Of a DNA stretch of 41,168 nt, positions 1 through 41,168 are shown in pieces. The stretch lies in NCBI GenBank assembly GCA_029934475.1, contig JAOZMC010000009.1, positions 1-41,168 on the forward strand. The letters are read 5' to 3'. The first letter of the stretch is position 1. Each line of letters begins with the position of its first letter. The notes beneath the pieces are model-generated. The model had not been told where the DNA came from, searched no databases, and was given only the letters and a program-made list of their open reading frames with translations. The position numbers and the translations under genes were made by a program. The DNA comes from Arcobacteraceae bacterium (GTDB lineage Bacteria; Campylobacterota; Campylobacteria; Campylobacterales; Arcobacteraceae).

Positions 1-2
1 TC

Positions 3-515
3 TATAGTTTTAAGCCCCAAATCCAAGCACGAAACAGGCTCATAATCAAGATAATCCTATATACAGGCATAAGAGTAAGCGAAGCTATAAATATCAATAT
101 TAAAGATATCATAGAAAAAGATGGCTATCTGACTATAAAAATAGTCGGCAAAGGCAACAAACATCGCACAGTGCTACTGAAACTTGCCCACATAAAAAAC
201 GACTTAAAGATGTGGCTAGATGCTAGAACTTGCCATAGCGATGCCCTATTTTGCACCAAAAGCGGAAGTCGCTTGTTGCAGTCGTATGTTAGTAGATGTG
301 TAGAAAATATATTGAGAAGTTGTGGTATCAAAAAGGAGAAAAATGGAGCCCATATGCTTCGCCATAGCTTTGCTACACTTCTATACAACAAAAGCCAAGA
401 CCTGATACTAGTCCAAGAGGCTCTAGGTCACTCATCGCTTGATACATCAAAGATATACACACACTTTGACAATGACAAGCTAAAGACAGCTGCTAATATG
501 ATGGATGATATGTGA
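3..515 (+). CDS. Tyrosine recombinase, C-terminal catalytic domain (5' end outside window)
   Basis: The frame is open from the window edge, so the N-terminal SAM-like DNA-binding domain lies outside. The visible part carries the whole catalytic set of Xer/phage-integrase recombinases in order: Arg in GIRVSE (around 75), Lys in the beta-hairpin GKGNKH (around 150), HMLRHS (around 350), the second His in LGHSS (around 430) and the nucleophile Tyr in IYTHF (around 460). These residues cut and rejoin DNA through a 3'-phosphotyrosine. All catalytic residues are present, so the gene looks functional if the N-terminus is intact. It sits beside a foreign-looking cassette (945-2281) and a putative mobile-element end at 541, which suggests an integrase of a mobile element. 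A chromosomal XerH-type enzyme is the alternative and cannot be excluded. Confidence 0.85.
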   Translation, partial: YSFKPQIQARNRLIIKIILYTGIRVSEAININIKDIIEKDGYLTIKIVGKGNKHRTVLLKLAHIKNDLKMWLDARTCHSDALFCTKSGSRLLQSYVSRCVENILRSCGIKKEKNGAHMLRHSFATLLYNKSQDLILVQEALGHSSLDTSKIYTHFDNDKLKTAANMMDDM

Positions 516-944
516 TATGAGTGGTGAGTGTTAAGTTTTAAGGTCACCTCTAAAAACCTCTATTGCTCATACCCAAACTCTATCTTTTTTTACAACCCAG
601 TTTGCCTTCAATCCAGAGTTTAGATATAAACAAAAGCAATCAAAAGTAGTGAATAGGAGTTTTGCTTTGAAAAAAATTTCTGTGAAAAGCTACTTGTATA
701 GAGGCTTTAAGTGTGTTCTATATCAAGTATTTATGGATACAGAGAATGACGCCAATGGATACACTAGAAGGTGTTTTGAGTAAAAAAAAGATAACAAAGA
801 GAAACTTAAAGAAAATTTAGATAAACTGAATAATAAAAAACAAGAATATATTAGGTAGCTATAAGATGAGACACAATAAGTCATAAATAGTTGTATCCAG
901 AGACGACCTAAAGTATTTAATTACAAAAGGAGAGAAACATTCAA
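516..944. other. Gene-poor stretch with recombination scar
   Basis: No convincing gene. A short frame from a TTG at 667 to a TAA at 783 (38 codons, starting LKKISVKSYLYRGFKC) continues open upstream without a start and matches nothing I recognise, so it may be a relic. The stretch begins with the dispersed GGTCACCTC motif at 541-563. It ends with a good ribosome-binding site (aaaggag, around 926) that belongs to the decayed MetY-like gene starting at 945. Confidence 0.5.
541..563 (+). repeat. Dispersed GGTCACCTCTAAAAACCTC motif, copy 1
   Basis: AGGTCACCTCTAAAAACC followed by TCTAT lies directly downstream of the recombinase stop. The same motif, or a GGTCGCC variant, occurs at 5087-5106, on the other strand at 31407-31428, and truncated at 36946-36958. 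All copies are intergenic and similarity stops abruptly beyond the motif. This is what single ends left behind by a lost insertion sequence would look like; that origin is inference. Confidence 0.6.
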
Positions 945-1685
945 ATGAAAGATTCAACATTAGCATTACATGGTGGATACTACAAAGATTATAACAAATC
1001 TTTATCAGTACCATTACATCAGACAATATCTTATGAGTTTAATAGTTCATACGAGGCATCAAATTAATTTGAAATGAAAGAAGCTGGGAATATTTACACA
1101 AGATTAACAAATCCTACAGTAAAAATATTTGAAGAAAAAATTGCATTACTAGAAAATGGTGAATCAGCAATTGCTACAGCTAGTGGTATGTCAGCTATAT
1201 TTTTTACAATTTTAAATGTTGCGAGACTAGGGGATAATATTATTGTTGCCAAACAAGTATATGGAGGTACCTCTACACTAACAGAACATACATTAAAAGA
1301 TTTTGGAATTGTAACGTATACCTTTGATGTGAACAAACCAAATGAAATAAAAGAATTAATTACAGACAAAACAAAACTAATATTATTTGAAACAATATCA
1401 AATCCAACAACTACTATTGCTAATTTCTATAAAATAATATCCATTGCGAATAAATTCAATATTCTAACTTGTGCTGACAATACACTTGCCACTCCAATTT
1501 TAATCAAACCACTTAGCATTGGTAATAGTTTATCCATTATTACGCATCCTGCAAGCACAACCCATTCGCAAATAAAACAAAGTGATTTGAAAAAATATGG
1601 AATTACTCCTTCTTTACTTAGATTGAGCATAGGATTAGAAAGTCCAATAGATTTAATTAATTCACTAAAAGAAGTTTTAAAATGA
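945..1685 (+). pseudogene. Decayed MetY-type O-acetylhomoserine sulfhydrylase / methionine gamma-lyase
   Basis: The frame starts MKDSTLALHGGYYKDYN and reads as a Cys/Met-metabolism PLP enzyme of the MetY class. An in-frame TAA at 1065-1067 replaces what is probably a Leu codon (SN-stop-FEMKEAGNIY). After it the family sequence resumes with GNIYTRLTNPT, then the cofactor-domain signatures GMSAI and FETISNP and the ADNTLATP motif. After KPLSIGNS the protein jumps straight to the C-terminal IITHPASTTHSQ. About 170-200 residues are missing in between, including the PLP-binding Lys. Total reading length is 246 codons against roughly 420 for the family. Two independent lesions make this a pseudogene. 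Its ribosome-binding site (aaaggag) is intact. Base composition is AT-richer than the core genes. Its 3' end overlaps the LysE-family start by 4 bases. Confidence 0.88.
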
Positions 1686-2281
1686 TTGAAATATTTTTAA
1701 AAATATTACCTGTAACTATTTTTATTATTGCAACAAGTATAACACCAGGACCAAATAATATTATGTTAGCAACATCTGGAGCAAATGTTGGATATAAAAA
1801 ATCATTATCGCTTTTATTTGGTATAGCTTTTGGATTTTTATTTTTTTTACTACTAACATCATTTGGATTCAATTTATTATTTATGAAGTATCCTAAATTG
1901 TATTTTATATTTAAAATTATAGGTACTTTGTATTTATTATATTTAGCATTTTCCATTATCACAAGTGCTTTAAACAACGAAAGCGTTAAAATTTTAAATT
2001 TTAAGAACGCTATTATTTTTCAGTTTATAAACCCAAAAGTGTGGGGTATGGCAATTACATCAATTACTTCTTTTTCTTTATCAGGTAATGATTATTTAAC
2101 ATCAGCTATTATGATATCATTTTGGTTTATAGTAATATATATACCTTGTGGATTAATTTGGATTTTATTTGGTTCTTTATTAAAAAATAAATTATTAAAA
2201 AATCAAAAAAAATATAAACAATTTAATTTATTAATGGGATTGCTCTTAATTTTAACGGCTTGCTTAATATTTGTAAATTAA
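1682..2281 (+). CDS. LysE/RhtB-family amino-acid exporter
   Basis: A 199-residue hydrophobic protein with about six membrane segments and the family signature TPGPNNIMLATSGANVG near residues 22-38. LysE/RhtB proteins export amino acids or their derivatives (Lys, Arg, homoserine, threonine, cysteine) across the inner membrane. The length is normal and no lesion is seen. The start ATG overlaps the stop of the upstream MetY-like pseudogene (ATGA), so the two were once a coupled pair; a sulfur-amino-acid enzyme next to an exporter fits export of Met/Cys precursors, but the substrate is not readable from the sequence. Codon use (TTA, ATT, AAA) is AT-richer than in the surrounding core genes and supports horizontal acquisition of 945-2281 as one piece. 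Confidence 0.85.
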   Translation: MIEIFLKILPVTIFIIATSITPGPNNIMLATSGANVGYKKSLSLLFGIAFGFLFFLLLTSFGFNLLFMKYPKLYFIFKIIGTLYLLYLAFSIITSALNNESVKILNFKNAIIFQFINPKVWGMAITSITSFSLSGNDYLTSAIMISFWFIVIYIPCGLIWILFGSLLKNKLLKNQKKYKQFNLLMGLLLILTACLIFVN

Positions 2282-2446
2282 GTATTAAGCACTAAATGTA
2301 GTAATTTTAGAGATAGTTGATTGTATTTTTGTTGATTGTGATATGATAGTAAATTTTGATTAACTAGTTAGTCAGTGTATATAAAACAATCAAGTCGCAA
2401 TAAACTCTACATCAAAACTACAATATCAAAACTCAAAACTTAGCAC

Positions 2447-4030
2447 TCAATGCCCTGCTTCCAAAAACTCCTCATAAGACCCACGAAAATCAACTATAGT
2501 TTTATCTGCATTTAGTTTGATAATCCTATTTGCATAAGCATCAAGTAGCTCTCTATCGTGTGATACCACTATACAATGTCCCTCATATTCATGCAAAGCC
2601 TCACCCAAAGCGATGATAGCTTCTAGGTCAAGGTGATTTGTAGGTTCATCTAGTAGCAAGAAGTTTCGTTTTTCTAGCATAATCTTGCTCAACATCATAC
2701 GGTGTTTTTCTCCACCAGAGCATTTGATGACCGAATTTTCTTGTTCATCGCCACTAAACAGCATACGACCCAGACAGTTTCGTATCTCACTAATATCGGC
2801 ATCTCTATCAAAATCTCTCAGCCAGTTGTATAAAGTTATATCCCCTTTTATCTTATCTGTGGTATTTTGCGGAAAGTAGCTGACCGTAGCCGTAGCACCC
2901 CAGCTGACTGTTCCGCTGTCTGGTTTTATGTTATCCATCAGTATCTCGCACAATGTAGTCTTGCCTACACCATTTTCACCTATCAAGGCTATCTTGTCGC
3001 CCTTTTCTACGGTTAGACTTAAATTATCCAATACTTTTTCATCATAAGACTTGCAGATATTTTTGAAGCTAAGTATCTCTTTGCTTATAGGTTTTTCTTG
3101 TCTAAATACTATAGATGGGTCTCGTCTGCTACTTACTTTGATAGACTGGATATCAAGTTTTTCTAACTGTTTTTGTCTGCTGGTGGCTTGTTTGGCTTTG
3201 GAAGCATTGGCACTAAATCGTCTTACAAAATCCTCTAACTGCTCTTTTTCCTTGAGTTTTTTCTCTCTGTCTATCCTGTTTTGTTTGGCTATGACGGTAG
3301 ATGCTATATACCAGTCGTCATAGTTGCCACTAAACTCTCGTATAGTTTTGAAGTCTACATCTAGTATGTTGGTGCAAACAGCATTTAAAAAGTGTCTGTC
3401 ATGTGATATCACTACCATAGTGCCTTCGTGTCGTTTGAGCTGGTTTTCTAGCCACGATATAGTCTCCATATCCAGGTTGTTGGTCGGTTCATCAAGAAAC
3501 AATATCTCAGGCCGCGGAAACAATACTTGAGCTAATAGCACCTTAAATTTATCGCCACCTGTTATAGTGCTCATAAGTTCGCCGTGTTGCGAAGCGGCAA
3601 ACCCTAGCGACTCCAGTATTTTGGTGATCTTCACATCGCACTCATATGTGGGGTCCTCCTCTACACAGACTATCTCAAGCTCTCCTAACTCTTCACCTAT
3701 TTGGTCTGTATATTCTACCATATATAGCTCCTCTTTTTTCTTGATAGCATCATATAGTCGCCTGTTGCCATATAGCACGGTGTCAGCTAGAGTAAAATCC
3801 TCAAATGCAAACTGATTTTGCGACAGAGAGCCTACCTTTTTGCCTCCTGCAAACTGCACCTCTCCACTTGTAATATCCTCACTTCCTATGAGCATATTTA
3901 GAAATGTAGTCTTGCCAGCACCGTTGGCACCTATTAGCCCATATCGTTTACCTTCATCCAGTTTTAAGTTGATATTTTCAAATAATACTCTTGCTCCAAA
4001 ACTCTTTTTGAGATTGATTGTTTGAACCAT
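2447..4030 (-). CDS. ABC-F family ATPase (YbiT/EttA-like ribosome-associated factor)
   Basis: 527 residues with two ABC cassettes and no membrane domain. Walker A motifs are GANGAGKT (about residue 35) and GENGVGKT (about 350). Signature motifs are the variant TGGDKFK in the first cassette and SGGEKHR in the second. Walker B regions read LFLDEPTNNLD and LLLDEPTNHLD. The linker between the cassettes (about 240-310) is Lys/Glu-rich, as expected for the ABC-F P-site tRNA interaction motif region. ABC-F proteins act on the ribosome E site; the length and linker fit the YbiT branch. The start is ATG at 4030. The gene diverges from the exonuclease gene with about 55 bases between them. Which ABC-F subfamily, and any antibiotic-protection role, cannot be settled here. 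Confidence 0.92.
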   Translation of the reverse strand: MVQTINLKKSFGARVLFENINLKLDEGKRYGLIGANGAGKTTFLNMLIGSEDITSGEVQFAGGKKVGSLSQNQFAFEDFTLADTVLYGNRRLYDAIKKKEELYMVEYTDQIGEELGELEIVCVEEDPTYECDVKITKILESLGFAASQHGELMSTITGGDKFKVLLAQVLFPRPEILFLDEPTNNLDMETISWLENQLKRHEGTMVVISHDRHFLNAVCTNILDVDFKTIREFSGNYDDWYIASTVIAKQNRIDREKKLKEKEQLEDFVRRFSANASKAKQATSRQKQLEKLDIQSIKVSSRRDPSIVFRQEKPISKEILSFKNICKSYDEKVLDNLSLTVEKGDKIALIGENGVGKTTLCEILMDNIKPDSGTVSWGATATVSYFPQNTTDKIKGDITLYNWLRDFDRDADISEIRNCLGRMLFSGDEQENSVIKCSGGEKHRMMLSKIMLEKRNFLLLDEPTNHLDLEAIIALGEALHEYEGHCIVVSHDRELLDAYANRIIKLNADKTIVDFRGSYEEFLEAGH

Positions 4031-4054
4031 TGTTTACCTTTTATAATTTTTGGG

Positions 4055-4060
4055 TATTAT
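4055..4060 (+). promoter_or_regulatory. -10 element of exonuclease promoter (TTGGGTATTAT form)
   Basis: TATTAT preceded by a T-run and TGGG, 25 bases before the exonuclease ATG. The same arrangement (T-rich tract, TTTGG, TATTAT/TATAAT) recurs before aroE (15671-15680), before the G-tract leader (30381-30394) and before the small gene at 31528. It matches the known T-rich, -35-poor promoters of Campylobacterota. Confidence 0.65.
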
Positions 4061-4084
4061 ACCGAAAAATGTTTAAGGAAACCT

Positions 4085-5065
4085 ATGGCACACTATATTT
4101 TATTTGACACGGAGACTACAGGAGTAGCAAAACAGGACAGGGTGATACAAGTAGGAGCTATGATAATAGACGGCAAAAACAGCACAAAAGTCCATGACGA
4201 GCTGTGTTCTGTGGATATAGATATACCTGTAGATGCTATGATGGTGCACGGTATCACTCCAGATAAGCTTGTGGGTAAGCCAAAGTTTATAGATACAAAC
4301 TTTTTCAAAGAGCTCAATAGTTTAAACACAAATGACAACTATCTTATAGCTCACAATATCAAGTTTGACTTAAGTATGATAGCCAAAGAGGGTTTTCAAA
4401 ACAGGCTCAAACTCATAGATACTTTTCGTTGTGCTAGACATCTGCTACCAAACGAAAACAAACACAAGCTGCAGTATCTGCGGTATAGTCTGGAGCTATA
4501 CAAAGAGGAGCAAACAGAAGCTGCCAAACATAGCATAGAGGTCAAAGCCCACGATGCTATAGGCGATGTGCTAGTCATGAAGCTGTTGTTGTCGAAGCTT
4601 GTAGCTATCGTGCGAGAGAAATATGTAGGCGAAAATCCTATGGAAAAGTTGGTTCAGCTTTCAAATACTCCTGCTACTATACACAAGATAAACTTCGGCA
4701 AACATAGTGGCAAGACAATACAAGATATATACGTTATAGATAGATCGTATCTGCGATGGCTTGTAGAAAATACAGATGATGAGGATATGATACACACGAT
4801 AAAAGCTCTAAACAGAGGCGAAAATGACAAAAAAGAATACAAACCTTATAATAATGATAAAAAACCATATAAAAAACCGGTAAATAGTGGCACAAACAAG
4901 CCCAAGCTCATAGAGGTTATGCCATTTGGCAAATATAAAGGCGAGAAGCTAGTGGATATATGTGACAAAAATATGGAATACATAGACTGGATGCTAGAAA
5001 ACACAGACAATGAAAACTTCAAAAAAGAGCTAGAATATAGTGTAGATAAACTTATCAACGAATAG
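4085..5065 (+). CDS. DnaQ-like 3'-5' exonuclease with two C-terminal ExoX/DUF3820-like modules
   Basis: 326 residues from the ATG at 4085, chosen because it follows taaggaa and begins MAHYILFDTETTG at the family start; an in-frame ATG at 4022 would add 21 unlikely residues. Exo I is DTET (residues 8-11), Exo II is HNIKFD (about 95-100) and Exo III is HDAIGD (about 158-163). This is a complete DEDDh catalytic set for single-strand 3'-5' hydrolysis. The C-terminal third holds two copies of a small module: NFGKHSGK...DRSYLRWLVENTDD (about 210-250) and MPFGKYKG...NMEYIDWMLENTDN (about 280-320). They resemble the C-terminal module of exodeoxyribonuclease X-like proteins and are separated by a Lys/Asn/Pro-rich linker. 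This points to a repair or processing nuclease rather than the Pol III epsilon subunit. Confidence 0.85.
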   Translation: MAHYILFDTETTGVAKQDRVIQVGAMIIDGKNSTKVHDELCSVDIDIPVDAMMVHGITPDKLVGKPKFIDTNFFKELNSLNTNDNYLIAHNIKFDLSMIAKEGFQNRLKLIDTFRCARHLLPNENKHKLQYLRYSLELYKEEQTEAAKHSIEVKAHDAIGDVLVMKLLLSKLVAIVREKYVGENPMEKLVQLSNTPATIHKINFGKHSGKTIQDIYVIDRSYLRWLVENTDDEDMIHTIKALNRGENDKKEYKPYNNDKKPYKKPVNSGTNKPKLIEVMPFGKYKGEKLVDICDKNMEYIDWMLENTDNENFKKELEYSVDKLINE

Positions 5066-5086
5066 AAAAATTTGAAAGACACTTAT

Positions 5087-5106
5087 GGTCACCTCTAAAA
5101 ACCTAT
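5087..5106 (+). repeat. Dispersed GGTCACCTCTAAAAACCT motif, copy 2
   Basis: GGTCACCTCTAAAAACCTAT, matching 541-563 over 18 bases, lies 21 bases after the exonuclease stop in the gap before the convergent HTH gene. Confidence 0.6.
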
Positions 5107-5157
5107 ACAGATATCTTGTGGTAATATGCATCGTTATATTATCAAGCAACAATATCC

Positions 5158-5889
5158 TCATAGTTTAGTTATCTTGTAAATTACCTTGCCTTTTATGGTG
5201 TGGTGAATATCTTTTAACAGTTGGATATTGTTAAACTCTTTTAGCCCATTTATGCTATAGCACTGCTCAAATGGTAGATATACAATATCCACAAATATAT
5301 ATTTATGTGGATATTGTAGATAATAGAATCCATCGCCTGTATATTTATCCACATTTGTATCTATTATGTGGATATTGTCTCCTATTTTGTCCCATTTGAT
5401 ATTTTGTTTGCTCTTAAGGGGTATCAACGATATATCAAAAGCAAAGCTATCTGCTGTGCTGTCGTTGATGTTTTGTAGATTTATATGAGATATACCTGTG
5501 TCTATAGTCGCCCTATTCTTTCGTGCTATATCATCTAGGCTATTTTTGGGTTCTTGTGAACTTTCTTGTGATGTTTGTATATAACTGTCTCTATAGTGGC
5601 TTTTTTGAGGCTTTGTGTGGTTATAGTCTATGTTCACCTCACTAATAGGCATATTTGGACTGTTTTGCGGCTCTATGAGACTGTGTTGTGATATATTAGC
5701 TGTAGTGCTATGCTTTGTGGAGCTGTTTGCTAGTAGCTGGGCTATCTTGTCTATGTGTTTTCGTGGGATACTGCCTCTACTAAACCAGTTGTTAACTGTA
5801 GTTAAGTTGGTATCTAGTATCTCTGCCAGTTTTGTTTGACTTATGCCCATATCGTGTAAGGACCTTTTTATCTCCGCTATATCACTCAT
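5158..5889 (-). CDS. CI-like HTH regulator with inactive S24-type C-terminus
   Basis: 243 residues. Residues 1-55 form a Cro/CI-type helix-turn-helix (ISQTKLAEILDTNLTTVNNW followed by SRGSIPRKHID). Residues 55-140 are a Ser/Thr/Asn/Gln-rich linker. Residues 145-243 align by eye with the distal half of the LexA/CI S24 fold (IHIIDTNVDKYTGDGFYYL...IKGKVIYKI). I see neither the catalytic Ser (GDSM) nor the Lys (usual VKR is FVD here), so self-cleavage is not expected; this comparison is from memory of the family. The gene starts at ATG 5889, right beside a cluster of TGTGGATAT/TTATCCACA nonamers, and contains a second cluster inside its C-terminal coding half. Autoregulation through these sites is possible but not shown. 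A phage-derived repressor is the likeliest origin. Confidence 0.7.
   Translation of the reverse strand: MSDIAEIKRSLHDMGISQTKLAEILDTNLTTVNNWFSRGSIPRKHIDKIAQLLANSSTKHSTTANISQHSLIEPQNSPNMPISEVNIDYNHTKPQKSHYRDSYIQTSQESSQEPKNSLDDIARKNRATIDTGISHINLQNINDSTADSFAFDISLIPLKSKQNIKWDKIGDNIHIIDTNVDKYTGDGFYYLQYPHKYIFVDIVYLPFEQCYSINGLKEFNNIQLLKDIHHTIKGKVIYKITKL
5285..5375. promoter_or_regulatory. DnaA-box-like nonamer cluster A (4 sites, inside the HTH gene)
   Basis: ATATCCACA 5285-5293, TGTGGATAT 5306-5314, TTATCCACA 5345-5353 and TGTGGATAT 5367-5375, in alternating orientation. TTATCCACA is the classical DnaA R-box. I found only two other WTATCCACA sites in the rest of the window (27490-27498 and 32830-32838). 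Confidence 0.5.
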
Positions 5890-6241
5890 ATATCCACCTT
5901 TTATATATATTATATTTTTTTGTGGATTATATCATAATAATGTTAAACAAACTCCACTAAATCTATAATGTGGATATATTTATCTTTTGTGGATATTATA
6001 ATATCTAATATCCACATATTATCCACATTGGCATTGCCCTGTTATTGTTATACAAAATAGACACTTGACGATCTTGTCCTGTATTGTCTTATCGCCAGAT
6101 TTTGATAACCCACTGCCCTACTCTCTAGTTACTGGAGGCTAGTTTGCTAGCGATCAATTTGCTAGAGATTGGAGATTAGAATATTTATCTATTGTTGAAA
6201 ATTGATTGGTGAGTTTCTGTATTTTTTTGCTAATTGGTTAT
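5890..6241. promoter_or_regulatory. Regulatory gap with nonamer cluster B (5969-6027)
   Basis: Upstream region of the HTH gene. It holds TGTGGATAT at 5969-5977 and 5988-5996, ATATCCACA at 6008-6016 and a perfect TTATCCACA at 6019-6027, plus near matches at 5890-5898 (ATATCCACC) and 5921-5929 (TGTGGATTA). The stretch 5899-5940 is almost pure A/T. The cluster could be the operator of the adjacent repressor or a DnaA-binding/origin-like region. From 6030 to 6241 I see no gene and no clear element. Confidence 0.5.
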
Positions 6242-6835
6242 TTATCTAATCTCTAGTTTGTCTGGTCGCACATACCAATACAAACACAACGACACCAAAG
6301 CCCCCAAAGTATCTGCTAACATATCTTTTTGGGCATCCCATATATCGCCTTGAGAACCTAGAAACTCTATACCAGTGTCTCCGCCATCTATCACAGCATA
6401 TGCCCACTCTATGATCTCATAGCCACATGCCACACTCATGATGAAAAACAGAGCAAAAAATGACCCTATCTTTATAGAAGTATATCGTTTTTTGGTCAAA
6501 AACTCAAGCATAGCATAAGCATAAAACCCTATAGAAAAGTGCCCTACTCTGTCAAAGTGATTTCGCTCGAAGTCAAAAAGATTTGTCACAAAATCAAAAG
6601 GAACACTAGCAAATGTGTAGTATCCGCCTATAGTGTGCCAAACCATCCAAAACATCATCAAGCTATATGATATATTTGAGAAGCGAAACTTGTCATGTGT
6701 GAAAACTAGTGCTAGATATATGCAGACTACTGGCACTATCTCCACTATCCACACAGCTCTGTCGTGTGGGTCTATAGCCAGAACCATAAAAAATAGCAAA
6801 AATCCTACAGCTAATATATGTGGGTAATATCTCAT
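6242..6835 (-). CDS. YjdF/DUF2238-family inner-membrane protein
   Basis: 197 residues with about six predicted membrane helices. The pattern fits the DUF2238 (YjdF) family: an N-terminal hydrophobic pair, HTIGGYYTFASVPF, then FERNHFDRVGHFSIGF, the acidic EIIEWAYAV stretch and GSQGDIWDAQKDMLADTLGA near the C-terminus. The conserved polar motifs inside membrane regions suggest a catalytic or transport role, but the family function is unknown. The gene is alone on its strand between the HTH gene's regulatory gap and the cytochrome c terminator. The ATG at 6835 gives the normal family N-terminus. Confidence 0.8.
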   Translation of the reverse strand: MRYYPHILAVGFLLFFMVLAIDPHDRAVWIVEIVPVVCIYLALVFTHDKFRFSNISYSLMMFWMVWHTIGGYYTFASVPFDFVTNLFDFERNHFDRVGHFSIGFYAYAMLEFLTKKRYTSIKIGSFFALFFIMSVACGYEIIEWAYAVIDGGDTGIEFLGSQGDIWDAQKDMLADTLGALVSLCLYWYVRPDKLEIR

Positions 6836-7085
6836 GTTGTATCCTTTTTTGTATTATATCATCTATAGATTATTTTATCTATTGTCTGGCTGTGAGTTGG
6901 ACTATTTGATATAAACTTTTATTTTGTGGTATATCTGGTGGTTATCCTCTCAGCTTGGAATCGATACACAACAAACAAGCAAAATAACACACAAAAGCCA
7001 CAAGGATTAAGCTCATCTATTGATTTGGTTTTTGGATTATTATTTGAAAAGGGATTGAATATACTGTTGTATTGAATTTTTTTTG
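6836..7085. other. Intergenic stretch without recognised feature
   Basis: AT-rich spacer between the start of the YjdF-like gene and the terminator of the cytochrome gene. No frame, hairpin or repeat in it convinces me. Confidence 0.5.
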
Positions 7086-7119
7086 CAAAAAAAAGGGACG
7101 ACCAATCGGCCGTCCCTTT
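7086..7119 (-). terminator. Rho-independent terminator of cytochrome c gene
   Basis: On the minus strand a 9-bp stem, AAAGGGACG (7111-7119) with CGTCCCTTT (7092-7100), closes a 10-base loop and is followed by a run of T. It lies about 20 bases after the cytochrome stop codon. Confidence 0.9.
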
Positions 7120-7140
7120 ATAACTTGAAAAATAGTAAGA

Positions 7141-7413
7141 CTATTTTCCTATCCCTGTGCCTGCTAAGTCAGCATCTGAGTATTTTGCAACTTGTGCTTT
7201 CATAAGACCTTTTTGCTTTCCACCATAAGTTCCAGCTTTGTATCCTTTGAGAGCAGCAGTTACTTCCGCTTTTGTCATCTCGGCGACTACTTTTGAAGTT
7301 CCTAGAGCTTTTTTCTCCCACTTTTGACCGTGGCAACCTTTGCAAGCTCCTAAATTTACAGCAGCAAATGCTGCGACACTACATATCAATGTTCCTAATA
7401 CGATTTTTTTCAT
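7141..7413 (-). CDS. Periplasmic class I cytochrome c (c-553 type)
   Basis: 90 residues. A signal peptide (MKKIVLGTLICSVAAFAA) is followed by CKGCH at residues 24-28, the covalent haem c site with His28 as axial ligand; Met71 in GLMKA is the probable second ligand. Small monohaem cytochromes of this kind shuttle electrons between bc1-type complexes and terminal oxidases or reductases in the periplasm. The gene has a strong ribosome-binding site (aaaaaggag), its own -10 element (TATAAT at 7440-7445, minus strand) and its own terminator, so it is monocistronic. The length is typical for the Campylobacterota c-553 family. Confidence 0.9.
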   Translation of the reverse strand: MKKIVLGTLICSVAAFAAVNLGACKGCHGQKWEKKALGTSKVVAEMTKAEVTAALKGYKAGTYGGKQKGLMKAQVAKYSDADLAGTGIGK

Positions 7414-7439
7414 ATTTTCTCCTTTTTGTTGGTAAAAGA

Positions 7440-7478
7440 ATTATACCATAACTTAATAAAAGTTTATTAAGGTATAAT
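7440..7478. promoter_or_regulatory. Divergent promoters around a 9-bp perfect inverted repeat
   Basis: A minus-strand TATAAT (7440-7445) serves the cytochrome gene and a plus-strand TATAAT (7473-7478) serves the ABC/hemH/addB operon. Between them lies CTTAATAAA (7452-7460) - AG - TTTATTAAG (7463-7471), a perfect palindrome. Its position between two -10 boxes suits an operator for a dimeric regulator that controls both transcripts; no regulator is identified. Confidence 0.5.
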
Positions 7479-7511
7479 AACTACATATACACCAACACAA
7501 AGTGAGTAAAT

Positions 7512-8093
7512 ATGACACAGTTAAAGATAACCGACCTATATTTTGCATACAATAGCGACAAGCCATTGTTCCATAATTTTTCTCTAAGTTTAAAAAAAAA
7601 CCAACTCAAAACCATAGTAGGAGAGAGCGGAAGCGGCAAAAGCACGATATTTGGACTGCTAACTGGTCGTCTAAAACCCCAAAGCGGAGATATAGAAGTG
7701 CCTAGGCTGTCTATAGTCTATCAAGACCCATATAGTTCGTTTCATCCAAACTATACTATACTAGATCAAATATCCGATGTAGTCCATAGTCTTGATGGAC
7801 TGGAGCATATCATAGCTAGGTTAAATATAGACAAAAAGCTACTGCACAAAAAGCCCAAAAGCCTAAGCGGTGGTGAGCTACAGCGGTGTAGCATACTTCG
7901 TGCTGTGCTTATGCGACCAGATGTGCTACTGCTAGACGAACCCACCTCGGCACTAGACAATATAGTGGCATATGATGTCATGACTATGTTGGTGGAGTTT
8001 TTAGATGATTTCGCTATACTGCTCATAACTCACGATATGGATCTAGCTACTTGGTGTGGCGGAGATATCGTAAATATAGGACAAAAAGATTGA
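7512..8093 (+). CDS. Short ABC transporter ATP-binding protein (Dpp/Opp/Nik-like)
   Basis: 193 residues, one ABC cassette. Walker A is GESGSGKST (residues 37-45), the Q-loop reads VYQDPYSSFHP as in dipeptide/nickel importers, the signature is LSGGELQR (about 118), Walker B is LLLDEPTSALD and the H-loop is LITHD. It lacks the C-terminal tail usual in Dpp/Opp ATPases and is therefore short, though all catalytic motifs are present. No permease or binding-protein gene is adjacent. Instead the stop codon overlaps the TTG start of hemH, so the two are translationally coupled. A role linked to haem or metal supply is possible from context only. Confidence 0.8.
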   Translation: MTQLKITDLYFAYNSDKPLFHNFSLSLKKNQLKTIVGESGSGKSTIFGLLTGRLKPQSGDIEVPRLSIVYQDPYSSFHPNYTILDQISDVVHSLDGLEHIIARLNIDKKLLHKKPKSLSGGELQRCSILRAVLMRPDVLLLDEPTSALDNIVAYDVMTMLVEFLDDFAILLITHDMDLATWCGGDIVNIGQKD

Positions 8094-9007
8094 AAAAAGC
8101 ATTGATACTCATGAATATGGGCGGACCTAGAGACAAAGCGGAACTTATAGAGTTTTTGACAAATATGTTCAACGACAAAAATATCATAAACATAAAAAGC
8201 GACAAATATAGGTCGATACTAGCGGACTTTATGGTCCGTAGGAGAGCAGACAAGGCATGGCTTGGATACAAAGCCATAGGCGGTGCATCGCCACTACATC
8301 GTATAACAGACAAGCTAACAGACAAGCTAGATGTAGCACTAGATGGATATGAGATAATACCCGTCATGCGATATACAAAACCAGACACAAAAGCCTGTAT
8401 AGATAGGCTTCATAGAGAAAATATCCAAAAAGTCGTGCTACTGCCTCTATATGCCCAATACTCCACCACCACGACCAAGTCAAGTATAGATGAGTTTATA
8501 TCGCTGTCCAAAGGTAGCTTTGATACAACTATTATAAATGACTTTTATAAAAACAGATTGCTAAACGATATCATAAGCGATGAGATAATCAAAAGAACAA
8601 ATGGCGAAACCGATTTTAACCTCATATTTTCCGCTCACGGTTTGCCACAATCTATCGTAAACAGTGGCGACCCATACCAGATACAAGTCCAAGAACACAT
8701 AGAGCTAGTCAAGGCAAAGCTTATAGAAAAAAAAGCAAAATTTTCGACTATATCACTAGCTTATCAATCAAAAGTAGGTCCTATGAAGTGGCTGACACCT
8801 AGCTTGGATAGTGTGCTGAAAAGATTTAAAGATAAAAAAGTGCTGATATATCCTATATCGTTTATATTAGACAACACAGAGACGATATTTGAGCTCTGTT
8901 TTGAATATAAGCATATAGCTACACAGATAGGCTGTGACCAATACAAAGTATGTAGCTGTCCAAACGATAGCGACCAAACTGTCCGTATGATAAGCAGTCT
9001 GCTGTGA
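8090..9007 (+). CDS. hemH: Ferrochelatase
   Basis: 305 residues counted from the TTG at 8090, which overlaps the upstream TGA. This start gives LKKALILMNMGGP, the normal family N-terminus; a TTG at 8051 would add an Arg-rich 13-residue extension that runs inside the upstream gene. HemH inserts ferrous iron into the porphyrin at the end of haem synthesis. Visible family features are NMGGP near the N-terminus, the catalytic His in SAHGLPQSIV (about residue 180) and the second metal-site Glu in DNTETIFEL (about 260). The C-terminus ends with a Cys-containing CDQYKVCSCPND stretch. The gene stop overlaps the GTG start of the addB-like gene, so three genes form one coupled operon downstream of the 7473 promoter. 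Haem supply fits the divergent cytochrome c gene. Confidence 0.93.
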   Translation: MKKALILMNMGGPRDKAELIEFLTNMFNDKNIINIKSDKYRSILADFMVRRRADKAWLGYKAIGGASPLHRITDKLTDKLDVALDGYEIIPVMRYTKPDTKACIDRLHRENIQKVVLLPLYAQYSTTTTKSSIDEFISLSKGSFDTTIINDFYKNRLLNDIISDEIIKRTNGETDFNLIFSAHGLPQSIVNSGDPYQIQVQEHIELVKAKLIEKKAKFSTISLAYQSKVGPMKWLTPSLDSVLKRFKDKKVLIYPISFILDNTETIFELCFEYKHIATQIGCDQYKVCSCPNDSDQTVRMISSLL

Positions 9008-11319
9008 AGCTAGTAGTCTATCCTACTGCTAGAGCTGGGCGAAGATATATAGAGCAACAAAAGCTCACAGACCAACTGTTGCCAAAAGTCATAACTATAG
9101 GGGAGTTGTTTCAAAAGTCAGCAGATATAGGAGACAAAAAGTTTATTGATAGCACCATGCTTAGTATCTATCTACACCGAGCTATGAAGTTTGATGGATT
9201 TGAGGCATTGGGACTAAAAAACAGTTTCACAGAGCAGTTTATCAAGTCAAATGAAGTGCTAAACACTCTCACAGAGCTATCACATGAGATGGTAAATATA
9301 GATAAATTGTCGCAAATACCAAACTATGGACTATATGACAAGCATATAAAAGTGCTAAAACAAGTAAAAAGCAACTTGATAGAGTTGCTGGATACACAAG
9401 GCTATGTAGCCGGTATCAATCTACCACAAAACTACAATCTAAACTTAAGTTTTGTGTCAAATTATACACAAGTTGTGATACATCTTGAGGGTTATCTCAG
9501 TAGATATGAGATGCAGATCGTCAAAGATATAGCCAAACATATACAAGTGGTGCTGTCGTTTTGTTATATGTCTCACAACCGCGACAACATAGACAAGTTT
9601 ATCGATATTGAGCTTGAGCTAGATACCGCTTATAAATATAACTTGACAGATGATAGCATAATATCAAAAATAGCTATGCCGTCTATGTCAAACCACTACA
9701 AACTCAAAGCATTTGACTCAAAAGTAGATGAGATAGCATATATTAAACACACTATATATCAAGCGATCAAAAATGGAACAAAGCCAGAAAATATAGCAGT
9801 AGTGCTTCCAGATGAAAGTATGGCTACATATATGAGACTATTTGACAAAGACCGCAACTTCAACTATGCCTTTGGTTTTGATATGAAAGATAGCAAACTA
9901 TACCAAACTATAGAGACGGTAAACAGGCATATAACTACAAGATACGACAAACAAATCATCAGTATGCTGGAGTTTTTGGATATAGATGACGAGTTCATAA
10001 AGTTTGTGATGTCAAACTATAGCCAAACTATAGACAAGCCACTAATAGAAAAGTTTCACAGCTACACAAAAACAGTTTGCCAGCTAAAAGAACACAAAGA
10101 TATCAATGATGATATATTTTATAGTCTATATCAAATCATCAGCCATATAGATATAAGTCTCAAAGATGGTATCAAGATATTTTTGTATATGCTAGGGCGA
10201 CAGACTATAGATGATACTAGAGGTGGCAAGATCACAGTAACTGGGCTGCTAGAGACTAGAGCTATGGAGTTTGAGCTGGTCATCGTGTGTAACTTCAACG
10301 ATACATTAGTGCCGAAAAAGCTTCAAAAAGACAAACTGTTAAACTCAAAGACCAAAGCCACACTAGGGTTGCCGACTTTGACAGATAGAGTCAATCTGCA
10401 GGCATATTATTATCATATGTTGTTTTTGAAAGCCCGACGGCTATATATCAGCTACGACCAAAGTGAAAGCGGGACTATAAGTAGCTTTGGCAAATTACTT
10501 TTAAACTATGACAATACTCCAAATAGACACGACAATTATAGGCAAATCTTATACGACACAAAAACCCTCACCCACTATGACGGTGAAATAAAGCTAGATA
10601 TAGATATGTCTGCTAGAAACTGGTCTGCCTCTAGTCTTAGGACATATCTCACTTGTAAAAGAAAGTTTGCTTTAAGCTATCTGTATAACATAAAAGAGAC
10701 CGCAAACATATACAAACCCAAAGCATATGAGGTAGGAAATATACTACACAAAGCACTAGAGATGACATACAAAGTGCAAGATAGTTTTCATAGCAAACAG
10801 GATCTATATGACACTATAATAAAAAATATAGACCAAATAAATGCTACAAATCCATATATAACCTTTGATATATTGCTATACAAACATAGGTTGTGGCAGT
10901 TTGTATCTGCCGAGATTTGGCGGTTTGACCGTGGTATAAAAGTCAAGCACACAGAGTATAGTTTCGACACAGTCAAACACGGCATAAAAATAAACGGCAA
11001 GATAGATAGAGTAGATAGTTTGCCAGATGGGAGTATAGATATCATAGACTACAAGTCATCAAAAGAGATAAAAGTAGATAGATATGAGTTTCAACTTTTG
11101 TTTTATTTTATGGCACTAGAAGAGCTAGGTATAGGTAGTTTGTATCACTACAACTTGTATTTTGGCAAACTTATAGAGCTACCAAAAATAGAAGAAAAAA
11201 TGCTAGAACTAGAAGAGATATTTAAAGAACTCAAGACTAGCAGAGTGGATTTCATCAAATGTGAAAAACTAGAAAGCTGTCGGCTTTGTCAATATAAAAC
11301 TATCTGCCAAAGAGATTAG
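9004..11319 (+). CDS. addB: AddB-like PD-(D/E)XK nuclease subunit with Fe-S cluster
   Basis: 771 residues from a GTG that overlaps the hemH stop. The N-terminal two thirds look like an inactive helicase-like scaffold with no Walker A, as in AddB. The last 200 residues form a RecB-type nuclease: GNILHKALE (the motif His), IDRVDSLPDGSIDIIDYKSS (catalytic Asp and Lys) and QLLFYFMALEEL. Cys in TCKRKF together with the C-terminal CRLCQYKTIC gives the four-Cys set of the AddB 4Fe-4S cluster. The partner AddA processes double-strand breaks with it for RecA loading; no addA is in the window, so the pairing is inferred. The last 20 bases overlap the end of the convergent dxs gene. Confidence 0.82.
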   Translation: MKLVVYPTARAGRRYIEQQKLTDQLLPKVITIGELFQKSADIGDKKFIDSTMLSIYLHRAMKFDGFEALGLKNSFTEQFIKSNEVLNTLTELSHEMVNIDKLSQIPNYGLYDKHIKVLKQVKSNLIELLDTQGYVAGINLPQNYNLNLSFVSNYTQVVIHLEGYLSRYEMQIVKDIAKHIQVVLSFCYMSHNRDNIDKFIDIELELDTAYKYNLTDDSIISKIAMPSMSNHYKLKAFDSKVDEIAYIKHTIYQAIKNGTKPENIAVVLPDESMATYMRLFDKDRNFNYAFGFDMKDSKLYQTIETVNRHITTRYDKQIISMLEFLDIDDEFIKFVMSNYSQTIDKPLIEKFHSYTKTVCQLKEHKDINDDIFYSLYQIISHIDISLKDGIKIFLYMLGRQTIDDTRGGKITVTGLLETRAMEFELVIVCNFNDTLVPKKLQKDKLLNSKTKATLGLPTLTDRVNLQAYYYHMLFLKARRLYISYDQSESGTISSFGKLLLNYDNTPNRHDNYRQILYDTKTLTHYDGEIKLDIDMSARNWSASSLRTYLTCKRKFALSYLYNIKETANIYKPKAYEVGNILHKALEMTYKVQDSFHSKQDLYDTIIKNIDQINATNPYITFDILLYKHRLWQFVSAEIWRFDRGIKVKHTEYSFDTVKHGIKINGKIDRVDSLPDGSIDIIDYKSSKEIKVDRYEFQLLFYFMALEELGIGSLYHYNLYFGKLIELPKIEEKMLELEEIFKELKTSRVDFIKCEKLESCRLCQYKTICQRD

Positions 11320-13105
11320 AGATTTTCTCGACAGAGATGCCTAGCTCATCTTCTAGCGACTGCTTGTCGCCGTGTGGTATATATATATCATCGTATTCAA
11401 ATGTTTTTAAGTTTATATTTAGTCCATGTTTAGCAAACATCTCAGAAATAGCACTGCCTACTCCGCCTATAGCTTGACTGTCGCTAAATATATACCAGTT
11501 TTTGTGCGATTTTTGCAATTTTAAAAGCTGTTTTTCATCTAGCGGCTTGACAAATTTTAGGTCTAGTATGGCTACATCTTTTTGGATACTGTTTGCTACA
11601 TCTATGGCTTTTGACACTCCGCTCCCATACCCTACAAATATAGTATCTGTAAGAGCGGTTTTTAGTAACTGAGAACGACCTAGCACAAACTTTTCTGCTG
11701 TGTATGGTAGCTTTTTAAATGCTCCTCGTGGGTATCTTATAGCACACGGAGTTTGCAAAGTTTCAGCAAACTGCAAGGCATATCTCATACTAATATCATC
11801 TATAGGAGCAAACATCGTCATATTTGGCAATACTCTCAACATAGATATATCAAACTGCCCTTGGTGTGTCTCACCATCTGCTCCTACTATACCTGCCCTA
11901 TCTATAGCAAATACCACAGGTAGATTCATCAAGCATACATCATGGACGATCTGGTCAAATCCTCTCTGGAGAAATGTAGAGTATATCACTACAAATGGTT
12001 TGAAACCTAGCTTTGCCATAGATGCCATAGAGGTGATGGCATGTTGTTCTGCTATGGCTACATCCCAAAATCTATCTGGAAACTGTGTTATAAGCCTATC
12101 CATACCAGTGCCATTTGGCATAGCAGCGGTGACTCCTACTATTTTGTCGTTGGATTTTGCTAGTTCCAACAAGTTTTCAGCAAAAACATCTGTAGTATCT
12201 TTGATAGTTTTTATGTGTAGAAACTCTCCAGTGCTAGCATCAAACGGCCCTACTCCGTGCCACTTTTCGTGGTGTCCTTCGGCTATCTTGTAGCCTTTGC
12301 CTTTGGTCGTTTTAGCATGCACGATGACTGGCTTTTTCATATCTTTTGCGATTTTGAGTGTATCTACTATCTCTTTTATGTCATGTCCGTCTATAGGACC
12401 TATGTAGTCGCAACCCATCTCTTCAAACATCAGCCCTGGAGTGATGAGCTTTAAGCTCTCTTCAAGTCGTTTGGCTATATATACACCGCTGTTTGGACTG
12501 TATTTTTGCAATACTTTTTCTACTTTTTTTTTGAATCTCTGATATGTCTGTCCTGCTAGTAGTCGGCTTAGATATTTGCTGACTGATCCTATTGGTCTAG
12601 CTATGCTCATCTCGTTGTCGTTTAGGATGATAACTACAGGCAGTTTTAGATCGCCTAGTTCGTTGAGTGCTTCATATACAAGTCCAGCACTCATAGAGCC
12701 ATCGCCTATCATCACTACTGGAGTTTTCTCTTGAGAGTTTAACCTAAATGCTTTCGCAGCTCCTACTGCTAGAGATATAGAAGTGGAGCTGTGACCACTT
12801 ACAAAGTAGTCATATATTGACTCTTTTGGCTTTGAAAAGCCACTTATTCCACCATATTGTCGCAAAGTTTTAAACTCTTGCCATCTGTTTGTCAGTAGTT
12901 TGTGGGCATAACATTGATGAGATACATCAAATATAAACGGCTCTTGCTCTATATCAAAAACTAGATGCATACCCATGATAAGCTCCACAGCACCTAGCGA
13001 CGAGCTTAAGTGTCCGCCATTTTTTGATACTACATCTATGATACGATTTCGTATTTGTGAGCTTAGAAGTTTGAGCTCATCTTGTGATTTTTGGCGGATA
13101 TCCAT
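11300..13105 (-). CDS. dxs: 1-deoxy-D-xylulose-5-phosphate synthase
   Basis: 601 residues. The enzyme condenses pyruvate and glyceraldehyde-3-phosphate, using thiamine diphosphate, as the first step of the MEP isoprenoid pathway in the cytosol. The TPP/Mg site reads GDGSMSAG then LNDNEMSI (about residues 140-175). The pyrimidine-domain Glu is in DVAIAEQHA (about 355). The N-terminal SHQCYAHKLLT and HSSTSIS segments and the C-terminal transketolase domain are complete. The length is slightly below the usual 615-640. It is the last gene of the acpP-fabF-accA-dxs run, 4 bases after accA, and its 3' end overlaps addB by 20 bases. Confidence 0.96.
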   Translation of the reverse strand: MDIRQKSQDELKLLSSQIRNRIIDVVSKNGGHLSSSLGAVELIMGMHLVFDIEQEPFIFDVSHQCYAHKLLTNRWQEFKTLRQYGGISGFSKPKESIYDYFVSGHSSTSISLAVGAAKAFRLNSQEKTPVVMIGDGSMSAGLVYEALNELGDLKLPVVIILNDNEMSIARPIGSVSKYLSRLLAGQTYQRFKKKVEKVLQKYSPNSGVYIAKRLEESLKLITPGLMFEEMGCDYIGPIDGHDIKEIVDTLKIAKDMKKPVIVHAKTTKGKGYKIAEGHHEKWHGVGPFDASTGEFLHIKTIKDTTDVFAENLLELAKSNDKIVGVTAAMPNGTGMDRLITQFPDRFWDVAIAEQHAITSMASMAKLGFKPFVVIYSTFLQRGFDQIVHDVCLMNLPVVFAIDRAGIVGADGETHQGQFDISMLRVLPNMTMFAPIDDISMRYALQFAETLQTPCAIRYPRGAFKKLPYTAEKFVLGRSQLLKTALTDTIFVGYGSGVSKAIDVANSIQKDVAILDLKFVKPLDEKQLLKLQKSHKNWYIFSDSQAIGGVGSAISEMFAKHGLNINLKTFEYDDIYIPHGDKQSLEDELGISVEKISNLFGR

Positions 13106-13109
13106 AGGT

Positions 13110-14042
13110 CTATACGAAACTTCCTAGTGAAAGTAGCTTTTCGTATCTTTGATCCAATCTTTGTTGTCGTGGTATTTGTTTGAGTTCATTTATACTGTTT
13201 ACTATATAATCGCCCACTGCTTTGAATGCTTCTGCCTTTTTTCTATGTGCTCCTGTGAGTGGTTCATCTACTATATCATCTATGAGCTTCATTTCTTTCA
13301 AGTCTTCTGGGGTTAGCTTCAGTGCTTTTGCGGCAGTCTCGACCTTTTTTGGATCATCCCAAAGTATGGCAGCACAGCCCTCTGGCGATATGACAGAATA
13401 GACACTATATCTCATCATGGCTAGTTTGTCGGCTACTCCTATAGCTAAAGCTCCACCGGAGCCACCCTCTCCTATGACTATAGATATGGTTATAGTGTCA
13501 AGATCGCTAAATTCAAAAAGATTTTTCGCTATCGCTTCACTTTGACTTCGCTCTTCTGCTCCTATACCCGGATATGCTCCGGGAGTATCTACTAGCATGA
13601 CTATCGGTATATCAAATTTCTCTGCTATCCTTGCTACTCTTAGAGCTTTTCTATAGCCCTCTGGGTTTGGCATACCAAAGTTTCTTTTGATCTTATTTTT
13701 GACACCTCTGCCTTTTTGTTCGCCTATGAGTAGCACTTTTTGATCCCCTAGCATACCAAAAAAACACACAATAGCAGGGTCATCGCTCAAGTGTCTGTCG
13801 CCGTGTATCTCGTAGTAGTCAGACAGAAGCGATCGCACATAATCCAGAGCATACGGTCTATCTATATGTCTAGCTAGTTTGAGCTTTTGAAAGTCATCTA
13901 AACTACCATAAGTTTTTTTGATCTCTTTTTCTAGTTTGCTCTCTAGTATAGATACGGCATATTCATCGGCTTTTACTTTTGCTGATATTATCTCCTCTTC
14001 TATTATTTTGAGATTTTGTTCGAAGTCCAAATATGTAGCCAT
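13110..14042 (-). CDS. accA: Acetyl-CoA carboxylase, carboxyltransferase alpha subunit
   Basis: 310 residues. AccA with AccD forms the carboxyltransferase that moves the carboxyl group from biotin to acetyl-CoA, giving malonyl-CoA for fatty-acid synthesis. Family landmarks are the N-terminal coiled segment, [13 protein letters not shown]-like text ([14 protein letters not shown]), [40 protein letters not shown] and the oxyanion-hole [16 protein letters not shown]. The ATG at 14042 lies 3 bases after the fabF stop, so translation is probably coupled. Its place between fabF and dxs groups lipid and isoprenoid precursor synthesis in one operon. Confidence 0.96.
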
Positions 14043-14045
14043 CTG

Positions 14046-15299
14046 TTATCCTTTGTAGTTTTTCAATATAACAACAGCATTTGTGCCACCAAAACCAAAT
14101 GAGTTGGACATGACTATGTTTAGCACTTTTTTTCTAGCTTTGTTTGGCACATAATCCAAGTCGCAGTCGTCGTCACTTGTGATTTGATTTATGGTAGGTG
14201 GTATTATACTTTCTTTCATGGCTTTTATAGATACGACAGCTTCTATAGAACCAGCGGCTCCTAGACAGTGTCCTATCTGACCTTTGATAGATGATACTGG
14301 AGGAGACTCTTGATTGTCTTTGAAAAGTTGTTTTATGGCAGCTGTTTCGTTTTTGTCATTTACTGGCGTGCTTGTGCCGTGAGCATTGACATAGTCTATG
14401 TGTAGTTCTCCGCCGTTGTTTCGTCTTGCCATATCATATGCGGCTTTCATAGCTCTATATGGTCCATCTTGTGTAGGTGTGGTTATGTGGTTTGCATCGC
14501 CACTTTCGCCGAAACCTAAAACTTCAGCATATATTTTCGCTCCTCTGTTTGTGGCAGACTCTAAACTCTCCACGACTAAAGCTCCAGCACCCTCTCCCAT
14601 GACAAAACCATCTCTGCCTTTGTCAAATGGTCTAGAAGCTCTCTTTGGGTCGTCGTTTCTAGTAGATAGTGCTTTCATGGCAGCAAATCCACCTATGCCA
14701 GCACCTGTGATAGCAGACTCTGCTCCTACGACCAACATCTTCGTAGCACCTCCTAGCGCTATAGTCTTGTAAGCTTCAGCTATAGCATGAGTGCCGGCCG
14801 CACAAGCAGTCACTACAGATAGGTTTGGTCCTTTTATATTGTGTTGGATTGTCACAAATCCACCTAGCATATTTACAAGTGATGATGGTATGAAAAATGG
14901 TGAGATTTTACTAGGAGAGCGATTGTTGCATATTACTGAATTTTTTTCTATATTTGGCAAGCCACCTATACCAGATGCTGAGACTATGCCCATATCGTCA
15001 GCTATATCGTCTGGTAGTTTGTTGTCTATCAAAAGATCGGCATCGCTCATAGCTTCAGCACTAGCATGTATGCCAAGCTGGATAAATCTATCTGCCTTTT
15101 TGGCCTCTTTTTTGCCCAATATAGCTGTAGGGTCAAACTCTTTTACCTCAGATGCTATCTTGACAGAAAACTCCTCTATATCAAACAAACTAACTATATC
15201 TATACTTGTCTTGCCATCTACTATGGCATCAAATGATTCTTGAGTGTTTTTGCCCAAGCCGTTTATCATACCTATACCAGTTATTACGATTTTTTGCAT
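14046..15299 (-). CDS. fabF: 3-oxoacyl-[ACP] synthase II
   Basis: 417 residues, full length. FabF elongates acyl-ACP with malonyl-ACP. The catalytic triad is visible: Cys in VVTACAAGTHA (about residue 165), His in NAHGTSTPVND (about 305) and His in GQIGHCLGAAG (about 342). The C-terminal glycine-rich SNSFGFGGTNA is intact. A ribosome-binding site lies before ATG 15299. acpP lies 84 bases upstream on the same strand with a terminator-like hairpin in between, so ACP and FabF levels may be uncoupled by partial read-through. Confidence 0.96.
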   Translation of the reverse strand: MQKIVITGIGMINGLGKNTQESFDAIVDGKTSIDIVSLFDIEEFSVKIASEVKEFDPTAILGKKEAKKADRFIQLGIHASAEAMSDADLLIDNKLPDDIADDMGIVSASGIGGLPNIEKNSVICNNRSPSKISPFFIPSSLVNMLGGFVTIQHNIKGPNLSVVTACAAGTHAIAEAYKTIALGGATKMLVVGAESAITGAGIGGFAAMKALSTRNDDPKRASRPFDKGRDGFVMGEGAGALVVESLESATNRGAKIYAEVLGFGESGDANHITTPTQDGPYRAMKAAYDMARRNNGGELHIDYVNAHGTSTPVNDKNETAAIKQLFKDNQESPPVSSIKGQIGHCLGAAGSIEAVVSIKAMKESIIPPTINQITSDDDCDLDYVPNKARKKVLNIVMSNSFGFGGTNAVVILKNYKG

Positions 15300-15346
15300 T
15301 TTTGCTCCTTGTTCTTTAAAAATAACCTATAATTTATGATATTTTG

Positions 15347-15374
15347 AAAAAACAAGACAGCCCATAGGGCTATC
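15347..15374 (-). terminator. Terminator-like hairpin between acpP and fabF
   Basis: On the minus strand GATAGCCC - TAT - GGGCTGTC forms an 8-bp stem (one G-T pair) followed by TTGTTTTTT. It lies 9 bases after the acpP stop. It probably ends most acpP transcripts, with part reading through into fabF-accA-dxs. Confidence 0.7.
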
Positions 15375-15383
15375 TCGTGTTGT

Positions 15384-15608
15384 CTATTTGTGAGTTTCTA
15401 TATAGTTCAGTGCATCTGCAACTGTCAAAATTTTCTCAGCATCTTCATCTGGTATCTCGATATCAAACTCCTCTTCGAGAGCCATAACCAACTCTACGAC
15501 ATCTAAGCTATCTGCTCCCAAATCCTCTACGAACTTCGAACTCTCTTTTACTTCATCTGCATTGCAATCAAGTTGTTCTACTACAACTGCTTTTACTTTA
15601 TCTAACAT
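15384..15608 (-). CDS. acpP: Acyl carrier protein
   Basis: 74 residues, very acidic. Ser34 in [14 protein letters not shown] is the 4'-phosphopantetheine attachment site. ACP carries growing acyl chains for fatty-acid and lipid A synthesis, and so links fabF here to lpxC further along. The start is ATG 15608 behind aagaaaggat. The gap to aroE carries divergent promoters; a minus-strand TATAAT-like element overlaps the plus-strand -10 of aroE. Confidence 0.97.
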
Positions 15609-15670
15609 ATTTATCCTTTCTTAAAATGTTGTCAATTTTATCTAAAATTTCTTAAATTATTTATAATATT

Positions 15671-15681
15671 TGGGTATTATA
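15671..15681. promoter_or_regulatory. Overlapping divergent -10 elements of aroE and acpP
   Basis: TGGGTATTAT on the plus strand (15671-15680) is the typical form for this window and precedes aroE by 19 bases. Read on the minus strand the same bases give TATAATACCCA, placing a -10 for acpP. The two polymerases would compete for this site. Confidence 0.5.
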
Positions 15682-15698
15682 GCAAAAAAAGGACAAAA

Positions 15699-16511
15699 AT
15701 GAATAAATACACCATATTTGGCAACCCAGTTTCACACTCGCTTTCGCCCGTAATGCAAACTGCTGGCTTCAGACATCTACAGCTTGACAACACTTATGAC
15801 AAAACACTTTTGACAGACGAAAATATAAAAGATATCTTTTTCAAACTTGGTTTAAGTGGAGCCAATATCACTGTGCCACACAAAGAATATGCCTACAATT
15901 CAGCCGATATAGTAGTAGGCGATGCAAAAACTATAAAAGCAGTAAATACATATATAAGACAAGGCGACAAGATAGTAGCCCACAATACAGACAGCTATGG
16001 ATTTATGATGGCTATAGATGAGTTTCGACCGCTTTCATCTGTGCTAATCATAGGTGCAGGAGGCACTGCTAGAGCTATAGCTGTAGCATTAAAATCAGCA
16101 AATTTAACTACAACTGTAGCCAACAGAACTGCCAAAAAGCTGGAGTTTTTTGATATGTTGGGTGTGAACACAACAACTACTGACAACATAAACACAAATC
16201 ACAAATACGACTTAGTAGTAAATGCCACTTCGGCAGGTTTGTGTGATAGCGACTATCCTATGTCGCAAGATAAACTTAGACGAGTTTTGACAGATAGCAA
16301 ATATGTATTTGACTGTATATATGGGACTATGACACCGTTTTTGAGTATGGCAAAACAACTTAATATAAAATACAAAGATGGCGAAGATATGTTGCTGTAT
16401 CAAGGGGTCAAAGCTATGGAACTATGGACAAATACCAAAGCAACTAAAGGGCTGATTAATAGCATGAGAAGTGCTTTGCGAGACAAAAATGGCAAACAAG
16501 GCGAACTTTAA
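15699..16511 (+). CDS. aroE: Shikimate dehydrogenase
   Basis: 270 residues. AroE reduces 3-dehydroshikimate with NADPH in aromatic amino-acid synthesis. The shikimate-binding N-terminus reads FGNPVSHSLSPVMQ, and the catalytic Lys is in ITVPHKEYA (about residue 66). The NADP Rossmann motif is GAGGTARAIAVAL (about 120) followed by VANRTAKK, the NADPH-specific Arg-containing turn. NATSAGL and the C-terminal GxxMLLYQGVKAMELW are conserved. Ribosome-binding site aaaaggac lies just before ATG 15699. The serine-recombinase-like gene follows 34 bases later and may be co-transcribed. Confidence 0.95.
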   Translation: MNKYTIFGNPVSHSLSPVMQTAGFRHLQLDNTYDKTLLTDENIKDIFFKLGLSGANITVPHKEYAYNSADIVVGDAKTIKAVNTYIRQGDKIVAHNTDSYGFMMAIDEFRPLSSVLIIGAGGTARAIAVALKSANLTTTVANRTAKKLEFFDMLGVNTTTTDNINTNHKYDLVVNATSAGLCDSDYPMSQDKLRRVLTDSKYVFDCIYGTMTPFLSMAKQLNIKYKDGEDMLLYQGVKAMELWTNTKATKGLINSMRSALRDKNGKQGEL

Positions 16512-16545
16512 GAAAATAAATATATAATACACAAAAGGAAAATAT

Positions 16546-17157
16546 ATGAACACATATGCCCTCATAAAGTATAGTATATATGACAAAAAAGCTATACAGA
16601 CACAACTCTCGTCTCTCAAAAATTACAAAATAAATAATAATTTAGAACAAATATCTATCATAAGATATGAGCAAAAAAGTAAAAATAGCAAAGCAGAGAT
16701 ATTGTCAATAACTTCACACATAGAACCAAACTCACAGCTAATAGTATACAATTTATCGTCACTGGGACGATACACATATATGATACACGATACTATATTG
16801 AGATTGTTGGATAGAAATATCTATATAGTGTCGGTAGATGATAAATATGAACTCAAAAAAGATGATAAATTTACAAAATTTATTCTCAAGATCGGCACAC
16901 AGATCATAGATATGGAGAAAGAGCTTTCAAGCCACAGGACAAAAGAAGCATTGTATTATAAAAAGTTGTCTGGAAAAGTGCTAGGCAAACCAGTAGGCAC
17001 AGTCCAGAAGTCCAAGTTTGACAAAGATTTAGTCAAGATAAAAAGCTACCTAAAAGCTGGGCATAGTATAAGACAGATCAGCAAACTGCTAGGATATAGC
17101 AACCATATAGGACTAAACAACTATATCAAAAAAAGAGATATAAGAAAAAACTTATAG
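16546..17157 (+). CDS. Serine-recombinase-like protein with altered active site
   Basis: 203 residues. The N-terminal 130 residues follow the resolvase/invertase fold pattern: YALIKYS aligns with the usual YxRVS so that Ser10 is kept but Arg8 is Lys. IQTQLSSLKNY matches the following helix, and LIVYNLSSLGR aligns with the DRLGR motif, where the first Arg is Ser72 and only Arg75 remains. The C-terminus has the usual linker (GKPVGTVQKSKFDKD) and a helix-turn-helix (SIRQISKLLGYSNHIGLNNY). Loss of two active-site arginines makes strand exchange doubtful; a DNA-binding or regulatory role is an alternative. Strong ribosome-binding site (aaaagga). A bidirectional hairpin follows at 17188-17217. Confidence 0.7.
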   Translation: MNTYALIKYSIYDKKAIQTQLSSLKNYKINNNLEQISIIRYEQKSKNSKAEILSITSHIEPNSQLIVYNLSSLGRYTYMIHDTILRLLDRNIYIVSVDDKYELKKDDKFTKFILKIGTQIIDMEKELSSHRTKEALYYKKLSGKVLGKPVGTVQKSKFDKDLVKIKSYLKAGHSIRQISKLLGYSNHIGLNNYIKKRDIRKNL

Positions 17158-17187
17158 AAAACATAAAGAACTTTTAAAATATTTTCT

Positions 17188-17217
17188 TAAGACAAACACA
17201 AGTATGTGCTTGTCTTA
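17188..17217. terminator. Hairpin between two convergent genes
   Basis: TAAGACAA-a-CACA, loop AGTA, TGTG-c-TTGTCTTA: 12 paired bases with one mismatch, centred between the convergent stops at 17157 and 17239. Flanking T-tracts are weak, so bidirectional termination is probable rather than certain. Confidence 0.6.
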
Positions 17218-17238
17218 TGGTTTGGCATTTGGTGCTAG

Positions 17239-18522
17239 CTATTCTGCTACGACACCAAATTTATACCGAATACCCAACATAATATTTGTTTGCATAGTAT
17301 GCTTCAGTGTTCCGTCTCCGTCTGGGTTTGCATCTGTAGCATTGTGCTTGAGGATTTGGTTCATAAGCAACACTTGAGCCTTGAGCGTGAGGTCAAAGTT
17401 GTCCGCAACACCATACAGCACACCAGCTTGGACGCCATACAGCAGACTGTCTTGCTTGAGAGATTTACCTTCTTCTACAGCATTGGCGAGAGGTGATTCG
17501 CTCCATGTCAGCATGCCATAGCCTGCCAATGCTCCAACCTTAAATCGCATACCAGTGCCACTGGTTATATAGTTGATACCCAAATATCCATTTATGACTT
17601 GTGCTTGTCCCCATGTTGTCATCTGGACATTTGCTGTAGCTGTGAGATTTTTGTTTAACACTACTCCTACACCTAAGTCGATAGCGGTCCCAGCAGGAGT
17701 ATCTAGGTCATCTTCTACCCACAAATCTTTGTCTATATCAGTCGTAGCGGTCCCTGTAGATGAACCTACCGAAGCCATAAGTATCAGTCCATCTACAAAC
17801 CACTCTTTGCCTCGTAGATAACTTTTGATGATATATACTCTAGTGTATCCTCTGTTGAAGTCTTTTTTTGTATCTGCTTTTCTATATGAATACTCTTTGG
17901 CATATTTATACATATCCTTATTTTTTTTGAAAAATTTATTTTTGATATAGACATATGCGATCTTGCTTCTGACTTTATATAAAGAGAAAGGAACACCAGT
18001 TATCTCTCTTCTTTTTATATACGAACCATTGTCCAGCCTACTCCAACCAGAACGATAATGTTTTTTGATAAGTATCAACTCATCTTTTTTGTATGAGATG
18101 GGCTTTTTGTATTTACTGCTTCTACCGTTTAATGCATAGTATCTTTTGACTAAACTAGCTGGACTATATCCAAACTTGTAGTTTTTTTTATATTTTTTGC
18201 TTTTTTTGGCTCTTTTTGATACATATTTCCAAAGTTTTTTATCTTTTTTGAGCTTTGAGTTTCTCTCGTATATTTCGGACTTAAAGCCTCTAATTTTAAA
18301 TAGCCTACCTGGCTTTTTTTCTATGTCAAATCTTTTTACATAGTTGTTGTTCTCAATCTTGCACCAGCCTGAGCTATAGCAATTTTTTACCTTGATATCT
18401 GCTTTTCTTTTAAAATATGTTAAATTTGTATCAAACGGCAAAGCTTGAGCTACTGCCAAGCTAGAACCAAACAGTGAAAGTGCCAACAATAGCAACTTAG
18501 ATTTATTTAAAATAACTTTCAT
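17239..18522 (-). CDS. Exported protein: two SH3-like repeats plus C-terminal beta-barrel-like domain
   Basis: 427 residues, function unknown. A signal peptide (MKVILNKSKLLLLALSLFGSSLAVAQA) is followed by two related segments of about 100 residues. The first has YSSGWCKIENNNYVKRFDI then LFKIRGFKSEIY; the second has YRSGWSRLDNGSYIKRREI then LYKVRSKIAYVY. Each runs into a Lys/Tyr-rich stretch ending YSPASLVKRYYALNG or YTRVYIIKSYLRGKEW. The GW...Y(V/I)KR core resembles bacterial SH3 domains that bind peptidoglycan. Residues 245-427 alternate hydrophobic and polar residues in Gly-rich strands (LGVGVVLNKNLTATANVQM; VGALAGYGMLTW; IMLGIRYKFG), as in small outer-membrane barrels. A wall-tethered outer-membrane protein is my inference. 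Good ribosome-binding site (aaggac); it diverges from the MFS operon. Confidence 0.65.
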   Translation of the reverse strand: MKVILNKSKLLLLALSLFGSSLAVAQALPFDTNLTYFKRKADIKVKNCYSSGWCKIENNNYVKRFDIEKKPGRLFKIRGFKSEIYERNSKLKKDKKLWKYVSKRAKKSKKYKKNYKFGYSPASLVKRYYALNGRSSKYKKPISYKKDELILIKKHYRSGWSRLDNGSYIKRREITGVPFSLYKVRSKIAYVYIKNKFFKKNKDMYKYAKEYSYRKADTKKDFNRGYTRVYIIKSYLRGKEWFVDGLILMASVGSSTGTATTDIDKDLWVEDDLDTPAGTAIDLGVGVVLNKNLTATANVQMTTWGQAQVINGYLGINYITSGTGMRFKVGALAGYGMLTWSESPLANAVEEGKSLKQDSLLYGVQAGVLYGVADNFDLTLKAQVLLMNQILKHNATDANPDGDGTLKHTMQTNIMLGIRYKFGVVAE

Positions 18523-18651
18523 TTTTGTCCTTTTTTATATAAAGTTTGTAAATTATAACATAAAATATTTAATTTAACTCGGTTTAGCAGTATATTTTGC
18601 AAAATTTGACAAAAATTGGTCTATTTTATATTGTTTTGATACAATATCTTT

Positions 18652-19764
18652 ATGACATCAAACAGATCAAATTTTCTATATATAAGTATATTTTACCTAT
18701 TTTATTTCGCCACTATCGGTGTGTTTATAATATTTATGCCAAAACTTCTATATAGTATAGGCTACACTACATACGAGATAGGCTTGGTGTTTGCTATAGT
18801 TCCTCTCATGCGGTTTTTGTCGCCGTATCTGTTTGTGAGAAAAGTAGTGCTAACCTCGACTATACTCACCTATTCGCTAGTATTGACAGCTATATTTGGA
18901 TTTTGCTTATTTTTTACCATAGATAGCTTTTGGTGGTTTTTTGTGAACAATATCTTTTTGGGCTTCACTATGAGCTTGATACTGCCATATATGGAGAACT
19001 TAGCTGTGCAAACACTCGGCAAAGATATGTATGGTAGGTCTAGGATGTTTGGGTCTATAGGGTTTCTGCTAGTAGCCATGATATTGCCATATATTATAGT
19101 AGATCAACTTTATATAGTGTTGGATTTTTTCTTTTTGTTTGTGTCGCTTATGTGTGTGTTTGCATATGTGTGCTTATTTCACGAAAACTTTCAAAGCAAG
19201 ACAAACGATATATACGATGAAAAGTTTTCACTTCTTGCTCACAAATACTTTTGGATAAGTCTGTTTCTCATGCAAGTTAGTTTTGGTGGGTTTTATAATT
19301 TTTTCACTATATATGAGTCATCGTATGGCTTGGAACTAGATACTATAGGTTACCTGTGGGCTTTTGGTGTGTTGTGTGAGATTGTCATGTTGTATTATCA
19401 AAAGATAACTTTGAAAAACAACTTGCTAACTATGATAAAACTCTCTATAGTTCTCACTATTGTAAGATGGCTTATTTTATATATCTATCCAGAAAGTCTA
19501 ACTTTGGTCTATATATCGCAGTCGTTGCATGCATTTAGCTTCGGTCTATATCATAGCAGTGTAGTGATATATTTATACAGCTTGTATCAAAACAAAAAAT
19601 TAGCTCAACAATTTTTGTTTGGTATAGGCTATGGTCTTGGTGGCTTTGTAGGTGCCATAGGAGCTGGGTGGGCTTATGGTGAGTATCTCTTTTTATATAG
19701 TGCTTTGGTTGCTTTGCTATCTTTTATCTCTATATGGTATTATAAGCCAAAAGGTGTGTTATGA
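18652..19764 (+). CDS. Major facilitator superfamily transporter
   Basis: 370 residues, about 12 hydrophobic segments, no soluble domain. The pattern fits the small MFS_1-like branch related to nucleoside and phenylpropionate transporters: GYTTYEIGLVFAIVPLMRFLSPYLF after helix 2 and GRSRMFGSIGFLLVA between helices 4 and 5. The substrate is not readable. I see no clear Shine-Dalgarno before ATG 18652; a TACAAT at 18640-18645 and a TATATT further up leave little room for a leader, so initiation may be nearly leaderless. It opens a run of seven same-strand genes that overlap at every junction. The next gene is nucleoside-related, which may hint at the cargo. Confidence 0.82.
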   Translation: MTSNRSNFLYISIFYLFYFATIGVFIIFMPKLLYSIGYTTYEIGLVFAIVPLMRFLSPYLFVRKVVLTSTILTYSLVLTAIFGFCLFFTIDSFWWFFVNNIFLGFTMSLILPYMENLAVQTLGKDMYGRSRMFGSIGFLLVAMILPYIIVDQLYIVLDFFFLFVSLMCVFAYVCLFHENFQSKTNDIYDEKFSLLAHKYFWISLFLMQVSFGGFYNFFTIYESSYGLELDTIGYLWAFGVLCEIVMLYYQKITLKNNLLTMIKLSIVLTIVRWLILYIYPESLTLVYISQSLHAFSFGLYHSSVVIYLYSLYQNKKLAQQFLFGIGYGLGGFVGAIGAGWAYGEYLFLYSALVALLSFISIWYYKPKGVL

Positions 19765-20294
19765 TATTTTGTGCTGGTGGAAATGAGGATTTTAAATTTG
19801 CCAAACCTTTGGGCATAGGGCTAGTAGATGTGACGGCGACACTCACAAAGATATGTATGTTTGATAGACCACAGAGCATACTGTTTGTAGGCTCTGCTGG
19901 AAGTTATGGACGACACGGTATATATGATATAGTCCATAGCGACACGGCTACAAACATAGAGATAGGGTATTTTGAAAACAGATGTTATACTCCTATAGAC
20001 AATATAGTCCAAGCTACAGGCGATAGACACACAGACAAAACTATAGTGAACTCATCAAACTATATTACGACAGACAGCACAGCTAGCAAAGAGTTTCTAG
20101 CTCGTGGTGTGGAGCTTGAAAATATGGAGTTTTATGCTGTATTAAAAGTAGCAAAGATGTTTGATATATCTGCTAGTGGTCTGTTTGTCGTGACAAACTA
20201 CACAAACAGTCAAGCTAGTGAGCAGTTTGTAGCAAATCACAAACAAGCTATACAAAAACTGAAAGCTTATTTAGAAAACAGAGGAAAACTATGA
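19761..20294 (+). CDS. Purine-nucleoside phosphorylase / MTA-SAH nucleosidase-like protein, short
   Basis: 177 residues against about 230 for MTAN. It begins MIFCAGGNEDFKFAKPLGIG and keeps the phosphorylase-fold landmarks: SILFVGSAGSYG (the GxAG loop), ELENMEFYAVLKVA (the purine/ribose-binding VEMEaaA motif) and FVVTNYTN. In active nucleosidases and PNPs the last position holds a catalytic Asp (SD); here it appears to be Asn, so activity on the usual substrates is uncertain. Start and stop overlap neighbours by ATGA on both sides. Related short proteins are commonly annotated as purine-nucleoside phosphorylase in Campylobacterota. A salvage step linked to the upstream transporter is possible. 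Confidence 0.7.
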   Translation: MIFCAGGNEDFKFAKPLGIGLVDVTATLTKICMFDRPQSILFVGSAGSYGRHGIYDIVHSDTATNIEIGYFENRCYTPIDNIVQATGDRHTDKTIVNSSNYITTDSTASKEFLARGVELENMEFYAVLKVAKMFDISASGLFVVTNYTNSQASEQFVANHKQAIQKLKAYLENRGKL

Positions 20295-21502
20295 AACTAT
20301 TTATTGCATTATTGCTAGTATATATCAACCTATCTGCCTTTGTCATAGATAGGCGAGAGTCAAAAACCACACACAACTCCTATTTTGTATATCCGCTTGT
20401 GTTAAGTATGCCAGGACTTGGCAGTGCCTACGGCGCTGGTGTCATGGGCAACAATCTGTTTCAAACCGATACAGATGTTATGCTACTACATATGAGAGGC
20501 GACTTCCAACTTGATATAGCCACTGTGGCAAATATACCTATATATGAAAAAGATTCACATGTGCTTTCTGTTAGTTTAGCATATCTTAGATTTCAAGATG
20601 GGACTATAGAGGCATTTGAAAGGGGTCGAGACTCAAAGCTTGATGATAAGTTTTATTTTGACACAAATGAGTTTAAAACCTATGGCGGTGAGCTATCGGC
20701 GAAGCTGTTTGACGGGCAGTTTGAGATATATGGCGGTCAATCAAAGGCATTTGTAGATCCAAACAGCATAAGAGACAAAGATGACAACGATGTAGCTAGC
20801 AACATAGGCGATATAGATATGCGTATGTCCAGATACGGTATCTATCTGGACGATACAGACAACAGACTTGACCCACGAGTGGGATATAGAGTCCAGCTAG
20901 AGAGATATGGTGTCAAACACGATGAAAAAAAGTTTAGCGATGGATACCAAAACGATATAAGTATGACAGCATTTGTGCCGATATTTAGCGACAAACATAT
21001 AGTTGTAGCCAACTATTTTCACTCTGGAGCAGTTATCACAAGGCAAGGCAATGTCGATCCTGCTGACTATATGTGCGACCCTGCCGATGCTACTTGTATC
21101 CAAGCCATATACGATGAAGTGAGACGAAGACGAGAAGAGGAGGTCAAAAAAGGCAATGCCACATCGCTAGGTGGCACACAGAGGCTTAGAGCCTATCCTC
21201 AAGGACGATTTTATGATACATATACTGCTTTTGTGGGGCTAGAGCATAGATGGTATCTGTTTGAACATTGGAAGCCGTTTGATAAATATGCTTTCAAGGG
21301 TGTCCATACAGCTATCCAGCTAGCATTTTTCCAAGAGTGGGGACAAGTACACGACAAAGATAACCACAAACTATATGAAGATATGAAAAGCTCTACAGGT
21401 GCGGGTGTGCGATTTTTATTTAACACCATGACCGCCAGACTAGATGTAGCGACAGGAGCCGAAGGCGAACAGGTTACATTTTTCTATGGATATTCGTTTT
21501 GA
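20291..21502 (+). CDS. BamA/Omp85-superfamily-like outer-membrane beta-barrel protein
   Basis: 403 residues. A short signal peptide (MKLFIALLLVYINLSAF) is followed by a barrel-like pattern of amphipathic strands and a C-terminal Phe in FFYGYSF, the signal recognised by the BAM machinery. The C-terminal part (YTAFVGLEHRWYLF, IQLAFFQEWGQVHD, GAGVRFLFNTMTARLDVA) resembles the surface-antigen (D15) barrel domain with its Gly-Arg-rich strands. No POTRA domains are present, so this is a barrel-only member. It sits in an envelope operon with an M23 peptidase and lpxC. Start codon overlaps the upstream stop (ATGA); its own stop overlaps the TTG start of the DHH gene. Confidence 0.75.
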   Translation: MKLFIALLLVYINLSAFVIDRRESKTTHNSYFVYPLVLSMPGLGSAYGAGVMGNNLFQTDTDVMLLHMRGDFQLDIATVANIPIYEKDSHVLSVSLAYLRFQDGTIEAFERGRDSKLDDKFYFDTNEFKTYGGELSAKLFDGQFEIYGGQSKAFVDPNSIRDKDDNDVASNIGDIDMRMSRYGIYLDDTDNRLDPRVGYRVQLERYGVKHDEKKFSDGYQNDISMTAFVPIFSDKHIVVANYFHSGAVITRQGNVDPADYMCDPADATCIQAIYDEVRRRREEEVKKGNATSLGGTQRLRAYPQGRFYDTYTAFVGLEHRWYLFEHWKPFDKYAFKGVHTAIQLAFFQEWGQVHDKDNHKLYEDMKSSTGAGVRFLFNTMTARLDVATGAEGEQVTFFYGYSF

Positions 21503-22443
21503 ATCCTATAAAACTGATAAAGAAAAGCAAATATATCATCATAGCCACACACGAAAATCCAGATACAGATACTATGTGCTGTGCTATAGCTATGGGTCTA
21601 GCTCTCAAACAACTAGAAAAAAAATACAAGATATACAACAGTTCCAAAAATATATCTCACAAATACAAGATATTTGAAAACTATGGCAAAATCACCAATA
21701 TTGAGCCAGCTTTTTATGACTTAGCCATATATGTAGATTGTGCGACTACCTCTAGGGTAGGAGCGAAACTTAGCATAGACACAACTATCATAAACATAGA
21801 CCATCACCAGTCCAACAACAACTTTGGTGATATAAATATAGTAGATGCCTCCGCTGTGAGTTGTGGCTTGGTAGTTTATGGGTTTTTAAAAACACACGGC
21901 ATAACTATAGACAAAGATATGGCTAGTGCTTTATACTTGAGTATATACGACGACAGCAAAGCTTTTACCAAACACAGCTGCGGTAGTGATATATACAGCA
22001 CAATAGATGATTTGACCAAATTGGGAGCAACACCAAACCATCTATCGCTGAAGTTTTTGCAGACAGATAGTTTGTCCAAATATAGACTGTTGCCAAAGAT
22101 ATATGGTAGTCTAAAACTTCACGACCAAGGTCGCATAGCCACGATAAAACTTAGACAAAAGTGGCTGACCCAAACCAAAGCAGATATAAGTAGTGGTGAT
22201 GATGTGCCATATGATATACTCAACATAAAAATAGTCAAAATAGTGCTATATTTCAAACAGCTCCAACATGGACAGACAAAAGTATCTATACGAGCAAAAG
22301 GCGGTATAAATATTAGCAAACTGGCAAATTTTTTTGATGGTGGAGGGCATAAAAGTTCGCTCAGCCTAAAATTTAAAGATAAATCGATAAAATGCATAAA
22401 AAATGTCATCATAGACAAAATCAAGGAATCAAACATTGTTTAG
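21499..22443 (+). CDS. DHH/DHHA1 phosphoesterase (NrnA-like)
   Basis: 314 residues from a TTG that overlaps the upstream TGA; no ATG exists near the expected N-terminus. Motif I is HENPDTD (residues 18-24), motif II is in YVDCATTSRVG, motif III is NIDHHQSN (about 95) and motif IV is in YDDSKAF. The DHHA1 substrate-binding motif GGGHKSS lies near residue 282. NrnA-type enzymes degrade short oligonucleotides from the 5' or 3' end and also dephosphorylate pAp, using Mn ions. All metal ligands are present. Whether this is an oligoribonuclease, a pAp phosphatase or a cyclic-dinucleotide phosphodiesterase cannot be told. The stop overlaps the M23 gene start by 8 bases. Confidence 0.88.
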   Translation: MNPIKLIKKSKYIIIATHENPDTDTMCCAIAMGLALKQLEKKYKIYNSSKNISHKYKIFENYGKITNIEPAFYDLAIYVDCATTSRVGAKLSIDTTIINIDHHQSNNNFGDINIVDASAVSCGLVVYGFLKTHGITIDKDMASALYLSIYDDSKAFTKHSCGSDIYSTIDDLTKLGATPNHLSLKFLQTDSLSKYRLLPKIYGSLKLHDQGRIATIKLRQKWLTQTKADISSGDDVPYDILNIKIVKIVLYFKQLQHGQTKVSIRAKGGINISKLANFFDGGGHKSSLSLKFKDKSIKCIKNVIIDKIKESNIV

Positions 22444-23827
22444 TCATAAATACAAAAAAAGTCTTCCATGGAGCAAAATAGTTTTCATATTTATTTTGCT
22501 GTGTTTAGTAGCAGTGGGATTTTATATCAAGTTTTCGCCAAAATTTGAACACAAGCCACCTACCATAGATAGTGTAGATAGTTTGTATTGGAACTTAAAA
22601 GACGACATAGCTATAAAGCTATTTGACGACAGCGGTATTAGACGATATGAAGTGGTTTTAAAAGTAGGCAAAAAACAGATAGTGCTAGAAAATAAAAATG
22701 TCATGACTATGAAGCAAAAGATAAATCTCTTGCTAAACAGCGAGTATCTGGATGATATAGCAGACAACACTTCGGCTAAACTAGTCGTGCGAGTAGTAGA
22801 TAGTAGTAGTTGGAATTTTTTCAAAGGCAACGAAGCTATCAAAACTATAGATATGATGATAGACAAAAAAAAGCCCAACCTGTCGTTGATAGCAAACAGT
22901 AGATACATCACTCGTGGAGGTAGTGCCATAGCGATAGTGAAGCTAAACGACAAAAACCTAAAAGAAGCATATCTTATGTTTGCCGATGAAACTAGATTTG
23001 AGCTAATACCATATATGAAAGATGGCTACTATATATCGCTTTTTGCTTGGAAAATTGATATAGAAGAGTTTAAGACTACCTATGTGGTGGCATATGACAA
23101 AGCAAACAACAAAACCAAACTCAAGATACCTCTGTATATAAGAGACCGCAAAATAAAAACAGACAAGATAAAAATAGGTGAAAAGTTCATAAAGACAGTC
23201 AGTCGTGATGTCCTAGAGCAAAGTAGTATGACAGTGCCAAAGGACTTGACAGCGAGATTTATCAAGCAAAACAAGGATCTCAGAGCAGAAAACATAGCGA
23301 CCATACAGAAGCAAACTATCAAACATATGGACAAAACTATGGTGAAAGAGTTTCATATCAAACCGTTTAAAAGACTTGACAAATCTATCAAGACAGCAGG
23401 ATTTGCTGAGAGACGACACTACTACCTCAACGACGAGAAGATCAACGAAGCATGGCACCTAGGGTTGGACTGGGCAAGTGTGAGAAATGCACCTATATAT
23501 AGCACAAACAGTGGCAAAGTTATATTTAAAGACTATCTTGGTATATATGGCGACTCTATCATCATAGACCATAGCCTTGGGCTAGCTTCTATATACTCAC
23601 ATACTAGCACTCAGTTTGTAGATATAGACGATGAGATCAAAAGCGGACAAAAGATAGCAAAGACAGGCGAAACAGGGGCAGTGCTAGGCGATCATTTGCA
23701 CTTTGGTGTATTGGTGCAGGGCATAGAAGTAAATCCAAACGAATGGACAGATAAAAAATGGATAAAAGAGATGATACTAAACACTATGAAAACTAGCAAC
23801 GATATCATAAAAGATGAGACCAAATGA
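22436..23827 (+). CDS. M23-family peptidoglycan endopeptidase, membrane-anchored
   Basis: 463 residues from the TTG at 22436, which follows a good Shine-Dalgarno (aagga, 10 bases upstream). A basic start (FSHKYKKSLPWSK) and one membrane helix (about 14-32) give an N-in anchor with a periplasmic body. Residues 40-320 are beta-rich and unassigned. The LytM domain holds the zinc ligands HLGLD (His about 340, Asp about 344) and HLHFG (His about 420), with the GRVIF-like NSGKVIFKDY and GIYGDSIIIDH stretches usual in active M23 enzymes. In Campylobacterota, M23 peptidases of this kind trim cross-links that set cell shape. It is coupled to lpxC by an ATGA overlap. Confidence 0.9.
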   Translation: MFSHKYKKSLPWSKIVFIFILLCLVAVGFYIKFSPKFEHKPPTIDSVDSLYWNLKDDIAIKLFDDSGIRRYEVVLKVGKKQIVLENKNVMTMKQKINLLLNSEYLDDIADNTSAKLVVRVVDSSSWNFFKGNEAIKTIDMMIDKKKPNLSLIANSRYITRGGSAIAIVKLNDKNLKEAYLMFADETRFELIPYMKDGYYISLFAWKIDIEEFKTTYVVAYDKANNKTKLKIPLYIRDRKIKTDKIKIGEKFIKTVSRDVLEQSSMTVPKDLTARFIKQNKDLRAENIATIQKQTIKHMDKTMVKEFHIKPFKRLDKSIKTAGFAERRHYYLNDEKINEAWHLGLDWASVRNAPIYSTNSGKVIFKDYLGIYGDSIIIDHSLGLASIYSHTSTQFVDIDDEIKSGQKIAKTGETGAVLGDHLHFGVLVQGIEVNPNEWTDKKWIKEMILNTMKTSNDIIKDETK

Positions 23828-24726
23828 GACAAAGAACGATAAACAAACCCATAGATATTACAGGTATAGGACTACACAAAGGAGTGCCGGTCAATATGAC
23901 ACTAGAGCCACTAGGAGACAACCAAGGCATAGTGTTTTATAGAAGTGACAAAGCAGTGAGCATACCGCTTTGTGTTGAAAATGTAGTAGATACAAAGATG
24001 GCGACAGTTATAGGCAAAGATGGTGTCATAGTCTCTACTATAGAACATCTGTTATCTGCTATATATGCTTATGGTATAGACAACTTACGAGTCGTTTTAG
24101 ACAATGACGAAGTGCCAGTGCTGGACGGTAGCAGTAGTGGCTATTGTCTGCTATTAGATGAAGTAGGTATCAAAGAGCTGTCAGAGCCAAAAAAAGTGCT
24201 AGTAGTCACCAAGCCAGTGGAGATAAAAGTAGATGGCAAAACAGTCAAGCTACTACCCAGCGATGATATCGTGTATGATTTCAAGATAGATTTTGATCAT
24301 CCTAGTATAGGTCAGCAGGATTTTCGGTTTGATTATTCTGTGCGACAATACAAAGAAGATATAAGCCGTGCTAGGACTTTTGGATTTTTGCACGAAGTTC
24401 AACACCTCCAAGCCCAAGGACTAGCTCTAGGAGGAAGCTTGGACAATGCTATCGTCCTAGATGAAGACAAAGTGCTAAATACCGAAGGCTTGCGATACGA
24501 TGACGAATTTGTCCGACACAAGATACTAGATGCTATAGGCGATATGGCTCTAGTAGGATACACTATAGTGGGGTATTATGATGCTATGGCTGGTAGTCAC
24601 CATCTCAACCATCTATTGACAAAAAAATTGCTAGCGTCAAAAGCCAACTACAAGATAGTAGATCTAGAAGAGGCAATACAACACAAAGAGATGCTAGAGC
24701 TAGCTTATGACAAAGCCAAAGCATAA
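23824..24726 (+). CDS. lpxC: UDP-3-O-acyl-N-acetylglucosamine deacetylase
   Basis: 300 residues. LpxC removes the acetyl group in the committed step of lipid A synthesis. It opens RQRTINKPIDITGIGLHKG. The zinc site is His in TIEHLLSAI (about residue 75) and the pair in RHKILDAIGD (about 230 and 234). The catalytic His lies in GSHHLNH (about 260). The substrate-binding VPVLDGSS and the RARTFGFLHE loop are present. The window therefore describes a Gram-negative cell with lipid A. The last 20 bases overlap the TsaB-like gene. Confidence 0.97.
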   Translation: MRQRTINKPIDITGIGLHKGVPVNMTLEPLGDNQGIVFYRSDKAVSIPLCVENVVDTKMATVIGKDGVIVSTIEHLLSAIYAYGIDNLRVVLDNDEVPVLDGSSSGYCLLLDEVGIKELSEPKKVLVVTKPVEIKVDGKTVKLLPSDDIVYDFKIDFDHPSIGQQDFRFDYSVRQYKEDISRARTFGFLHEVQHLQAQGLALGGSLDNAIVLDEDKVLNTEGLRYDDEFVRHKILDAIGDMALVGYTIVGYYDAMAGSHHLNHLLTKKLLASKANYKIVDLEEAIQHKEMLELAYDKAKA

Positions 24727-25171
24727 GGTAGTCGTCCTAAGTATATCTACACCGCTTTTGGTAGGAATATATGTAGATGATATACTTATAGACAGCTACA
24801 GCAAAGATGGACTGACTAGTGATCTGTTGCCAGAAATATTTGAGGACATTATGGCTAGATACCACATAGACACCGTGCTATATATCAGTGGTCCAGGGTC
24901 GTATATGGCGATAAAAGTTTGCTATATATTTCTCACTACTTTATCTATAATCAAGGATTTTGAGCTACTGTCATGTAGTGGATTTGAGTTTAACCGTAGC
25001 AGTGCTATCAAAGCTATCAACGATAGGTATTTTTACAAGATAGGCGATGATATCGTGCTAAAAAAACTAGAGCAAACAGACGAGATATATCCGTTTGCTT
25101 TGCCAAACAGCTTGGAGCATATCAAAAGCTCCACAGACACAAAGCCCAACTTTGTATTGCCAGTGATATAA
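24707..25171 (+). CDS. TsaB-like protein, shortened
   Basis: 154 residues against about 230 for E. coli TsaB. The N-terminal ASKHA-fold half is recognisable: VVLSISTPLLVGIYVDD (strands 1-2), then ISGPGSYMAIKVCYIFLTTL, equivalent to the GPGSFTGLRIG helix. The C-terminal half is reduced. TsaB pairs with TsaD in making the t6A base at tRNA position 37; it is non-catalytic, and short versions beside lpxC are common in Campylobacterota as I recall. The start lies inside lpxC (20-base overlap). It ends the 18652-25171 operon, 9 bases before the convergent YigZ-like gene. Confidence 0.65.
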   Translation: MTKPKHKVVVLSISTPLLVGIYVDDILIDSYSKDGLTSDLLPEIFEDIMARYHIDTVLYISGPGSYMAIKVCYIFLTTLSIIKDFELLSCSGFEFNRSSAIKAINDRYFYKIGDDIVLKKLEQTDEIYPFALPNSLEHIKSSTDTKPNFVLPVI

Positions 25172-25180
25172 TACTGCTGT

Positions 25181-25744
25181 CTAGTCACTCTGTATTTTCT
25201 CATATTGCTCTGCTGTCGCCCTTGTGTCTATCTGGATATCATTATCAAAGATTATATCTACTATCTCTATGTCTTGTTGTTTTAGTCTATATTTTAGTCT
25301 GTTTAGCTCTGTATAATTTATGACGATAGTTTTGTCTATAAGCTTTTTGTATATTTCAAGTTCCGCTACATCTATGACAGTATGGACGGCTTGACTATAA
25401 GCTCTCACAAGCCCACCAGTGCCTAGCTTAGTCCCTCCAAAATACCGCACTATTATGACCGCTGTATTTATAATATTTTCACCAGATAGTACCGCTAGAG
25501 ATGGTTTGCCAGATGTGCCTCTAGGTTCACCATCGTCACTGCTGTTTTCGACTATTTGTCCTGTGCCGTTGAGATATCTATAAGCATAGACAAAATGCCT
25601 GGCTTTGGGGTGCTTGAGCTTGAGTGTAGCCAAAGTATCAGCAAATAAACTATACGGACAGATATATGCTATGAACTTGGATATTTTTATCTCTGTGGTG
25701 TAGCTGTATCTATCTGTGGTTTGTTTCGTGGCGTATGTTTGCAA
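25181..25744 (-). CDS. YigZ/IMPACT-family protein (UPF0029)
   Basis: 187 residues. The family core is clear: SSDDGEPRGTSGKPSLAVL followed by VIIVRYFGGTKLGTGGLVRAYSQAV. It is the conserved N-terminal IMPACT domain, with a smaller C-terminal part. Biochemical function is not established for bacterial members. The only start in the right place is a TTG at 25744 without an obvious Shine-Dalgarno, so the exact N-terminus is uncertain. It lies immediately downstream of tmRNA on the same strand. Confidence 0.85.
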   Translation of the reverse strand: MQTYATKQTTDRYSYTTEIKISKFIAYICPYSLFADTLATLKLKHPKARHFVYAYRYLNGTGQIVENSSDDGEPRGTSGKPSLAVLSGENIINTAVIIVRYFGGTKLGTGGLVRAYSQAVHTVIDVAELEIYKKLIDKTIVINYTELNRLKYRLKQQDIEIVDIIFDNDIQIDTRATAEQYEKIQSD

Positions 25745-25782
25745 AAAAAGATAAAAAGATTTATGAAAATTTCTCGATAATA

Positions 25783-26146
25783 TGGTGGACCAGTGGGGGA
25801 TCGAACCCCAGTCCTAAACCAACCTAACATAAGCCTCTACATGCTTAGCAAAGCTTATATCTCGTTGTGTATGGCGAAGCTTCCAAATGCCATACAAACA
25901 AAGGTTAAAGGTGTCTCATATAGATAAAACCAACATCTATACAACAAGCTATTAGACTATGACTGACTTAAAATATATGCAATAGCAACATATAAAAGTC
26001 AGCTCCAAAAATTAAACTTACGCTATTTTAGCGAAAGCTGGAGAATAATTTGTATTATTTGCGTCTAAAATTTTTGAGTTTTTGTCGTAACTCACACGAA
26101 CATGCTACTTATATCGAGTTAATATAGTCGAAACCATGTCTAGCCC
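25783..26146 (-). ncRNA. ssrA: tmRNA (transfer-messenger RNA)
   Basis: 364 nt. The 3' end carries the T-arm and acceptor: TGGGGTTCGATCCCCCA, then CTGGTCC-A-CCA ending at 25783. The 5' end GGGCTAG (26146-26140) pairs with CTGGTCC over seven positions with two wobbles, fixing the 5' boundary. The tag frame on the minus strand, 26062 to 26018, encodes ANNTNYSPAFAKIA and ends TAA, close to the ANN...APAYAKAA type of epsilonproteobacteria. tmRNA with SmpB frees stalled ribosomes and adds this degradation tag. The CCA is encoded. A -10-like TAAAAT lies at 26159-26164. Confidence 0.97.
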
Positions 26147-26175
26147 AAAAAGTAGTCTATTTTATCTAGTTAAAC

Positions 26176-26298
26176 TTAAATTTTCTTTTTTTGTCTGCTT
26201 TTTGCCATAATTTTGATGACAATCACAAGCACCAAAGAGATACCGACTATAGTCGCTATAGTAGATATTATCATGGCTGTCGATACTGGCTCGCTCAT
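26176..26298 (-). CDS. 40-residue single-pass membrane peptide coupled to ileS
   Basis: A 40-codon frame whose ATG (26298-26296) overlaps the ileS stop TGA as ATGA. It encodes MSEPVSTAMIISTIATIVGI, a hydrophobic stretch to about residue 30, then a basic tail (MAKSRQKKKI). One N-out/C-in membrane helix is predicted by the positive-inside rule. The tight overlap, the coherent helix and the basic tail make it a credible small gene although it is below common annotation size limits. I recognise no family. It ends 30 bases before the tmRNA 5' end, so the tmRNA promoter must lie inside or just after it. Confidence 0.6.
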   Translation of the reverse strand: MSEPVSTAMIISTIATIVGISLVLVIVIKIMAKSRQKKKI

Positions 26299-28976
26299 AG
26301 ACTATCGACTACATCTTGACATCTGTGACATATACCACCTGTCTGCTTGGCTCTATATTTCCAACATCTCTCGCACTTTTGTTTGGAGGCAAAATATATC
26401 TCAAATTTATCGCCACTGACTTCAAAACTAGCTACCACTTTGTCCTCTTTGTGGTGGATAACTTTACTCACTACAAACCAGTCCTCCGCTTCTGCTGGGC
26501 TTAATATATCTAGTTGTGGGCTTTTGCTATATATCACTAGCTCCAAAGTAGACTTGATGGTTTTGTCCTTTTTTAGGCTCTCTATAGTTTCGTTGAAACT
26601 GTTTTTTGCCTCTAACATATAGTTTTCATCTATGCTACAATCCACTTGTGGTAGCTCGTATTTTTCTATATCAAACAGACTTTTGACACCACTATCTAGT
26701 ATCTCGTCTGTGTGTCCTAATATCTCGTCCATAGTGTATGTAAGTATGGGGGAAAGTAGTTGCATAGTAGCTTTGGTGATCATGAGCATGGCAGTCTGTG
26801 AGTTTGTCCTACTTTTACTTCTCTTTTTGTCGCAATACAGTTTGTCTTTGCACACATCTAGATATATATTTGATAGATCTGCTACTAAAAAGTTGTTAAG
26901 CTTGTTGATACCTTTGCTAAACTCATATGTAGCGAAGTCTTTATCTATCTCGTCATACACCTTTTTGGTCTTTGCTAGTATCCACTTGTCTATCTGTCCT
27001 AGTTCATCTACTGGCGATAGTCTCTCAAGATCGCTGATATTTGATAGCAAAAACCGCAAAGTATTTCGTATTTTTCTATACTGTTCTGCCATCTGTTTAA
27101 GTATTTCATCGCTGATTTTTAGGTCATTTTGGAAGTCGCTCATCGCTACCCAAAGTCGCAAAATCTCTGTGCCGTATTGTTTGATAACTTTGTCAGGAGC
27201 TACTACATTGCCTTTGGATTTGCTCATCTTTTCGCCTTTTGCATCTACCGTAAATCCGTGAGTTAATATACTTTTGTATGGTATTTGCTCGTTTGAGCTA
27301 AGTGAGACTAGCAAGGAGCTTTGAAACCAGCCTCTGTGTTGGTCGTTTCCTTCGAGATACATATCAGCAGGATAGTTTCCTGCATCGTATTTGCCACTTC
27401 GTAGCACTGCCTTTTGGGTGCTACCACTATCAAACCACACATCTAGTATATCTGTAGTTTTTGTCAGGTTCTTTGGGTCAAGACCGCTATGTGGATATAG
27501 TAGCTCCTCTACGCTCATATCCCACCACGCATCTGCTCCATGTGTCTCAAATATCCCAGCTATATGGTCTAGGACTTTTTCGTCCATGACTGGCTCTTTG
27601 GTGGTCTTGTCTACAAAAAATGCTATAGGTACACCCCAGTCTCTTTGACGACTAATACACCAGTCTGGGCGATTTTGGATCATACTTAGCAACCTATTTT
27701 TGCCACTTTTTGGATAAAAATTGACCTTCTGTATAGCATCTAAGGCATTGTCTCGCAGTGTCTTGCCCTCTTTGCCATATGGTTTGTCAAGTGCTATAAA
27801 CCACTGTTTCGTAGCACGATATATCACTGGCTTGTGTGTCCGCCAACAAAACGGATATGAGTGAGTGATATCAACTCTTTTTAGCAAGCTGTCGCCCAGC
27901 AGTTCTAGTATGCCATCGTTTGCTTTAAATATATTGACACCCACAAACTCCTCTGGCAGTAGCTTTTCTTTGATGATAGTCTCATCAAAACATCCGTTGT
28001 CTGCTACAGGCATAAGCATAGCTAGGTCATTTTGTAGTCCTAGCACATAGTCATCTTCGCCGTGTCCTGGAGCTGTATGCACACACCCAGTGCCAGAGCT
28101 AGTCTCTACATGTGAGCCTAGCACTATCTTTGATAGTCGGTCATTTAGTGGATTGATAGCATAGCAGTTTTCTAGCTCTTTTGGGTCTATATCTCCTGCT
28201 ATATCGCCACTGACTATGCCGTCTGCTTTTAGGCTTTCGTATAACTCATATGCCACTATATAGCCGTCCATAGTTCGCACATATTTTGCTTCGCTGTTGA
28301 GTGCTATACCGCTGTTTGCTGGCAAGGTCCACGGAGTGGTCGTCCATATGATGATACTATCGTCTGTCTCTTTTAACCTAAATGCCACATAGATAGATGG
28401 CGAGACTTTATCTTTGTATTCCACTTCCGCTTCAGCTAGAGCTGTTTTTGCCGCCCACGACCAAAACACTGGTTTGCTTCGCTGGATTAGTAGCCCATTT
28501 TTCGCTATGGCGACTAACTCTTTGTATATATTTGCTTCAAAGTGGTTTTCCATAGTGAGATACGGCTTGTCCCAGTCACATATGACTCCTAGAGCTTTGA
28601 ACTGCTCTTTTTGTATCTGGATATATTTTGATGCGTGGTCACGGCATAGCTGTCGCACTGTGCTTTTTGGCAACTCTTTTTTCTTTTGTCCGCCTATCTT
28701 TTCTTCTACTTTTTGTTCTATCGGCAAACCGTGACAATCCCACCCAGGGGTAAATCGCACAGCCTTGCCGTCAAAGTAGTGGTATTTTGTGACTATATCT
28801 TTGAGTATTTTATTTAAAGCATGTCCTATATGTATATCGCCGTTTGCATACGGAGGTCCATCGTGAAATGTCCATATATCGCGGTTTGCTCTGTTTTGTT
28901 TCATCTTTTCATATACTTTGGTCTCAAACCATTGTTTGTATTTGAGCGGTTCGTTGTGTGGCAAGTTTCCTCGCAT
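26295..28976 (-). CDS. ileS: Isoleucyl-tRNA synthetase, 5' end shifted
   Basis: 893 residues from the ATG at 28976 (MRGNLPHNEP). Class I signatures are HIGHALN (about residue 51) and EKMSKSKGN (about 584). The CP1 editing domain and the C-terminal zinc finger (CERCWKY...CHRC) are present. IleRS proteins normally start MDYKDT, about 15 residues before MRGNLP. Here an ATG reading MDYKDT exists at 29020-29018 behind a strong Shine-Dalgarno (aaaaaggac) but is 44 bases, not 45, from the MRGN codon: one base is missing and that start is out of frame. In-frame upstream codons (DTLSKTSFP) have no ATG, GTG or TTG before a stop. Translation therefore starts at 28976 without a good ribosome-binding site, or depends on frameshifting, or the base loss is a sequencing error. 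Confidence 0.93.
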   Translation of the reverse strand: MRGNLPHNEPLKYKQWFETKVYEKMKQNRANRDIWTFHDGPPYANGDIHIGHALNKILKDIVTKYHYFDGKAVRFTPGWDCHGLPIEQKVEEKIGGQKKKELPKSTVRQLCRDHASKYIQIQKEQFKALGVICDWDKPYLTMENHFEANIYKELVAIAKNGLLIQRSKPVFWSWAAKTALAEAEVEYKDKVSPSIYVAFRLKETDDSIIIWTTTPWTLPANSGIALNSEAKYVRTMDGYIVAYELYESLKADGIVSGDIAGDIDPKELENCYAINPLNDRLSKIVLGSHVETSSGTGCVHTAPGHGEDDYVLGLQNDLAMLMPVADNGCFDETIIKEKLLPEEFVGVNIFKANDGILELLGDSLLKRVDITHSYPFCWRTHKPVIYRATKQWFIALDKPYGKEGKTLRDNALDAIQKVNFYPKSGKNRLLSMIQNRPDWCISRQRDWGVPIAFFVDKTTKEPVMDEKVLDHIAGIFETHGADAWWDMSVEELLYPHSGLDPKNLTKTTDILDVWFDSGSTQKAVLRSGKYDAGNYPADMYLEGNDQHRGWFQSSLLVSLSSNEQIPYKSILTHGFTVDAKGEKMSKSKGNVVAPDKVIKQYGTEILRLWVAMSDFQNDLKISDEILKQMAEQYRKIRNTLRFLLSNISDLERLSPVDELGQIDKWILAKTKKVYDEIDKDFATYEFSKGINKLNNFLVADLSNIYLDVCKDKLYCDKKRSKSRTNSQTAMLMITKATMQLLSPILTYTMDEILGHTDEILDSGVKSLFDIEKYELPQVDCSIDENYMLEAKNSFNETIESLKKDKTIKSTLELVIYSKSPQLDILSPAEAEDWFVVSKVIHHKEDKVVASFEVSGDKFEIYFASKQKCERCWKYRAKQTGGICHRCQDVVDSL

Positions 28977-29091
28977 AGGGAAGCTCGTCTTTGATAAAGT
29001 ATCGTGTCTTTGTAGTCCATCTTTGTCCTTTTTGGTTATTGTATCTAAATAATATAAAATTTTATAAATATCTTGAAACTTTGTCTGTTTT
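28915..29091. repeat. 177-bp direct repeat, ileS-side copy
   Basis: Covers the first codons of ileS and its upstream region. Identical base for base to 29885-30061, offset 970. Includes the MDYKDT start region and the missing base. Confidence 0.95.
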
Positions 29092-29173
29092 GTCTAAATC
29101 CATAAGTTAACCTCCAAATTGTCCTATGGTTATGTGTCTTTGAGATATTGTAAATGTTGATAATACACAGAGC

Positions 29174-29557
29174 TTAAAAATTTGTCAAGCAGTGCTTGTG
29201 GTGGTTTATAAGCCCTACCATCTCTATCAAGGCATTTTTTAGCAGATAGAAATCTTTGTTTATAGTATTCCACAAAAGTTTTTCATCTGTACCTCTATAG
29301 TCATGTGATATTTTATCTCTAATACCTGCTATATTTTTCCAGTTAATATCTGAGTTTATGCTCTCTTTGAGCGATGTTTCGATTTTCTTTGATTCTTCTC
29401 CTATAGCTACAAACATAGTGATGACAGCATTTAGGTCTTTTTGTTGATTTGCAAATATAAAAGCGACAGCATTATCATGGTCTTGTGTATATATCCATGT
29501 TTTTTCGATACGCTCAAGCATAGTTAAAATATAAACTAAATTTTTCTCATCATACAT
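29174..29557 (-). CDS. hepT: HepT-like HEPN toxin
   Basis: 127 residues from the ATG at 29557, which lies 8-9 bases after aagga; an in-frame ATG at 29578 would be inside the upstream gene and lacks such a site. The HEPN RNase motif RX4HXY is present as RDKISHDY (Arg80, His85, Tyr87). In MNT-HEPN modules HepT is a ribonuclease toxin whose Tyr is AMPylated by the partner MntA, which neutralises it. The start overlaps the mntA stop by 8 bases, in the antitoxin-first order usual for the system. The pair is the only content between two 177-bp repeats of the ileS 5' region. Confidence 0.88.
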   Translation of the reverse strand: MYDEKNLVYILTMLERIEKTWIYTQDHDNAVAFIFANQQKDLNAVITMFVAIGEESKKIETSLKESINSDINWKNIAGIRDKISHDYRGTDEKLLWNTINKDFYLLKNALIEMVGLINHHKHCLTNF

Positions 29558-29849
29558 ATATGAAATCCTTTTTTGCATAATATTTGATGATAGGATTCAT
29601 AGAGTTTAGATTTACAAAATCCAACTTGTCTATATCTAGCTCCTTTTTCAAATTTTCCAAAAACTCCGCCCACTCTAGCAATCCCATAGAAAATCTATCA
29701 TCGGTAGTATAAAATATATCTACATCACTATTGGCAGTCGCTTCGTCTCTAGCATAGCTACCATACAGCCCCAGTGTAGATATGCCGTGCTGTCGCTTGA
29801 AACTATCCTTTTTTGATCTTAAAAATTTTATAATATTGTTTTTATTCAT
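29550..29849 (-). CDS. mntA: MntA-like nucleotidyltransferase antitoxin
   Basis: 99 residues of the minimal nucleotidyltransferase fold. Gly30-Ser31 (GLYGSYARDEA), Asp42 and Asp44 (NSDVDIFY) and a third carboxylate at Asp77 (DKLDFV) make up the complete GS-x10-DxD active site. By family knowledge MntA transfers AMP from ATP to the HepT Tyr in RX4HXY. Both active sites are intact, so the module looks functional. The gene is followed directly by hepT. Its promoter must lie in the short stretch before 29885 or within the upstream repeat copy. Confidence 0.9.
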   Translation of the reverse strand: MNKNNIIKFLRSKKDSFKRQHGISTLGLYGSYARDEATANSDVDIFYTTDDRFSMGLLEWAEFLENLKKELDIDKLDFVNLNSMNPIIKYYAKKDFIYV

Positions 29850-29884
29850 ATCTGTTAGTTAGATCTATTTTTAATCAGTTACAC

Positions 29885-30061
29885 ACTTTGGTCTCAAACC
29901 ATTGTTTGTATTTGAGCGGTTCGTTGTGTGGCAAGTTTCCTCGCATAGGGAAGCTCGTCTTTGATAAAGTATCGTGTCTTTGTAGTCCATCTTTGTCCTT
30001 TTTGGTTATTGTATCTAAATAATATAAAATTTTATAAATATCTTGAAACTTTGTCTGTTTT
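29885..30061. repeat. 177-bp direct repeat, upstream copy (relic of ileS 5' end)
   Basis: Perfect copy of 28915-29091. On the minus strand it reads out of the repeat as DTLSKTSFPMRGNLPHNEP and stops soon after the repeat ends. It probably still holds the original ileS promoter-proximal context, since unique upstream sequence continues beyond 30061. Confidence 0.95.
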
Positions 30062-30127
30062 ATAAATATCTTGGAAAATTTGAAAAGATTAAGTTTTTTT
30101 GGATAAGATAACACAAGGAGATGGAAA

Positions 30128-30229
30128 ATGTTTGATATCAATATAATAGCAGGATTTAGTATCATGCTAATCACTGGCATATATATAGTTTGGTTTTTTG
30201 GCAAACTAACAAATAGTACAAAAACCTAG
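30128..30229 (+). CDS. 33-residue membrane peptide
   Basis: ATG at 30128, seven bases after a perfect aaggag, encoding MFDINIIAGFSIMLITGIYI and ending VWFFGKLTNSTKT. One hydrophobic helix spans residues 5-25. A promoter-like T-run and TAAGAT element lies at 30091-30109. The size and make-up recall accessory peptides of membrane complexes such as CydX- or KdpF-type proteins, but I recognise no family. It diverges from the ileS upstream region. Confidence 0.5.
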   Translation: MFDINIIAGFSIMLITGIYIVWFFGKLTNSTKT

Positions 30230-30388
30230 CCGATATTTATCTGCTTTTGTGATATTTATATGCTTTAGCGATGTCTATATGCTTTAACTTATGCTATTGT
30301 TTATAGGATTTTTTAGAACTTAAAATTTATTAGCATTAAAATATGGCAAAAATCTCGCAAAATTTTGTCAACATTAAGTTTTTTTGGA

Positions 30389-30394
30389 TATTAT
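30389..30394 (+). promoter_or_regulatory. -10 element of the G-tract leader operon
   Basis: TATTAT after TTAAGTTTTTTTGGA (30374 on), the same form as the other promoters in the window. It would start transcription near 30401, ahead of the leader frame at 30467. The 160 bases before it (30230-30374) hold no gene I can support. Confidence 0.6.
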
Positions 30395-30466
30395 GACCTA
30401 GAAGCTAAACTACTTCATAAGGTTTATGTTTCTAGGGCTTGCCCAAAACCACGAAAAGGAGAGATT

Positions 30467-30541
30467 ATGATACACCGACCAACAGTGCCAAACACAAGTG
30501 CGGCCACACCTGCGGGGGGGGGGACAATAGTCGCTTCCTAA
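30467..30541 (+). CDS. Leader frame with a G10 tract (probable phase-variable switch)
   Basis: A 24-codon frame (MIHRPTVPNTSAATPAGGGT...) with a strong Shine-Dalgarno (aaaaggag). It runs into ten consecutive G at 30514-30523. With ten G it ends at TAA 30541. With eleven or eight G the frame would continue through residues DNSRFLKPKRKN and on to a TGA at 30619-30621, overlapping the ATG of the next gene (ATGA). With nine G it would stop at once. Homopolymeric G tracts are the standard slipped-strand phase-variation device of Campylobacterota. I infer that tract length toggles translational coupling into the downstream pair; the leader peptide itself may have no function. Confidence 0.55.
   Translation: MIHRPTVPNTSAATPAGGGTIVAS
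30514..30523 (+). repeat. G10 homopolymer
   Basis: Ten consecutive G in an AT-rich genome. It is the only G run of this kind that I saw in the window, and it sits within a translated leader just upstream of two exported proteins. Confidence 0.95.
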
Positions 30542-30617
30542 AACCCAAGAGAAAAAACCTTTCTCAAACTTTTTTGCTACTTTTTAGCAACAATTCAACA
30601 CAAAACAAGGATATATT

Positions 30618-30914
30618 ATGAAAAATAATACAAACAAGCGGTCTGCGATGACACAGATGATGATGGTATTGCTAGTAGCAGTATCGTTTATGTTTAGTAG
30701 CATAGTAGCAAACGAGACAAAAGATGGCACGAGTTTCTCTGTGCACAACTTGACAGACAAAAAAGTCAGCTTTTATATAGATTTTGATGAATTTGAGATA
30801 GATAAAAACCAAGCAGTCACAAAAAATTGCGAAGCAGGAGATATCATCCAGATAGTATATCAGGAACGATACGAAAACTTCACATGCGGACAAACTTGGA
30901 GGATAGAATTATGA
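30618..30914 (+). CDS. Small exported protein, unknown function
   Basis: 98 residues. Basic start (KNNTNKR), hydrophobic core (MMMVLLVAVSFMFSSIVA) and a likely cleavage near residue 31. The mature part of about 66 residues is acidic and beta-rich (FSVHNLTDKKVSFYIDFDEF), with two cysteines, Cys71 and Cys90, that could form a disulfide. It has its own aagga ribosome-binding site, but the preceding leader frame in its alternative phase ends by overlapping its ATG. Its stop overlaps the next gene's ATG. I do not recognise the family. Confidence 0.7.
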   Translation: MKNNTNKRSAMTQMMMVLLVAVSFMFSSIVANETKDGTSFSVHNLTDKKVSFYIDFDEFEIDKNQAVTKNCEAGDIIQIVYQERYENFTCGQTWRIEL

Positions 30915-31189
30915 GAATAGTATTATTTGTATTTATAACAGGTTTGTTGTTTGTAGGTTGTGAAGAGAAAAAAGATGATAAATACACAACATGTGAGATA
31001 GTTAGCTCTACAGCTTTATTGGCTGAAAATAGAGAAAGAGATGAAAATCAATGTTGGACAGGCGGAGTTCAGACAGATCAAGATAGGGCATTAACTTGGT
31101 GTAGAGGAAAAGCTAGTGACTATTGTAATGCCGAGTATTTAATATGCGACCAAGCTTTGGGCGTTAGAGTTTCAAACGATGGTTGCTAG
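30911..31189 (+). CDS. Small cysteine-rich lipoprotein, unknown function
   Basis: 92 residues from the ATG at 30911, which overlaps the upstream stop (ATGA); an in-frame ATG at 30827 lies inside the neighbour and would bury the signal. The signal MRIVLFVFITGLLFVGC ends in a lipobox, so Cys17 should be lipidated. The mature part has six further Cys (28, 48, 64, 72, 79, 92), enough for three disulfides, in a compact charged domain. It forms a pair with the upstream exported protein. Exposure on the envelope together with an upstream G tract would suit antigenic or phage-receptor variation, but this is only inference. Confidence 0.75.
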   Translation: MRIVLFVFITGLLFVGCEEKKDDKYTTCEIVSSTALLAENRERDENQCWTGGVQTDQDRALTWCRGKASDYCNAEYLICDQALGVRVSNDGC

Positions 31190-31527
31190 TCTATATAGAC
31201 AGTAGCGACACCTGCCATAGTCGCCACCGACTATTTTTCTGTGTCAAGACCAACCTCTTGACACAGGATATACAAAAGCCCATAACTCACAGAAACTTTT
31301 TTGACTTGTTCCTGTCGTCCAGATAATATGAAATAACTACTTTTACAGGAAATATTTTTTATTATCGCGAAAATGTTTCCTGTGAAAACTGCTTATTCTA
31401 TGAACTATAGAGGTTTTTAGAGGCGACATTTGTTTTGTAGTCTCGCTAAATTTTCAAATTACACAAAAAATTGTGCCACTATAAGCTTTTTTGGGTATAA
31501 TATAGCAAATAATTTCAAAGGTTAAAT
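31190..31527. other. Intergenic stretch with an 11-bp inverted repeat and a mobile-element-like motif
   Basis: No gene. CTGTGTCAAGA (31239-31249) - CCAACC - TCTTGACACAG (31256-31266) is a perfect 11-bp hairpin without a following T-run, so it is a weak terminator candidate for the lipoprotein operon. The dispersed motif is at 31407-31428 and the next gene's -10 (TATAAT) is at 31496-31501. Confidence 0.6.
31407..31428 (-). repeat. Dispersed GTCGCCTCTAAAAACCTCTAT motif, copy 3
   Basis: Read on the minus strand this is TGTCGCCTCTAAAAACCTCT followed by AT, differing from copy 1 mainly by G for A in GTCGCC. It stands alone between the lipoprotein operon and the next promoter. Confidence 0.6.
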
Positions 31528-31761
31528 ATGCCAAGAATAGATGAAAAAGAGATATTGGAGATAGAAGCACTCAAGCAAAATCTAGCGATAAATATGAAAA
31601 GATTTGAAATAGATAGAGTCCAATGGGACAAAGAACATGAGATACGAAACAAAAAGGCTTTTTATGAAGCATTTAGACTAGCATTTTATGGTGTAGCAGT
31701 GGGGCTTGGTGGCACATTTGCTATAGCAAAGACGATAAGTCTGCTAGGTTGGGTTGGGTAG
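31528..31761 (+). CDS. Small protein with coiled-coil-like N-terminus and C-terminal membrane helix
   Basis: 77 residues, unknown function. Residues 1-48 are charged and helical (MPRIDEKEILEIEALKQNLA...) and residues 52-74 (FYGVAVGLGGTFAIAKTISLLGW) form one Gly-rich membrane segment. A clear promoter (TTTTTTGGGTATAAT, ending 31501) and a ribosome-binding site (aaaggtt) precede it. The layout resembles tail-anchored phage or TA-associated membrane proteins, though I recognise no family. It converges on miaA about 100 bases further on. Confidence 0.6.
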   Translation: MPRIDEKEILEIEALKQNLAINMKRFEIDRVQWDKEHEIRNKKAFYEAFRLAFYGVAVGLGGTFAIAKTISLLGWVG

Positions 31762-31863
31762 CTAGCTTCCATCGTCTGTTGCTCTTTGCGGACGAGCATA
31801 CGGACATGACAACAACCATATATCATATCCTTGCTGTTTGTTTGCTATTTTGTTATTGTATCG

Positions 31864-32757
31864 TCATAACACAAAGTTATCTATATCTTTTTTGAGTTTT
31901 TCTATATCGGCTGTCGTTATATTGTCAAATTGTGAGCTGTTGTATGTCATCTGTTGTTTGGCTAATGCTTTGGTGTTTTGGGTTATGGTATCTTGTAGCT
32001 CAAACATATCTATATCGCCATCTAGATAACTCATACACTCCTTTATACCTATGCTACCCATAGGCTGACAACCTCTATCAAACCTGTTTTCTAGCGATAC
32101 TGCTTCGTCTAGTAGTCCGTGCTTTAGCATCTGGGCTGTTCTGCTTTCTATATTTTTATGCAATATGTTCTTCTCTATAGTTAGGTTAAATACCTTTATG
32201 TCTTTTGATACAGGCTGTGGTGGATTGGTGGCAAAATATCTTGACGGTGCTTGATGGGTCGTGTGGTATATGGTTATCGCCTTTTCTATCCTATAGCGAT
32301 CGTTTGTAGATATTTTTCGTATATAGTTTGGATCAAGTGAGCTTAAAAATCTATAGCACTCTTGTGTGTCTAGCATACTTGCTTTTATCTTTTGTTTAGC
32401 TACTTTGTCCGCCTTTGGCAAGAGAGATATACCAGTAGTCAATGCTTTGAGATAAAATCCACTACCACCAACTATAGCTAGATTTTGTTTGTTTTTTTTA
32501 GCATATCTTTTCGCTTTTTTATAACACTTCACAAAGTCAAACAGATCGAACTTTTGGTTTGGTTTGACTACATCTAGCCCAAAGTGTACAACCCCTTGTC
32601 GTTCTTCTAGGGTCGGTTTAGCGGATGCTATGTCTATGTGCTTATATACAGATAGAGAATCACACGACAACACCACGCAGTCGTATCTTTTCGCCATATC
32701 TATGGCAAAGGAGGTCTTGCCACTCGCAGTAGCTCCTACTATGGCAAACTGCTTTAT
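31864..32757 (-). CDS. miaA: tRNA dimethylallyltransferase with a non-standard start codon
   Basis: 297 residues if started at the ATA at 32757-32755. MiaA adds the dimethylallyl group to A37 of tRNAs reading UNN codons. The P-loop GATASGKT (residues 8-15) lies upstream of the first ATG (32697), so that ATG cannot be the start of a working enzyme. The substrate-binding DSLSVYKHIDIASAKP and the GGSGFYLKAL motif are normal. In-frame codons before the P-loop are TAT-ATT-ATA-AAG-CAG; the family start (M)KQFAIVG places Met at ATA, with ATT (32760) next to it and gaggg 6-8 bases upstream. No ATG, GTG or TTG is available. AUA or AUU initiation, known for infC-type genes, is the simplest reading. The gene overlaps the M3 peptidase stop. 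Confidence 0.9.
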   Translation of the reverse strand: MKQFAIVGATASGKTSFAIDMAKRYDCVVLSCDSLSVYKHIDIASAKPTLEERQGVVHFGLDVVKPNQKFDLFDFVKCYKKAKRYAKKNKQNLAIVGGSGFYLKALTTGISLLPKADKVAKQKIKASMLDTQECYRFLSSLDPNYIRKISTNDRYRIEKAITIYHTTHQAPSRYFATNPPQPVSKDIKVFNLTIEKNILHKNIESRTAQMLKHGLLDEAVSLENRFDRGCQPMGSIGIKECMSYLDGDIDMFELQDTITQNTKALAKQQMTYNSSQFDNITTADIEKLKKDIDNFVL

Positions 32758-34676
32758 AATATACCCTCTAGCTCAAGCAGTGAGTTTATATCTGGTTGCT
32801 CGCCGTTTAACTTGAGATATATTTCATTCATATCCACACTTCCACCCAATGCTAGCACACTGTGCAAATATCTAGTCATATATTGTTTTTGTTGTTTTTG
32901 AGTTTTGTCTATGGCACATCGTTTGAAGCTGTCGGCACTCAATACCTGAGCCCACTTGTAGCTGTAGTATCCAGCACTATATCCGCCACCAAATATATGA
33001 TCAAAACTATTTTGAAACTTGTTATAATCAGGAGTTTGTAGCACACTCGTATCATCTCGCACATCGTCTAGTAGCTTTTGAATTTCATCTTTTTGATACA
33101 AGTTCATATGCAGTTTCATATCAAACATAGCAAACTCCACTTGTCTTTGAGTGGCAAGTGCTGTCTGGAAGTTTTTCGCTGATATTAGCCTATCTATCAT
33201 ATCTTTTGGTATCGGTTCTTTTGTTTTATAATGAACAGCAAACTTTTTAATAGTCTCAAAATCATAACAAAAACTCTCCAAAAACTGCGATGGATACTCC
33301 ACCACATCCCATGCCACACCGCCTACACCACTGACCGATGGCTCTACAACACTGCTAAGTAGATGATGCAATGCATGCCCCATCTCATGAAAAAGTGTCA
33401 CCACATCGTCGTGTCGCAGAAGTGAGGGGGTTTTAGCAGTAGATGGCGGAAAATTACACACCACAAAAGCTGACGGAGTTTTGTGTTGTTGTTTGCTGTG
33501 TAGGTTGTTCATCCAAGCTCCGCTTCGTTTGTCCGCCCTACTCTCTAGGTCAAAATATATTGTAGCTATCTTTTTGTCATCTTTTGTTATATCATATCTT
33601 GTAGCTTTGTCGTGCCAGAGTTTTTGTGCTACTTTTTCAAACCTTATATCAAACATATCAAGAGCAAAAGCAAAAAATCCATCTAGGACTATGCTTTGTT
33701 CGAAATAGACACGGTAAGCCTCCTCGTCTATGTTGTGTTTGTGTTTTTTGAGTTTGTCGCTGTAGTATGCCATATCCCATGTGTTAATCTCTTTTTTGCC
33801 GTCAAAATTACGAGCAAACTCTTGTATCTGTTCAAGCTCTTTTTGGGCTTTGGGTTTAGCTCGTAGCGACAAACTATCCAAAAACTCCACCACATCGCTA
33901 GGTGATTTTGCCATCTTGGTTTGTAGAGAATATACAGCAAAATTTTCATAGCCTAGTAGCTTTGCTTTTTCATCTTTGAGCTTAAGTATCTTGTCTATGA
34001 TTATAGCATTTTGTGGTGCTTTGGTGACATAGTTTTTGTATAACTCTTGTCGCAGTGTATCACTACTACAATAGGTCATAAAAGCTATATAAGATGGGGC
34101 TTGTAGAGTAAATCGCCAGCCGTCGTCGGTTTTGGCTAGTGCTTTGTCGCTTTGTGGCATATCTTTGATATATTTGTCATCCTCTAGCACTAGCTCATAT
34201 TCGCTTATGTGCTTGATGATATTTGACGAAAAGTTGTGGCTGTGTTGTTCTAGCTGTAGGTTTATATCTGCTATTTGCTCTTTGGTTTTTTTGTCCAGAC
34301 CACATCCGTTTAGCTTGTAGCTTTGTATCTGCTTGGATATTACCATATTTTGTGCTTCGTTTAGACCAGTTGTCTCTATAGACTTAAACATATCAAAAAG
34401 TTTCTCATCTTGAGATATTTTGTTGTCATAAGCTGTCAATATATCCAAAGCAGTCTTGCACAATTTGTCTGTGTCTGTGCTGTTTTTCACTGCATCTATA
34501 TGAAATGGTATAGTGAAATTTTCATGTATAGTTTCGGCTATATCCATCAGTGGCGATACAAAGTTGACATAAGATGGCTTCGCGATACTTTTCAAACTCT
34601 CTATAGTTACAAGTGAGCTATCTGTCAAACTTTGGAGCTGTTTTGCCTTTGTGTTTATATCGCCTATATCAAACAC
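32754..34676 (-). CDS. M3-family oligopeptidase (oligopeptidase A type)
   Basis: 640 residues. The zinc motif HEMGHALHH is near residue 430, with the downstream Glu in the ESFCYDFETI stretch. The C-terminal GYSAGYYSYKWAQVLSADSF is typical of the OpdA/PrlC branch. These cytosolic enzymes finish degradation of short peptides, including cleaved signal peptides. The start is a GTG at 34676 that overlaps the nadA stop by 8 bases; its own stop overlaps the miaA start region. All junctions in this operon overlap, so reinitiation is probable. Confidence 0.9.
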   Translation of the reverse strand: MFDIGDINTKAKQLQSLTDSSLVTIESLKSIAKPSYVNFVSPLMDIAETIHENFTIPFHIDAVKNSTDTDKLCKTALDILTAYDNKISQDEKLFDMFKSIETTGLNEAQNMVISKQIQSYKLNGCGLDKKTKEQIADINLQLEQHSHNFSSNIIKHISEYELVLEDDKYIKDMPQSDKALAKTDDGWRFTLQAPSYIAFMTYCSSDTLRQELYKNYVTKAPQNAIIIDKILKLKDEKAKLLGYENFAVYSLQTKMAKSPSDVVEFLDSLSLRAKPKAQKELEQIQEFARNFDGKKEINTWDMAYYSDKLKKHKHNIDEEAYRVYFEQSIVLDGFFAFALDMFDIRFEKVAQKLWHDKATRYDITKDDKKIATIYFDLESRADKRSGAWMNNLHSKQQHKTPSAFVVCNFPPSTAKTPSLLRHDDVVTLFHEMGHALHHLLSSVVEPSVSGVGGVAWDVVEYPSQFLESFCYDFETIKKFAVHYKTKEPIPKDMIDRLISAKNFQTALATQRQVEFAMFDMKLHMNLYQKDEIQKLLDDVRDDTSVLQTPDYNKFQNSFDHIFGGGYSAGYYSYKWAQVLSADSFKRCAIDKTQKQQKQYMTRYLHSVLALGGSVDMNEIYLKLNGEQPDINSLLELEGIL

Positions 34677-35658
34677 TGAGCATCTTTTCTAGAGCTATTT
34701 TTGCATATCTCGCTGTACTATCGTCTATGATGATCTCATTTGTGATATTGTCTTGCTTTATAGATAGCAAACTATCATAAACATCGGTTAGAGTTGTTTC
34801 GTTCATAGTAGGACACTGCGGTTTAGTGGCACTTAAAGTATATGTGTTTTTCTCTCTTAATCTTGACACCATATTGTATTCCGTGCCTACGACCACTTTT
34901 TGGTCTATATTTAGCTCGGCTATATATTTTATCAGCTGTGAAGTAGAGCCACAAAAATCTGCTTTTCTAGCTACAGATGGGTCGCACTCTGGATGCACCG
35001 CTACCAATATCTCTGGATATTTTGCTCTATAGAACTCTATATCGGCAGTGGTAAAAAGCTGATGAACTGAACAAAAGCCATTGTAACATATGATATCGGC
35101 TGACTTGACATCGTCTATATCGTCTATACCTACGACTGCAGATTTGAGTCCCATATCGTGGGCGAAGTTTTGACCCAGACATCTATCTGGCACGAAAAAT
35201 ATCTTTTTGCCTTTTGTCAGTCCATCTTTTATGATAGCAAAGGCATTGCTACTGGTGCATACTATACCGCCCATCTGCCCTACTTTTGCTTTGACTTCGG
35301 CACTGGAGTTTATATATGTGATAGGATATATGTCGTCATCTTTTATGCCTGCTTTGTGAAGTATCTCCAGATTTTCATCAAAATACCCTACATCTATCAT
35401 ACGAGCCATAGCACAGCAGGCGATTTTGGGCATGATGACTCTCTTGTGTGGAGCTAGGACTTTGACACTTTGTCCCATAAACCCTACACCACAAAACAGC
35501 ACAAACTGTGTCCCTACTTCGCTTGATTTTTTTGCTAGTTCTAGGCTGTCGCCAGTTATATCGGCTATGTTAAATACTTCGTTTTTTTGATAATAGTGTG
35601 CTACTACTGTGACATCTAATTCGCTTTTCAATTTGTTTATCTTATCTACTATATTCAT
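34669..35658 (-). CDS. nadA: Quinolinate synthase
   Basis: 329 residues from the ATG at 35658 (MNIVDKINKLKSELDVTVVA); the frame stays open 26 codons upstream into the M48 gene but the family begins here and the ATG overlaps the upstream stop as ATGA. NadA condenses iminoaspartate with dihydroxyacetone phosphate to quinolinate in NAD synthesis and needs a 4Fe-4S cluster. Visible Cys/His segments are FCGVGFMGQ, GFCSVHQ, VHPECDP and KPQCPTMNE; HYYQKNEV and YINSSAEVKA are substrate-binding landmarks. No nadB or nadC is in the window. Confidence 0.95.
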   Translation of the reverse strand: MNIVDKINKLKSELDVTVVAHYYQKNEVFNIADITGDSLELAKKSSEVGTQFVLFCGVGFMGQSVKVLAPHKRVIMPKIACCAMARMIDVGYFDENLEILHKAGIKDDDIYPITYINSSAEVKAKVGQMGGIVCTSSNAFAIIKDGLTKGKKIFFVPDRCLGQNFAHDMGLKSAVVGIDDIDDVKSADIICYNGFCSVHQLFTTADIEFYRAKYPEILVAVHPECDPSVARKADFCGSTSQLIKYIAELNIDQKVVVGTEYNMVSRLREKNTYTLSATKPQCPTMNETTLTDVYDSLLSIKQDNITNEIIIDDSTARYAKIALEKMLSV

Positions 35659-36863
35659 ACATCGTCCTTTTTGTATCCAAGTCGCTTGAGTCGTAGAGAC
35701 AATGGTGGATGAGAATAATAGAAAAACAGATACCAAGCATGAGAAAACGGAAAAGACCTGTTTTCGCGAACCAGCTTTAGTAAAGCAGATATGAGGTCAT
35801 CTTTGCTACTTAGATCGCTACCAAATTTGTCTGCGTTGTATTCGTTGTGTCGGCTGATAAACGATATGAGTGGCATGAGAAAAAAGGACATAGCCGGAGA
35901 AAATATCATAAACAGCACGATGATAGAGGAAGCATCGTTTACTAGCCCTAGTGTGCTAAATACTGCCGAGGTTATATTGCCAAATATCGCAAAAAATACA
36001 AAAAGTATCGCACCCGTGATAGCTATGTTTTTCAACACATCGCCGTTTTTGAAGTGTCCTAGCTCATGTCCTAACACTGCTAGTAGTTCATCGTGTGTGA
36101 GTTTGTCTATCAGCGTATCGTATAAAACAACTCGTTTGGTGCTACCTAACCCACCAAAGTAGGCATTTAACCTATTGTCTCGTTTTGATGCATCTACACT
36201 GAATACTCCGCTTGATCTGAAGCCTACCTTTTCTAGTAGAGAGTTTATCTTGGCTTCAAGCTCCTTGTCTGCTAGCTTTTCAAACTTGTCAAACATCTTG
36301 TCACGGATGATAGGATAGAGCATATTGATAAGCACCACCACAGCAAACAAAAAAGCAAAGCCATATATCCACCACAGCTCAAAGCTCTCGACTATCAACG
36401 CTACGACAGCTACGACCGCACTACCAAACAGCAGAAACAACACTCCAGTTTTGAGTGTGTCTTTGATATACAGCCCAGCAGTCATATTTGAAAAGCCGTA
36501 TTGTTTGTCTAGCACAAATATGCTATAAAGTGAAAGTGGCAAAGCGATAATCCAGTTTATAAGTATAAAACTATCCACAAATAGCACTGCCTTTTGCCAT
36601 GATACAAAGTCGGCAAACATACCGTCAAGCCACACAAGACCCAAGCCCAACCAAAACAGTAGCATAGCTATATCCAACACAGTCGTGATGATCGACAACT
36701 TCTGTGTCTGTATAGTATAGTCCCCTGCTTTTTCAAACTCTTTTTTTTCTAGTATTGCTGGTTTTTGCTTTTTTCGTTTGGCTACGAAACCTATCTGCAA
36801 ATAAGCAGTCACCAAAGATATGATGATATACACAACATACAAAAATATAAACAGATTTAACAT
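35655..36863 (-). CDS. M48-family membrane metallopeptidase (Ste24/CAAX-type)
   Basis: 402 residues. Several N-terminal membrane segments, then the zinc site HELGHFKNGD (about residue 265) between hydrophobic helices, and a C-terminal SRHNEYNADKFG in which the Glu is the third zinc ligand. The closing YSHPPLSLRLKRLGY matches Ste24-type enzymes. Bacterial members take part in membrane-protein quality control. The ATG at 36863 follows aaaaaagga. This is the first gene of the M48-nadA-M3-miaA operon, which is linked by overlaps throughout. Confidence 0.9.
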   Translation of the reverse strand: MLNLFIFLYVVYIIISLVTAYLQIGFVAKRKKQKPAILEKKEFEKAGDYTIQTQKLSIITTVLDIAMLLFWLGLGLVWLDGMFADFVSWQKAVLFVDSFILINWIIALPLSLYSIFVLDKQYGFSNMTAGLYIKDTLKTGVLFLLFGSAVVAVVALIVESFELWWIYGFAFLFAVVVLINMLYPIIRDKMFDKFEKLADKELEAKINSLLEKVGFRSSGVFSVDASKRDNRLNAYFGGLGSTKRVVLYDTLIDKLTHDELLAVLGHELGHFKNGDVLKNIAITGAILFVFFAIFGNITSAVFSTLGLVNDASSIIVLFMIFSPAMSFFLMPLISFISRHNEYNADKFGSDLSSKDDLISALLKLVRENRSFPFSHAWYLFFYYSHPPLSLRLKRLGYKKDDV

Positions 36864-36942
36864 CTTTTTCCTTTTTTTATATAAAATACCATAAAAAGCT
36901 TAAATTTGCTATTTTCACTTTTTGCTACAAAAGTTAAACACT

Positions 36943-36987
36943 CTATTTAGAGGTGACCTTTAGTTTATATGGCTTTGGTCTTGTCAT
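36943..36987 (-). pseudogene. Truncated zinc-ribbon ORF joined to the dispersed motif
   Basis: Minus-strand ATG at 36987 reads MTRPKPYKLKVTSK and stops. Its first ten codons match the start of the zinc-ribbon gene at 40316-40501 (MTKPKPYKVRCEKC). The following codons are supplied by the GGTCACCTCTAAA motif (36946-36958), which therefore cut the gene at codon ten. Confidence 0.65.
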
Positions 36988-36993
36988 CATATT

Positions 36994-37080
36994 TTAATCC
37001 CATCGTCCAACAACTCTCGCTCTTGATGAGATTATGAGGTGCTTTATGTTATTGATTGGATTGTTATCTGTCATATTCAT
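36994..37080 (-). pseudogene. yhcG start-end scar, left copy
   Basis: MNMTDNNPINNIKHLIISSR is the N-terminus of the YhcG-like gene at 39522-40202, followed directly by ARVVGRWD, which comes from the last bases of that gene read in another frame. A deletion between two GAGCGAG-like sites has removed everything in between. Stops at TAA. Confidence 0.7.
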
Positions 37081-37294
37081 ACGGTAGTGTCGCAAATAAC
37101 TTGTCTATAGTGTCGTCTGTTTGTTTTTGAGATAATATCTCTATACGACCATCCATGACATCTTGTCGTATGTTTTCCAACCTCTTTTTTCTTTTGTGAA
37201 AACAGATATCGGTGTCGTGTGTCATCGTGTCTTTTGGATTTGTAGTTTTTTGGATGCTACTTGTCACATCCCATCTTGTCATCAAAAAACTCAA
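37064..37294 (-). CDS. 76-residue protein downstream of MazE-like antitoxin (left copy)
   Basis: 76 codons from an in-frame ATG at 37294; the start MTRWDVTSSIQK at 37282 is equally possible, and both lie inside the mazE-like gene. The first half (SIQKTTNPKDTMTHDTDICF) looks like out-of-frame neighbour sequence. The second half (KRLENIRQDVMDGRIEILSQKQ, ending LFATLPYEYDR) is acidic-basic helical and recalls the C-terminus of ribbon-helix-helix or ParD-type antitoxins. It does not resemble MazF, the toxin expected at this place. Its stop overlaps the start of the yhcG scar. Coding status is uncertain. Confidence 0.45.
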   Translation of the reverse strand: MSFLMTRWDVTSSIQKTTNPKDTMTHDTDICFHKRKKRLENIRQDVMDGRIEILSQKQTDDTIDKLFATLPYEYDR

Positions 37295-37538
37295 GAGGCT
37301 TGTCGTAGGCTTCTAAACTTTGTGCTTGATTGTCCTTGTAGGCTACTTTGGGAAGCTTGGCGACTAAGTCATTTATGTCATATTTTGCTCTTTTGTGTCC
37401 TATAGGCTCTAGTATTATCTTTTGATTTTCGACAAATATTTTCATCTTGTCGCCTATAGATAGACCCAGTTTGTCCATAATGCCTCTGACACATACAAAG
37501 CCCTGTTCTTCGCCCATACTTGATATTGTCGCTGTCAT
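37257..37538 (-). CDS. MazE/AbrB-family antitoxin-like protein (left copy)
   Basis: 93 residues. MTATISSMGEEQGFVCVRGI followed by MDKLGLSIGDKMKIFVENQK and IILEPIGHKRAKYDINDLVAKL matches the SpoVT/AbrB swapped-hairpin DNA-binding fold of MazE, including the C-terminal (R)xxYxLxDL toxin-binding segment. Strong Shine-Dalgarno (aaaaaggac). MazE antitoxins normally precede mazF; no MazF-like gene follows, so this is an orphan antitoxin or part of a different pair. Identical to 38526-38807. Confidence 0.8.
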   Translation of the reverse strand: MTATISSMGEEQGFVCVRGIMDKLGLSIGDKMKIFVENQKIILEPIGHKRAKYDINDLVAKLPKVAYKDNQAQSLEAYDKPLEFFDDKMGCDK

Positions 37539-37582
37539 GTTCGTCCTTTTTGGTATTGTATCATAAGTTTATAAATCCAAAT

Positions 37583-37813
37583 CTATTTTTGTGTCTCTTT
37601 GCTTTTTTTCTGTTTTTGAGACAGTATATAGACCACGACCAACAGTATCGATAGATACCAATACTCCACTGCCATATCAAAAACCACTGGCACATAGTTG
37701 TGTAGTAGTATCGCTACAGCTAGAAAGATAAATATCAACAGATATTTGAGTGTCAAAGTAGCTACGATGACTACAAATGCTATCAACAAAAACAACCCTA
37801 TGATTATTTGCAT
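37583..37813 (-). CDS. 76-residue membrane protein (left copy)
   Basis: Two to three membrane helices (MQIIIGLFLLIAFVVIVATL, then LLIFIFLAVAILLHNYV, then YLSILLVVVYILS) and a basic C-terminal tail (QKQKKSKETQK). No family recognised. It lies between the 117-residue gene and the MazE-like gene on the same strand. A hydrophobic toxin controlled by the antitoxin-like neighbour is one idea, not supported by a motif. Identical to 38852-39082. Confidence 0.6.
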   Translation of the reverse strand: MQIIIGLFLLIAFVVIVATLTLKYLLIFIFLAVAILLHNYVPVVFDMAVEYWYLSILLVVVYILSQKQKKSKETQK

Positions 37814-37831
37814 CTTATTTGTCCAGCTTTG

Positions 37832-38185
37832 CTATAGAAATTCATCTATCATACCATGTTTGTCTTGCATAGGTATATTAAACGACTTGCCTACTACAAA
37901 CTGGTTGAGAGCTTTGTCTATCCACTGTTTGTCGCATGTTACCTGCTCTATAACTATAGCTCGTGTCAGTTTGTCTGTGGGGACTATTTTGTATCTTTTT
38001 ATATCTATGTTTGTGTCTGTCGTGTCGCCATGTAGTTGCACTGACACAAATATAGTTTTGTTTGTGTTGTCTATCTTTATTGTGTTGATATGTCCATATT
38101 CGCCTATGAGATGATTTATCAATTTTCTTTTTAGGTCTTTGAAGTTACTATCTGCAAATTTGACTGCCTCCAACAATATACTCAC
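37832..38185 (-). CDS. 117-residue protein of unknown function (left copy)
   Basis: 117 residues from a GTG that overlaps the upstream stop (GTGA) eight bases after aaagga. The sequence (LINHLIGEYGHINTIKIDNT...FVSVQLHGDTTDTNIDIKRY...RAIVIEQVTCDKQWIDKALN) has alternating beta strands and two helices and no cofactor motif. I have the impression of a family of small Campylobacterota proteins with this strand pattern but cannot name it. First intact gene of the duplicated unit. Identical to 39101-39454. Confidence 0.65.
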   Translation of the reverse strand: MSILLEAVKFADSNFKDLKRKLINHLIGEYGHINTIKIDNTNKTIFVSVQLHGDTTDTNIDIKRYKIVPTDKLTRAIVIEQVTCDKQWIDKALNQFVVGKSFNIPMQDKHGMIDEFL

Positions 38186-38349
38186 TGTTGTATTCCTTTT
38201 AAATATCTATCTATATACTTCTCACACTTTAGGGTATATGGTTTTGGTCTTGTCATCGTGTTGTAATCCCATCGTCCAACAACTCTCGCTCTTGATGAGA
38301 TTATGAGGTGCTTTATGTTATTGATTGGATTGTTATCTGTCATATTCAT
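38182..38349 (-). pseudogene. Chimeric scar ORF: yhcG start fused to zinc-ribbon start
   Basis: 55 codons. MNMTDNNPINNIKHLIISSR comes from the YhcG-like N-terminus, ARVVGRWDYNT is the out-of-frame end of that gene, MTRPKPYTLKCEK is the zinc-ribbon N-terminus and YIDRYLKGIQQ is new. This is the junction between the two 1269-bp copies. Its stop overlaps the GTG of the 117-residue gene, so it could act as a translational leader for it. Confidence 0.6.
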
Positions 38350-38563
38350 ACGGTAGTGTCGCAAATAACTTGTCTATAGTGTCGTCTGTTTGTTTTTGAG
38401 ATAATATCTCTATACGACCATCCATGACATCTTGTCGTATGTTTTCCAACCTCTTTTTTCTTTTGTGAAAACAGATATCGGTGTCGTGTGTCATCGTGTC
38501 TTTTGGATTTGTAGTTTTTTGGATGCTACTTGTCACATCCCATCTTGTCATCAAAAAACTCAA
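38333..38563 (-). CDS. 76-residue protein downstream of MazE-like antitoxin (right copy)
   Basis: Identical to 37064-37294, with the same uncertainty of start (38563 or 38551) and of coding status. It ends by overlapping the chimeric scar ORF at 38349. Confidence 0.45.
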   Translation of the reverse strand: MSFLMTRWDVTSSIQKTTNPKDTMTHDTDICFHKRKKRLENIRQDVMDGRIEILSQKQTDDTIDKLFATLPYEYDR

Positions 38564-38807
38564 GAGGCTTGTCGTAGGCTTCTAAACTTTGTGCTTGATT
38601 GTCCTTGTAGGCTACTTTGGGAAGCTTGGCGACTAAGTCATTTATGTCATATTTTGCTCTTTTGTGTCCTATAGGCTCTAGTATTATCTTTTGATTTTCG
38701 ACAAATATTTTCATCTTGTCGCCTATAGATAGACCCAGTTTGTCCATAATGCCTCTGACACATACAAAGCCCTGTTCTTCGCCCATACTTGATATTGTCG
38801 CTGTCAT
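38526..38807 (-). CDS. MazE/AbrB-family antitoxin-like protein (right copy)
   Basis: Identical to 37257-37538. Two identical doses of an autoregulating antitoxin gene would raise antitoxin supply if a matching MazF is encoded elsewhere. Confidence 0.8.
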   Translation of the reverse strand: MTATISSMGEEQGFVCVRGIMDKLGLSIGDKMKIFVENQKIILEPIGHKRAKYDINDLVAKLPKVAYKDNQAQSLEAYDKPLEFFDDKMGCDK

Positions 38808-38851
38808 GTTCGTCCTTTTTGGTATTGTATCATAAGTTTATAAATCCAAAT

Positions 38852-39082
38852 CTATTTTTGTGTCTCTTTGCTTTTTTTCTGTTTTTGAGACAGTATATAG
38901 ACCACGACCAACAGTATCGATAGATACCAATACTCCACTGCCATATCAAAAACCACTGGCACATAGTTGTGTAGTAGTATCGCTACAGCTAGAAAGATAA
39001 ATATCAACAGATATTTGAGTGTCAAAGTAGCTACGATGACTACAAATGCTATCAACAAAAACAACCCTATGATTATTTGCAT
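38852..39082 (-). CDS. 76-residue membrane protein (right copy)
   Basis: Identical to 37583-37813. Two or three hydrophobic helices and a Lys-rich tail. Confidence 0.6.
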   Translation of the reverse strand: MQIIIGLFLLIAFVVIVATLTLKYLLIFIFLAVAILLHNYVPVVFDMAVEYWYLSILLVVVYILSQKQKKSKETQK

Positions 39083-39100
39083 CTTATTTGTCCAGCTTTG

Positions 39101-39454
39101 CTATAGAAATTCATCTATCATACCATGTTTGTCTTGCATAGGTATATTAAACGACTTGCCTACTACAAACTGGTTGAGAGCTTTGTCTATCCACTGTTTG
39201 TCGCATGTTACCTGCTCTATAACTATAGCTCGTGTCAGTTTGTCTGTGGGGACTATTTTGTATCTTTTTATATCTATGTTTGTGTCTGTCGTGTCGCCAT
39301 GTAGTTGCACTGACACAAATATAGTTTTGTTTGTGTTGTCTATCTTTATTGTGTTGATATGTCCATATTCGCCTATGAGATGATTTATCAATTTTCTTTT
39401 TAGGTCTTTGAAGTTACTATCTGCAAATTTGACTGCCTCCAACAATATACTCAC
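39101..39454 (-). CDS. 117-residue protein of unknown function (right copy)
   Basis: Identical to 37832-38185. Here the overlapping upstream frame is the short ORF 39451-39525, which itself overlaps the end of the YhcG-like pseudogene, so a full coupled chain runs from yhcG through this gene. Confidence 0.65.
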   Translation of the reverse strand: MSILLEAVKFADSNFKDLKRKLINHLIGEYGHINTIKIDNTNKTIFVSVQLHGDTTDTNIDIKRYKIVPTDKLTRAIVIEQVTCDKQWIDKALNQFVVGKSFNIPMQDKHGMIDEFL

Positions 39455-39525
39455 TGTTGTATTCCTTTTAAATATCTATCTATATACTTCTCACACTTTA
39501 GGGTATATGGTTTTGGTCTTGTCAT
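39451..39525 (-). CDS. 24-residue truncated zinc-ribbon ORF
   Basis: MTRPKPYTLKCEKYIDRYLK plus GIQQ. Starts in an ATGA overlap with the stop of the YhcG-like gene and ends in a GTGA overlap with the 117-residue gene. Its first 13 residues match the start of the zinc-ribbon protein at 40316-40501, with the second Cys of the CxxC missing. Probably a relic that survives as a coupling leader. Confidence 0.45.
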   Translation of the reverse strand: MTRPKPYTLKCEKYIDRYLKGIQQ

Positions 39526-40202
39526 CGTGTTGTAATCCCATCGTCCAACAACTCTCGCTCTCTTTGTAGTTCGATTTGAAGCTCCTCAACAGTAGGCAAA
39601 AAAGGCAAATATTTTGAGCTAAAGAGTTGGTCGTTGTCATTTAGCACTGAATATTTTGCTACCGCTTTTGAGTGTTCGCTACACAATATCAAACCAACAG
39701 TAGGATTGTCATCGTCTGTTTTGTGGAACTTATCATAAATTCTCACATATGTGTCCATCTGCCCCACATCTTGATGTGTTAGCTTGCCTATCTGTCTATC
39801 CAAAGCCCGGACGCTCCAGCTGTTGTCTATCGCTTCGTCTATATACCATGGTCTAGCTGTTGTGTTTTCTATTTTTATCAACTTACAATAATGACTCCAG
39901 CTCAATTTAGGAGACACTGTCTCTCGAATTGGAAATGCTATAAAAAATCGTCTCATATTTCGCAAGTTTGAGGCATCGAAACCTTTTCCAAACTCTTTTG
40001 TCAGCACCTGTGATATCACTTCTAGTTGTTTTTTGCCATAAGTTGCTCTGGCATTTCCTCGTTGTTCGTCCTGGACAAGTGTCTTGCCGATATTCCAATA
40101 TGTTTGCACCATAGTTGTATTTACAGATAGGACGACCCTCTCCCTAGAGGAGATTATGAGGTGCTTTAGATTGTTGATTAGATTGTTATCTGTCATATTC
40201 AT
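39522..40202 (-). pseudogene. YhcG/DUF1016-type nuclease with internal deletion of the catalytic core
   Basis: 226 residues from the ATG at 40202 (behind aaggac) against roughly 340-350 for the family. The DUF1016 N-terminal domain is complete (TYWNIGKTLVQDEQRGNARA, then FGKGFDASNLRNMRRFF, then LSWSHYCKLI and WSVRALDRQI). The sequence then jumps to GKLTHQDVGQMDTYVRIYDK and NPTVGLILCSEHSKAVAKYS, which belong near the C-terminus. About 120 residues are missing, including the PD-(D/E)XK segment (DLVFY...LK). DNA cleavage is therefore not expected. The frame is kept, so a protein with the DNA- or partner-binding N-terminus could still be made. Scars of the same gene occur at 36994-37080 and 38182-38349. 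Confidence 0.82.
39533..39561. repeat. Partial third copy of the 1269-bp repeat boundary
   Basis: 29 bases identical to 38264-38292. They encode the end of the YhcG-like gene, so this is probably the parental boundary from which the duplication and the yhcG deletion scar arose. Confidence 0.85.
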
Positions 40203-40315
40203 CTTGTTTGTCCTTGTATCGTTTTGATATGTTTTGTCATATTTGCTATTTTGATAGAATACCATAATAATATTAACTTACATCATGTTAGCTGGCATTT
40301 AGGTCGCCTTTAACA

Positions 40316-40501
40316 TTAGCTAGTAAATGCCACTATAAACTTATCTAGCATACCCATAGGCACTCGCGGCATGATTAGCTTGCAAGTAGGACATATCTGT
40401 TTGGTCAAATCTTTTGGATCTAAACAATCACTTCTAGGTCGCACTGTCGTGCTGTAGTTGCATTTCTCGCATCTTACTTTATATGGTTTTGGTTTTGTCA
40501 T
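40316..40501 (-). CDS. Small zinc-ribbon protein
   Basis: 61 residues. Cys11-x2-Cys14 (RCEKCNYS) and Cys37-x2-Cys40 (ICPTCKLI) form a four-Cys zinc site; a further Cys26 lies between. Ribosome-binding site ttaaaggaa lies just upstream of ATG 40501. No catalytic residues and no family name that I can give. It is the intact version of the truncated MTRPKPY frames at 36943 and 39451. Upstream of the YhcG-like pseudogene on the same strand, about 110 bases apart. Confidence 0.7.
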   Translation of the reverse strand: MTKPKPYKVRCEKCNYSTTVRPRSDCLDPKDLTKQICPTCKLIMPRVPMGMLDKFIVAFTS

Positions 40502-40523
40502 TTTGTTTTCCTTTATTTTTTGG

Positions 40524-40704
40524 TCATAGTTGTCTCATTTGTGCTCCTTGACCCAGATATAAAATCTGTGTCAATTCCTAACAAATGTTCGCACCGTGTG
40601 CTCATGGTTGTCTCATTTGTGCTCCTTGACCCAGATATAAAATCTGTGCCAATTCCTAACAAATGTTCGCACCGTGTGCTCATGGTTGTCTCATTTGTGC
40701 CTCG
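40524..40704 (+). repeat. 78-bp tandem repeat (minisatellite), 2.3 copies
   Basis: Units begin at GTTGTCTCATTTGTG at 40529, 40607 and 40685, exactly 78 bases apart. The first two are full length and differ by few bases (for example CTGTGTCAA against CTGTGCCAA); the third breaks off after about 20 bases. Each unit contains TTGACCCAGAT-ATAAA-ATCTGTGTCAA, a near-perfect hairpin. 78 is divisible by three, so a frame stays open across it, but the encoded peptide looks incidental. Confidence 0.9.
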
Positions 40705-40912
40705 CTTCGGCGAACTTGTCCATCCATTGCTTCTAACTCACGGTCGCCTCTATGTGGCGACATTAGCGTTTTTTGTTTTTCATCTTTGCAACTTTGTATT
40801 ATAACATGAGTGATTGACAGGTTGTGTCAATAGTTGTGCTGATTGAAATTTTGTCATTTTATAGTTAGCTTGATTTTAGATATTTTTGAAGCTTTCTAAA
40901 ACCCTTATCAAA
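40705..40912. other. Intergenic stretch with small inverted repeat
   Basis: GTCGCC-TCTATGT-GGCGAC at 40743-40761 is a short hairpin that recalls the GGTCGCC variant of the dispersed motif. Nothing else is seen up to the next gene's stop at 40913. Confidence 0.5.
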
Positions 40913-41137
40913 TCAAAACAGACCATCGTTTACCATCTCGCTAGTATTTGTAGCCATATCCATAGTTAGTTTGGCTGTATTGTTTGAGTTGCTTTGCAAC
41001 TGGCGAAATCTATCTAAATTTGATATACCTTTTGTTTGTTCTTTCTGTATCGTGATATTTTTGACTATGTTTTGTTTGAGATTTGACAACAATCCCACGA
41101 CTAGGTTTATGTGTCTATCTTCTATATCTACTATCAA
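40913..41137 (-). CDS. Hypothetical 74-residue protein
   Basis: A frame from TTG 41137 to the TGA at 40913, with an in-frame stop upstream at about 41158, so it is not cut by the window edge. Nearby ATT/ATC codons and a weak aaaggc leave the start open. The sequence (DIEDRHINLVVGLLSNLKQN...DRFRQLQSNSNNTAKLTMDM) is helical and polar, with no recognised motif. It may be a small unknown protein or a non-coding frame. Confidence 0.35.
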   Translation of the reverse strand: MIVDIEDRHINLVVGLLSNLKQNIVKNITIQKEQTKGISNLDRFRQLQSNSNNTAKLTMDMATNTSEMVNDGLF

Positions 41138-41168
41138 TCGTTGAATGATTTTGCCTTTTTAATTTTTA

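Follow-up and report, generated by a model that had tools for sequence, protein, structure and literature searches.

A poly-G leader reading frame as a candidate phase-variable switch for envelope genes in uncultured Arcobacteraceae

Phase variation is mostly surveyed by searching for repeats within genes or promoters. In Haemophilus influenzae lex2A/lex2B, a small ORF carrying tetranucleotide repeats lies directly upstream of a surface-glycan gene. In Streptococcus gallolyticus, slippage of a GCAGA repeat sets the length of the leader of pil1 (and pil3), and the ribosome melts a transcription terminator (PMC3894217). In the Bifidobacterium breve pilus locus, G-tract slippage in the first ORF gates the downstream surface-structure genes, for which the authors invoke polarity after an early stop (PMC9187656). 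The poly-G contingency loci of Campylobacter and Helicobacter are known from a PhasomeIt survey (PMC6321876) and from H. canadensis (PMC2823697). A variable G repeat also lies in the 5'UTR of the envelope-related operon tlpB/hp0102 of H. pylori, where pairing with the sRNA RepG gives graded control (PMC8295292).

Here we describe a locus in which a G10 tract lies in a short leader ORF before two small envelope genes. It is found in the window (the whole 41,168-nt stretch of DNA analyzed), which belongs to an uncultured Arcobacteraceae genus with genomes of about 1.3–1.5 Mb, of which four were compared. The design resembles that of Pil1: a short leader with its own Shine-Dalgarno (SD) sequence and a slippage-prone repeat precedes surface genes, and only some phases switch on. 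Unlike Pil1, with its GCAGA pentanucleotide and its terminator, the window has a mononucleotide G repeat, no credible terminator and a long frame ending in ATGA, which points toward translational coupling. Of the two Pil1-type features, the locus thus has the repeat-bearing leader before surface genes and lacks the intrinsic terminator before the first gene, and for this reason we did not file it under the Pil1 attenuators. The window leader would work like the Pil1 leader but probably at the level of translation.

As in Campylobacter and Helicobacter, long G tracts are found at envelope genes of a member of the Campylobacterota, with putative ON/OFF switching by frameshift, and the in-gene type is present in the same genus. 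The classic tract lies in the switched gene or its promoter, whereas that of the window lies in a separate leader ORF, so that no phase alters the exported protein. Such a separate coupled leader can readily be overlooked, since the gene itself appears intact whatever the phase. In B. breve, fusion of the two ORFs yields the first structural gene, whereas the window leader never fuses to the product. The variable G repeat is shared with the RepG-controlled 5'UTR of H. pylori, for which the accessible part of the source (PMC8295292) mentions no leader ORF. If our reading is true, the locus provides a translational equivalent of the Pil1 leader attenuator, and would suggest surface variation by poly-G slippage in an uncultured Arcobacteraceae genus with small genomes.

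Leader and transcription unit

The features of the locus, in 5' to 3' order, are:

30365..30394, + strand: sigma70-like promoter of the leader transcript, TTGTCA-18-TATTAT, 10/12 matches
30456..30463, + strand: Shine-Dalgarno sequence of the leader ORF, AAGGAGAG, identical in the orthologue of genome G002
30467..30541, + strand: leader ORF in the G10, uncoupled phase, 24 codons (ATG 30467–30469, TAA 30539–30541)
30514..30523, + strand: G10 tract, where slipped-strand hypermutation is presumed; the G002 orthologue has 14 G
30524..30621, + strand: leader extension in the coupled phase (11 or 8 G), with its TTATGA end over the next start codon
30607..30611, + strand: Shine-Dalgarno sequence AAGGA of the 98-aa gene, inside the coupled leader
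30618..30914, + strand: 98-aa exported protein, with a signal peptide and a mature part with 2 Cys; distant homologue in Vibrio campbellii
30911..31189, + strand: 92-aa Cys-rich lipoprotein, lipobox LFVGC; homologue in V. campbellii (E 5e-6)
31217..31234, + strand: terminator-like hairpin ATAGTCGCCACCGACTAT with a T-run behind it, where the transcription unit would end (terminator scan)

A sequence-only reading had described a well-initiated leader with G10, its 24 codons, a 51/50-codon alternative, an ATGA overlap with the 98-aa gene and a further overlap with the lipoprotein gene, and this anatomy was borne out when the sequence was re-read. In the present phase, 76 bases lie between the leader stop TAA and ATG 30618 of the 98-aa gene. 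One G more or two G fewer in the tract lengthens the leader to 51 or 50 codons, ending at TGA 30619–30621, which overlaps ATG 30618 as ATGA. The third phase (+2) gives a 21-codon leader. As expected of a contingency locus, a long homopolymer thus lies inside an SD-led ORF, where indels give 24, 51 and 21 codons. The stop/start overlap of coupled gene pairs occurs twice, between the leader and the 98-aa gene (11/8-G phase) and between the 98-aa gene and the lipoprotein gene, where TGA 30912–30914 overlaps ATG 30911, again as ATGA.

The promoter candidate is among the best three of 13 promoter-like sites, with 9 expected by chance, and is weak alone. The 5'UTR 3' of it is highly conserved in G002. 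Together, the promoter-like site and the terminator-like hairpin make the leader and both genes one plausible transcription unit. Rfam gave sub-threshold chance matches alone over the region.

The two proteins had no Pfam, NCBIfam or PDB match, and no homologues were found in 60 and 104 relatives. A first scan of genome contigs gave no match for the 98-aa protein, and the 92-aa lipoprotein had no homologue in viral contigs or phages. A phylum-wide profile search returned the query itself and weak matches, mostly to the signal-peptide/lipobox end alone, which we did not count as relatives. AlphaFold2 single-sequence models of both proteins were uninformative (mean pLDDT 46). A 7.3-Gb search detected a homologue of the lipoprotein in V. 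campbellii (34% identity over 74 aa, E 5e-6). Its immediate upstream neighbour encodes a small exported protein with 23% identity over 60 aa to the 98-aa protein (shuffle P = 0.001). The Vibrio genes have the same order and lie one base apart, without a poly-G leader. The 98-aa/lipoprotein pair is therefore probably a real two-gene unit, with the leader switch present here and absent in Vibrio. Conserved pairing had been the proposed check on an "unrecognized two-protein envelope system", and that claim gains support from the adjacent exported protein and lipoprotein of V. campbellii. Our guess is that the pair forms a cell-surface or periplasmic complex.

The orthologue of the leader in G002 also lies downstream of valS. 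Its tract has 14 G, which is a coupled phase, and the contig stops 52 nt past the tract, all 52 nt being open in the coupled register. The leaders are about 91% identical; the adjacent upstream 5'UTR is well conserved, and the sequence 5' of the promoter has diverged further. All codon changes between the two leaders are non-synonymous, indicating that the peptide itself is under no evident selection and that ribosome transit, rather than the peptide, seems to be kept. Comparing tract length between strains had been suggested as a check on phase variation, and the lengths do differ between these related genomes, with 10 G in the window and 14 G in G002. Other orthologous tracts of the genus had 18 vs 12 G, and 9 vs 10 G. 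On the same G002 contig (C16, positions 363 to 6842; L088), the leader's upstream region is present as two partial copies that enclose about 6.5 kb, with genes for peptide methionine sulfoxide reductase-like and DNA methyltransferase-like proteins, among others.

Recurrence of the leader design in the genus

Poly-G tracts lie mostly at envelope genes in three of the four genomes of the genus. The 1.52-Mb genome of the window has 10 tracts of at least nine G and just 2 of exactly eight, indicating that long tracts are over-represented, as in contingency-locus genomes and slippage-maintained repeats. Two main classes were recognized. The fused class (13 loci, counted by hand) has the tract in the N-terminal part of a lipoprotein or outer-membrane protein, or inside a lipoprotein just past the signal peptide. 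Tracts of the coupled class occupy a leader ORF of their own. Neither class was present in G003, a more distant genome. By hand count, about 13 of 35 tracts in the genus lie less than 500 nt from a contig end, vs about 2 expected, which is compatible with length variation in the population, although only suggestive of it. In genus g10 of family f1, one genome (G088) has 32 tracts of at least nine G, nearly all of them after C and far above the number in the other g10 genomes, which may reflect an extensive poly-G phasome or a family of repeats.

Six further loci share the design of the window: an SD-ATG leader, a tract of G8 to G11, and one phase whose open frame ends precisely in an ATGA overlap with an exported gene. 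They comprise at least three unrelated leader families. The coupled leaders other than that of the window are:

Genome G000: C54 (L036)
Genome G001 (Arcobacteraceae MAG JAOZTH01): C26a and C26b (L069, L072), C40 (L074), C77 (L076), C96 (L083)
Genome G002, orthologue of the window leader: C16 (L073)

The overlap with the exported gene is thus present in relatives through the six further leaders, the window's own orthologue being cut off before the ATGA. The genes behind the coupled leaders are unrelated to one another. They usually encode surface lipoproteins and, in the window, the 98-aa exported protein plus a lipoprotein. Where the contig continues, the lipoproteins are DUF285/PARCEL proteins of 636–639 aa and 497 aa, a 395-aa orphan and a 251-aa FISUMP protein. 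Its repetition before unrelated surface lipoproteins looks less like coincidence than like an on/off switch that can be reused. The C26b and C40 leaders are near-identical, and their lipoproteins share the signal peptide and then diverge, which shows the leader behaving as a module.

The ATGA-reaching register was open at all seven testable leaders, the window included. The same register was open in 3 of 13 leaderless poly-G/SD/ATGA 5'UTRs elsewhere in the order, a hand count from the order-wide listing with related copies entered once. The leader peptides are not conserved, and the open register is kept even past frame-changing indels: the orthologous leaders C54 (G000) and C26a (G001) differ by such indels past the tract, yet both are open to the same ATGA. 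For the window alone, an open coupled register has a chance probability of P = 0.19 (dinucleotide shuffle), which makes the single locus unconvincing. Two of the three C26/C40 leaders of G001 are near-identical paralogues, which limits independence to four families; their P values were 0.19, about 0.1, 0.41 and 0.23, with a product of about 0.002, so that significance is reached by the loci jointly and not by the window locus.

Six of the eight leaders are in the coupled phase (P = 0.02 vs an expectation of one third), a number that is optimistic, as paralogy partly pseudo-replicates it. The uncoupled leaders are those of the window (G10) and C54. A similar excess was found in the fused class, with 9 of the 13 phase-variable genes ON.

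Outside the genus, poly-G-SD-ATGA matches of the order-wide pattern scan were mostly promoter tracts or full-length upstream genes. A possible leader-coupled case is L178 (genome G194, another family of the order), where a G9 tract has an SD-led ATG 27 nt upstream and the frame is open to the ATGA of an ORF named TrbB-like (conjugation ATPase) by eye.

Translational coupling and alternative explanations

Taken together, the recurrence in the genus, the difference in tract length and the excess of coupled phases make phase-variable translational coupling, as first proposed for this locus, the best-supported reading. We consider it probable that the leader is phase-variable and gates the envelope genes by translational coupling; slippage, coupling and the difference in expression are what we infer from the sequences. 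A leader ORF with its own promoter and SD would cross a hypermutable poly-G tract. With 8, 11, 14 or further such numbers of G, ribosomes would stay in frame to the ATGA at the start of the exported protein. There they would terminate and then reinitiate, or melt structure around the downstream SD, and the 98-aa protein would be made. Through the second ATGA overlap the lipoprotein would be made too (ON). Any other phase, such as the present G10, would bring termination at least 76 bases upstream, and the pair would be poorly made (OFF or low). The window's downstream gene keeps its own SD AAGGA, so that OFF may be low and not zero. The role of the leader would be ribosome transit, the peptide not being the product, and the same module would drive unrelated exported genes, mostly of surface lipoproteins, elsewhere in the genus.

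A possible structural basis for coupling is seen in the C54 family, whose downstream SD is GAGGAG. The C54 leader of G000 carries a 9-nt anti-SD, AACTCCTCT, complementary to AGAGGAGTT at the downstream SD (duplex P = 0.003), and its counterpart in C26a of G001 spans 7 nt (P = 0.03). Ribosomes translating the leader in the coupled phase would traverse this pairing and melt it. By the same duplex test, SD sequestration was significant neither in the window (P = 0.21) nor at the remaining loci, C77 and C96 among them. In the window, coupling would therefore rest on reinitiation at the ATGA, and perhaps on a weak AU hairpin that folds over the start codon of the 98-aa gene. Coupling without SD sequestration is the weakest mechanistic step at this locus.

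The alternative that survives best, which we still regard as unlikely, is that the leader is a relic or neutral by-product. The genes would then initiate from their own SDs, and the tract would slip without controlling them, the leaders perhaps deriving from fused N-termini. The downstream SDs are indeed good (AAGGA, and GAGGAG in the C54 family), the fused class with its N-terminal tracts occurs in the same genus, and the flank of the window tract matches that of a fused outer-membrane-protein tract in G002 (C13) at 94%. Relics would not be expected to keep the register open at seven of seven loci, to have a strongly conserved leader and 5'UTR, or to carry the anti-SD of the C54 family.

Somewhat less probable is an attenuation-like mechanism, in which a ribosome in the longer leader would block a premature transcription terminator as in S. 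gallolyticus. The phase-variable leader peptide has the same design as Pil1 (PMC3894217), and folding placed a weak hairpin (GAGAAA/TTTCTC, 30549–30565) with a T-run from 30570 between the tract and the gene. However, the terminator scan scored no terminator between the tract and the 98-aa gene (30524–30617), and the hairpin is only partly kept in G002, where one compensatory change is gained and one mismatch is present. The model also does not require the exact ATGA endpoints found at all testable loci.

To control through the RNA itself we give the same low probability. A trans-acting sRNA would pair with the G repeat, or folding or stability of the UTR would change, giving graded control in place of a period of three. 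RepG/tlpB provides a precedent in the related Helicobacter (PMC8295292), and in C26a of G001 the G tract can fold onto the CU-rich anti-SD stretch. The SD-ATG leaders, the open register and its survival of indels would be left unexplained. A change in folding at the window SD between 10 and 11 G was rejected, with 0.50 vs 0.52 of the SD region paired.

A homopolymer assembly or base-calling artefact, with the true tract fixed in length and perhaps already coupled, is very improbable: the assemblies are fragmented, poly-G lengths are error-prone (PMC9187656) and tracts cluster at contig ends, but long tracts occur at several loci in several independent assemblies, a length error would not create the architecture, and population length variation would likewise break contigs at tracts.

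Beyond translational coupling at the single locus, we tentatively propose a genus-wide, copyable cassette, an extension that we hold with less than even confidence. A promoter plus a sequence-indifferent poly-G leader ORF would gate any exported gene that follows by ribosome transit to the ATGA. Some copies would add an anti-SD, three levels of expression could follow from where the leader stops in each phase, and the surface protein would stay unaltered.

Neighbouring features in the window

Upstream of the leader, an MNT nucleotidyltransferase/HepT pair (Pfam PF18765/PF01909 and PF01934) lies on the minus strand at 29174–29849, within 28915–30070. It is flanked by 186-nt direct repeats that are 98% identical and 970 nt apart (28915–29100 and 29885–30070), and that derive from the region upstream of valS. 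At this site, G002 has one repeat copy without the cassette, like an empty site. The cassette is present in G001.

Downstream of the lipoprotein gene, the sequence at 31385–31423, around GCTTATTCTATGAACTATAGAGGTTTTTAGAGGCGACATTTG, recurs many times at about 80–100% identity in G001, G002 and G003, and is a dispersed repeat of the genus. A 77-aa ORF at 31528–31761 (MPRIDEKEILEIEALKQ...) has a C-terminal hydrophobic segment and no family match; several partial DNA copies of it are present in G001 (C32, C105, C70, C85). At 36958–38526 there are two 300-nt direct repeats, 98% identical and 1269 nt apart, and ORFs of 80, 93, 138 and 117 aa are repeated at the same 1269-nt spacing, which suggests a tandem duplication of about 1.27 kb.
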